Made by a program: the position numbers and the translations under genes. Under the pieces are notes generated by a model. It was not told the DNA's origin and made no database searches. It saw only the letters and a list, made by a program, of their open reading frames with translations. From assembly GCA_010094025.1 (NCBI GenBank), contig ML991810.1, positions 62,001-126,000 on the forward strand: 64,000 bases of DNA, in the 5' to 3' direction. Each line of letters begins with the position of its first letter. Position 1 is the first letter of the stretch. This stretch comes from Viridothelium virens (Eukaryota > Ascomycota > Dothideomycetes > Trypetheliales > Trypetheliaceae). Shown here one piece after another: positions 1 through 64,000 of this stretch.

Positions 1-2
1 AG

Positions 3-3000
3 AGGAAGACATCTGAGCCATCAACGCCTACCGATAAACTTGAGCCTCGGACAATTCAGCCAGAAACTGAACCGGAGAATTTGCCTGCGGAACCTCTTGT
101 AGTTGAAGAGACATTCAACGCCCAAGAACCTGTTCAAGAGCCTGTTGAAACGTTCGCTACGTCTGAAGCTCCTTTGCCGACCGCAGAACCTCAAGTCAAC
201 TCCAGCAAAGATGTCCATCCCGATGAATTCTCCTTTGCTCCCCTGAAGAAGACCAAGAAAGGCAAGAAAGGCAGAAAATCATCCGAACCAAGCACTCCAG
301 GTAACGAGTCTGAAGTCATGGAAACCACACTTGATGAGGGAGACGCGCTCGCTCCAGAATTAAAGGAGTTTGCCACTGAGAACAATGGCTGGTCGGAAGC
401 TATCGCTGACACTGCTACCCTATCAACAGCAGGAGCCGGAGAAGTCGCTCCAGGTGCTAAGGAAACTGAGGCCGAGGATGAGTGGAGCGCTTCATTCTCC
501 ACCAAGAAGTCCAAGAAGGGCAAGAAAGGCAAACGTGCTTCACTTGCTTCTACACCTCCGCCAGAGCCTGATAATGGACCACGAGACACTTTCAAAGCTG
601 AAGACGAGACAGACGCACCCGCCGAGGCGCTTCAGGATAGATCCCAAGCCAAGATCGAAGCGAGAGAGCCCGAAGCTACCGTTGAGGCTCCAGAACAATT
701 TACTGAGGAACCCGCACAGACGCCAAAAGAAGCAGAACCTGAAGAAGACTGGTCTTCGTTCTCGACGAAGAAAGGCAAGAAGGGTAAAAAGGGCAAGAAG
801 TCTTTACCATCTACTCCGTCGACCGGGTCGGCTGAGCAGCAGACTGCGTCCAGCTTCAGTGACGAAAAAAATTACCCAGCTCAAGACTTAATCGAGCCAG
901 TGGGAGATCCAGAGCCGCGCTCTAATGCCAATGGCCAGAGTCAGACGAGAGAGGCTGAGCAAGATGATTTCCCTGAATTTGCAACAGCGAAGAAGGGCAA
1001 GAAAGGTAAAAATGGTAAACGAGCTTCTGGGTCACAAACTTCAGCGGTTGAGGCAGAGTCTACTTTCCAGGGGGAAAACATCTCTGCAGAACCAACTGAA
1101 GCCACGCATTCCCAACAATATGAATTGGGAGAGGCGACTTTGCCCCCGGCCGAGCCCTTTACTACTCTTGAGGAAGCCAGAGATCTAGAACGAGCGCCAG
1201 AAGAGACCGGCGCAGATGACTTTGCTTTCACTGTGCCCATGAAAGGAAAGAAAGCAAAGAAGTCTAAGAAGGACTCTCTTCCATCGGCGCCAGTCGAGCC
1301 TGAACTAGAGCCAGTTTCACATCGTGAAGAGAGCTCAAGCCTTCCTATAGAAGATACGAGGGAACAAGAGTTTATTCCATACGAGACCACGACCGAGCCA
1401 GCCTCCATGATATGGAATGACGTTTGGGACGATACGGAACTTCTCTCTCAAGAACGACCCGATGCACCGCAAATCGTTGAAGAAAAGGTCGGGGGAGCTG
1501 ACCCAAATCCCAGCAAGAAAGGAAAAAAGGGTAAGGGTTCGTCACAGATTTCAACTCTTACTGAAGAGGAGGGGCCAGCTCCCAGACAGTTTGAGCTCAA
1601 CGGAGGACCAGCTACTGGTATGGAACCAGACACTCAATCCGAACAGCAAATGGAAAGCGTGTCTGATTTTGGTTGGGACACCAAGAGCAGGAAGGAAAAG
1701 AAGAAGAATAAGAAGAAAGGGAAGACTACCTCTTTCAATGAGCCGGAAGAGAATGTAGAAATTTCTGCACCGGCTTCCAGCTATGATAGACCTGTCGAAC
1801 CGAATGCACATGATGAACGGGATTTTGAGCAGCCAACTGAGCAAACGGTTGAACAGCCTCTTGATCAGTCCATTGCGCAGCCAAGCGAGACACCAATCGA
1901 GCAGTCTCAAGCCCCTTCCGCGGAGGGCAGATCTTCAGGTCGCAGTTGGGATGAGGTTATTCAAGAAGATACACCGGTTGACTTGGCTCAGTCAGACAAC
2001 GCTCTGAATGCTTTAGGGCCTTCGAATCAACAACCAACGATTGATAGTCATGATCTTGAGACAATGCCCCAAGAACAACAATCCTTTAGCACGTCTGTTC
2101 AGGAGGAACCAACGCCACAAGCCATCAACGTGCGTGATATGCCTGCTGAGTCTAGGGGCTTTGCTCTGGACAATCTTGTCGGAGAATCGGAATCTTCGTC
2201 TTTCACAGAAACTCCGGCTAAGAAACCCAAGAAGGGCAAGAAGAAGGGCAAGATGAGTCTGTCAAAGCTGGCTATCAAATATCCTTCCGCGTCTGCCGAG
2301 GAGCTTGAGGCTATGCTACGTCAACACAACGAAGAAGAACCTTCTACGCAATCTGCTCACGAGGCACCTGTTACTGAGCCCGAGGCTTCTCGCGACGTTG
2401 TTGGACCCGCGGCATTGGAGCAAGAGACTGCAGATGTCTCTACTACAGGTCAACCCGATATAGAATCTGTCCAAACCGCCGAGGCTTCTAATGTCGATGA
2501 GTTTGCCCTTCCCTCTTCGAAGAAGTCAAAGAAACAGAAGAAAAGAGAGAAGGAAGCACGTAAAGCCTCTCTACCATTCGGAGAATCTGTGTCAGCGGAA
2601 GTATCCTCCCCTGCTGTAGACGAGCAAATGCCAAGTTTCTTCGAGTCAAGGCCTGCAGATGATGACACTTCCCACAACGCCGCGGATGAGCAGGAAGGCT
2701 CCAGAGATGCGTCTACCGCAAGGCCTTCTACAGCTGACGAGTCAAGTGGCGAGGTTGCTCGATCTCTTCAAGACCATGGTATTCAAGTCATCTCGGATGA
2801 GCATCAAAAAACGGTTAACAACGATGGTCAAGATGTTGAGCGAACTCATAGCCCTCACGACGTAGACTTCGCCGCAACGGTCGCGGCAGCTCTTCAAGAT
2901 TCTGGTTTCGATCCCAACCTTGCAGTCAATGACCCTTCATTCCATCAGCGTGCATCACCTCCAAATGCAGGCCCTGAGGCCGATCCTGCAGAAGTGGCAC

Positions 3001-6000
3001 CGCCCGCAAACAGGCGAAGAAAAGACAGACAGCGTAGCACCTCACCGCCTCAGGAAGCCTGGAATAATCTCCCAGTGTCTGCACAAGGGGGGGTTTCCCA
3101 GGCTTCTCAAGAACAAACTTTTGACGGTGCTATCGCAGCTGGACTGTCTGGTGCAGGTTTTGACGCGTCGATTACTCAAGCAGATCTAGGTGCTCCTCCA
3201 GAGCCAGAACAAGATTTCTTCCCTTTCAAGACTGGCAAGAAGAAGGGCAAGAAAGGGAAGAAGAGTGGTTCTGCAACACCTCGGGATGGCCCTGACCCTG
3301 AAGTCCCATCCGAGTCCCTAGACACAGCTGAAGATCCTTTGAAGAATCCAACTGAGGAACTGGGAGATAATCCTGTCACGGCAGCCTCACCTGCGCCAGA
3401 GAACCTGCAGCAGGGAGAGGTAGAGGACTACTTGACCTACCAACCCAAAAAGAGCAAGAAGAGCAAGAAGAGATCGAGTACTCAAACATCAGAAATTTCA
3501 TATCTCGAAGGCCAAGTACAACAATCAGGAGAGATCACGCCTTCTAAAAACCTTGACTCCTTCACCGATCCACCAACTATAGTGTCCTCAGAAGTCAATC
3601 AGGCAGAACAAGAAATCCCTATCCAAGAGGATGATCCATCATCTCGCTACGATGGGCACGACTACAATTACGATCTCCCTGCAGACCCAATAGAGTCATC
3701 TCCATCGAGGCGACCTAAAGAGACGGAAGAAGATGCCCTGGCACTACTGGCAAACGAACTCGAGCGCAGACGCAAAGAATCCTTGGCTGAGGCTACACAA
3801 CCCAAACTTGAGGACAGACAGAAGTCTTCCCTTGACGTTGAAGAGCATCCATCGGTACCTACACCCGCACAGCCCGAAGATGAATGGGACGCGCCTACCA
3901 AGAAGGGGAAAAGAGGAAAGAAAGCCAAGAAATCGAAAGGCGAAGGAGATGCTGGCGACGAGGATTCTGACAAGACACCTAACGTCGAGGTGGCTAGCCT
4001 TGTTGTAGGGACAGCTGCCACTGCCGCCGCCGTCATAGGTTCCCCTCATGAGACCCGAGAGCAGATCTCGAACGAAGACGAATGGGCAGTCCCTACCAAA
4101 TCAAAGAAGGGCAAAAAAGGCAAGAAGTCCAAAAATCTTCCTGAGACTCAGCTCGCAATACCTGATGTCGAGCACGAGCCACCAACCAACCGCGACATCT
4201 CCACTGAACAAAGCCAACAGCAGATCCCTAGTTCATCGAACGTCGAACCAGCCATGTCCCGTCAAGATATTCGAAATCAAGAAGATGAGCTCTCTGATGC
4301 GCTCGAGCGCGCACAACATGGGAATACGAACGGTCAGTATGCATCCTCCGCGCCTGCGGGAATCGACCCAGTCTTCAACGAAAACGAGCGCGAATTTCAT
4401 GAAGCCAAATATGAAGCTAGTGATGATCTCTCGCGCGTTCAAACAGCCCCCTCGCAGCCTGAGAGGTGGGAAGACATAACACCACCGCCCGAGGCAGTAA
4501 TGGGGCATCGACAGTCTGAGCCTGAGCCGTCAAAACGTATGCTTGAGGGATCTGAATACTCCACGGAAAGAGAAGCAAGTGCAGCCACAGAAGACGAGCT
4601 GCCTACAACCTCAAAGAGAGACAAAAGATCGAGAAGGCGCCCAGAGCTGGAGCCAATCAAGACGGACACGGATGCTATTCTATACCAACGAGCAATGCAT
4701 CGCGAGGCTGAAGTTGATGACTATGATGAAGGGCCTACCTTTGTCGATGACCACGGCCCTCCCCCTCACATTTGGGTTGAACCGGCATCAGAGGATCGCC
4801 CACAGCTTCTCCCTCGTACCACGAATGGCAGTGAAGAGATGGGTGCGCTGATGATAGCGCCCCCACACACGGAGGATGTGGCGATCGAACAATCAATCAA
4901 ACATTCTGCTTCGGAAGAACAACTAGACTCGCCCATACCCAAGCAGCAATTGAAGGAAATGGCTGAGGATGAAGGAGAGTTTACAAAGGTGAAGAAAGCG
5001 AAGAAAAAGAAGGGAAAGAGGTCCGAGCCTACAACACCAGCGAATGAGCCCAGAAACGCAATAATGGGTGAAGCACATCTGGATGAGCAAGCATCGACTA
5101 CAGTGTCAGCGTCAATGGATGTTGAAGCGCCCAACGAGGAAGAGACACCCGCGGTCCCAGCTACAGCTCAACCGGAGGACGAATGGGCCGTACCGACCAA
5201 AAAGAGCAAGAAAGGCAAGAAAGGCAAGAAGGACAAGAGGGTCTCTGAGCCTGCGACACCTCCAAATGAGCCAGTAGAAGATGTTTCAATGGGTCAATCA
5301 GCAAATGCAGGGCAGTCCGTGTCACGGGATGTTGAAACTTCATTGAACAACGAAGTCCGTCGAGACGAAGCTGTAGCTGAGCCCGAAGAAGATTGGTCAG
5401 TTCCGTCGAAGAAAGGGAAGAAAGGCAAGAAAGAGACCAAAGGGAAGAAGCGGTCAGAGCCGCCTACACCTGCGCATGCACCGGAAGACGTTCGAAGCGA
5501 GAAAGTCCTCAAAGACGAGAGAGGTCTCGACAGGGAAGATTCTGAAACATTGCCCGCCACTTGGTCAAAAGAAACCAAACTACAGAGTCCAGAAACGACT
5601 AGTCCAACGAGTCAAAGCCGAGTTACCAACGTCTTCCCTCATCTTCAACGAGTCAAACGCAGGACACCTTCCATGGACGCAGCAGAACCAAATCGTGATT
5701 TACACGCATCTCGGGGAAACGATGAGGGCCAGTCAAACAAAGGTGCTACGGCACCAGTAGCGACATGGGGCTTTCCAAATCGTGACAGCGGATTCGGAAC
5801 GGATTCGCCCATCATATATCAAGAGCCAGAAAGCGACCACAATGCAACAAGAGACAGCGGCTATCATGATACCCCTGCAGACTCGAGATACAGTCGGCAG
5901 TCCACGGGTGGGCAGACTGACGTTACGGAAATAGAAGACGAGCCATCGCATGAAGCTAATCATCAGTCGAGAATGGACAAAGACATCGCGCACAGCGGCC

Positions 6001-8996
6001 ACCGCTTGGATGAGCAAACCCACGAACGTAGACTATCTCCTGTGCATACTGGCACAAGTACTAGTTCCGGCGATCCTCTGAGGGTCTCGGTTGAAATTGA
6101 TCCAGACTGGGATCTATCAATTTCAAAACAACGAGCTTCAGTTGCCACATCAGCCGATGCCTCGGAGATTAGCCCAGTTCATCAATCTACGAGGGAAGCT
6201 CCCGATCTACAAAGGCAAGACGAGAATGCTGGATTTACTCCGCCGTCTCCAGTTGATTCAACCACCAAACAACGAACCTCGTATTTATTTAACACACCAC
6301 CAAGTATCGGCATGAAGGGTTCGAAGGAATCTACTCCCCGAAGCCGGGATGCGACCAACGAAGCTATCCGAGAGAGAGAGTCGCCGTCCGTAGATGCCAA
6401 AGACAGAAAGAGAAGTCGTGATGGAGATAAGAGACAACGTGCCGGAGCAGAAGGCATAGCCGGTGCCGCTGTAGCCACTGGAGTCACCGCCGCCATAGGT
6501 CAATCCTTATTCGGGGACGGTGATTCTACCCGCTATGACCAGTCTTCTACCTTTGATACGCCAGCAGCTCGCGCTCGATCCGGCAGTCATCTCGAGCCAA
6601 TTGAGGAACAAAGTCCGGAGGACTCGCACCTGAACAAACGAGCTATGTCAGACACTGGATCTCCCGACCGAGAGACAAAATCAGCACGACGCACCAAGAC
6701 GCCACAGCAAGAATTTCGAGAACGGTGGAATTCACCCACTCGCAACTCTCGAGACAGCCGAAAGCGAAGCGACGTAAGACAGCTCAACGTAGATGCATCG
6801 CAAGGGGAACAGCGTTCAACCACACCACTCTCGAGCGATAGCTTCATCGATCGTCTTTCGTGGCCTCCAGTTGATGAGGAGAAAGAGACGGTTGGTATTG
6901 ATCGTGTTCTCAGTGGTGACCCTTCAAAGTCAAAGCAAGGAGGAATTGACGATGTTTCTCCCAAGAGTCATGCTTCGATCGGTAGCATCAATCGGATCAA
7001 ATCACCTACCGAGCGAGTTCGGTCACCTGGCACATTCAGCAATGCGTCGTGGCACTCAGACACGACTCCACCGCTGCGAAGATCAAGCCGGCAGCTCTCT
7101 GGAGATTTGCGAGCAAGGAGTAAGCTCGACCGAGACAAGGAAAGTCTGCGGGCTTCGGCGGAACTTGGGTCCGAGCGTTCGGTCGCATCTCCAAACATCA
7201 ACACTAACATCAACGTCGACCCGCCCTTCATCGGTCCATCCGACTATGATCGCGTTCGACACAAGGGGAAGGCCCGAGCTGGCGACATGAGCGATGTATA
7301 TGTAAGTTATTTCTCTTAAAACTTTCTCTTCGATGTCCTTAATGCTAATGCGCTGAAATCGCAGGAGGGTACCGGAGCGCATCCGGGCTCGCCCATGTCG
7401 CCGACACGACCACCGAGCGTTCGCAAACGTCAGTCCATGCAGATCATCGACCTAGAACAGCGACTAGATCAATTGATATCAGAGAATCGCATTCTACAGG
7501 ATGCAAAGGCAAAAGCAGAAGAGACAACTCGTGAATACAACTACCGTCGCGATGTCAATGACAACGCTATCGCTGAGGAGGTGCAGAAGAAGGATCTCGA
7601 AACGAGGAAGAAAGATGCAGAGATACAATCGATGAGAGAGTTGTTGTCCAGTGCAGAAGCTGAGGTGGCGAGGCTATCTGAGGTGAATGATACGCTCGCG
7701 CGTGACCAATCTGCAGGTCCGGAGTTTGAACAGCAGCATCGCGCGCTGCAAGATGAACATGCAAATGTACACCAGCAGTGGCAACAAGACAGACAAGAAC
7801 TCGACAATCTCCGCAACCAGCACGCCTACCTCAACACCAACATGGAGGGAATCATGCGCAAAGAAATCACTCGCGGCCTCGAAGACAAGGAAGCCGAGAT
7901 CCGCCGTCTCCACGAAGAGCTCCAGCTCGCCACCCAACAAATCCGCACGCTGCAGCAACAAATTCTCGACACCAAAGCCAGCTCTGCCGACTGGCTCACG
8001 GTGCACGACGAAGACTACTTCGACACCGCCTGCCAAGACCTCTGCAGCCACGTACAGTCCTGGATCAAGCGATTCAGCAAGTGGTCCGACCGGCAGCCCT
8101 GCCTCCCTTCATCCTCGCTCAACGACGAGAAGCTCGAAGCCCGCCTCGACAACGCGGTGCTCGACGGCTCCGACGTCGACGCGCTCCTCGCCGAGCGCAC
8201 GGGCCGGCGCGACGTCTTCATGAGCGTCGTCATGACCATGGTGTGGGAGTACGTCTTCACGCGCTACCTCTTCGGCATGGACCGCGAGCAGCGACAGAAG
8301 CTGAAGACGCTCGAGAAGATCCTCGGCGACGTCGGGCCCGGTCGCGCCGTCGCCCAGTGGCGCGCCACCACGCTTACCCTCCTCTCCCAGCGCCCGCAGT
8401 TTGCGCAGCAGCGCCAGCAGGATACCCAGGCGGTTACGGCAACCATCTTCGACAGCCTTGCGCTGTTGCTGCCGCCGCCCTCGGAGCGCGAGCCGGAGCT
8501 CAGGGAGAGTCTGCTGAAGGTTGTGAGTCTGGCCGTCGATATCGCGATTGCGATGCGCTGCCAGCGTGCGGAGTATATCATGCTGCCGCCGCTGCAGCCG
8601 GAGTACGATGAGAATGGCGAGTTGACGCGGAAGGTCACGTTCAATGCGTCGCTCATGAATGATCGGTCGTATGAGGCGCCGTCGCGGGTGTCGAGCGGTG
8701 GGCAGACGCCGCCGCCGCCGCAACGAGGGGAGAGCAATGCGGAGCTTGAGGCGCGGAGGGCGGTGGTCAAGATCGTGCTGTTCCCGCTCGTGGTGAAGAA
8801 GGGGGATGATGAGGGGGAAGGCGAGGATGAGATTGTGATCTGTCCTGCGCAGGTGCTGGTGGTGAAGCCGAGGGAGAAGGGGAAGCGGGTGGTGAGGATG
8901 CAGAGTGGTGCGATGGATATTGATGATGCGAGGAGTGAGCGGACGAGAGGGAGTGGAGCGTATAGTCAGGTGGAGGGGGAGGGAGGGATGATTTGA
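3..8996 (+). CDS. lah: Involucrin-repeat / Leashin-like giant protein, 5' truncated by window edge
   Basis: The frame is open from base 3 with no start, so the window holds only the C-terminal part: about 2,400 residues of exon 1, then a 63-nt intron (7302-7364, gtaagt...gcag, phase 0), then an exon ending at 8996. The first part is acidic and disordered, with about 16 units of an acidic-aromatic box followed by a lysine/glycine block (for example EDEWAVPTKKSKKGKKGKK), often followed by SEPxTP. The second exon opens with a predicted coiled coil (about 7430-7980), then a more globular, conserved-looking C-terminus. Large fungal proteins annotated 'involucrin repeat protein' correspond in Aspergillus to Leashin (LAH), which tethers Woronin bodies to the septal pore; the C-terminal part is the septum-associated one. 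That assignment is from repeat style, size and coiled coil, not an alignment, so it is moderate. Base composition rises to high GC in 7,900-8,900. Confidence 0.85.
220..5460 (+). repeat. Degenerate Lys/Gly protein repeat of the Leashin-like gene
   Basis: About 16 dispersed units, irregularly spaced by roughly 60-230 residues, consist of an acidic-aromatic box (DEF, EDEW, EEDW, DDF), a short neutral spacer, then KKxKKGKKGK or a variant. Late units at about 3870, 4075, 5175 and 5385 are the most alike (EDEWxxPTKK); early and middle units are divergent. The DNA is not a tight tandem repeat; the similarity is mainly at protein level. Confidence 0.8.
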
Positions 8997-9476
8997 TGGA
9001 GATGATATGACGATTTTGGGAAACCATTCTATTTTGCGGATATAAAACTTTCTGATGAATCTCATTTGTTAGGGTGCAGGGATTGCTTTAGGAGTTGGCA
9101 TCTGATTCCGCTTGGCATATAAGCTTTCTTTCTTTGGCACAATTTGGTTGTAAAGCATTTTAGCGATGGGAACATTGGGTCCTTCTCCTTCTATCTCTCC
9201 TGCAGTCCGTGGCGTTTCGGCTCATAGGTCACGCAGAGATTGGTCGGGCATTCGCATGCTGTACAATTTTCTCTCCTTTCCTCCATGTACTCACTTACGA
9301 CTCACGGCCGAATGCACAAAGTACATATTTTATATATCTAATTTATCAGTTCATGCATGCTTCTCCTTCCGCCGCCCCGGCCCCTCGAAGTGATTCCCCC
9401 TACCTCACCACAAAGGCAGCTCCTTTCATCTTTTTCTTCCACCGTCGTTTGAATCCACAAGACCTTTCGCTCACAC

Positions 9477-10133
9477 CTACAACGGCCCTTCCGTCTGATC
9501 CGCTTCCGGTACACTAGGACACCAGTCCACGCGGTGTTTCACATAAATCTCCGTTGTAGGCTTCGTATTCCGCACCGTCACGTCATCGTCCAAGGTGCCC
9601 GGCTTCACGATGATGGTCCCGGGATAATTGATGGCTGAGGCACTTGTATAGACCCCGCAAGTGGAACAGAAATCGTAGGTCACATCCTTTGAGCTTGCTT
9701 AGTGGTACGCCAGGAGCATGGAGTAGGCTAGGAAAATTGGAGGAAGCGAAGCAAGGGTTTTGTGTTGTGAACAGACCTTTCCGGAGTCGCCTTTTCGCGA
9801 CCACTGTTTTGGCGTGCCAGACGTGATTCTGAAACCTTCTTCTGGCACCAGGAAGTTGACGCTACCTGTGGGCCCCGCGGTCTTGCGGCACGGAAGGCAA
9901 TGACAGGCTATCTACAGGGATTTCAAGGTCAGCAAATGTGAAAAGAGAGAAGCGTGCGGAGCAACAGAGCAGCACGAGAAAGCCAGAAGCCAAGACCTAA
10001 CAAGAGACGTATCCTCGAAGGAAGCTCGATAGGAGGGGAAATGTGGATAAGGGGACGATATTCATACCTTGGCACTAGGAACACTAGTAATCTCATACCT
10101 AAGGGCCCCACACATGCAAGATCCCGAGGGCAT
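9477..10133 (-). CDS. GFA (glutathione-dependent formaldehyde-activating enzyme/CENP-V fold) domain protein
   Basis: Three exons give 136 residues: 10133-10068, 9911-9777 and 9686-9477. The introns are 9912-10067 (gtatga...tgtag, 156 nt) and 9687-9776 (gtctgt...aaag, 90 nt), both phase 0. Exon 1 encodes only 22 residues but carries the first zinc-binding motif (GSCMCGALRYEI). Exon 2 gives the second (ACHCLPCRK) and exon 3 the third (FCSTCGV), followed by the family's typical GTIIVKxGTLDD and TEIYVKHRVDW segments. These are the conserved cysteines of the GFA/Mss4-like fold. Family members bind zinc; many are annotated as S-(hydroxymethyl)glutathione synthase, but most fungal paralogues have no proven substrate. 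Length is normal for a minimal GFA protein. The start is the only ATG just ahead of the CxCG motif. It lies about 480 bp downstream of the Leashin-like gene on the opposite strand. Confidence 0.85.
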
Positions 10134-10347
10134 TTTATAAGTGCAAGAGCAAACAATCTATCTTTCTTTGGTTTTAAAGATAGGGAGAGTAACGTTGTGT
10201 GCGGCGTCGAAGGAAAATATATCAGACTCGGAGCTGAGCAAGAGCGGTGAAATGTAGAGTAAGCGACGGACCAAAGGAGATATTCCTACGGCTCTCCGCA
10301 AGTTGCCAGTCCCATTCGACGGTAATCGATCTCCCTCATAGCTAATT

Positions 10348-10618
10348 CTAGTATATCTGGTAGATCTCTATCTCGACTACTCTGGTTACAAACTGGCCCG
10401 CGAAAAGTGAATCAAGGACGTCGATGGTGCTGTCGCCGAAATCCGGACAGACGGTGGCCCCTTCGTTTATCCCCACAATCAAGCTGGGCATCCGGTTCGC
10501 TGTTCGCCTGTCTCTTGACTTGTCAAAGATAGAAATTAGTGAAGAGAGAAGGGGTTTTATTTACCAGTGTATGGCCAACGACCAGGATGTGGATGATCCA
10601 GGGTAATTCAACAAGCAT
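10348..10618 (-). other. Possible two-exon 3' gene fragment, unrecognised
   Basis: An ATG at 10618 opens 18 codons (ending HILVVGHTL), then a plausible 46-nt intron (10519-10564, gtaaat...cactaat...gacaag). This joins in phase to 56 codons (containing MPSLIVGINEGATVCPDFGD) that end at a stop at 10348. The reading has a coding-like residue mix and a good branch-site spacing. However, a stop lies just ahead of the ATG and the 74-residue product matches no family I know. It could be the tail of a decayed enzyme gene, or chance. Confidence 0.25.
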
Positions 10619-11254
10619 TCATCCCGAGGAAACGAGGCTACGAGGGCACTTTCTCGACAAAGCTGACCACGACGACCCTTTAACAATCCATTGCAATCTC
10701 TATCATCCTAGGAATATTCATGAGAGTCTCCAAACAATATTCTGCGCTCGCCATCGGATGTGCATTGACGGTGTGGACGAAAAGACGGTCAGTCTAGAAC
10801 AACTTTGGTCAAAATGATGTACAGGAATGATTTAGATGTAAGCATGATAAGATAACTATTAGCTGTATGCTCTTCTTGTATAGTACTCCGCACCACTAGA
10901 GCGCATCCGGTGGATAGAGTGTGGTACTTTCGGGAGCACTAGGACGAGACAAGAATATTCGGAACTGAGTCATGAGTATTAAGCTATAGGCTAGGTACCT
11001 AGGTACTTATTTTGCTCGGTCGCTACAGGTCAACAAATCCGAAAACGCGCTTTTGGGCCAGTTCTTGAGGATTCCATTCGGTTCAAGAAAATTACCCGAT
11101 GGTTTCATGATTCTAGGGTCAGATGTCCGAGCCATGGCACGCGCCTGATGGTACGAATCGAGCACAACTTGCACGGTTGTGACTAACAAAGCTGGTCGGT
11201 GTACAGCAATTTAGACAGAATTATATTTGAAGCCGCCTACGGGCTGGAGAGACC
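10619..11254. other. Intergenic spacer, no gene seen
   Basis: No convincing open frame, tRNA or repeat. It contains the palindrome TAGGTACCTA (10992-11001) directly followed by GGTAC. The same palindrome recurs at 17281-17290, also in non-coding DNA. Confidence 0.5.
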
Positions 11255-13998
11255 TCATTTATTCTTTTTTCCTTGTTTCTTTTTGTCACTCCCACGAGAC
11301 AGCCAGGACGGTAGACTGGGGCGAGAAGACCGCCTGAGCTCTTCCGCCCGTGCTGCTCCAAACTTTCGATCAACTTCCGCATCAGAAAAGGCGACGACAA
11401 TCGTCATATCCGGTCTGACCTCGGATGCCCATTCAGACTTGCTGATTTGGTAAGACCGGTAATCACTTTGAAGGACCCTCACCTCGCCGGCCTCGAAGCA
11501 TTGGTGAATCCGGTCACGCCAATACTCCGAGCTGACCTCTAAGAAATCAGGCAGGTTCTTCAGGAGAGTTTGCAAGAGGCGCTAAGAAATCGCATCAGCA
11601 CAAAAGTCCGATAATACCCTGTTGTTCATGAGGAGTTGAGACTCACTTCATATGTGCGACATTCCTTGAGTTTCAGCTCATACTCATCCGTTTCGGGAGT
11701 CTTGAGCCAGATCACATCTTGTTTTACCGACACAGTGTTGCTGTTCGTATTAGAATCGTCATCTCTCGCCGACATCCAAGAGCTGAGTGAAGGCATCGAT
11801 GGTGGCGTCGGAAGTGGCGTTTCACGAGGCACTAATCCACGAGGCTCCAACATAGGGTTCCCAGCGGCCGTGCTCTTACTCGGTCGTTCGCCCTTCTTCC
11901 CCTTTTGCCTGGGTGGGTCGCCGACTCCCAGATTACTTAGCAAGGAATATACTTCATCGAAGGGCTCTCCCGTACTGCCGACAGCAGAAGGGCCAGGAAT
12001 AGGTGGAGAGGGTGAGAAACTGTCTCGGCCTCCTTTGTTTCTATCTCTCTTTTTAGGCAGAGGCCCAAGATCGAGCACGCCTCCTGGCGGCCCAGGTGGG
12101 TCGGGTATCTCGATGACTGGGGGTTTGGGTTCTTCTATAGGCCACATGTGCATTGTAATAGACATGTCAGGTTCAACCACTGATTCCCAAACTTGAGGAA
12201 GGATGATTTCCGCATTCGGTCCCATAAGGTCGTAGTGGCCATCTTGTACATGCGGACCTATTACGTCTACGTGCACAAATGCTTGACAGATGAGTTCCTC
12301 CATTCCCTGATGGAGAGCGCATTAGTGGTCAGCTTGCTTCTAAATTGACCAAGAAGGTGCACCGTGAGTGGAGATCGAAGCTTTCACTTACCGGCCATGT
12401 CTTACATAAATGCCAGGGGAAATTAAACTTCCTGCCCACGCAATCTTTGAATTTAATCGGTGCCACCCTTTTGTTTCCTGGCGCGTCAAGCCCGCCCTCC
12501 TGCAGACCCCCTTGCTTCTGTATCTCCCTCTTGAGCCTTTTAGCGGCTTTGTTAGCCTGTCGGAGTATCTTGTCGGCTTCCTCTTTCAGCATCTTTGCCC
12601 TGTGCGTGCTTAGAGCCCTTAGGCCGGCCTTAGTACTCTGGTTAGAGATACCATTGGACTCTGAATCTGTTGAGAACGCCGAGACGGTATCGCTATCACT
12701 TGCGCTGGCTTCAGGGGTTATGGTTATCTTTGTCTTCCTTCTCTTCTTCGGACTTTTTTTGGTAACCGATCCTAAACTATGGTCATTCGCCTCACCACGG
12801 AGCGAACTTCCTGTCTGAACTCTATCTACAAGGGTTGGGGATGAGGTTCTGGAGACAGCGATCTTGGCCGAATTATTACTCTCTTCCGCAGTACCAGCTG
12901 AAGCCCTACCGACAGAAGCCCGTGAGGTACTTCTACTTAACCTTCCAGGAAAAGATGCCGCGTTAGGTGTTGCACTTTTCGCCGAAGAAGTCTCACTCTC
13001 TTGCACCTCACGGATATCTGGCTGTAGCAACGGACTCTTGCTGGTTTCCTCCGCCTTTTTGGGAGCCGTGAGCGCTTCTCCGGCGAAATTTGATACTTTT
13101 TCTTGAAGGAAAAGGAGTCGAAAGTATGGTATTAAAGCTAATGGTCCGACAACTTCACAGTCCTCTGGATCCTCCTCGTCCTCGTCCTCCTTCGCATCTA
13201 CGACAATAAGGTCAGATTGTATACTACTCGAGGATGCAGAGATTTCGAGATTATTTTGTCCAAGTTGGCGGAGGGACGCAGGTTGCGAGGTTTCAAGTGT
13301 GGACGAGGTATCGTCTTCCAGATCGCCTTGAGGAACGGCCGCGTCGGGCAAGTCCTCTGGTATTGGCCTTGAGAAAGCACGCACTAAGCTGGGAGACTGG
13401 AGATTCATCTGCATCATGTGAATATTGGTCTCGACAACACTCTTGAGACTTTGAACTTCGTATTTGAGACTACAGTTGCAGTAACGTTAGACGATAGCGT
13501 AGAACGCACAACTTCGATTCACCGATCTTACCTAGTATACGCCTGTTCGTGTGGTTCCTGTGTCATCTGCATAACAGAGATCAACAGCTGTAGATTCAAT
13601 TTCAGGGAACCCAAAGTCTCCCGATGATAGATGAACTTGGATCTTTGGAATAGCCATCGAATCCGTAAGAGGACCCGTCGGCGCTGACTTCCAGTCTGTT
13701 GCGCCAAAGGCTCCAGCACACGAAGAAGACGTTCGCCATCCTGCTGGACAGTCTGACAAACTTGGATCAGGTCTTCTGCAATGCTCCTTGCCCGCCAGAC
13801 AGTCGCAGAATTGCCATCAAGAACAGCGCTGACCTCTTTAAGAACTCGTGAGAAGAGTGAGGTCTCGTTCGCGATGACCCGGATCTCTGGGCCGGCTTCT
13901 TTTAGCGCCGATGCTATCTCATACAGACTGATACTCAACCGAGTTGCTGCTCCCGCAATCGCAAGAATGTTCGCAGCGAGACCAAGGGCTTCGGCCAT
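11255..13998 (-). CDS. Protein with N-terminal fungal STAND-type domain, disordered middle and ubiquitin-like (ULD_2-type) domain
   Basis: Four exons (13998-13532, 13469-12392, 12306-11647, 11581-11255) with introns of 62, 85 and 65 nt and consistent phases give 843 residues. Residues 1 to about 120 (MAEALGLAANILAIAGAATR..., with a helical 'VIANETSLFSRVLKEV' stretch) resemble the N-terminal helical domain at the front of fungal NACHT/STAND proteins. Then come a long Ser/acidic disordered stretch, a short Lys-rich helix, and a compact segment starting IKFKDCVGRKFNFPWHLC and continuing across an intron into MEELICQAFVHVDVIGPH...GPNAEIILPQVWE...MSITMHMWP. That segment is the hallmark of the fungal ubiquitin-like ULD_2 family. 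A final segment (LQSDYRSYQISKSEW...VRPDMTIVVAF) looks like a second, weaker ubiquitin-like strand set. The tail is KKKQGKKNK. No NTPase motif is present, so it is not a full STAND receptor. Function is unknown; adaptor or signalling roles would be guesses. Confidence 0.8.
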
Positions 13999-14561
13999 TC
14001 TTTGAGCAATACATTTCTCTAAACAGACATATGAAAGGAGACTAAATATGAAGGGCTGGAGCGCAAGGCTGACTTCAGTGGCAAGGGAGAGATATAACTA
14101 AACTAGGTACATTAGCCTTGAATCCTTCAGCCTTGGCCTTCGTCTACAGAGAGGCGGGGATAGTACCTGGCAAGACAGCACATCAAAGTACCGTCCCAGG
14201 TGCAGGAAGCCATGATGGGCTTCTCGTCAAGCATTCTAGCTTCAAAGTCGAAGAGGGGAAATATACTGAATGGTTAGAGAACTGTAGCCGAGAAATGAAA
14301 AGATCTGATTTCCTGCAGGTATCCCAATCCATCTAATCCAAAGCTCGCAAGAGCAAATCTATGTCTACACTAGACCGGTCTATAGGCATTGCTCACAAGA
14401 GCCCCAAATGGAAGAGACTCCAAGAGCCAGCCAGTGACCTGAGCCTGAGCGTAGATACTCAAAAGCAAACCCGCCCTCTACCCAAGAAAAAGTCCAATTT
14501 TGTTTCGAGCCCCCCCCCAACCCAACCACCCAACAAACCTTCAGGCACACAGTCCCCGAGT
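13999..14561. other. Short spacer between two minus-strand genes
   Basis: Lies upstream of the ubiquitin-like gene and downstream of malic enzyme. I see only a short C-run near 14510 and nothing I can call a gene or a clear promoter element. Confidence 0.5.
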
Positions 14562-16685
14562 CTACAAATGGCTCCCATAGGCTCCATTCGTAGTCCCATT
14601 CGCCCCATTTACCCCATTCGCATGCCCATTGAGACTCCCAGTCAACTCCCTCAACTCCGTCTCTACCAACTGCCCCTCCTTGAACGGATCATACATCCGC
14701 TGCTGAATATAGCTGTCCAAATCCGCATCGCTCAACCCCCTCAACGCAATCTCGCGGTCCACCCCACCCAACTGCGCCGCCCGAATCACGCCTCTGGTCA
14801 CCACAACACTGACCTCACGGATACGACGGATGTCAGGGTACAGCCAGCCATCAGCGTGCTCCTGGGGCGTCAAGCTCTGGGACAGGGCAGTCGCACTCGC
14901 ATAGATCATATCCTGCGTGACATTGACCGCCTTGCTGAGGATGGCGCCGAGGCCGATGCCAGGGAAGACGTACATGTTGTTGCCTTGGCCGGGGGTAAGC
15001 AGCTTGCCCGACGTCGGGTGCGGCTGGGAGGGGAAGGGCGAGCCGGAGGCGAAGAGGCAGGTGCCGTCGGTGTGGGCGATGGCGTCGGCGAAGGTGCACT
15101 CGGACTTCGAGGAGGGGTTCGACAGCGGGAAGATGACGGGGTGCTCGTTGAGCTCCGCCATGCGCTGGAGGATGCCCGGCGTGAAGGCGCCGCCGATGGT
15201 GGATAGGCCCATCAGGATGGTGGGCTTCACGTATTCGACGACTTCTTCGAGGCTGCGGTATTGCTGGCCCTCGTTGTCGTCGCGGCTGAAGTAGACTTTG
15301 TGCTCTGCGAGCGTGTCGCCCCGGTCGTTGGTCACGAGGCCGCGAGAGTCGACGAGCCAGAAGCGTCGCCGGGCTTCGTCTTCGCTGAGTCCGCCTTCCT
15401 TGACGAAGTACTCGACGAGCTGCTTGGCGACGCCCACGCCGGCGCTGCCGGCGCCGAGGAAGACGGCGCGTTGCTCGGAGGCGGGGATGCGGGTGGCACG
15501 GCAGGCGTTGATGAAGCCGCCGAGGATGACGGCACCGGTGCCTTGGATGTCGTCGTTGAACATGGTATAAGTGTGTTGGTAGCGTTCGAGGGATGGGAAG
15601 GGGTTCTTGAAGTCTTCGTATTGAATGACAATGCTAGTAATGGCGTCAGTATCACGGCTTTGACCAACTCTGAGAGTGCGTGGAATGGTATGCTTACCCA
15701 GGCCATCTCTCCGTCAGAGCAGCCATCAATTCATCCAGGAAGTCCTTTTCTTCCTCGGCTGTCACCTTTTCTCTCCTGCTGCCCATGTAAAGCGGATCTT
15801 CCAGAAGCGCCTTATTGCTGGTTCCGAGGTCGAGGCACAATGGTAGGGTCGCCTCGGGCCTGATGCCAGCACATGCAGTATACAGGGCAAGCTTTCCGAC
15901 TGGAATGCCCATGCCATTCACGCCGAGGTCACCGAGACCGAGGATACGGGAGCCATCAGTGACGACGGTAATTTCAACATTATGGGGCCAATTTTGGATG
16001 ATTGTATGGAGGTGTCCACGGTCAGAGAACGACAAGTACATGCCTAGTAATTTGATCAGCAACGAAATGGAGAAGCGAAGGGTTGTGGTTAACAAACCTT
16101 CAGGCTGAGTCCATATTTGGTGCCATTTCTGGCATGCTTCACCAACGGTAGGTGTGTAGATATATGGAGTTAATTCCTAGATAGAAGTCGATTCAGTCTG
16201 CATTCATGCTTCTGACAGGCACCATATTCCGTACCTTGACATGGTTGGCCATCAGACGGTAGAATAGGTGCACATTGGTAGCACGGAGCTGCGTAAGGTA
16301 CATGAACTTCTCGATTGGCGTCGTCTTGGCTTCTAGCAGCTTCATGCCTATTGCTGTGCATTAGAACATGGCTATTTCAAGCTTTCCACGCCAAATTTCT
16401 GTCCTACATCTTGTTGCTTGAGTCTCGAAGCTCTCATGAGCTGGAGGACTCATGCCATAGGTGCGAAGGTATCTGCGGACTTGGGGAGAATATGCCGTGT
16501 CATAGTCACCGCTACTGTGTACGGACATTGTCAGTTCAAAGCTTCGTGGGATGATCAGTGGATGCGACTCACGAGACTGGAGTTTGTCGGACTGGAGCTA
16601 CTGGATGCTGATGACCCTTGATGTGCGCGTGCGGTTCTACACTCTTAGTAACAGGAGCCGGAACGGCAGCAGCTGCGGCGGACAT
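14562..16685 (-). CDS. Malic enzyme (malate dehydrogenase, oxaloacetate-decarboxylating; NAD-type likely)
   Basis: Six exons (16685-16573, 16514-16408, 16347-16235, 16176-16098, 16043-15698, 15633-14562) join without frame breaks to 609 residues. The enzyme oxidatively decarboxylates L-malate to pyruvate and CO2, giving NADH or NADPH. Visible family landmarks are EKFMYLTQLRATNVHLFYRL, the substrate-site TPTVGEACQKW, SRILGLGDLGVNGMGIPVGK, the metal-site MFNDDIQGTGAV, the dinucleotide-binding FLGAGSAGVGVAKQ, and PLSNPSSKSECTFADA. The acidic residue closing the second Rossmann strand (WLVDSRG) fits NAD use, but specificity is not proven. The C-terminal tail is a Gly/Asn-rich low-complexity extension. 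Introns are 54-64 nt. The frame stays open upstream to an ATG at 16853, which could add a targeting peptide (see separate entry). Confidence 0.93.
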
Positions 16686-16853
16686 GTTGCGGATCTGATT
16701 AATATGAAGACCGATAGATGGATTTTGGTAGAGATTAGGTGCAATTGAGGACCTAGGAGACGTTGGGCAGGGCGTGGGAAAGAATGGATTTTTGTGGAGG
16801 CCAGTCGATGGAGCTTGGGCTACTCTGAAGTAATAATGACCAATTTTCTTCAT
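16686..16853 (-). promoter_or_regulatory. In-frame upstream extension of malic enzyme with a possible mitochondrial presequence
   Basis: An ATG at 16853 is in frame with the annotated start at 16685 and adds 56 residues (beginning MKKIGHYYFRVAQAPS). The added stretch contains no Asp or Glu and several Arg/Lys/Ser/His, as expected of a matrix-targeting peptide. Two starts on one transcript, or two transcript starts, could give mitochondrial and cytosolic forms. This is an inference; the stretch may simply be 5' UTR. Confidence 0.4.
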
Positions 16854-17809
16854 TTGTTTGGGACCAGGGATCGAAACTCCGAGGCGACTGCCGGAGTGTA
16901 TCAGCCTGCCCGTTTGAAGAGGAATCGTTTGGACTTGCACTGTCCGTGCAGCAGCAGCAGCTTTTTCTTTTGAGCACCACCAACGAGCTCCAACCTTAAT
17001 CCTGACTTCCCCGGCTTCATCTCCGACCGCTCACCACCACCATCCGCTATCTCTGCTGCCCAGACCCGACCTCATTCCGGAGGGCGGAGCCGAATCGCTC
17101 TGATGCATAAGCCATCGACTCGTCCATGTGCTGATGGGCTTGGTACGCGCGGAGAATCCGGCCCATAATTATGAGCTTGGCTTGGTGATCGTGGGGAAAC
17201 AGACGATAACTAGTTCACTAAGCCAGCTCGAAGGATGATCTGCCGCGCTGACGTCTCTGGCCGCTACCGACCGGCCACGTTAGGTACCTAGCAAAAGTCG
17301 GGATTTATCGGAAAGACAAGATTATGGCGCAGCAGACGAAGGCCAAATTCGCAAGATAACAGCTTGCCTTTTGCAACAGATCGGGTCTCGGATCTCGATG
17401 CTCTCCTATCTTGCAGTATTTTCGGAATCCGTGCGACTCAAGCTTCAAGCTTCTGCTCAAGCTTTTGCTGCATGAACGATTTCAGCTGGATGCAGAAACC
17501 CAAAGGTTAGACCCTTGATCAACACCCCTGGCGGTTGTCCCAGGCGCCCGGTCACTGGTTTTCGCCGTGCACTTGTCGCAAACTCAATCGTCAACTGTTT
17601 CATGCACGAACCGATGATTGATCAGCGTTGCATCAAGATGTTCGCTTCTAGCATGAAGCCGTAGTATACAACAATTTCTCTTTTGCAAGATGAGGGAAAA
17701 GAATAGTTCATTTTGATAAACGTTTCCAATTGTACTTGAGCTTTATTTCTTCTGCTTGTTCCACTTCACCCCAACATTGTTTCAAAACAAACCCCTTCGT
17801 CTGTTCAGG
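16854..17809. other. Intergenic spacer, malic-enzyme upstream and glucoamylase 3' side
   Basis: Nothing coding seen. It holds the palindrome TAGGTACCTA (17281-17290) and a short imperfect tract of CAAGCTT-type repeats near 17440-17470 (tcaagcttcaagcttctg). No recognised regulatory site. Confidence 0.5.
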
Positions 17810-19704
<1,895 letters not shown>

Positions 19705-20623
19705 GTTGAAGGCCTCGTGGACACGAACGAGTAATGAGAAATGTGGTGTGACTATATAATGGAAGAGAGAAGATCTTCAAGATGTTTGCTTTCTACTTTA
19801 TGTCTCTTGAGTTTTCTCGGCTCGTCTCGTCTAAGAACTTCCCAACCCAAGTTCACTGGGGAAGGTGATACAAGGCTAAATCTTGCCCGTTAAGCATGAC
19901 TCCGGAGAGGAGGTATTTAGAAAGGAAGCTCATACGGCAAGTCGCTCGTAGCGTAAAACGCGACTTCTCTTGGTGTTCTGAAGAACGGCGCAAGGTACGG
20001 AGAAAAGCATCTCCGCATCCTTCATACCTTGGGAAGTAAGGTACCTTCAAAGTGTCTCGTGATACAAATTCACATGCCTTGCTAGCGGTCCGGCTCGAAG
20101 CGAACCTGCAAGCTTGATGCCGCCAGCCTATCCTCAGGTAGCTCGCCGATGCAACCTTGTAGCAATCTTGAAGTCAACCCTACCTTAATTAGGGAAAGTC
20201 AGAGCAAGATCTAGACTTGGTGCAAGCTGCTTGAGCGCTCTTCCCCGCATCTATACCTTGTGTGACTCGAAGTATTTTTGAGGGATTCCTCGAAAACGAA
20301 TGTGCTTAGAGTATGCAACACTTGCAAGAAGACGAATTTTGTTACCCAGAATTTCTAAAAACCATACCCTTGAGCAGCTGAGGAGTTGTCCTAGAGACGT
20401 CGCCAAGATCAGACAAATCGATCATGTCGCGTGTGGACTGTCTTAGCCACCCCTAGATCTCACGATACCGCGCGTCATGGTCGCGTATCGGGCAGTGACG
20501 TAGTTCTTCGCCACATCCAAAACCAACTGACCGTGCAACCAACCCGTTCTTCTTGTATAAGACCGCAATAGGTGTTCTCATTGCGGCCAAAGGAGTTTCT
20601 CGGAAAACACTGCACCAAAAATC
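19705..20623. other. Divergent promoter region of glucoamylase and HAM1-like gene
   Basis: 919 bp between two divergent starts. A TATA-like element lies near the glucoamylase side (see separate entry). I looked for CGG-N8-(C/A)GG starch-regulator (AmyR-type) sites and did not find a clean one by eye. No open frame is convincing. Confidence 0.5.
19751..19760 (-). promoter_or_regulatory. TATA-like box of the glucoamylase gene
   Basis: On the minus strand this reads ATTATATAGT, about 47-56 nt ahead of the ATG at 19704. That is a usual place for a TATA element of a strongly expressed secreted hydrolase with a short leader. Judged by position and sequence only. Confidence 0.4.
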
Positions 20624-22896
20624 ATGTCCTCCTGTTGTGGCCTCCGTAAACGTGGTCAAGATGACCGCGAGCCACTGCTGCCTCAGTATCGCGATGAAAC
20701 AGAAATGCAAAGACAGCTTCATCAAAAGTTACACTCCTATCAAATGTTCAGAGCCCTTGCTGATGGATATATGCCGTCAAATGAGCAAGTAATCATCAAC
20801 CTGCGTACTCTTCTCGCTTCGGATCTTCTCAATCCAAGTGATCCAGAACTAAGTGACTCCGGTCGATTACTGACAAAATATACCAAAGAATGGCTTAAGC
20901 ATTTTGTAGAACTACTATTCCACAAGAATAACGGTGATCAGATTCAAGACTTCATCTGGTATCTCACGAAGTCAAGGATATCAGTCGATGTTGAAGACCT
21001 TGGACGAAGGGCGTCAAAAGCCAAGTCCAAGGCTAACACAGCAGCTGGTATGTTTTCTGGCCCTTCTCTTAATTCAATTGAATACTGATCTCCTCAGCCT
21101 ATCAAAGCCTCAATACTGTCGGTTCCCTTCTTCTCACGAATTCCGATTTTCGACTCTTCCTTTTAGATCTCAATGTCATTGGACGTGAGGTCTTCAAAGA
21201 TACCGCCTTTACTTTATCCAGCGTCGCCGAGGATGCCGGGAAGCGTCTTGAACCTTCTCAAGAGAAACAAATAGCTGTAAAACACCCAGGTGAAGACTCG
21301 AAGACTGCAGTGTCAAAGGAAGATGTTCAGCAAGAGGCAGCCGAAGTCTCGGATGTCGTGACGGATGGAGCCGCAACTGTGGCTAAGGAGGCATCCAAAA
21401 GTGTTGCGGACAAATTAAAGGGAGATGAGAAAGATACACTGCTTTACCGGCTGAAGCAAACTGTTTTGAAGCTACGACAGCGAAACGACTACTCAGACTC
21501 AGTATCAACTCTTTCAACACTTGTCAAGCGATACGCTCTAGTCTACTCGAGAGCAATGCAGGAAACAGTCAATACAGCACAGAAAGATGTCCATCAGAAT
21601 CCCGAGACAGATCGTGCGCTCAAAAACTTTTGGTCTTTCGTTAGCTCTTTCGGAGACCAGCATCAGTGGAGTGAATTGCAGCGAAAACTCAACCAAGTTC
21701 TGGATCATCAGCAAAATAATCCACAGTTTGAAAACGTCATGGATGATGTTGGCAATTCACTACAGAGTCTACTCACCGATCCCGAATTCTTTGACCATGC
21801 CGATGAGAAATTCCAAGAACTCCGCTCAAAGTCCCGCGGTCTTGGAGCCAACTCCAAGGTACGACAAGACGTTGATGACTTTCTTGCCCAAGCGCAAATA
21901 ACTCTTCAGTCTGTCCTTCACGACAGGGATATTAATACCCTGATTTCGCTCTCCCTGAAAATATTCAACATTCTCTCCCCTCAATATTCCATCACCAACC
22001 AAGAACTCATCCAAGATGCCATCAACTTCTTCGTTCCCACCCTCATCAACAGTATCCAATATATTCCGATACCTCGCCTCGAACTCTCCACCCCAGACAT
22101 CGATCTCCTCCTCGAATCTCTCGTCCTCGAACCCGGTCGCACCATCAACCACTCCTCCTTCCTCCCCTTCCGCTTCCACGCCACCACGCGCACCGACCTC
22201 GACGTCCACAAAACCCACCTCCGCACCATCAGCACCCGCACCGCCACCATCCTCACCATCTCCCTCTCCGGCCTCAGCCTACGGGCCTCCGACCTCGGCT
22301 TCTGGCTCCGCGCCCACCGCGGCCTCTTCCGCTTCTCCTCGTCCGGCATTGCCAGCTTCGCCCTCGACGACCGCGGGATCGACATCGAGCTAGACATCGA
22401 GATCGGGCGGGACCGACTGGAGCAGATGCTCAGTCTGCGCGGGGTGCGCGTCCGGGTGCACAAGCTGCGCTATGCGATTCGCAAGAGTCGGTTTGGCTGG
22501 CTCGGCTGGCTCGTGAAGCCGTTGCTGCGTCCGATCTTGAAGCGCGTGATGGAGAGGCAGATCGCGCAGGGCATTGCGGAGTTCTGCCATGCGGCGAATC
22601 GCGAGGTGGTGTTTGCGAGGGAGCGGTTGCGCGCGACGAGGGTGGCGGAGCCGAGGGATTTGATTACGTTTGTGAGGGCGGTGGCGGCGAGGTTGGCGCC
22701 GGCGGAGGATCCGGATGTGTATGCGAGGGTGGGGGTGGATGAGCCTGGGAAGGGGGTGTTTAAGGGGGTGTACACGCCGGCGAGTTTGGTGGAGGTTTTG
22801 AAGGAGGAGGGAGCGAGGGCGGGGGAGAGGGTGGAGGATAGGGAGGGAGAAGGCTGGCGAAATGGAATCTTCGATGTCCAGGCACAGCTGGGATGA
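20624..22896 (+). CDS. HAM1-like protein (fungal HAM1_N/HAM1_C architecture)
   Basis: Two exons (20624-21047 and 21098-22896, intron 50 nt, phase 1) give 740 residues. It opens MSSCCGLRKRGQDDREPLLP, then a conserved helical region (LHQKLHSYQMFRAL..., GYMPSNEQVIINLRTLLASD, DQIQDFIWYLTKSR, and AYQSLNTVGSLLLTNSDFR across the intron) typical of the N-terminal domain of fungal HAM1-like proteins. A long helical middle follows. The C-terminal half (about 22,000-22,890) is beta-rich, with amphipathic strands like lipid-binding BPI/TULIP-type folds. The family is named after a Hansenula mrakii toxin-resistance gene; its cellular role is poorly known, and lipid binding is an inference from fold. The Cys-Cys near the N-terminus could be lipidated. 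The last 800 bp are strikingly C/G-biased at third positions. Confidence 0.85.
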
Positions 22897-24424
22897 ATTT
22901 TGGGTTGAAGGAGATGAAGGGGCTCGATAAAGATTCATGGAAGTACCAACTCCTTTATTAGGTGTTTCGATGCCTATCTCCGTAGTGGAGAGATCAGGCC
23001 TTTCTATAGCTGGTCTGGGGTAGGTTAGACCTGCTCTACCTCGATGGGCAAAGATACCAGGCATTTTGTAAAACAGTGGAATCAATTACAGCGCATGATA
23101 TTTTGTCTCAAACTGAACTCTATCAAAGCTTGTCCCTTTAGAAGGAGAGTCTGTAGTTCGTTTGCCAGCTACGTAGCCTTCAAGTCTCGGGGACGTCGTC
23201 AAACCAACCTGGACTGGTCTTCTTTATTCGCTCTCATTCTCTTAGCCTAATTTGAATGTAGACCATTTACCTAGGGCGTACGCAAGGACTGAAGTTGAGA
23301 ACTTAGTAATACTTCTGCCAAGTCAATTTAATAGTTCTCAATTGCCGGCAGGAGGCGGTGCAGCGTACGCATTGACCATAGGTAAATCCTGATAGTATGT
23401 GGGCGATGAGGTAATATCACCTCTACTTATCAATCTATATTCAAGTAGGCCATAATCGAAGTTTGAATTTTGAAGTTTGGAGGTAATTTAGAGAACACAG
23501 TGGACCAGGTCGGCCCCACTATTATAAGATGGTTACATAGACGTTGTCTTTCTGCTCTTGCAATGCCTAGCGAGGGCAAGATTGGATACGAGACTCGCCC
23601 AAAGGAGAGAGGACGAATACGAAGAAAATTAAGCATATGAAGTTCTGTACATGTGCCGTATCCAAAAGTCAACCTTGCAACTATTTCATGCCTTAATTTC
23701 ACAAGGATCCTGAAATGGTCCCTCGTCGCTCGGTCAGTATCCCGGCTATGTTTTCTTCTAGAAACACTGTTTCAAGTCTCGCCAAATTGGCTCTTAGCGA
23801 AAAGAGAAAGTAGCAAGGCGGGCAGACTTACTCTTTGGTCTGTCTTGAGCTAAGCCGCGGGGCCAAGTTGCTTTGCCTAATCGCCAAGGAGGCGCATCGA
23901 TCTAACTGGCCGCAGTGAGATGCCAAATACTTGGGTAGGCGTCGCCGGACTGATGAAAAGCCTTGCATGGAGCCTACAATCCATCCAAATTTTGCCCTGT
24001 GGCTCGCAGCGGATCTAGACGGTGCCGTGCGTGACCGTGGTGACTAAAAAGCCGGAAAAAGCGGTTGCCAGCGCAAGGGCGAAAGGGCGTGGCGTGTGAG
24101 GCCAAGGTTGCTCAGCCACCTTTCAGTTCGCGTAGTAAAACGTCATCACTGCCCTACCTTACGAGGAGCAGTTGCTACACACCCTACTCCACCGGAATAC
24201 AAGATCTAACCTATTCGCTACCCCTCTCATCTACGCATTCTCGGATCCTCTCACTCTCTTCCAGTTTCCGCAATTTATTGTATCACACATTTGGCCAGTT
24301 CAACACTGCTGGTCAACATGTTCATACCCACTGCCTCCTCACTCGCCAAGCGATATACGTAAGTTCTTCCATTAACCATCGCACCAAATCCTCTCTTCTT
24401 AGTTCTTCCAAAGTCCATACTAAC
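22897..24424. other. Intergenic spacer and RCR-gene upstream region
   Basis: No gene recognised. The last 250 bp (about 24,180-24,424) are pyrimidine-rich on the plus strand, as in many fungal core promoters and leaders. They contain a gtaagt...ttag pair (24359-24402) that could be a 5'-UTR intron. Confidence 0.45.
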
Positions 24425-24977
24425 ATGGCCTCCTCCTCTGACAGATGTTACAATGACGCCTACAACAACTACAACGGCAATAACTGTACCTACTCATCGT
24501 GGGATAACTGGGTGCGCTGGGTCGTCCTCGTCGTCATTGTCGTCATCTTTCTGATCGTCCTCTTCCTATTCTCGTAAGTCTCACTGATCATCTGCCCTTC
24601 ATCATCGAATTTGATCCTTACATTCCACCTCCAGTTGCATCACCGCTCGCCGCCGACGCCGGCAAGGCCTACGACCCTACCACGGCACTGGCTGGCTCGC
24701 TTCGGGCGGTCGTCCCAATTACAATGCACAACCCTACTATGCCAGCCAGAACCCGCAGCAGCCTGCAAACAACTACAATTACGGAAATAATAACGCGCCT
24801 CCCGCCTACACGCCCTCCAATGCCGGCTACTATGGACAGAACTATGAGATGCAGGCCCCACAGAACGCATATCATCCGAACGGTATGAGGGACGGAGAGA
24901 CGGCGTATGCTCCTCCAAGCAGCCCACCACCGGGAAAGCCAAAGTATGGAGGGCAGAGTGATGGTGTTGTCCGGTAG
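24425..24977 (+). CDS. RCR-type (Congo red resistance) single-pass membrane protein
   Basis: Two exons (24425-24573 and 24635-24977, intron 61 nt, phase 2) give 163 residues. A short Asn/Tyr-rich N-terminus (residues 1-30) precedes one transmembrane segment (WVVLVVIVVIFLIVLFLFS), an immediate stop-transfer run CITARRRRRQG, and a Tyr/Asn/Gln/Pro-rich tail carrying a PPAY motif. This layout matches the RCR family (chitin synthesis regulation, resistance to Congo red), in which PY motifs recruit the Rsp5 ubiquitin ligase to sort plasma-membrane proteins. A role in cell-wall homeostasis or protein sorting is inferred from the family. Length is normal for the family. Confidence 0.85.
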
Positions 24978-25718
24978 AGCTAATTTCCTGGCGTGAGGAT
25001 TGGAATACCTTGGGAGGGCCCTGTGTCTTCTGGAGTTTTGGCGCATGCACTGCGACGGTGGAAATCTCTCTTTCTCAGCCGTAAATGCCGCCTTATTTGA
25101 TGAGTAGACGACTTTGACACCGCCAGATAGCCCGAGATAGCTTTACCAAAAAATTAATGTTTCTTCCACAGCCAAGAATTTGTCCCCGATTATCATATAA
25201 TCGCCTATCTCACTAACTGCAACGTGCACTCCTCGTCGCTCAACATTACTCCATATGACGGCTGTCTGCAGGCTCATAATCATACAGTAGTCCAAATCAT
25301 CCAGAAAAGTAAGGAAATTTCATCCAGGGGCTCCTCAACTCAATAATGGTCTTGAACTAGCAAGAACAAAGCCCAATTACCTACTCTCAAACATCCCAAA
25401 ATCCCCAAATTCCGTAAATCTGTCCAGCAGATTTCTATTTTATCAACATTGAGTCGGGAAGCCCCCCAAGCCAAAAGGGTCTCATATCAGCAAGATGAAA
25501 GCAGACTTCTCAACCCTCTAAAAATCTCAAACTCCCAAAACTTCATCAAATGGTCCAGCAGCCCCAAGACGAGCAAAGCCAAGTCAGGGGCCTCCCCAAC
25601 CCAAAAGTCTCCCACTTCAGGATCATTCCATCCCAGAAATTCAAAAAGCCAAAAACTCCAAGACCTTGAGCAATCAACCAACAGATCAGCCATAACCTCC
25701 ACACCACTAGGGGCCCCC
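24978..25718. other. Convergent intergenic region, A/C-skewed
   Basis: Lies between the 3' ends of the RCR gene and the Q-rich gene. From about 25,330 to 25,700 the plus strand is rich in A and C and poor in G, with loose recurrences of AAAATCCCC/AAACTCCC and two copies of GTCCAGCAG. No gene seen; it may be the long 3' UTR of the minus-strand gene. Confidence 0.4.
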
Positions 25719-27829
25719 TCACTCGTCCGCACGGCGTTTGCCTTTTCCTTTCCCCGGAGTGCTAGATGGGCCCGCGACGACTGGTTGCTGGGAGGGAGAT
25801 CTCATCGCCTGTTCAGCACGGCGCTGTTGCGCCGACTCCTGGGCTCTCTCGATCGCTGCAGGACGGTTTGCCGGATCAGTCTTGTGGACGGCAAGCTGCG
25901 CGTTCAGGTTACGTTCGAAACTCAGCCAATCCTGGAGCTCGCACTGGGCGGATTCAAGTCGCTTCTGCATGGGCATGCCAGGTTGATCCTCTGTTCCCTT
26001 CTTGGGGAACTCGCCGAGAACTGCCAGGACGCTGGGGTCGTTCGGTGCCTTGATCTCCTGGTCTATCGATGCTTTCACGCGCTCGCTGATGGCCTTAGTC
26101 TCGGTCCAGCACTGGTTGAGCCTTTTTCGGTGGCCTTCCTCCCCTTCAGCATGAGTGTTTGCTTCCTCACGACGTCGATGCTCCTCCCGCACTTGTTTGG
26201 CTTGCCGAGCGAAATTTTCACGCGCTTGCCGCGTCTGCCTCGCTTGTCGGTCGAAGCGCTCGTGTTCCTCTTTCGCCTCGCGCTCGACCTGCCGGCGCTG
26301 CTGCTCGACCTGCTGGCGCTGCTGCTCGACCTGCTGGTGCCGCTGCTCGATCTGCTGGTGCCGCTGCTCGATCTGCTGGTGCCGCTGCTCAACCTGCTGG
26401 TGCCGCTGCTCGAGCTGTCGGCGCTGCTGCTCGATCTGGTGGCGCTGCTGCCCGATCTGTTGACGCTGCTGCTCCAGTTGCTCACGTTGCCGCCGGAATT
26501 GCTCCTCCCGTTGGGCATGCTGTTGCTGCTCGTCAGCTGCTCGGCGAGCCCAACGATCCTGTTCCGTCTGCAGGCGGTGCTCTTCGCTGGTAGCGCGTTC
26601 AAGGTTTGTCCGCGTATTTTCATGCTGCGCTGTCCAGTGTTGCTGCTCTTTTTGTGAGCGAGCTTGTTGATGCGCCAAATAAGCGTGGCTTGAGGCCATT
26701 TGGGCTTGCAATTTCGGCAGCCATTCTTGACGAGCTTGCCCTTGCTGCTGCCCTTCCGGTTGCCGACGAGGCTCCTGCGCTGGTAGAATCCCGCCCGCCG
26801 TCGCAGGTCGCGAGGGCTGACCGCCGCTAGAACCTGGTGGCGACGGTCGCTGACCCATCCGTTGAGTTTGCGAAGATGTGGTGGCTTGTGCAAGCTGCTG
26901 CTGCCAACTGGATTCTGCTTGAGGGTTGCTGCCAGCGGATGCCTGCATATGGAGCGACGCTCTTACTCCTCCAGTAGTGGTTGGAGCACCATCTTGCCCA
27001 TACTGCGGTTCTTGGGCGATCTTAGCCAATCCGCCTGGCTCGTCTTCCGACCCGAAGAATGAATCACCTGAGCAAAATTAGAAATCGCGCTCCATGCGTG
27101 GTATTGCGTAAGCCAAAAAGTACGGAATATTGGCTACGCACCGTACGCTCGCCCAACACCACGTCTCCGAAACCAGAGCTCCTCAACGAATGGCTCAATA
27201 ACGCTTTGTCTCTGTTCTGAGTTTGTACGAAAACTAGTTCGTGCCTCAGCATATGATGACTTCTGAGCAATGGCCTCAGCCGTATCAAAATCTTTCACAA
27301 GATTTCGGACTTTACTCTCGACCTCATCATGATTCATTCGATTGTCCAGCTCTTGCCACTGTTTGGGAAACTCCTCTACTGGCATCGTATTCCGCACATT
27401 TTTCGGTGTCTCCCATAGCCGGCGCGCACGATACCAGATTTCAACGTCTGTTTTGAGACCTGACTTGTAGTCGCCGCGTAGCTGTGTCACCACCGTCTGA
27501 GCTGCTGACCGTCTTCCTACCTTATCCGACGTAGCTCCTTTCCGGGAGATCATGGCGAGACAGACTTGTCGCCGTAGTGCGTAATTCGTTCTGAAGCTAT
27601 CACGCAATGCGCCTAAGAGAGTATTGCGGTTCTTCGCGTCCTCAAGACTTGCCAATACAGTTTCAACAATGTAGGCATGCTGTTTTTCAAGATCCTGTGC
27701 CCAAAGATTGAACTTGGGGTCCCTTCCTGCGTCTATTCTTCGCAACCCATTAAAAACATTAGGGAGCGCCCCAACGGGGTCCTCCAGATTGTACTCTTGA
27801 AGATTGTGGATTAAATCTTTTCGACTCAT
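25719..27829 (-). CDS. Hypothetical glutamine-rich coiled-coil protein
   Basis: Two exons (27829-27142 and 27067-25719; intron 74 nt, gtgcgt...gctcag, phase 1) give 678 residues. The first about 230 residues (MSRKDLIHNLQEYNLEDPVG...) are a mixed, globular-looking domain I do not recognise. Then a Gln/Pro/Ser-rich linker leads to a long charged coiled coil with heptads QRHQQIE, coded by a 21-nt minisatellite (26283-26471). An Arg/Glu-rich helix follows, and the tail ends GKGKGKRRADE, a possible nuclear signal. The ATG at 27829 is chosen because no further ATG occurs on this strand for more than 200 nt upstream. An acceptor-like site (actaagact...ttgcag) just ahead suggests a 5'-UTR intron. No known function. 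Confidence 0.65.
26283..26471 (-). repeat. 21-nt coding minisatellite encoding heptads
   Basis: Nine back-to-back 21-nt units, on the plus strand of the type CTCGATCTGCTGGTGCCGCTG, starting at 26283, 26304, 26325 and so on. Units 3-6 are nearly identical. Read on the minus strand each encodes one coiled-coil heptad (QRHQQIE or a variant). Because 21 nt preserves both frame and heptad phase, unit gain or loss would lengthen or shorten the rod without disrupting it. Confidence 0.85.
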
Positions 27830-28604
27830 GCCTCTGAACGCTTTGCTGCTCTGCAATAAGTTCAAAGTCTTAGTCGGCCGTATTCTAATGACACTGTTCT
27901 CGGTCTCAGACGCCGTTCAAAAAGAGGACTTAGATGAATCAACAAACTCACGGAAATGGGCTCTTTTATCTCTTACACACAGCCAGCTGCTAGAGTTGGA
28001 GAAAGAATCAACAAGTGGAGCTAATGTTGTGATGTTATGATGAATCTGGTTGCAAAAGGGAACAATCAAATGTCTGCAGAATTGAAGACTTGAAGAGCGA
28101 AATTCGTCGTGTTCTTATATCTACACTATGGAATCATCCATCACTTTCTCCCACCAACCCGTCACTCCAACATTCGAATCGATTTCACAGTCATCGGCCC
28201 AGTCAATGCTTCAATCACCGAAGCACTCAGCACGGAAGACTCCAAAGTGCCGTCTGTGAATGTCAGTCAGCAATGTCTTTACAAGAAGCACTGACGAATC
28301 GATTTGACTCACCTCAGCAATGAAGCAGCACACAACAGGACCGACCTGTTTGACCAGCCGGATTGAAGTTTCAGGCGGCAGGCATCATCGCATTCAATCC
28401 TCCGATCACATCAGATCAGACGTCGCGCCCCTATCGTGATTAGCAATCAACTCGTTGAGAAAGCAGAAGTGCAGGTCTACGCACCGTTCGAACCTCCCAT
28501 CCGCGCCGTGAGATTACCCTTCTTAAGTCAGACAGGGAGCTCAAAACCGACGGCTTTTGTGTGTAGGATCCCAGCCTCTAAGGCGTATGACGGCACACCC
28601 TCCA
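27830..28604. other. Upstream region of the Q-rich gene
   Basis: No gene seen. It contains the likely 5'-UTR acceptor (near 27851) and leads directly into the tandem array. Confidence 0.45.
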
Positions 28605-29077
28605 GGACCGTTTACTGACAACATGTCCAGGTTGCGGACGCAATTTTAACGACATGACCAGGTCGAGCAGCAGTTTGGATCGACGGTGCCCTGGTCGTGC
28701 TGGTAGTTTAACGACTTACCGCGGGCGGTCGGGATGCAGCTTTAACGACTGAAATGCCCACGGTCGGGAAGAGTTTGGATCGACATCCCTGGTCGTGCTG
28801 GTAGTTTATGCGACTTACCGCGGGCGGTCGGGATGCAGTTTAACGACAGAAATGCCCACGGTCGGTCCGCAATTTAAACGACGTGCCCAATGGTCGGAAC
28901 TCAAGTTTAACGACATGGTCGAGGTCGGTACGCAGTTTAAACGACGTGCCCATAGTCGGATCTCACTTTAACGACATGGTCGAGGTCGGAGTGCAAGTTA
29001 ACGACGTGCTCATAGTCGGGAAGCACTTTGGCTCGACATGCCCTGGTCGCGATGAGTTTAATCGACGTCCCAGGTCG
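28605..29077. repeat. 15-unit tandem array with CGAC...GTCG arms and a three-unit higher-order repeat
   Basis: Fifteen head-to-tail degenerate units of 28-35 nt (mean about 31.5). The consensus is GGATGCAGTTTAACGAC, then an 8-14 nt variable core such as ATGCCCAT, then GGTCG. Each unit has a CGAC...GTCG inverted pair, able to form a short stem or to serve as a two-half-site element. Units starting at 28666, 28698 and 28732 recur as a block at 28767, 28796 and 28831, a higher-order repeat of about 100 nt. The most 5' unit (28605-28635) is decayed (TTTACTGACAACATGTCCAGG). Unit lengths vary by non-multiples of three and no frame runs through, so it is not a protein repeat. It matches no transposon end or telomere repeat I know, and it lies 0.8-1.2 kb upstream of the Q-rich gene. 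Confidence 0.85.
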
Positions 29078-32000
29078 AAGCGAGATAATGCAACAACAAC
29101 ATCAACAACAGCAACCAGTCCTTCAAGGAAAATGTCAATCATGATGAAGCATGAGGAATATAGAACATTGGAAGGCCAGATAAATCAGCGACCGAGTTTT
29201 GAGGGTCAAGTGCGACTCATTTGGGTTTTGTCAAAAGAAAGCAAGGGAGGCCAGCAATCTTGTACGAGGGAATCCAATTGCCAAAGAAAGTGAAGAGGAA
29301 GAGACAACATGGTGGGTGGGGATGTGTGCTGTGTATGTGATCGGGGGGGAAGGTATGAGCATGATCGGTGTGAACACCCAAGCGAGCCCAGACAATCACA
29401 CGACCCCACTATTTGCTACTTACAAGATTTTGAAAAAACGACTGAAGAGAGGCAAATGACGTAAGAAAACTCTGAAACAGGAACAGCAAGGAAATAGAAA
29501 ATTCGAACAACTACACAAGTGGAGTCGCGTCGGTAGTCGAGGCTACTGCCGCTATCAAGTATAGGCTGAGTTAATCCCGAGCATGCGCGAAGGGAGGAGT
29601 GGCTTACCTTTGGTGCAATAGGCAGACTGACAGAGAAGGCAAAGCTCTAATGAGCCATGAAGGTGGTCGGTGGCTTCATGAACAGAAGCAGTGAAGCTGT
29701 CAACAGTAAGAGCTTGGGATAGCCGGTGGAAGTCGGCATTGTGCGTGGGGAATTCTAAGAGAAGAGAAGGAAGAAGGAAGAAGAAGAAGTGAAGTGAAGA
29801 ATGGGCAGTGGCCGCGCTTTTACCCTCGAGAATCGCGCTAGGCACTAGCTTAATTATGTAAGTCAAAAGTGGTCATTAGCGAGTGTGTGAGAGGAATATA
29901 GAGTTCAGTCTCTGCAGGTGGGATGACGCGTTGGGGTGAGGAGAAGGGGACAGTGCTATTAGCTGAGTCTCGGCCGTATATGTCGTTGTCTATGGTATAT
30001 TGGATTCTCTTGAGTTTAGCGCTAATCGTGGCTAGGAGTCTAACGACAGACCTTCATGGGATCTGACCGACGCGAGCAAGAGAGGAGCACCACACTGATG
30101 CCTTTGCATCAGTACTCTTTGGCTATGAAAGGTGGATTTTCCGGCCTGTAACGCAACGGTAGGTTTCAGAGGCTTGTGGAACTACACGAAGCACGTGGCT
30201 CGGGATTGGTAAGAACGGTATTGTGACCGATCATTCCATAAATTTTCAAACTATAGAGTTGTGGACTATTGAGTTGCTGAGGTCTCCATCATGACTCTTG
30301 GTTTTGAGATGATCGGAATTCTATTGGCTGGCTGTTGCGAATGCAAAGGCGTGTACCTCGATGTTGCCCTGAAAACGCGATGCTAAGCAGTCTAGACATC
30401 CACTGCTTCTATATCGTCTAAGTCCGCCTTGGAAACAATGTATTATTATTTGCAACATTGCAAGTACGAAGTCCTTGGGAGCGAAACCTTCACTTTGATG
30501 ACTTCCTGTCTAGAGTGTGTGATCGTGACTTTGCCGACTATTTCTCGTCGGGCTTAGGGCGTCATGATCCGAGAGTGACTGCAGTATGGTAAAGCAACCT
30601 GGGCAGACTTTCTGATATCATGAACTGTAGCGCTGGGACGATAAGTAATTTAGCGAATGCAGAGTCCTCCAATGAGTATTTCTAGAGGGTTCAAGTGCAA
30701 TTCGTTACAACATTCGGTACTAGTGCCATAATGCTTACCATCAGTTGATCAGAAATAGCAGAAAGAACATCGGCAACGCGTTGTAACAATGGAAAGTCTT
30801 GGTATTGTAGAGGATATTCTGAGCAAGTTGGGCGCTGCTTCAGGTAGAAGAATCAATGATACTAAGTTATCTCGGAAAGGTGCATATATATTTGTCTGTG
30901 TATAGAGTAAATACAGCTCAGCTTGATATATGTAGCTGGAGTAGAATGTGCTTTCCTTATCCATGGTAGCTCTTCCACTTGCCCATCTGGCAAGCGCCTT
31001 TTCCATTGACCATGCCTGCTTACTGGTAGATCTTATATTCTATCCGAACACTATACAATGTGGGATCCTTTCGGCACAATATTGAGCTTTGTACTCAGTA
31101 TGCCTCGACAACAATTTTTATTGGTATTGCATCCACTGGCGTTGAGAAGCGAGCGAATGACGTAATATTTGATTATTGGTCCGATAGATACGGCACATGA
31201 TCAGAGTAAAGGACCAGCGCTTTCCTACGCACGAAAGAACACCCGAGGCTTCCCTGTTCAGAAGAGATTACAGAATTCCTGCGCCTGTCTGTGACTGATT
31301 ACACTCGGTTTCTATGATCTGATGATGGATATCTGAACAAAGGATCTGGCACGGCTCGCGGCCATGCGTCGATCATGACTGAATGTGGTTGGAATGTTTT
31401 CTGTCGTCAAGACTCCAGAAATGCGGCAAAGCTTCCTCTTAGAAGACTAGGAATGTCCACAGCAAGGGTATGCGGACTGGACAGGAAGCCAACACAACGG
31501 ATCGGTTGAGCTGATTTCTTGAGCCGCGTCACTCAGTACCTGCAGGCAACTTTGCTGTACATATACATCTCTAGACCGACATTATCATGAATTAGCGTTG
31601 CTAAATTAAGGCTCAACACCAAGATCCTCATGCGGCATAGCAAGTCAGCAAAGTTGACTTGTTCTTTACATAAGCTAGTATTTGGATGGACGTTGATTGG
31701 GTCCCGGTGGTGCAGGGGGCTGGCTAGTTCCCGCTGCATTGCCAACGCATCAAGCATGCCCTTGGGAGTGGGCTGTCGCGCGTCATTTTTCTCTCGTCTT
31801 CTTTTTCTCTTCTGGCTTCTTTCAATTGCAAGACAATCGAGACTCAGAGTGGACTTCGCACTGCTGGTCGTCCTTTTGTGAGTGTAGTCGTGGCCGAATG
31901 CTTCTCAGCTCTGAGTCTTTTCGTTTCTTGATCGACGTGAATCTCAAATCCCTGTAAAACATCACCGGAAGCAGTCATTTACGCAAGAGACGTCAGGCAC

Positions 32001-32428
32001 CGAATTGTATTTCATGAGTTCTCTGTGCTATGCTCTCATAAAGCCATCCTCCTAAGCCAGCGAAAAGCGCCGCTGCAACATATGCAGTCATGTCTGTCAT
32101 GATGCATGCAGGCATTCACGCTTCGTTCCATGAGCAACAAACAATTGTTGACTGTAAAGAAGAGAAGAATCATCAAAGTCATCGCGTGAGCAGTCGAAAT
32201 TTAGGTGGTCATTGCTGACCTGCAGGCTCATGCTGCTTTGTCTTTCCGTCACGTCGTCGAATCATTAAAAGAGGAGTTGAGAAAAGCTGACATGACCACA
32301 GCCAACGCCCAGGCTTCTAACCGCTCCAGTCAAGACCACCAACACCACCTAACTCACATTAGATGCATTCGAAGAGGTCCAGGTGGATGTGAAAGTCATC
32401 TTACCAGTAGCACGGCCCTGAAGGACGA
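29078..32428. other. 3.3-kb gene-free region
   Basis: No coding exon, tRNA or rRNA recognised. It starts with a CAACAACA-rich microsatellite-like tract (29089-29117). A purine-rich stretch (gaagaagaa type) lies near 29,760-29,800. No terminal repeats or transposase fragments seen. Some could be long 5' or 3' UTR. Confidence 0.4.
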
Positions 32429-33477
32429 TTATTTCTTTGTACGAGCGATCAACCACTGCAGGACCGCATCGAGGTTCGTCTCTTCCTTGGCGCTGATTCC
32501 GTAGCAGCTCACTTCGCGGTGAGAGACTGCCTTGAGGTTCAGTGCTTCGATAAGCTCGTCGACGGTGCAATGGTGGACAAGATCGGACTTGTTGCCTAGT
32601 ACTAGCAGAGGAATGCCTTCGAGGGCCGGTTTCTCGAGCAAGAGCTGAAGTTCCTCCCTTGCGACTGGCAGAGCCTCGCGGTCAGCCGAATCAACAATGA
32701 ATCTGCACCTCTTTGTCAGCTCTGTCGATGATGCTGGGTTTGTTCTGGCTCAAGGAAGTCTTACACGATGGCATCGACGCCACGGCAGTATCTCTCCCAC
32801 ATCGAGCGAAAGCGAGGTTGACCTCCCAGATCCCAACTAAGTCATCTTCAGCGCCTAACTATCCACGAGAGCCGGACAGCAGGAGAAACCGGACAGCAGG
32901 AAACATAGGTCGGGAAAGCAAGAGACGGAATTTCATTTTGTGGGTTCGGAACTTACCACTTGAGGGTCACATGGCCTTGCTGGACGCGCTTCATATTGAA
33001 GCCGACAGTCGGAATGGAGCTACAGAGATGAAGTCAGTGAAAGATTCCGTGCAACCGATTAATCTTCATCTCAAAACTCATCGATCGCAGGGCCACACTT
33101 ACTCGATGGTGAACTCGCCGCCCTGCAGATGATTTATCAGCGTCTCTGGTCAAGTTCACTGGACAACGGGCTCAGTCCAGCAAGATTCGATGAAACTTAC
33201 CGCGAGAACACGCAACAAGGATGTCTTGCCGGCATTCTGCAATCCGATCATGGTGATGTCCATCTCCGTCTGCCTGTTATCCTCGAGGTCAGCATCGTCG
33301 GCATCGTGAGCATCAACCGTCGACAGATTGCGCTTCACTCCATCTCCGCATCGGTGATGTCGGCGGTGAGAAAGCGATGGGTGGCTTCAACGGCTGCAAA
33401 CAAAGAAGGGTGCACATCGTGACTTACCAGAAGAGCCTCAACAACCAATCATAGATCCGACGAAAGAACCCCGCCAT
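32429..33477 (-). CDS. arl8: ARL8-type ADP-ribosylation-factor-like small GTPase
   Basis: Six exons (33477-33428, 33273-33201, 33122-33103, 33019-32957, 32836-32765, 32702-32429) join to 183 residues, the normal ARL8 length. G-motifs are GLQNAGKTS (P-loop), PTVGFNM (switch I), WDLGGQPRFRSMWERYCRG (switch II with the ARL8-typical RYCRG), NKSD, and a C-terminal YGISAKEETNLDAVLQWL. The N-terminus is the short hydrophobic MAGFFRRIYDWLLRLFW helix. ARL8 lacks the myristoylated Gly2 of ARFs and in animals is N-acetylated; here residue 2 is Ala. In animals ARL8 drives lysosome positioning; in fungi a vacuole/endosome role is inferred. Exon 3 is only 20 nt long. Introns range from 62 to 154 nt. It is divergently arranged with RPA2. 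Confidence 0.95.
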
Positions 33478-34704
33478 GGTGCCGAGACGAGAATTCAATA
33501 AAGTTGGCAATGACAGGATCAAGTGTGGAGGGGCGAGTGAAGATAGTCCCTTGGTTCTGTGAGCCGATGGACCAGTCGTAGGCACGAGGCACAGAAAAGA
33601 TTAAGGGCCCACTTTAGCGTCCGGGCAGAACCTCACCGCGCCGAGGTTGGCTATTGACGCGACGTCGAGTGAGAGAGAGTATCGGAGAGAGAGACACACG
33701 CACGCACACACACACACGCACACGCACACAACAAAACGCAAACCGCTCGGCTGCGAGGGACGCGCTGTGTGAACTGGGCTCTGGAAAGGCGGGGCGGTCC
33801 GGCTTAGCGCCCCTTGAATGGGAAGCGGAGGTTACCCCGAGGAGTTGTAGTGGCCGGGCTCTGGCAAGCCTCCGAGGTGGGATCGAGCAGAAGGAGATAG
33901 TTACCGGCGCGGCGGATGGAAAAGAAAGAATTGGGGATGAAGACTTGGGGTGGCCGGTGGGGAACCAGGCCAGGCCAGCGAAGGTGCCACTGGTGGGGGA
34001 GGGAACACACCGACCCCACAAAGTTTCAAACAAATTTCGAGGCGTTCCGTTTGTCCCACAGACTACAGTACTGTAGCTTCACTTCAGAGTACCTCAGGTA
34101 GGGAGGAGGCACGGTCACCGGCAGCAGATAAAATTCAGTCTACGGAGAATAGAAGGCAAAAGTCGTCTGAAGTCGCTTGACCTCTTGTCTCCTCATGCAC
34201 GTATGCAGTGCTAGCCGCCGGTGCGGGATCTTCCATGCGTGCAGGTCGCAGCGGCGGCTTCATTGATTGCTTCTGCTGCCCCCCTCTGCGCTCGCAGATT
34301 TGGGGGTAAAAAGGGCAAGATGCACTAGAGGCTCTAAGAGAGAGCAGCCGACCAAGTTGCAGCGTCGGGGCATGGGTGTGGCAGCAGATGATGGAGGTTT
34401 GCAGGTTCGCTATCGGCCAGCCCCGCACTAGCTGGGCCCCGGACGAAATGTCGTCCATCCGATCTGATACCGATACGGCATCTTGATTTTTTTTCCCTCC
34501 CGCTGCCACCACCGCGATCCCATCACCCATCGTGCCCCATCTCGATTTACCACTGCAGCTAGGGAAGTGCCTAAGCCTGGACGACCCCTGAATAGCTTCT
34601 GATGGCCCACCTGACACCTCCATAATCGCCATCCTGGCCCTTCGAGCTCCCTCCCGGGTCCATTCTACTATTTTCCCCCCACCCCTCCTCCCACCACCAC
34701 GGTC
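33478..34704. other. Divergent promoter region of ARL8 and RPA2
   Basis: 1.2 kb between two divergent housekeeping genes. It carries a GA/CA microsatellite and a pyrimidine-rich stretch just ahead of the RPA2 start (34,630-34,700). Open frames here are low-complexity and not convincing. Confidence 0.5.
33670..33731. repeat. (GA)n/(CA)n microsatellite
   Basis: An interrupted GAGAGA tract passes into ACACACGCACGCACACACAC-type dinucleotide repeats. Simple sequence in the ARL8/RPA2 promoter region. Confidence 0.85.
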
Positions 34705-37700
34705 ATGGCACCCGCTCGAGTACCACCCACCGATACCAAATGGGATAACAGCTTCCATACCCATCGCCGACACAAACTTTTCAAAGCCCCTCCTCGCGAT
34801 CACACTGCGTATCCATCCCTCACTGCCGCCGTAGAACCCCACATCAAATCCTTCAACGCCATTCTCGACAAAGGTGGACTCCTGGATCTTGGCTTGCAAG
34901 ACATTGGCACCAAAGAGTTCCTCGATGGCGACAATACAACAGTTGAAGATGCTGGAGATGACGTGGAAGACCCCACCATGACCTCAAACGCACCATCGAC
35001 GAGACGGCTTCCCCGCAATAAACTCTCGCTCAGAATCAAAGAGGTCTTCATAGAAAGACCAAAGCTGCCAGTGACAAACAAACATACGACGCAGAGAGAT
35101 ATTACCCCCGCAGAGGCAAGGGAGAGGTATTGTAGCTACAAGGGAAAGTTAAGAGCCAGGGTTGAATGGAGGATCAACAGTGGCGACTGGACGAGTGTGG
35201 TGAGGGAAATGGGACAGGTCCCGATTATGTTATGCGTAAGTCACACCATCCGTTCTTCAGACGATCTGGGATGGGCCCTGAAGTTAGGATTGTGCACCTT
35301 ACAAATTTTGTACCCCAGTCACAGTTGCATAGCTAGAGACGCTTGAATATTTCTCCATGTCGATATGTCCTTCTGCTTATGCTGATCTTCATTCAAGAGC
35401 AAAAGGTGCTATTTGGAGAACCTCGCACCTGAGCAACTTATCCAGTACAAAGAAGAAAGCGATGAGCGAGGTGGCTACTTTATTGTCAATGGCAATGAAA
35501 AACTCATTCGCATGTTGATCGTGCAACGGAGAAATTATCCCATGGCCATCATTCGACCATCATTCGGAAATCGAGGCGCTGCCTATACGAAGTACGGTAT
35601 ATCGATCCGCTGCGCTCGTCCAGATCAGACCTCTCAGACAAATTACCTTCACTACATCGCCGATGGTAACATTACGTTTCGCTTCAGCTGGAGAAAAAAT
35701 GAATATATGGTTCCAGTTGTCATGATCATGAAAGCCTTGGTGAACACAAATGATCGAGAGATTTTCGAAGGAATTGTTGGGCCGGCCGGTGACAAAGGAC
35801 TGAAGGATAAGCAATTCGTGACAGAACGTGTGGAGCTGTTGCTAAGGACATACAAGGCCTTCAACATGCACAGTAGATCAAAAACAAGAGCTTATCTGGG
35901 GTTGAGATTCAGACCAGTCCTTGGGATGGCAGATGATCGGACTAACGAAGAAGTCGGAACCTACTTTCTGCGAAAAATTGTGCTACCTCACTTAGGATGG
36001 CTCAATGTCACAGAAGCGCAGGATGCTGACAAATTCCGTCTACTTCTCTTCATGTCAAGGAAACTGTACGCTCTTGTGGAAGGAGAATGTGCGGCTGACA
36101 ACCCTGATACCGTGCAAAACCAAGAAATCTTACTTGGTGGATTTCTCTACGGCATGATCCTCAAGGAGAAATTAGAAGAATACCTTGATGGAGTCAGAAG
36201 ACCCGCATCCGTATGGCGATTACAAAATCCAGGAGAGACATATGCCGGGCAAAAGTTCCGAAAAGACTTTGTGGCCAAAATCCTGGGCGGAAGCAATGAA
36301 AATATCGGTTCGTCAGTGGAGAATTTCTTGTCGACTGGCAATATCACCAGTACCAGCGGACTGGACTTACAGCAAGCTTCCGGATATACAGTTGTTGCTG
36401 AGAAGATTAATTTCTATCGCTTCATCAGTCATTTCCGAACGGTGCATCGAGGGAGTTTCTTCGCAGAATTAAAGACGACAACAGTACGGAAACTACTGCC
36501 AGAGAGTTGGGGTTTCTTATGCCCTGTACATACACCCGACGGTAGTCCTTGTGGGCTTCTCAATCATCTTGCACACAAATGCAAAATAGCCACCAAAAAT
36601 GTGGATGCCTCGGCTGTCCCTAACCTGGTTACGCAACTAGGTGTCTCACCTCGTGCCAAAGCCCTTCTTGATGAAAGTGTGGCCGTCATATTAGATGGCC
36701 GCATCCTCGGCTACTGCACTCCCGGACAGGCCAAAGTCATCGCCGATACGCTCAGGCATTGGAAAGTGGCAGGCCAACATGGTGTGCCTCCCCAGCTCGA
36801 AATAGGCTACATCCCAAATTCAAACGGTGGTCAATACCCTGGCGTGTATATGGCCTCGACATCTGCCCGAATGTATCGGCCCGTCAAATACCTCCCTCTC
36901 GACCGTGAAGACTTCGTCGGCCCCTTCGAACAACCTTACTTGTCTATTGCTGTCCGCTACGAAGAAGTCGTGCCGAACTCCACCACGCACGTAGAATTCG
37001 ACCCTACCAACATCCTCTCCATCGTCGCGAACATGACGCCCTTCTCCGATTTCAATCAATCCCCACGAAATATGTACCAATGTCAAATGGGCAAGCAAAC
37101 CATGAGCACCTTCGGCACCGCCATCCGCTACCGCACCGACAACAAAGCCTACCGCCTCCAAACCGTACAAACCCCAATCGTGCGGCCCCCACTCCACAAC
37201 GTCTACGGCCTCGACAACTTCCCACAGGGCACCAACTGCGTCGTCGCCGTCATCTCCTACACGGGCTACGACATGGACGACGCCATGATCATCAACAAGT
37301 CGGCGCACGAGCGCGGCTTCGCCTACGGCTGCATCTACAAGACGAAGAAGGTGGAGATCGGCGAGGAGGGCCTGCGCGGCGCGCGCATCACCAAGCTCTT
37401 CGGCTTCGCGCCCGGCGACCACGTCAAGACCGACGCCCAGGAGTACCTCGATGCTGACGGCATCGCGCGCGTGGGCGTCAAGGTCCAGGAGGGCGCGTTA
37501 CTCGCCGCGTACCATACAGTGCAGCGCACGGGGACGGGCGGGTGGGAGAATAAGGACGGGCGCACGCAGTTTGTCAAGTATAAGGACAGCGAGATGGGGT
37601 ATGTCGAGGAGGTGCGCGTGCTGGGCGCCGACACTGGCAACGAGCCGTGCCAGACCTTGCTGATTAAGTTTCGCATTCCGCGGAGTCCGGTCATTGGCGA

Positions 37701-38607
37701 TAAGTTCTCGAGTCGGCATGGGCAGAAGGGGGTGTGCTCGGTTAAGAATCCCTCGGTGGATATGCCGTTTAGCGAGAGCGGGATGCAGCCGGATGTCATC
37801 ATCAATCCGCATGCGTTTCCCTCGCGTATGACGATTGGCATGTTTATCGAGAGTATGGCGGGGAAGAGTGGGGCGCTGCACGGGTTTCCACAGGATGGTA
37901 CGCCCTGGCAGTTTGATGAGGATGAGTGCACTGCAGTGGATTACTTTGGACAGCAGTTGAAGAAGGCCGGGTATAATTACTATGGGAATGAGCCGATGTA
38001 TTCGGGTATCACGGGCGAGGAGCTCGCGGCGGACATCTACATCGGGGTCGTGTATTATCAACGATTGCGACATATGGTGAACGATAAGTACCAAGTCCGG
38101 ACGACGGGGCCGGTGGATAGGATCACGGGACAGCCAGTGAAGGGGCGGAAGAGGGGAGGTGGCATACGTATTGGGGAGATGGAGAGAGATGCGTTGCTGG
38201 CCCACGGTACTGCCTTCATTCTGCAGGACCGACTCCTGAATTGCAGTGATTATGTTCGCGCAGCAATTTGTCGGCAGTGTGGATCGTTCCTTGCTGTGGG
38301 AAGTTCCGTGGATAATTATGCGCGGAGAAGAGAAGCCACCGGGGAGATGAGATGTAGACGGTGTGCGAAGAAGTTGGAGGCGCCTGGACAGGGAGAGAAG
38401 AAGATGACGAATGGAAACGAAGTATCGAAGGCGAATACTATGGAAGATTTGGAGCTCGATGGCAATGATGTCTGGGAAGATGGCTTGAAGAAGCAGTTCC
38501 AGGGCGGAGATGACGTTGCAATCGTGGCCGTTCCAGGCGTGTTGAGGTATCTGGACGTTGAGCTGGCTGCCATGGGTGTGCGGATGAGGTTCAAAGTTGA
38601 GCCTTGA
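34705..38607 (+). CDS. RPA2: DNA-directed RNA polymerase I second-largest subunit (RPA135 type)
   Basis: Two exons (34705-35235 and 35398-38607, intron 162 nt, phase 0) give 1,246 residues; yeast Rpa135 is about 1,200. This subunit forms half of the Pol I active-site cleft and transcribes 35S rDNA in the nucleolus. The N-terminus has the Pol I-type WDNSFHTHRR. Splicing yields QVPIMLCSKRCYLENLAPEQL. Then come the lobe and fork regions (GGYFIVNGNEKLIRMLIVQR; LPESWGFLCPVHTPDGSPCG), the hybrid-binding YTGYDMDDAMIINKSAHERG and GDKFSSRHGQKGVCS, and finally a C-terminal zinc site (CRQCGSF...CRRCAKK). The isoform is assigned to Pol I rather than II or III from the N-terminal sequence and overall style. 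An acidic spacer lies before the final strand. Confidence 0.95.
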
Positions 38608-39936
38608 CGTCAAATATGGGATCTGACAAAGGGTAGCACTGGATGAACAACATGAGCTTGCTAGTATGGCCTCGGAATTCGGCATTTGCTCTGGGGATAT
38701 ACCAAGCTTTACGTGCAAAACGAACCCCCGAGGGTGTCATTGGTCATGATCCATTGCAGGGGATGTGTTCTCAGGAAGCAAAACTGATTCAAACATCAAT
38801 AAGGTGCACGAGAATGTTAGGATCTGGCAATGAAGCAATGCGCATCCATCATCGGAAAGAAAGCTCGATCTCGTTTCCTGACTTCAGAGTAGGACTGGAT
38901 CTATGAGCGGAATGCTCAAGGTTGCCATCCTAGGTCAGCGAAGTCGGGATGCAGAGGGCATCAGCTTGATATGCGAGTTCTAGGTCTATGCAGTATGGAT
39001 AGGGAAAAAAGGTGTCGCAGAATGGGAAGGTGCTGACAAGGCTGGGAGAGTTCTCAACTCTGTACTTCGCACTTTCATGTTCGCCTGCAGCGCCTATCCA
39101 TGAAATTACCGCAGCCCTCGTACACTGATAGTATTGAGTTGTTTCGGTGAAGATTCGGACGAAGCCTTCAGGAAGTCGAGAACCTACCTTATACGCCGGA
39201 ATACATCGATAGCCCCATATAGGCGCTCTAGGTAAGAGAATGCAACACGAGTCCTCAAGAGCCCCTCACACTCTAATTATTGAGCCTGCTATTCCTCTCA
39301 ATTGCTTATTGATATTTCGATATTTTTCGGTCCGAGCCGAGGAACTGAGAGGCTTATCAACAGACCCTGCCAATGATCTCGTACGTAGACAGTGTATGTA
39401 GTTCCATTCAGACGCGGATGTCATCTGGACTATCGACTCGACTATGTGTACGTAACATGACATGCGTGTACGGCAGGCATTTCGAAAGCGTCATCCCTGC
39501 CACCTGTACGATACCGGAGGACGCCGAGTCCGACATCATGTACTATGCAAACCCTGTAAAATCCACCTGTCCCCAAGACGTGCAGCATCTTTCATTGTGC
39601 AGTCTATCGGAAGAGGGTTAGCTTTTGCACTTTCCTGACCGGGATACTGGCATCTTGGTGTCTATGCTCGACGACACGGGCGCCATATATCTTGTGATGC
39701 TTGCCGACAATCACGTCACTAAAGCTTAATCCTGGAGACGACCTTCAAGGGCACGGACGGCCGAAGGGTATGAGCAGCAGAGCTACTACAAGAAGATGAT
39801 AAATCTGTCATCCTGTTCAGCACGGCTTTCCCTGAATAAAATCCAGCGGATATAACAGCATGCCGCCGCGTTCATGTGAGATAGCATAGTTGTGTCTTCG
39901 TTCTTTACCTCCGCGCTTGCATCGAGCGTCACTAAT
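38608..39936. other. Intergenic spacer
   Basis: No gene recognised. It marks the change from core genes to the sparser right-hand part of the window. Confidence 0.45.
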
Positions 39937-41725
39937 ATGGTCCTGAATTTCCATTTAGCACTGACGACTCTGCTGGCAGTGTCTGTAAAGGCGATATCCC
40001 AGCCTTCGGGAGTCAACCAATTCGACCTTGTTCCGTACTTCCGTCACAACGACACCTCCCAATTAGTTCCGGACAGCTATATCATTAAGTTCAGAGACAA
40101 TTACACTTTACAATATCATCTTGACTCTATCGGTGTAAATATCTCTTCGCTCGGCCATAACTATTATCATTTGGATATCCTCCCCGGATACCATATCAAA
40201 GCTAATCAATCTATAATTGATAATCTTATTAGAAGAGACAGAGGAGTCGAATGGGTTGAACATAGTGCCCGCGCCTATGCGCCTAAGCTTTCACGAATGA
40301 GCCCCATTAACCAGAGGAACCTATCGTCATCACCACTATCAAAGCGATATAAGGCAATCTTGGATGACCGCGCACCTTTCCCACTTGTAATGCAGTCAAG
40401 TTCGGAGAAGCTCAACCAGCGCTCAAGCGGCGCCGCCGGCTTTTGGTACTGGGATAAGGCAGGTGAGAATGTGGACATTTATGTCCTTGATACCGGCATG
40501 AATATTAATCATTGGGAGTTTGGCATACCCACTCGAGCTACAAATTTCAGGGACTTGGATGTTTCACCCTATGTTGAGGCTGGTGATGATCCCCGAATGG
40601 TGGATAGTTCTGAAGTCTCGCACGGTATGTTACCACTCTCCCTTCTCTTCCTACCTTGAGCTTCTTTTGAGGACTATCAGTCAAGTTCTCATAGTCGCAG
40701 CAACGCCGATAATTCGTACTTTGATCCACGAAACTTGCTATACACATCGCCCTAATAAGTTTCAGGTACTTGTGTTGCATCCCTTATTGGGGGCGATAGT
40801 ATCGGAGCTGCCAGAAGTGCAAATCTTATCAACTTAAAGGTCATAGGAGCGAATGTAACTGTTGATGAGGTGACTGATTATCCGAATATAGTTAAAGCGT
40901 TCGGGTAAGTCTTGGAGCAAGTCGACATTCTTCCTCAGAAGCTGATTTGATCTCGTCAATCTCAGTGAGGTGAGGAAAACGCACAACCGTAAAAAGCGGG
41001 CTTGTTGCGGTCGTCCCCCTTTTGCAGGATCGTTGATTAATTTATCTCTTGGCGGGGTGGCGTACAGCGAATCCCTTAAAACAGCCATTAGGAAACTTAA
41101 AAACGCTGGCATCCTCGTAGTTACTAGTGCGGGAAACAGCGATACCTCCACTCACCGTTATGTTCCTTGTAGCTACGATGATACAATCTGCGTCGCGTCT
41201 GTCGACAACCAATATAGAAAGGCCAGCTATTCCAATTATGGACAACATGTAACGGTATCAGCTCCGGGCGACAATGTAATATGTGCAAGTAAAGAAGGCA
41301 CTTTCCTCAGCTATGTCATCGCAAGTGGAACTTCTTTATCAACAGCCTATGTAACTGGAATTCTTGCACATTTCATTAGTTATGAAAATATACATTCAAA
41401 TGCGGAGTTAGTGTTACGACGTATGAGAGACAACTGGAATTTTGGATTTCTCGAAGGCTTCGACGCACCGCAGTCACGGGTAACTCCTAATACCTTCATC
41501 AATAACGGATTTCAGAACCCGAACAAATCACCTACACAGCCATACTTTGGCGCTCCAAGTGCTCGACACGCTCGTCGTCGTGGCCTTGGCGGTGAAAGCC
41601 CTACCAATGCTTCGCTTCGTCTTGAAGGAACCAGTACTAGTAAGCAGTCCCCACGATTCCTCATGGTGAAGGGTTTCTCTCTTCTTAATCTGATGGAAAA
41701 TCTCGTTCTCCAGCGACCAATCTAG
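39937..41725 (+). CDS. Secreted subtilisin-like serine protease (S8, I9 prodomain)
   Basis: Three exons (39937-40624, 40766-40904, 40966-41725; introns 141 and 61 nt) give 528 residues. The start at 39937 opens a clear signal peptide (MVLNFHLALTTLLAVSVKA). An inhibitor-I9-type propeptide follows (DSYIIKFRDNYTLQYHL...). The catalytic triad is complete: Asp185 in YVLDTGMNINHWEFG, His229 in SHGTCVASLIGG (rebuilt across intron 1), and Ser399 in SGTSLSTAYVTG, with the oxyanion Asn333 in SAGN. It therefore looks active. Unusual points are a basic, Cys-Cys insert (RKTHNRKKRACCGRPP) ahead of the INLSLGG strand, and about 70 extra C-terminal residues of low complexity. Third positions are more AT-rich than in the core genes to the left. 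A role in extracellular protein breakdown or host interaction is inferred. Confidence 0.9.
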
Positions 41726-43458
41726 TCCCATTTGCCACTGCATCCTTTGGAGACATCGACTCGAGCCTAACATTATAGCTTCTTGGGAAGATGCAGAGGA
41801 TGAGGCAGGTGACTAAACGGAATTCGAGTAGCGTTGACGGACAGACGCCAGGTGATTCAGATGTCCGATCTTAGAAATGTGTACGGGGCCGTTCAGGTAA
41901 CGAACTTGATCGAATATTTCCAAGGACTAAAGTTGAAATGAAAGTCTTAATCTCTCGGCATCTCATGAAATGTGAAGAATTTGTACGGAGAGGCGATGCA
42001 ATTCGAAGCTCATCGACGTCGACGTGCATAATTACCAGCCGGAGGCTACTCCATGTTCTACATTCGTCCATATCTTTCCAGAATATGCGCTAGCTCAGGA
42101 CACCGGAGGGATGTTGGCCGAATGGATTGACAGATGCAGACGAAGGATTTTTGGAAGTTAATCGCTACGCCCATGCGAAGCATAGGCGGCATGGAGATCG
42201 GGCTACGCGTGCGCGACATGTGGCAGTGGGGGAGATGAGGAAGACTCCGGGAAGACTTGACAAAAGATCGCGGAGCGGTTGGGAGATGGACCATCCTTGG
42301 AGGGTCTACGCGTGTCTGGTGCTAAACTAAAACGCTCCATAGAAGAAATATGCAAGCGGCTTGGACAACATGTACCAACCAACGAAAAAGGGACTGACAT
42401 CATACATGAGACATGTGGATACCGCTCAGGCCGAGACACTATGTTCGGTCTGTCTCGGATGCTCGAATTACGGCGGTCGGAACATAGCTGCATCTTACCG
42501 CAAGATAGAACTGGAAGAAAAGGACGACATGGGGCGTTGATAGCGCTTGAAACGTTGATGGAGAGCATAACAAGGGCTACTTGCCTGAAGAAAGTTGAAG
42601 CTCAACTTACAGATCGATTTTAAGACAGCAATATCTGGACCGTTGTCTTCAGCTATCATTTTTTGGGTTGCGCAATGGGTGTTGGAATCCAGTCTCGGGG
42701 TGTTGTACTCATGCTTTTGATGGAGGTCAGATAGGCGGTCAGAAGATGATCCTCAGCTACGGGTCGCCTAAGGTACATACCTTAGTACGATGCCTGAGCT
42801 GAGCGGTGTCAGGTGCGACCGACTCGATTCCGCGCACGTGAGAGCTACAACTCCTCACGGGTAAGCCCCTGTGTACGGAGTATTGAAGCCCGCAACGACG
42901 TTCTGTGTCACCGTAAGCGTCCAGAAAGGGTATCGAGCGCATCCGATGGAGATGGTACAATTTCAGCTCGATTAGGGTCGGGCATCCGAGGATACAGGGA
43001 AGACTCCGACGCGACGATTTCAGGGCTCGCCAGGTCGGTTCTGCGATCCTGCTGTGGCTCGGAGTGGGCAGACGGAAGCTGAAAGGCACTCACGATGGCG
43101 TTGACGCGCGCCGCTAAGACCGACCTACGTGATCTCTCGAAGCACTGTCCCTGACGATAGGATAGGGACGAACGCTCGATAGAACGCTCACACTTTAGGA
43201 TGAAGCTATGCTATGAAGATGAAAGGGTTTGTGGACTCGGGAAACAGTCTGGAGTTTCTACAAGGTACGGAGTAGTCCGCCCCTGATCGACGGACGCGTC
43301 GCGTGCGCGCTTGGGCCCGGACAGATTTGAGTTGCCAAGCTAGACCATCGTTTGAAACTAAATGCAATTTAACAGAATCGTATTGCAAAACACTAAATCC
43401 TAAGCTAGAATCCATTATGAACACAAACGGTCCAGAAGATATGAAGGCAAAAATGCAT
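41726..43458. other. Intergenic spacer
   Basis: Several overlapping open frames of 60-120 codons exist on both strands at 42,050-43,090, but none shows a family signature or sensible splice sites. The motif TACGGAGTA occurs at 42874 and 43266. Confidence 0.4.
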
Positions 43459-44205
43459 TTAATTCTTGAAAGAAACCGTCCATTTGGACTGTCCTGGCTG
43501 ACCGGCCGCGCATCCTCCGTTCTGAGTGTTCTCGCCCTGTTGACCTGGTCCGGAGCAGTTGTGCAAGAGGTAACCGTATGTGCATGCAGCGTCCGAGTCA
43601 TCGCAAGTGAACACGCACTCCGAGGTCGAAGTGCCGCACTGCGGGCCTTGTGCAGCAACGTGGTGACCCTGAGGATAGATCTCCCGGCTCGTGTCCACGA
43701 CACCCTCGGGCGCGAAGGTGAATTCCTGGATGGTGTTGGGAAGCTGACCGCCAGAGCCCTCCACATCCATGGTAGATGGGGTGTCAGCATAGGCAGCTCC
43801 CCAACCGCCGGAAAGACCAGAGTCGAATGAGACAGTAACGGAGTTGTTTTGACCGTTGGTGGACTTGGCCAGGGGTACCGAAATGGCTGGAGCTTGACCG
43901 TTGCACCAGGAGCAGCTGGTGATGGCGTTGCCAGAGTATTCGCCGCCGCCGGCAGCCATGTTCCAGATGAGGAGGACAAGCTCGTTCTCATCGCTGTCGT
44001 TGGTGAATTCCACCTCGTAGTCACCGCCTCCACCAAGGCGGATGGATCCGGTCGGTGAGTTCTGGCCCTGGAGAATAGCTTTGCTGCTGAGGACCGAGGC
44101 TACGGTCGCGGCGCGGTTGTGCAGGCGTCGGTGGGCGTGGTTTGGCTGGGCTGAAGCAGTGGAAATGCTGAGCGCAGCGAGCGCGAGGGCGATGTTGGAA
44201 CGCAT
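43459..44205 (-). CDS. Secreted cysteine-containing hypothetical protein, effector candidate
   Basis: A single exon of 248 residues. A textbook signal peptide (MRSNIALALAALSISTASAQ) is followed by a His/Arg propeptide-like stretch, then a beta-rich domain (GSIRLGGGGDYEVEFTND, LVLLIWNMAAGGGEYSGN) with a CSWC pair. A second half has six further cysteines (QCG, ECVFTC, AACTY, HNCSG, GGCA), so eight in the mature protein, enough for four disulfides. No transmembrane segment or GPI signal at the C-terminus. I do not recognise a named family; it resembles conserved fungal secreted proteins of unknown role. It sits between the protease and laccase in a gene-poor zone, a setting typical of secreted accessory proteins. 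Confidence 0.8.
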   Translation of the reverse strand: MRSNIALALAALSISTASAQPNHAHRRLHNRAATVASVLSSKAILQGQNSPTGSIRLGGGGDYEVEFTNDSDENELVLLIWNMAAGGGEYSGNAITSCSWCNGQAPAISVPLAKSTNGQNNSVTVSFDSGLSGGWGAAYADTPSTMDVEGSGGQLPNTIQEFTFAPEGVVDTSREIYPQGHHVAAQGPQCGTSTSECVFTCDDSDAACTYGYLLHNCSGPGQQGENTQNGGCAAGQPGQSKWTVSFKN

Positions 44206-46176
44206 CTTCGATAGGATTTGTTGTTTAAAATTTTGGATTGGCTAGTATTGGTATCTTGAAAAGATCGTGGTAGTGGAGTTTTTCAAATGAATGTGGAGCA
44301 GTCCAGAGCCCGGCTCTGCTATTGCAACTGGTTTAGAGAGTGACGATAAAGTTGGAGATACACAGTTAACAGAGAGCAGTGCTAAACAGGAGCAAGGGAA
44401 AGAGGCGGCACAAGGCTGCCTTTGTTCTTATAAGCCATGCCGCTCATCAGCGCTGGGCGGCAGGAAATTACAATCGGACGACAAGGATCAAGATTCGTCA
44501 AGGCCGCAGTAGCTGCATTGTTTCATGGATTTGTCGCGTGTCATTGGGCCAACGGAAAGGGGCAGAACGTGCGGGTAAGAGTTGGGCCCAACATTGGACA
44601 TGATTTGCGGGAGAACAAAGATTAGGCCTGGTGGGCACGGCCAACAAGGCAAGGCTTTCACGGCCCCTGTTAGATTCATGAACTGCTCTTACATCCAGAA
44701 TACTGTCGGTGAGCTGATCAAGACTGACAATGCATGTGAGTTGAAGCAGACTCATAGCGTTGAAATCCATGCACAAAGTAGCTGACATCTCATCGCCAAT
44801 AATCCAACTTGTTCAACAATGAAAGGATTTTCCATGATCTTGTAAAAGGAGAGCTACTGTACCTAGACCTAGCCACCTAGTGCCGGCTACGAAACCTTCA
44901 CACCAACCGCCGGGTACGATGCAGGTACAGGTGATGGCTAGGCCGAAGTGGAGCGAGTCAAATTAGATGGAACTGGGAGGCACCGAGGGGTGGCGAGCCA
45001 GTGCCAAGTGTAGAAAAGAGCGCATTATTTTGGGTAAAGTGCGGCAGGGCAGGTCGCTTGCAACATGGGTCCTTTGGCCTCGTCGCCGGACCAGTGGCCG
45101 AGGTTGGGTGGTTGGTGGAGAAGTGAAGATGGACGTGGACTTGGATGCGGACGTGGCCCACGTCTGAGCCAACGCTTTCCGGCAACTAAAGCCGCCGACG
45201 CTACTCCGGCACCCCGGCTTCGGTTCCGGCCCAACGCGGAGCGAGCTAATTGTGAAAAGATCGCCACCATCGCCATCTTCCTCTTCTCTTTCCTCTTCAC
45301 CTCCCGTCACTGAACCCTACGGAGATCATTAGAGACGAGCCCAAATGGGGGATCTGACCATCGCACATGGCCCTTTTCAGGAAATTTCGTTGCTACTGTA
45401 TTAGGATCTTGCCTGTCTCGGGTATTTCGTCCATTGGATCCATCCCATTCGCATTCCTGCGAAACGGTACTATGCATCGTCTCTGTTTGATTTCCTTGTG
45501 CATACCTTTCTGAAGGATGTTGCAGTAAGCTTCTGAGCATTAAGACACAGAGTGAAAGGAGCACGTGGCGGGACTGGAGGGCAGGTTGTACAGAGTACAA
45601 GATCTTAGACATTGAACTAAGCAAATTGCTGACTATCATTACTCTGGAGTGACTTTGGTCGAGGGCATGTTCATCTATCATGACTTCGCTGCTGATTGAA
45701 AGGTTTCATAGTCAAGGAGGTCGTACTTGCTGTCGCCTTGATGACTGGGGCGTCGTGTACGCTGCCTGGAGAGATCTCTAGACATCACTCCTTATCGATG
45801 AGTACCCTTGAAGCTCCTGATTTCCTATGCCTATGAGTGATCTTCTACAGTTTACGTGTGATTGAGATTCCTCTGCACTGTCACTGCTGCGCACTGGAGA
45901 AGTCACGTTGCAAGATTTGAGCGTGGATAGAGTGATATTCACCACGAAGCTTGGGCTAGAAGTGTGAAGCTAGGCCATCAACATGACTTCGTTTACTAGT
46001 CAGTCCGGGATATTATATGCCCCCTTACTTCCCAGTGCTTCGTAGAATCTACAATCATTCAAAGTATATGACCTGCTCCAAGGTTGCTCGCTTCTCTTCT
46101 TCCATCTCCTCAAAGAGACTTCTAACGACAATTCTGAAGCATTCAACCACAACACCCATCAATTCCCATTTAAGTC
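44206..46176. other. Intergenic spacer
   Basis: No gene recognised. A GC-rich stretch at about 44,960-45,310 has overlapping open frames in several phases, which argues for composition rather than coding. Upstream of 46177 the sequence is pyrimidine-rich, as in a fungal promoter. Confidence 0.4.
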
Positions 46177-47112
46177 ATGGCATCAAGCTCTGAAACTCAT
46201 TCCGAACAGGATGGTGTGAAGCTTGAGGTCGATCGCTACAAAAAGTGGCTGAAGGAACGAGTCGACCGCGGCTGCTATGTCGCAAGTAGCAAGGACCATA
46301 TCCTTGGCACTTTGGCGGATGAGAATACTTGGGGCATCCAAGCCGGAGCTCCAATCACTCAGGCTGTCCTCGACGATGCTGCCGTTCGTCAAAAGGAGAT
46401 TTTGAGCTTCTTCCACGAATCTGGTATGCAGGCCTACCCTAAATATTCGCTCAAGAGGTGGTATGAGGTGAAGCTTGATAGAGACGTTGGCTTCAACGCG
46501 TACGGCGATGCAATTACCATCCGTGTTCTCTACCATAAGATGGCAGAGGCTCCGCTCCTCCTTAGAAAAGTCAAAACCCTTATTGAGGCCGACGAAGGTT
46601 CGATCTACGTCCACCATCAGCGAGATCCGGACATCATCCAGTATATCGATTGGTACCATCCTGGCTTTGGGCACACCATCCAGGTGCTGGTTATGCACTT
46701 GTTTGCCGCCGTGACCTTCGAACGCGACTACCTCCTCAAATCGATACGCCGTGGCTTGCAACGTCCCGACAGATACATTGATCTCTGGGACGAAGGCCTG
46801 TATATCAACGTTCGTGAAGCCCTTCTTCATCGCGACCAATGGGAAAGCGTATGGCACAAGAGTCCCCGGGAGCTCTGGCTCAGTCGATTAGATCGTCTCA
46901 TTCAACGGACGCACGGCCTCTCTCTTCCGGATACTTGGTCAGACGCACGCAAGCAAGACGAAGACTTGAAGATCGGACTTCATAACACCCTTCGGAGCTC
47001 ATTCGCTGACACCTCTGCCTTCAACATCGCCAGCATCGCCCAACCTGTGCAGAGCCAGCCACCTCCTGTCGCCCAGTCAACGGCTGGTGCCGAGGATGAC
47101 CGCTCTGAATAG
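46177..47112 (+). CDS. Hypothetical protein, 311 residues, intronless
   Basis: One uninterrupted frame from an ATG in good context (gtcATGgc), ended by TAG. No signal peptide or membrane segment. The body is a well-composed globular mix (VKLEVDRYKKWLKERVDRGC, FFHESGMQAYPKYSLKRWYE, DIIQYIDWYHPGFGHTIQV, GLYINVREALLHRDQWESV) with evenly spread Trp, Tyr and His; the last 35 residues are low-complexity (QPPPVAQS...). I recognise no domain. Codon usage resembles the neighbouring real genes, so I regard it as a real but unassigned fungal protein. Confidence 0.75.
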   Translation: MASSSETHSEQDGVKLEVDRYKKWLKERVDRGCYVASSKDHILGTLADENTWGIQAGAPITQAVLDDAAVRQKEILSFFHESGMQAYPKYSLKRWYEVKLDRDVGFNAYGDAITIRVLYHKMAEAPLLLRKVKTLIEADEGSIYVHHQRDPDIIQYIDWYHPGFGHTIQVLVMHLFAAVTFERDYLLKSIRRGLQRPDRYIDLWDEGLYINVREALLHRDQWESVWHKSPRELWLSRLDRLIQRTHGLSLPDTWSDARKQDEDLKIGLHNTLRSSFADTSAFNIASIAQPVQSQPPPVAQSTAGAEDDRSE

Positions 47113-48462
47113 CACGCTTTGACAAGCGCAGTTGTACAGTCTGCAGCACCGTCAAACTCGTAAGCTTCTTGAGCAGCCGGTGGCAGATCGTGAGAGGGAT
47201 CTTGATGGTGTGGACGGAGCATCGTGAGATAAATTTGCTGAAACTTGTGCGTGAAGAGTTCTTACAGAGAGACCCAGACATCAAAGGAACTGCAATCTGT
47301 CGATGAAGTCTCGTGGGTCATAGGAAATAGGTAGTCATTCTCTCGGGAGAGTACTTAAAACTCCACCAAAGACACAACTCGGAAGAATTATATATTCAAT
47401 TACCTCCTAAGCAACTCTTCTCTATATAACTGCACTTGGTTAATCAAAAATGTCAGATGCAGCTGCAATTCAAGAGATCGTGCACTTATTCCGTAGCATG
47501 TGCAGAGCGCGCCCCGATCTCCCTTTGTCTCTAAAACACTGCACAAAACATTCACCAACGGCTTTGTCAACTTTCACAACTCCATTATCCCCGAGTGCGC
47601 CCTAATGTCACGGCCCACTGCGTGAACTATTTCTCACCATCTGCATGATGCCCTGTCTTCGCTGTTGCGTGATCTGCATTGCCGGTGCACGCGTTTCGCT
47701 TTGCCGCCTAACCACTGAATTGGCTTGACTTAGCGGACATCGCTGACAACGGAAGCTGCCTTAAATGTCTACAAATCCGCAAAAGACCTGGAACTAGTAG
47801 AATCATGTGTGAAAGGCGCTAGACGTGGCGGTGCATTGACCGACCAGATCGCTGCATGCCACTTCAAAAGTGATATACACAAGTTTCCCCTGTTGCAGGC
47901 TCGAAGTCATGCTCTAACGATTTCATGCATTGGAAGATCAGCAGGATTGATAGCAGGATACTGTTGTGACTTGTGCCTTCTAGCTTGAACCGACGGTGAC
48001 GAGGGCATGTGCATTAGACGCTCTTCATCACGAACGAGAGCATGGAGTGAACAAGTAATAGTGATGTGGGTTGAAGGAAGCGGAAGAAGGGAAGAAGGGG
48101 AGCCATTGGGACTGCCTATGCAAAAGTTCGCCGAAGCAGAAAGCCGACGAAGCCGAAGAGGTCGATACCCAAGAGGGGTGGACGAGACGACATCTCGACG
48201 GAGTGCTTTGAGGATCTCAACGTCGTCCAGAGTGGTGCTCCCGAAGGCTCGAATGAACGGTGACCTCAAGGAAATAGGTGATATCGAATTGACAGAATAA
48301 GAGAGCGTGACTACGTAGACAAAGAAGTGGCGTAAATTGAAGTACAATAAGAAAATCCCTCCAGATTCCACCACCTTTGTGCGCCTGTTCATCCATCCCG
48401 ATTCTCGTGACAAAGTCTGTAGAAGAGACAAGGTCCCCGGAACCATCACGGAAGCCCCTAAC
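47113..48462. other. Intergenic spacer
   Basis: Nothing assigned. A 209-codon open frame on the minus strand (48536-47907) overlaps the last laccase exon in another phase and is probably fortuitous. Confidence 0.4.
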
Positions 48463-50670
48463 CTAGATACCAGAATCGGTCTGATTGAACTTAAGATCCC
48501 ATTTATCCCAATTAGCGCAAACTTTCTCAGTGACATTCAGAGCTCCTTTGCCGAGGGCAGAAGGGATCGCCTCTGTGCGCTCAAAGATCTGCAACGCAAG
48601 GCCGGAGGAGGCATGCCAAGCCTAAACAATTGTATCAGTCTCACGTCAAATACAGCATCCTTCGTACAAGCACATTCTAGCGCCATGGGACTGGACTTAC
48701 GATATGACAATGCACCAACCAGATACCCGGATTGTCGGGCTGGAAGCCCAACGCGAGGTAACCGCCAGCGGGTAGCAGGGCGACGTCTCGTCTTGGCGGG
48801 TTCTTGAAGTTGAAACTTTGCAGGGCTTTCGAGGCGTCGAAGCTCGCATTGCTCTGATCAAGGATGACAAAGTCGTGGCCATGCATATGGATGGGGTGAG
48901 CAATGGGTACATTCTTCTTGGGGATGTTTCCGAGATTGATACCATCGACGACCAAGACAACAAAGTTTCCTTGGAAGTCATCTGCGATGGTTCAGTATAG
49001 ATTTTGGTCATTACTTTGCATCTATAACGACCGAAAATCGACTTACAGTTGATCGCGGCGTAGTTCGGATCATTCAACGTGCCACTAATATTCAGGAGCG
49101 AAGGATTGGAGTAATTCAAAAAGAGTGGTGTAAACGTCAATTCCCACCGATTGAAATGTTCGAAGGTAGCATTGCTAATATCGGCAACGAAGGAATATTG
49201 ATTCAGCTCAGCTTCAGTTTTTGCGTTGTCGAGGGAGGTGACATTCCATTGGACAACAGGTACAAGACTGTCGACTGGTTCATCAACACAATCGGTTTTA
49301 CCATCATTCGCCACAGTGGTTGGTGGAAATGTGGTATTCGTGTAGCGTATGATCCCCGTTTCCTCATCGTCTTCCTCGACTGAACCACAACCCGTCGCTA
49401 CCCGTGTCCGTATCCAGTATTGTCCCTGCGTAGAGGTGGTGTTCTGTTTGGCTGTAACTACCACTTGATAGCGTTGACCTAGAAGAACTCTGTCAGCATC
49501 GGCGAATAAGCAAGCATAAGCATCCTACCAATGCCAATGAACAATGACCCTGTTGTGTATGGCTTGATGGGGACAAGGTCTGTGGCAATAACTTCAAGTT
49601 CATGCCCGTCGATGGAGAAGATGAACATGGACCCGGCAGAGGAGTTTACGAGACGGAGTAAATATCGTTTGCCGTATTGGAAAGTTTTTACGAAGGGTCC
49701 ACCGGCTGGGACAGGACTACCAGTAGTATTCACGGGGCAGCGGTTGTCTCGTACCTTAGCGATGGCAGTGTTGCAGCAGAATGGATCCAAGTCAGAGCAT
49801 CTAAAATTACCTAGTGACTCACTCAGTAAATTCCAATCGAGAATGGGCCGGAGACAGCTTACCGGTTCCGTTGAATACAATACTGTTCGCCAGTGGACCA
49901 CCACCGACAAGTTCTTGGTTCAAGACGTCGGTACTGTTCGCGTGCACCCAATCGTTGATCAAGGCAGGGGAGAAGGCCTCGTCGTAGTTCGCACTGCTTG
50001 GTCCGTGAATGACAAGGCCGCCCATCACTCCGTCTGAGTACTGGGTCTGATAATGGCTATGGTACCAGGTATGGCCATACTGCTGGGCCAGGAATTGATA
50101 AGTGAAGGTATCATTTTGTGCAATTGGACACTGGGTCACGCCATTGACGCCATCCATTTGATTTGTGCCCAGCTGTCGAATACCATGCCAGTGAATGGTA
50201 GAACCCTCAGTGCTGATGAAATTCGTTACATGCACTCGGATAGTATCCCCCCAGCAAGCTTCAAGAACAGGACCTGGATAGGTATTATTGAATACCAGTC
50301 CCGTTGGTTTGAGATAGCCATCAGGAAAGAGTGGAGTCTCGGTAACACTCAACCAGTATTCTCGAAGGACACCAGTAGGCCAGGCATTTTCGTACTCTGT
50401 ATAAATGTCATACTCACTAGGACCAGAAACCTTTCCAGTGTTCTTGAGCCAGCAAGTTCTATTGTTTGCGGAGCCGCAGGATGTCCACCCAGTCGGATAT
50501 TGGCATGTGATGGAAGAATTAGGGGGTCTGAAAGAGGTGACAGCCACCAGAGGCTCCTCCGTTGACCCGTGCGTCAAACTTAGGGGTTGCTGGTCTCGAT
50601 TGTATCCATGCAGGGGATTAAAACTAGAAACGAAAAGAAAGGCATCCCAACATGCATTCAAGAAACCCAT
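48463..50670 (-). CDS. Ascomycete laccase (multicopper oxidase)
   Basis: Five exons (50670-49863, 49810-49529, 49478-49047, 48981-48701, 48621-48463; introns 50-79 nt) give 653 residues. Laccases oxidise phenols with O2 through one type-1 and a trinuclear copper centre. All four copper motifs are present: HWHG (160-163), HTWYHSH (200-206), HPIHMHGHDF, and HCHIAWHASSGLAL, the last rebuilt across intron 4. The axial position is Leu, typical of ascomycete enzymes. The chain ends in DSGI, the asco-laccase C-terminal plug; the sequence before it (KWDLKFNQT) fits. The N-terminal hydrophobic stretch is weak (CWDAFLFVSSF), so secretion is likely but not certain. Many N-glycosylation sequons. Possible roles are melanin or phenolic metabolism. 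Confidence 0.94.
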
Positions 50671-51903
50671 ATTGTATGTTTTCGAGAGGATAGGAAAGCT
50701 AACGTACGAACTACGGAAGCTGAGGGGTTTTGAGCAAATTTCAACTTACTCTTGGCGGAATTATAAGTCCTCTGAGACGGCGGCGACGGCCGAATTACTG
50801 TATCGAGGCAATTGCGTTCCTCACTCAGCTCAGCTCATGGTGGAGTTGCATCCTTGGCATTTGGGCAAGCGGTCACCGCAGTTGGCCTATAATGAGGCTT
50901 GCATCGCGGACGCTCCAGAACCTCAGAAGTGCGACAGCGTAAGCCTACCAGCTGAGGGGTCTGAAGGCGAGGTATCCTAGATAGTTCCCAGCCTTCAGTT
51001 CCCGTAACTGGAGATGTAGACCAATACGCTTCCTTGAATCTGCTTTGCCGCGTGGGAATTGACTAAGTTGCAACAAGGCTGCGCGATCACGAGAAGGGGA
51101 GCTCCGAATGCGGCCAACGGAATGTTGTGTAACATGACGTGTGACTCAAAGAATCAGAATCTTCCAACGAGACCGGCCACAGGCTACCGCGCGTTGAAAT
51201 GTACTCAGGGATTTGCGACGAAGCTGGAGAAAATACGAGCTGCAGAAGCCACACAGATGCCGTGAGGCCAGCAAAAACGCGGGTGATAAGGGCTGTTAAG
51301 AAAATGCGGTAAGATATTAAGACAGCAAGACATAGAGGAATTCTCATTTTCCGCCATAAGGCATCTTTCGCAATCTGGGCGTTACTGGCCGCAAGCTAAT
51401 CGGCGAAGATCGAGGATAGACAAGCTATACGTGGTCGAGGCGGGTTTACCTTGATGTAATTGGAGAGCGGGAGGAGAAGTGTGCACATTGCGGCGAGCTT
51501 GATCAGCTCTATAGGGCTGAGATGAAAATTTGCCGCTTTGCTCACGACGCTTACGTGAGGATGTTGCCGCGCGAATCGTGACTTGATCCCGGAAGGAGCA
51601 ATTGGAAAGGATGAGGGATCAAAAGTTGCCGTATGATAGTACCGATGTACAGCAGGTTGAAGCCAGCGTTAGAAGAGGCAATGAGGCGATGGCAAAGCTC
51701 ACCGGTAAGGCAATGGGGCAGAAGAAACTGGATCAATTAGGGAAACGCAAGAGTAGCGATGAGCATCCAATCGGTAGTTCATAAGTCCTTGACCCTTGGT
51801 ACTGGAACCGGTGATTTCTGAGAAGATATCGCTCAACTCCAGAATTCCACAGCGGACTATGGAAAGGTTGAGGCCACAGAAGTCCACACAAACTTTGCTT
51901 AGG
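50671..51903. other. Intergenic spacer upstream of laccase
   Basis: No firm gene. A 60-codon open frame at 51602-51784 (plus) reads EASVRRGNEAMAKLTGKAMG and has coding-like composition, but no family, start context or splice partners support it. Confidence 0.35.
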
Positions 51904-52266
51904 TTATTTTCGGGGGGTTGATTTCTCCGCCGCCCATGCGTCGATCAGTGCCACGCTATCGTACCCCGGACTCGACCACGGCATGCTTGATGACAGCGGC
52001 GCTCCCTTGGACGCCAATTGCTCAGCCCATATAACATTGCGGGACTTTGGCCGTCAGGTCGCTCGTGGCTTGCGCCCACGAAAAGCATACTCATTCTCTG
52101 CGGGCACAGGAAGCGAACCCCGCTCGTTCACCAACAGCCTAGGAGGAAGGTACAGAGTGGCACCCAATGCGAGACCGACACCACACGTTACAGCTGTAAG
52201 CACGGCTTGCATCATAGAAGCTGGATTCTGCCCGACAATTGCCGTTGCAGCTTCCCATTTTTGCAT
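51904..52266 (-). pseudogene. Decayed small gene, one in-frame stop
   Basis: From an ATG at 52266 the frame runs 120 codons to a TAA at 51904 with a single internal TGA. Residues on both sides look coding: KWEAATAIVGQNPASM, a hydrophobic helix AVLTAVTCGVGLALGATLYL, then LVNERGSLPVP, and after the stop NVIWAEQLASKG and YDSVALIDAWAAEKS. I do not recognise the family. The TGA could come from CGA by a C-to-T change. It could also be chance, or an exon of a gene with unseen introns. Confidence 0.35.
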
Positions 52267-53942
52267 GTTCGAAGGGATATGTCATGACGTGCTCGTCTCA
52301 GAGTCGTTATTAAGGCTTCAACTAAACGAGCCGATTTAGATATCGGTATCTTTGATATCCCTGATAGTGACATTATGTTCCCAGTAGTATAACCTCGCTG
52401 AGTTCGCGAATACCTTAGTTGCCTAACCGAATATCATCCACAGCTTTGAAGCTTGGGATTAGCCGGCACACATCCTTTTGCTGCGGACCTTCGGGTTTGC
52501 CTTTTCTTACTGTAGGTAGTAGGCGGATAACACAGCGTTACAAAAGCATGTCAGAGGTAGCTCTTGAAGAGCATTCCCGAAGCTGTTATAAAAGACGGGA
52601 CTAGACTCCCTCATTGAACCGCATGGAGTACCGCAGAACTCACTGTTCGAGACTACTCGCCTATTGCCCCCTTCACTGCAAGAAAATTTCGGGTAAGAAG
52701 CAGTACAATGCAAAGGGGGCCGAAGGATCAAAGCCGAGATCCCCCGCTCTGACGGTATCTTGCACACTCACCACGCTTCGCCGGCAGAAGGCACCTGGGT
52801 TTAGCATAAGATCTCTGACACACAAGGAATCTCAGACAACTTTAGACGCAAACTGACTCCGAACTCCGACCGAACTGCAACCAAGTCCTCTAAATCCACG
52901 CTTCGGACTATGGTCGATGGTGTTTAGGACATATCTGCATCCATAGATAGCATACGGGGGAGTCCCTAGCAGCAAAATAGTCTTTGGCCAGTTTTCTGAC
53001 AAGAGTTCGCGTGTAATATCTTGATGCAGGTGCTCGAGTTTGTGTACTTCTTAGCCGCCATCATTACTCTGTTGACTGGTCAGAAAATGCTAGCAATCAT
53101 GGTTGCAGCTGTATTACATTCCATTACCCTTGCAACGTAAAAGTTCTAAGTACTCTGCTGATGCAGGATCTAAGAACATCAAGATCATGGAGGAGATCCG
53201 CTTGCAGTGTTGGTGGCGTTGGTTGCGAATGAAAGCGCAGAGGAGATACTAGCATTCAGATGGTTACGGCAGCTTAGAGCGTAGCGCGACGTACTTGACG
53301 CTTATTTGATACCTGTTTCAGTGTAGGGTGTCGGAATTCTCCTGATGTAAGCAGGTTTCGATGATAAAGTGCAGTCTCGGTACACGGTTAACAGGCCCAC
53401 GACGTGGAGGCCTGAGACATGGGTACAGATCACCTCTTCGCTTAGTGAAGGTCATTGTCGGGGTGATTTCCTCGCTGCAATAGCGCACCATTGACGGATG
53501 TAGTCGTGCTTGTGAGATGCTCACAATCGCTTTGCAATCTCAGCTAAGAACATTGCCTCGGAAGATTGTTTGACATATTGCCAACGGCAAGACGCGTAGA
53601 AAGTCGGAAGTTGAGATTGGTATGAAGCTTGTCTTCAAAGTAATTTCCTCGATCAAAGTCCTACCATGAAGAGGTCAGCTATTATATCTTGAACAACCTA
53701 TTCCCGAAACTTGAATTTGCCGACATCGACGTGAACGAACGTTCATAGATAGTTCAATCTTTACACTTCAGAACGGGCACGTTGTGTAAAAGACACCAAT
53801 AAGGAGTAGGTGAATTTGACCTAATCGACGGCCACGGTGTATGATATGGAACTGAAAGTGCTCGTTAGAACTACCATAGGTCCTCTTAGGGACATTCTGC
53901 CCTGTCAGGTGTCCAGTTCTCGTGCATGTACAAAGTGTGTCT
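52267..53942. other. Intergenic spacer
   Basis: No gene or repeat recognised in 1.7 kb; open frames are short and overlapping. Confidence 0.4.
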
Positions 53943-54904
53943 CTAGCTGCGGACCTCCCCCCCCCCCCCCGGCGAGCAGGATAATCTGTTTGCTTCAACG
54001 GAGCCTAGACTCCTATCCGAAAAATAGATGGACTGTTGGCCCAAGAAATCCGGAGCATTTCTAACCCCATCCTGCAACAGATCCAGATCGGCCTGGCCGC
54101 TCGACAAAGCCAGCAAATGCAGCGGAGTCGGATCTTCGGGTGAGCATGTTGGCCAGTGCATCGCTGGCGGGGCCGTTCCTTTCATGTTCAGGTCCAGAGT
54201 GAACATGAACGCTATATAGTAGCTCTGAATCATCGGCGTGGGCGGAGGAGTCGATACCAACATCCCATACGCGTAGATAACACCGGCGGCGTGGAACGTT
54301 CCTACAGTTGCTATGCCGCAGAAGTAGCTGGCAAGGTACTACCATGTTGGGATGTCAGCGACTACTTCTGTAAGGTAGTTACGCGAGGGAAGCGTGAAGG
54401 GCAGGCGGATAGCGGTGGCGGCAAGTCGCCTAAAGCCGGGCTAAATTTGGTTCGCGACGGAGCTATTGAATGGGATGACTACTTCGCCAAGGCATTTGGA
54501 GTAATCCGAGATAAAGCTTGTGACGTCCGAGATGGCATTGGGAACTGTATCGACAAAGTGCTGAGCTTTAGGTCCAATGATACTATCAGTGAGAACGATG
54601 GAGCCCAAATCCGTAATAGCACCATGGAATAGAGGGTTCCTATTGCACGTGTTATTACCACCACGTGTGATAGTATGATAAAAAACAGAGATGCTGCCTG
54701 CGATTCCGAGGATGATGTTGTGGTCGAAGGCCCCTGCGCATTGAGCGTCCGACAATCCTCACCTGCGTTTTTTCTGTAAAGGGTGTCTGTAATGAAAACC
54801 GAGCCAGGGAAATCTACGAGGCTGCTGTGATTCGTTGAGAGGAGAGGTTCGGTGCATGGCCTGGGGGTTCTTGTAGCAGTTGTAACTTCGAAGCTGGCGT
54901 CCAT
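53943..54904 (-). pseudogene. Decayed multi-spanning membrane protein gene
   Basis: From an ATG at 54904 (MDASFEVTTATRTPRPCTEP, PLLSTNHSSLVDFPGS) coding-like sequence continues, after a frame change or a possible 65-nt intron (AG/GTGAGG...cgCAG), into one long frame. That frame has hydrophobic stretches HNIILGIAGSISVFYHTIT and GAITDLGSIVLTDSIIG, then VVIPFNSS, YFCGIATVGTFHAAGVIYAYG and IQSYYIAFMFTLDLNM. Two TAG stops interrupt this frame. The pattern of short helices and conserved-looking loops suggests a four- to six-span fungal integral membrane protein of unknown role. The downstream tail is low-complexity and runs into a 14-C homopolymer. A functional gene with several tiny introns cannot be fully excluded. 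Confidence 0.5.
53957..53970. repeat. Poly-C homopolymer (14 C)
   Basis: Fourteen consecutive C on the plus strand, followed by GGCGAG. Length may be uncertain in any assembly. Confidence 0.9.
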
Positions 54905-56509
54905 AGACTATGGAGGCTTGAAGCGCATGTCGGCAACCGGAGGTTGGGCAAACGAGATTTCTTGAACTGAGTCGCCGCTATCAGAGCCTGATTCTAGGAT
55001 GGTTCCATTCTCGATGGTCACGGAGAGACCAAGCTATCTTTCTTCAGGAGTTTGCAAGCAATTTCTGCAAAAGGTGAAGTACAGGCATATTGCAGCTTAT
55101 GATTTAGCAGCTAATCGATAGTCGCGAAAAGATGCCTCATCTTCGACAAAAGGCAGGTCCGAAGGATTGTGTTACCCCTTTGTCATTAGCCCCTACCGTC
55201 ACCGAATGCTTTGCCCGATTATGTATGGCAAGCCGGCGTCCGAGCTGCAGTATCTGCACTTGCATACCCATACAATAGCCATTGTGACCAGCGGACTGAT
55301 ATTGGCAGTGTGATGACTGCAAGGCTCCGGCTGTGGTAGTTTACGTCGGATTCGAGAATGCGAAACACGACAGACGGTCGAGATCGAGACGAAATGTCGT
55401 CGTGGACTAGCGCAAAGTCAGGAATGCTGGGGATGACGGTTCGGTGCTTCCAAGGTTGGAAGGGACAAGGACGGGATGATTTTGTCCCGTATCCATCCGA
55501 CCTCTCTTGTCATCCCGCACTCCTTCCGCCTGCATACCTTTCCTTCTTCTCTGCATTCCATCCCTTCCCTTTGTTGTCCCCTGTCTGCATACTAGAAGTC
55601 TCGACACACTACTTCCTTCCGTACTTGGTGTAATCATGCCCTGCTTTTGAAAGAACCTCTTTAGCCCAACTTAGACTTCGCAGTCTGTCCCTTTGACCTT
55701 ACTATGTATATGCCATTTGCAGATTACAGCAGCAAACCAAATCTGAGTGTCATTTTAATCTTCGACGAGACCATGAAAACATCAGCGAGAAAGATTCTAG
55801 CACTCTGGCTACGGGCGCTCATAGAAAATACGTTTTCATTTCAAGGGATATCAAATCAATAAATCTCCTGATCCTGGTCACATATAAAGTCGCACACGCA
55901 CACGGTAGCGTGAAGCCGAATGCTTCACTCGGATAGCAGCCTCGAGAGGTCCTATTCCTGGAATTGCCCTTGTATTGGATTTATTGCTCGACATCGAAGT
56001 GGCATTCTCCAATGGATACGAACGACAATTCTGCGAGATTGCGACGGTAAGAATCGGAGCCGCAGCTTCTCGTCTTCCTAACCTATGAATGCGGATAATA
56101 AGAAAAAAAAATTCGGATGAGACTCAGAATGGAAGTGTTGATCAATTCTCAGAGCATCATGTCCATCGTGGTCTCGAAATGATCTCAAGAAAGCCCACAG
56201 GAAGCCAACGGGAAAGGCTAAAAGGAAAAAGAAGGGCTGGATCCCCCAGGATCCTATCTGGATACGGCTTGTCCATTCCATAATCTATATTCCTTCCGCA
56301 TGACCACAAGCAGATCATCGTATCAATCCTTGACCGTGTTCTGTTCTTTCTAGTCCTACTCTTCCCAGCCTGAAGGTCTGGATAGGCTTCATATTGAATG
56401 GGTATTGCGGACCAGATCGCCTTGATGTATCGGTTCTCCCTACTTCAGCTTCGAGATTTGTTTGCTCTCTCGGTCGACTGGCATGCTGCAAGGCGGATTG
56501 AGAACTCAT
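54905..56509. other. Intergenic spacer
   Basis: No gene recognised. Around 55,490-55,620 the plus strand is strongly pyrimidine-rich (CTTCC/TCCCTT runs), which generates low-complexity open frames. Confidence 0.4.
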
Positions 56510-56815
56510 TCAACAATCAAACTCCAGCCCATTGCCGTGTTCTAAGAGAGCATCATCGACATCGCACAACCGCCCTAGTCGGTTTACGGTCAGTGCTTTC
56601 TGGACTGGGCAGAAGATCAGATCATGATGCTGAAGTCAAACTTTGCCATTCTTATATGCCATGCTGCTTTGGTACATTCGCTTCCACATAGTCTTGAAGT
56701 GTCCGAGATCGTTCTCATGGAGCTTTCGTCGCTACACCTCTCGGCAAGCCCTGGCTGACGAATTTTCCACAATGTTCAGAGCGTTGCGAACTGCGTCTTC
56801 ATCCTTCATCAGCAT
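56510..56815 (-). pseudogene. Decayed coding fragment, unrecognised
   Basis: A 102-codon frame from the ATG at 56815 has coding-like residue content throughout (MKDEDAVRNALNIVENSSAR, HENDLGHFKTMWKRMYQSSM, DLIFCPVQKALTVN, LCDVDDALLEHGNG) but is interrupted by two stops. Coding-like pieces in changing frames continue upstream to about 57,400. No family recognised. It is consistent with a decayed gene in an accessory region. Confidence 0.35.
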
Positions 56816-57758
56816 AAGCAGACAGTCTTCACCCTACCTCGAAGCCTAACTCTCACACGACATTCGAAAAGGGCTTTTGTCCGGCGTCTTCGCATTTTTC
56901 ACCATGACCCTGCACTTTCCAAGCAATTATCCAAGAGCTTCGCCGGAACCAACGTTCGCCCCACGATACTTTGATGTGCATCAATCGTCCTCCCAAATCT
57001 GCACATCTGTGGCCTCCGTCGTTGCGTCTTCATGATGTTGTGCCGTCGAAGAGATAGGCTGCAATCGTGGACTTGGAGCTAGGCTTGATGCACCTGCAGA
57101 TTCAAGTAGCCATGCACCAGCGAATAACAGTTATCCTTGCTTTGAGGAGCTGCATTACATCACTTCTGTGACTGCAAGTATCTCATCGACGATTGGACTA
57201 GGACCATTATGGGAATCACACGACTTCGGTTTGCCTTCGGAAGAAGCGCGCTCTCACGAACACTCTTGGGAACACTCTCGCGACCCCCTGAATCCAGCAC
57301 GCAAGCCTTTGACTCAGACAAAGGACTGAGTCTCCTTGATACCTAATGATGAGCGGTACTGAGGCTACTTGAAATGCAACGTCGGTCCATCATCGGTCAG
57401 AAAGGAAGACTACGAACCTATCTTCACGCGGGGACGGCTGGTTGCTAAGCTTTGTCTGCAACCGTCTTGCGCTATTCAAATAGGGCGTTCGCAGTCCGTC
57501 TATCCATGTGATATGCGAGATTGCTGGTACTAGCCTCGTGACTATAGCGGCATCACGATGGCCGCTTGAACACACTTTGCTCTCGTGGTTATATGATTGC
57601 CTGATATTCCGGTGGCGTCGATGATCACAATCGAAAACCTTAAAACTAGGTGCAAGTTTGCTCAGGAGTAACCCAAAACTTTCAAGGCTTTATCTGTGGA
57701 GACTCATTCTAGGAAGTCCGCGAGGAAATTGCGTAGTCTTGCGCATAAGCTCCGGAGC
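56816..57758. other. Spacer with scattered coding-like remnants
   Basis: Minus-strand pieces such as MKTQRRRPQMCRFGRTIDAH (near 57,030) and SVPKSVRESALLPKANRS (near 57,260) sit in different frames. They could belong to the decayed gene downstream on that strand, or be chance. Confidence 0.3.
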
Positions 57759-59248
57759 ATGGGAACAGTGTCATTGGAAACACCCACGGACAACTACACC
57801 CACCGATCTGCCTTCGCCCACCGTCAAGCACCACGCAACAATCCTCAGTCCGCCTGTTCCCCAAATCCTGCCGCAATGGAGGCTAGTCAGGAAGCGAAAA
57901 CGTCTCTAGAGAGCCTTAGTAATGAGTTACTCTACCAAATTGCATCAGAATATCTTCATTATGGCACCGAAACCAGCATTTTTCTAGCTACGCCTGATTT
58001 TCAGGACTTGAGAATCAGCAGCCCTGATTCCACGACTCTATACTACAGAGCTCGACCGTTGAAGTCATTCTCTATGGTCAACAGCCGTATGAGAACCGTT
58101 GCGGGCCCCCTCCTGTTTCGAACGTTGGACTTTAGCGGAACATTCAAGACAATCCTAACATGTCTGGCCGATATTACCACATATGACATCGTGTTGTTTG
58201 GACTTAGGTACGAAATACGTTCTTCTGATTTTTGGTATCAACACTCATAAATATGAAAAGGAAGCTATCGATCTACATCAAAGAGTCTGAAAATCCGATC
58301 TCCTCTCCACTTCAAGTGCCTCACGAAATTCCGACTTTGATCCTCAAGGCACCGCATCTCCAGATGCTTGCACTTTCTGTTACACCAAGGCACGCAATGG
58401 CATGCAAAGTCGCCTTTGACCAATCAAAAGCTATATTTCCATCGATCAGGATACTAGGCGTTGGCATGCTCTCCCACTGGCTCATCCGCCTGTGTCCCGA
58501 AGTTACCACAATCTTGGCCATGGATCATATTGATGACGAACAACATCTGTCACAAATGAATCAGAATGATCTTATCTCTGAGCTGCATCGTGCGACGTAT
58601 CTTAAAGGCCTGAAGATGTCACTGCCAGAGTCGTTTACGATCAATAGTAAGTCGAAAGACCATGGCAATGCTGTTGACAGGTCGGCTAACCAGGATAAGC
58701 CATGCTGAAGGCTATCCCTCAAATCGAAAGCCTTGATTTTGGAAAGTGCGTTGGAGGGAATACCCTGGACCTCTTTCAGCAGGCACCGGGTCAAAATTTC
58801 AGGGTAATTACCCACCAGCTGTTGTGCTATGGCCTCTTACTGACCGAACACTCAGGCACTATTGTCCAGTCTACGAGGGTTCAGGAGCTTGAAGCTGGTC
58901 GCCTTTCCCGACATCAGTACCCTTGGAATTGGATACAAGCATCCCGAACATGCTGATGGTGTTACCCGGCCCGACAACACCAAGACTGAGGACATGATGA
59001 CGCTCTCGGAACGCGTCGAAAAAGAGATGGCCGAACACAATCTTGCACGCGATATCTTCGTTACCATCCTTTCCCTAGAATGCGTCTACTTTGGTATCGG
59101 GAAAATCAAAGCATGGAAAAGGCCGGATGAGGAGGGGAAAACACGCATCTACTTCTGGCACAAATGGGATGTGCCACCCAGCGAAGAACCTCACGATGAT
59201 GGCTTCAACACGGTCATTGTCACCGTAGGAGCACTACACATTACATAA
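57759..59248 (+). CDS. F-box-like protein
   Basis: Four exons (57759-58207, 58261-58646, 58700-58803, 58856-59248) with introns of 53, 53 and 52 nt join to 443 residues. The start may instead be the ATG at 57876 (404 residues), which sits just ahead of the F-box-like helix SLESLSNELLYQIASEYLHY; the longer form adds a low-complexity leader. The rest is typical of divergent fungal F-box proteins: FSMVNSRMRTVAGPLLFRTL, then leucine-rich strand-helix units (LILKAPHLQMLALS, FPSIRILGVG, IPQIESLDFGKCVGG, GFRSLKLVAFPDIS). F-box proteins recruit substrates to SCF ubiquitin ligases via Skp1; the substrate is unknown. Exon 3 uses an acceptor (gctaaccaggataag) six nt past a closer CAG, needed to keep the frame open. 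Confidence 0.8.
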
Positions 59249-61383
59249 GCAGCGTGTCATCTACCTTACCGTCCTTGTAGGCTTCACTTGTCGGAACTCG
59301 GACCGTGATTTGGTAAAACACCGTGGAAAACCGAACAAGGAAAGATGGGACTATCAGTAAACAGTTCATATACTGTTGAGGAAGTCACAATCGGTTTTAG
59401 AAACCTCCTATGTGCGGCCAGGTACCCCTCGCTTCTTTCTTTCTTCTTTTGTACCTAGACACTCCACTCTCAGATACACTACAATTCAGAGGCACATGGC
59501 TCTCATCTTTTGTCCCTACACTTAGTGCCTCCTTCGAATCCCTACGGTCATAACTCTGAAGTAGGATCAAGGCTTTCTTTCGGGGGTACTGACTTAGAGG
59601 TAGCTTAGCAGAAGTAGCAAGTCCAGGCTCCAGTGGCAAGTTTCCGCTAATGCATTGTCATGGCATGATGATCCCAAGGTTTCCTCACTAATTTATCGAC
59701 TTCTTGAACAAGATTTGTCTTCCCTATCATGCAAGTTTCATTAGACGGTTTGGGTGTGTCGGAAGATGACAAGGTCGAGCTACAATAGGGTTGTCTAACT
59801 CCATTATCACTATTCTCATTGATCTACGTGAAGAGGGAGGAGCGAGAGGTAGTGCGCGTGAGTATCGACAGTTTTTTAAGCTTCTTCACATTTTATCTAG
59901 AGACCTTCGGGCATTAGACCATTAATGAATCTTTGTGTACACATTTAGTCACTTTCGGGACCACCAACAATCTATCATGATTTCGGTGCTAATGCATAAC
60001 GAAAGGCCATGAGACAATGACAACATCAACTATAGCCTCCCTTGTTTGCTCCAAAGCACAATGGAGGCAGCATTTTGCATCGAGATTGTCTTGTCGAATG
60101 CTCCATAGGCACAACATAGCAGTTGAGCGGTCGAATTTTTGTGTTATTATGAGTAAAATTAAGTTACCCTCTGCGGACCCAGGAGATATATTGCTTATCG
60201 GGAAGACTCTATTGTCCGGCCATATTGTCAAAGTAGAGCTTGATAGATGAAGGCGAGCTTCAGTTTTTTTTTCTCTCTTCTTTTTTTTTCCAGAGCAATG
60301 GGACTTGCGATTAATCGAGCGAGTTCAGGGCTCACGTTTGTGCCGTTGTACCGCATACCTTACTCGGAGTTCAAAGCCCGACGCTCTTTTTGAAACTGTG
60401 AGAAGCAGGTCGAATCGGCCCCAATGGCTGATACTCTACCTGCACCGTTGCTTTGAGCTGTCGAGATTTCCGCAACCACCGGTCTTCGAAAATTGAACAG
60501 TTCGCTATCATCGAATAGTCCCGATGAGGAAGGTCGAGGGTGCCATTGAGCAACTCAAACCCGAGAATCTATCAAGACAATTTGAAGGTTTCAAGCGTAA
60601 GGAGCTAAGCAAATCGCTCTAGCGTACCAGTTCGGGAAATTTTTACTTTCATAAAGACAGCATTCCATTAGCTTATTGCGGCAGAGTAAGGAAACGAGCA
60701 AGACACTCTCAGCTACTGCGACCATCTCAGCATTTTGAACCATCGTTGAACAATCATCGAGAGTCGGGGGCACCGAACTGGCATACGCAATGATTGTGGA
60801 CGAAGTCGAGATTCAACGGGACTACTCCCGAAACCGCTAACGTCGGCTGCGCCCAACCAATCCGTCGGGTCACTCGCATAGGGCATCGTATGACATTCTA
60901 TGAACCCGAGATGCCGACTTCCTTTGTGACACAATCTAGTTTAGCGGCTTTTCCTTGTTTGTTCAAGACTGACGCGTGGATGAAGCTTATTCTGGCCCGC
61001 TCCGGAGCGGTCTTCTCGTTACCACAGGGTGACAGAGTGATCATCGTAATTACCGGAGCTTCAGATTTACGACATGCCAATGGATTCAGGAGAAGGCCAG
61101 GGTATGTCAGTATGACACGGAGTACTCACCAGATAGTTGCTAGCGCATCCGCTGTGTCCTGATCCCCACTCGTGAAATACCCTGTGTGGACACTCCGTAT
61201 ATGTAAGACGAACATTAGGATCTTGGAATCTAGACTTGATTTCTGTCTGTAGAGGCATTAAGCTCTGCAAAGGTTTATGGATTGATAGTTCCCATCCCAG
61301 ATGTTGTTGTTCATACTGTCGGTTGCGGTTGGAATAGCATTTTTCCCCTATCCCACCACAATGGCTCCGGGAGAAGAGATGCT
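59249..61383. other. Gene-free region
   Basis: 2.1 kb without a recognisable gene. It contains a T-rich tract (60263-60292). Open frames are short, overlap on both strands and lack signatures. Confidence 0.4.
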
Positions 61384-61629
61384 TTAGCACGCAGACGCGA
61401 GTGTCCTCGCGCTCTTTGCCGTCAGCTTGATCGGCTCCATAAGCTCGCGTGGAACGGACGCAAGCATCCATTCATGCAGTCGCGCTACCGTAGATGATGT
61501 ATGATTGCAGATGTCGAGGACGAAACCGGCGACAGATGTTGAGATGGTGGTGACCCGACAGTCTGGCTCCGATGCTGTAGTCGTAGTTAGCGCGTTTCCC
61601 GCGGGGTCTGCATCTTTTCCATCGTTCAA
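61384..61629 (-). other. Possible remnant of a fungal STAND-type N-terminal domain
   Basis: An 81-codon minus-strand frame without an ATG reads TSVAGFVLDICNHTSSTVAR and then WMLASVPRELMEPIKLTAKS. This has the pattern of the helical domain at the front of fungal NACHT/ankyrin STAND proteins (a hydrophobic first helix, then a helix ending in PRELxxL). No downstream NTPase segment is visible. Low confidence: similarity is by pattern only. Confidence 0.2.
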
Positions 61630-62216
61630 CCCTTCGCCGCCAAGTCATCCCGTACTCCGTACCTCAACCAGTACCGCCTGCAACATATATTGATCTTGGA
61701 TGTATGCATGCCGTCGCTCAAGGATGCTCATCCATTGCCGGGGCTTCGTGCAATGCCAGCCTGCCATTGCTGCGTATTGTCCATTCTATACGATACGCAT
61801 GCTTCCTTTCAACGAACCGAGGCAATATTAAGCCGAACAATGATCCAAATCATTATGGTATCGGCAGAGCCCATTTCAACGGACAGTCCAGCATGCGCCT
61901 AGATCTGAGATAGAGACGTTGGGTTGCTATTCCGGCACTTTCGACGAGAGTCATGTCCTCGCAGGACCGGCGACCATCGCTCTAACCTTTGGAGTCGAGA
62001 ATCAAGAATGGAGAACCGAGTGTCAGGGGTTGATAGCACTTTCGAGCAAGGCTAAGTCATCACAGTTCATTCTCCAATCTGGAGGAGTTACGCAAGTACT
62101 TCGCGCATCACATGATGTCATTCAATTTCCAACACGTCTCCATCTTCCTCATTCAAGCGTCAGGTATCAAAGTTCATTTCGTCTTAGACCCTGAGCAGGC
62201 CCCCTACCCTGCCAAC
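61630..62216. other. Spacer upstream of the MFS pseudogene
   Basis: No gene seen; probably the old promoter region of the MFS relic. TACTCCGTA occurs at 61653. Confidence 0.4.
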
Positions 62217-63837
62217 ATGTCAGATTCGCCACGGTCGTTTCCAAAAGAACCTGTCGTCGAGCTGGAGATTGTAGTTGATGAGGAGCTTAACGCCCTCGGG
62301 GGCCAGGTGCTCGATGCGAGTCTGTACAAAGATGGCGCCGCTCGCTTGAAGCCAACCCGTCGAGATGGCTCAACTGTCCTGATCCCCCGGCCAAACGAAA
62401 GTCTTGACGATCCTCTCAGCTGGAGTGCCGCGGAAAAACATACACTTTGGCTGTCATCGCATTCCTTGCCTTTTTGCCCGATTATGCAGCCGATACTGGT
62501 ATTGTCACTGTGATTCCACAGCCCATGCATGAAATTGTTCTCCTTAGCATGCCCTTCAATCTTATGAAAAAATTTCGTGCTCCTCGCTGGTCGAAGGATT
62601 GCAGACAATGGAACGTGCAGCAATATGCAGTGCAGCATGCAGTTGGAAATATCTTCACCCTCGGGGTTTCCGGAATCTTTACCATCCTCCTGTCTGACCA
62701 TTTCGGGGGTTTACCGGTGCTGCTCGTCTTTCAATGCGTTATACTGTGGACCACGGCTTGGGCGGCTGCAGCCACGGAGCTCTTTCTCTTTCATGACTGC
62801 TCGAGTCTTCATGGGCTTCCTTCCTGGCGCTGCCCAAGGTGGAGGTCTCGTTTGGATCAAGGACCTTTTCTTTTCCACGAACATTCAAGGAAAATCAATG
62901 CGACTGACCTTCCCATCATCCTTAGCCTTTACCTCGGCCCTTTAATCACCGCCTTTGTCACTAACGTCACTGGCGCCTGGCGCTGGAGCTTTTTGATCTG
63001 GACAATCGGCTTCCTCCTCATCCTCGCCCTTGACAAGACTCTCTACAACTACAATTTTCTGTCACACGGACAGGTCTGGTCTCGCGCAAGCCTGGCATTG
63101 AGCAAGCCAAAAGCCTTCCCCAGCGCAGCTGCACCCAGTATGTCATCGGACCTCTTGCCGCCCTCACAAGAGTCCCCGTCCCCCTTATCGTCGTCTATTA
63201 CTTTCTCAACTTCACCTGAATCATCTCTATCAACACTACCACCAGCCTCTGGCTCACCAACTTCTACGGCTTTACCCTCAAGGGCCTTGGCTTCTTCTAC
63301 TTTTTCGGTATTACCGGCGTCACTAATGGCTGGTTCGTCGGTCACTTAGTACATAATGCGGTAGAAAACTACTGCAGTCGACGACATGCGGGTTGAACTG
63401 AGCCGAAGGCGCGATTGATTATTATGCATCCGGCGACCTTGCTCATGGCAGTTTCTCTGCTAATTCTCGGTTTTGCCGTACAAGATCATTGTCACTACAT
63501 GGTTCTCGCAGTATTTGCTTCTACACAGTGTGTGGGCATCATGGTGGCAACAATCGCTGTCAATGCGTATTTGCTCCACTGTATTCCCAAGTCGTTAGGA
63601 GAAGTCAGTGCCTGGGTCACAATCCGGTGGATCTGCGGAGGGTTCATTGGCAACTTATATCCAACTGCCATAGGTTGCGGAGATTGGCGCGGAGAAATTG
63701 TTGGGAATCCAGTGTGGGATCACAAGCGCCGTAGCATTCGTTACTGTACTGTTCGCAGGCTTATGGAAAGAGGATTCGGGCGCAAGGGAGGATTATCAAA
63801 AGGCATTAGCTGGGCTTTGGCAGCATATTATGATTGA
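62217..63837 (+). pseudogene. Decayed MFS (major facilitator) transporter gene
   Basis: From the ATG at 62217 the N-terminus is intact in style (MSDSPRSFPKEPVVELEIVV, then LIPRPNESLDDPLSWSAAEKHT), the usual cytosolic lead-in of a fungal 12-span drug/metabolite transporter family. The frame then changes just before transmembrane helix 1 (LAVIAFLAFLPDYAADTG). Later pieces in different frames are still easily recognised: GNIFTLGVSGIFTILLSDHF, ARVFMGFLPGAAQGGGLVWI, ITAFVTNVTGAWRWSFLIW, YFFGITGVTNGWFVGHL and ATLLMAVSLLILGFAV. At least five frame changes or stops break it, spread over the length, so it is a relic of a full gene and not merely unspliced. The sequence is otherwise close to functional, suggesting recent loss. 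Confidence 0.85.
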
Positions 63838-64000
63838 AAAGGGGCGATCAAAATCTATACAAAGGGCCGGATATCATAGCGGAATTTATGGGTATCAGCT
63901 GCATGGTGATGGAAGATCGAGAACATCCCTTTTTGTTCTTCAGCACGAATGCCGAATAGTTCTCGCGACGGCCCATCTTCCCATACCTCATGGATCATGG

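Follow-up and report, generated by a model that had tools for sequence, protein, structure and literature searches.

Homotypic clusters of transcription-factor binding sites are, as a general kind, a short motif repeated with variable linkers, and minisatellites can have cores that are linked to recombination. Tandem repeats in promoter regions that affect expression form a further described class, and are a topic of PMC3516485. Here we analyse a tandem array at positions 28610-29077 of a 64-kb stretch of fungal DNA (the window). The array is a real object of an ordinary kind, and we consider it probable that it is a single-locus, non-coding and near-neutral minisatellite in a fungus close to Trypethelium. 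A minisatellite was among the readings offered in the original prediction and is supported by the present analysis.

Unit structure and block growth of the array

The array was recovered by Tandem Repeats Finder as four overlapping rows, with periods of 98 (28672-28865), 61 (28860-29019), 31 (28826-29009) and 30 (28861-29019). Unit cutting and direct reading confirm a tandem array of 15 units, 14 of them clear and one degenerate. Within 28561-29100, 14 CGAC and 16 GTCG tetramers were read directly, two of the latter being surplus copies within units 9 and 11. The array had been described as carrying both arms in every unit; this applies to 14 of the 15, but the degenerate first unit (GTTTACTGAC..GGTTG, plus strand, 28610..28642 by unit cutting, with its start at 28610/28611) has TGAC and GTTG. 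The proposed mean period of 31.5 nt is close to that observed, with the 13 CGAC-to-CGAC intervals ranging from 29 to 35 nt (mean 31.8, sd 1.9). As predicted, these lengths show mixed residues modulo three, which excludes a protein repeat. The coding signal is also weak, and for a 149-codon ORF overlapping part of the array none of 81 candidates is a homologue at E 1.

The units are arranged head to tail on the plus strand as several imperfect copies, each within the range of roughly 10-100 bp, and have multiplied as copied units or blocks, as in a minisatellite. Following unit 1 (28643..28673, by unit cutting), the order is ABC-ABC, with a block length of 98-100 bp, then DE-DE-D, with a block length of 60-63 bp. 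The first ABC block (units 2-4, 28674..28773) is repeated by units 5-7 (28774..28871), the successive units being 88, 89 and 77% identical to their counterparts. The first DE block (units 8-9, 28872..28934) is repeated by units 10-11 (28935..28994) at 84 and 84% identity, and the additional D-like unit 12 (28995..29026) is an extra copy of unit 10, to which it is 74% identical. The array ends with an A-like unit 13 (29027..29055; 81% identical to unit 5) and the final unit 14, taken to the end of its GTCG (29056..29077). The block copies are also visible as the Tandem Repeats Finder periods of 98 and 61. Much of the regularity of the array is therefore recent copying, and the apparent conservation of the 15 units does not represent 15 independent samples.

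The gap between the arms, put at 5-14 nt in the original prediction, is corrected to 7-13 nt. Measured start to start, CGAC is followed by GTCG at 11-17 nt (variance 4.25), and GTCG by the next CGAC at 17-19 nt (variance 0.62). Since the GTCG-to-CGAC spacing is the steadier of the two, the natural module is GGTCGG..TTTAACGAC with a variable linker, as opposed to CGAC..GTCG. This suggests that the array unit is better framed as a bipartite GGTCGG..TTTAACGAC module, of which a zero-mismatch consensus example lies at 28826..28847 (plus strand). At up to 3 mismatches the module occurs 3 times in the window, in each case within the array, where 0.01 would be expected.

Genomic setting and copy number

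The window is part of a 296,048-base contig, in an assembly of 30,719,852 bases and 175 contigs. A coding model trained on 51 ORFs gives a weak and broken coding signal over an interval of approximately 6.7 kb (27.9-34.6 kb), inside which the array is located. The interval is flanked on one side by a minus-strand ORF (27137-27916) and on the other by the gene for the RNA polymerase I second subunit, RPA2 (35386-38604). RPA2 is 95% identical to a protein of Trypethelium subeluteriae, 83% to one from Bathelium mastoideum and 81% to one from Bogoriella megaspora, which places the host close to Trypethelium; Trypethelium, Bathelium and Bogoriella are lichen-forming Dothideomycetes. The flanking minus-strand ORF spans 260 codons from stop to stop and has a weak coding signal; 465 candidates share words with it, and none of them is a homologue at E 0.001. 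Between 27850 and 34600 there are 83 ORF fragments of at least 45 codons; none of the 10 that were scanned reached a Pfam cut-off, with two matches below it. The ORF start closest to the array is approximately 700 bp away, and the ORF itself is doubtful.

Several other repeats and frames were observed in the window. Tandem Repeats Finder reports an AC-rich short microsatellite at 33694-33740, upstream of RPA2. A minus-strand, glutamine-rich ORF (25722-27077) has coding signal and no Pfam match, and contains an in-frame 21-bp tandem repeat of 9.2 copies at 26282-26474. At 3-7316, a stop-to-stop frame of 2438 codons remains open to the window edge; it lies within sequence that is skewed to purines and has many short AAG-rich repeats.

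The genome-wide search that had been proposed finds the array sequence once in the 30.7-Mb assembly. Simple repeats and very common words are passed over by the DNA search, and the genome counts given here are minimum values. In the CGAC..GTCG order, the arm pattern has 7 matches (6 of them within the array) compared with 5 for the reversed control, and the exact module with a variable gap has 4 (all within the array) compared with 3. Allowing up to 3 mismatches gives 9 matches to the module, including 3 within the array, versus 17 for the reversed-pattern control. Dispersed single modules are thus not above the reversed-pattern control in the assembly. For a homotypic cluster, single sites elsewhere would be supporting evidence more than a trait that strictly defines the kind.

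We also scanned 264 kb with Tandem Repeats Finder (score of at least 100, period of at least 9). Besides the window, this set contains 20 stretches of 10 kb each, of which 13 come from the window's contig and 7 were chosen near pattern matches; it is a non-random sample of less than 1% of the genome. It yielded 14 rows, 3 of which are this array; the periods of the remaining 11 are all multiples of three, as expected of protein repeats. One of these stretches (C24:330001-340000) has, at 7038-8185, a group of long tandem repeats whose periods are 90, 96, 108 and 186 bp; this cluster probably encodes a repeat protein, its opposite strand appearing ankyrin-like by eye.

A phage or prokaryote origin was rejected: phage DNA gave two matches, 25 and 20 bases long (E 6), and a tandem signature that matches once in the array itself has no exact match in the searched contigs of prokaryote genomes and viruses. 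In the passages of PMC6515281 that carry it, the 9-nt arm occurs in printed MYC gene sequences, outside any motif described there. The literature text search for the 9-nt arm and its complement does not establish the motif as undescribed, the word used for the array in the original prediction.

Tests of constraint on the CGAC and GTCG cores

The original prediction had suggested that the arms are constrained while the intervening sequence varies. The outcome is mixed: the cores are spared by all 14 recent differences between block copies, but the wider arms are not clearly spared, and one simulation framing is compatible with neutrality. Neutral units were simulated and aligned in the same manner as the real ones, and simulations were counted only at similar identity. 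In the CGAC..GTCG phase, 7 or 8 of the 15 units were used, one per block class, with units 5, 6, 7, 10, 11, 12 and 13 dropped as block copies; in this alignment GTCG is off by one column in unit 2. Without the degenerate unit, the observed count of invariant columns is reached by 39 of 393 simulations (summed over four settings), the longest invariant run by 6 and the conservation variance by 18, for a 7-unit set that lacks unit 0, the one with altered arms. With the degenerate unit included, the corresponding values are 80/397 (invariant columns), 142/397 (longest run) and 74/397 (variance), and column conservation is within neutral expectation.

In the module-phase framing, which retains the degenerate module, none of 174 simulations reaches the observed variance in column conservation, whereas 7 reach the column count and 18 the longest run. 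This test used 10 of the 14 modules (5, 6, 10 and 11 being dropped as block copies), some of which have a neighbour class in common, and columns were counted at up to one departure as opposed to strict invariance. The module-phase simulations fell mostly below the observed identity, with 174 of 1040 lying within 0.04 of it. Another simulation was uncalibrated (simulated identity of 0.31-0.50, compared with 0.51 observed) and was discarded.

Comparison of the block copies reveals 14 differences over 159 columns. None of the 14 falls in the 44 columns of the CGAC/GTCG cores (P 0.011), core columns being defined from the same units that were tested. The wider arms contain 3 of the 14 in 66 columns (P 0.10), not clearly below the rest, with the TTTGGATCGAC arm not marked as a wider arm. 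The comparison excludes the end of units 4/7, where correspondence between the copies is lost, and counts gap columns singly. Taken as a whole, the signal that CGAC and GTCG are retained is modest, and depends on the framing and on few independent units.

Weighing the readings of the array

The minisatellite reading is supported by the block copies, the mixed residues modulo three, the weak coding signal and the single copy in the genome, together with the lack of dispersed modules above control, RNA fold, covariation and helical phasing. It is further supported by the CGAC..GTCG-phase simulations with the degenerate unit, where conservation is as expected under neutrality, and by the wider arms, in which recent differences are not clearly fewer than elsewhere. 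Under this reading, the blocks would have arisen through replication slippage or unequal exchange within a long stretch on which selection is weak, and CGAC and GTCG would be mainly inherited from a founding unit and spread through block copying. Some retention of the cores above the neutral level is possible. Neutrality is opposed by the module-phase variance, the untouched cores, the steadier GTCG-to-CGAC spacing and, in the CGAC..GTCG phase without the degenerate unit, the longest run (6/393) and variance (18/393). A neutral array would serve at best as a candidate strain marker.

The main and serious rival is a homotypic binding-site cluster, which we regard as a possible but less likely explanation. 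A putative protein would bind the bipartite 22-24-nt GGTCGG-N-TTTAACGAC module while the 7-13-nt linkers vary freely, and the tandem copies would raise local occupancy, as in an operator, silencer or insulator. Such a cluster is consistent with the location in a non-coding interval, with spacing that is steadier within modules than between them, with a module-phase conservation contrast exceeding all 174 simulations, and with cores spared by the 14 recent differences. Against it, the module is found at fewer places in the genome than its reversed control (9, including 3 within the array, versus 17), and the CGAC..GTCG framing with the degenerate unit shows no constraint. Helical phasing, too, is absent: the period had been likened to three helical turns, and phase coherence (0.42, 0.16 and 0.20 at 10.4, 10.5 and 10.6 bp per turn) is no better than for random spacings, which match it in 14, 78 and 69% of 5000 trials. 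The inverted arms noted in the original prediction are indeed reverse complements, but random 6- and 9-nt blocks have a reverse-complement 4-mer in common in 5.7% of 100,000 trials, so that a chance level of about 6% of block pairs makes them weak evidence of dyad recognition.

A more specific form of this rival, which appears unlikely, is a locus-specific natural operator array of approximately 15 candidate bipartite sites, each consisting of GGTCGG with the CGAC of TTTAACGAC 17-19 nt on. A fungal DNA-binding protein would act solely here, the array would have expanded by block copying, and the contact cores would be under selection. If the cores are selected, the array would represent a natural repeat operator confined to one locus, in a fungal group whose regulatory genetics is sparse.

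Alternatively, the copying process itself might keep the cores, with microhomology or recombination-prone motifs favouring duplication and no cellular function needed. Block copying is evident and the retained stretches are just 4-6 nt; to judge from the sequence, however, block boundaries do not regularly coincide with the cores, and we consider this explanation improbable.

The proposed structured non-coding RNA, in which each unit would form a small hairpin, fares worse and is very improbable. CGAC can pair with GTCG in all 14 clear units, but fold energies are ordinary: z-scores are -1.12 and -0.31 for the two RNA strands and -0.83 for DNA, with 17, 40 and 19 of 100 shuffles, respectively, folding at least as well. 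There is also no covariation. The stem consists of four pairs that are invariant in 14/14 clear units, and covariation is therefore uninformative for these; beyond them, the outer neighbours pair in 1 and the inner neighbours in 2 of the 14. The window contains no Rfam match at gathering score, and at E up to 1 a single match, located outside the array and under its cut-off.

A MITE-like transposon part was rejected: six short inverted pairs were noted, the best flank-to-flank inverted alignment was equalled by 138 of 200 shuffles, and the genome holds one copy. A scan for bacterial-type promoters and terminators has little value for fungal DNA, and no weight was placed on it.

Compared with known systems, the array resembles eukaryotic minisatellites with variant repeats and higher-order blocks in its imperfect units of approximately 30 bp, its single locus and its block-wise copying. 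It is unlike the typical eukaryotic minisatellite in that its two short cores may be kept above the rest. The array is like homotypic binding-site clusters in repeating a short motif with variable linkers, and unlike them in that the genome is without dispersed single sites above control and the motif is without a known protein. It is similar to the promoter-region repeats affecting expression (a topic of PMC3516485) in lying in intergenic non-coding DNA, whereas the nearest ORF start is some 700 bp away and belongs to a doubtful ORF.
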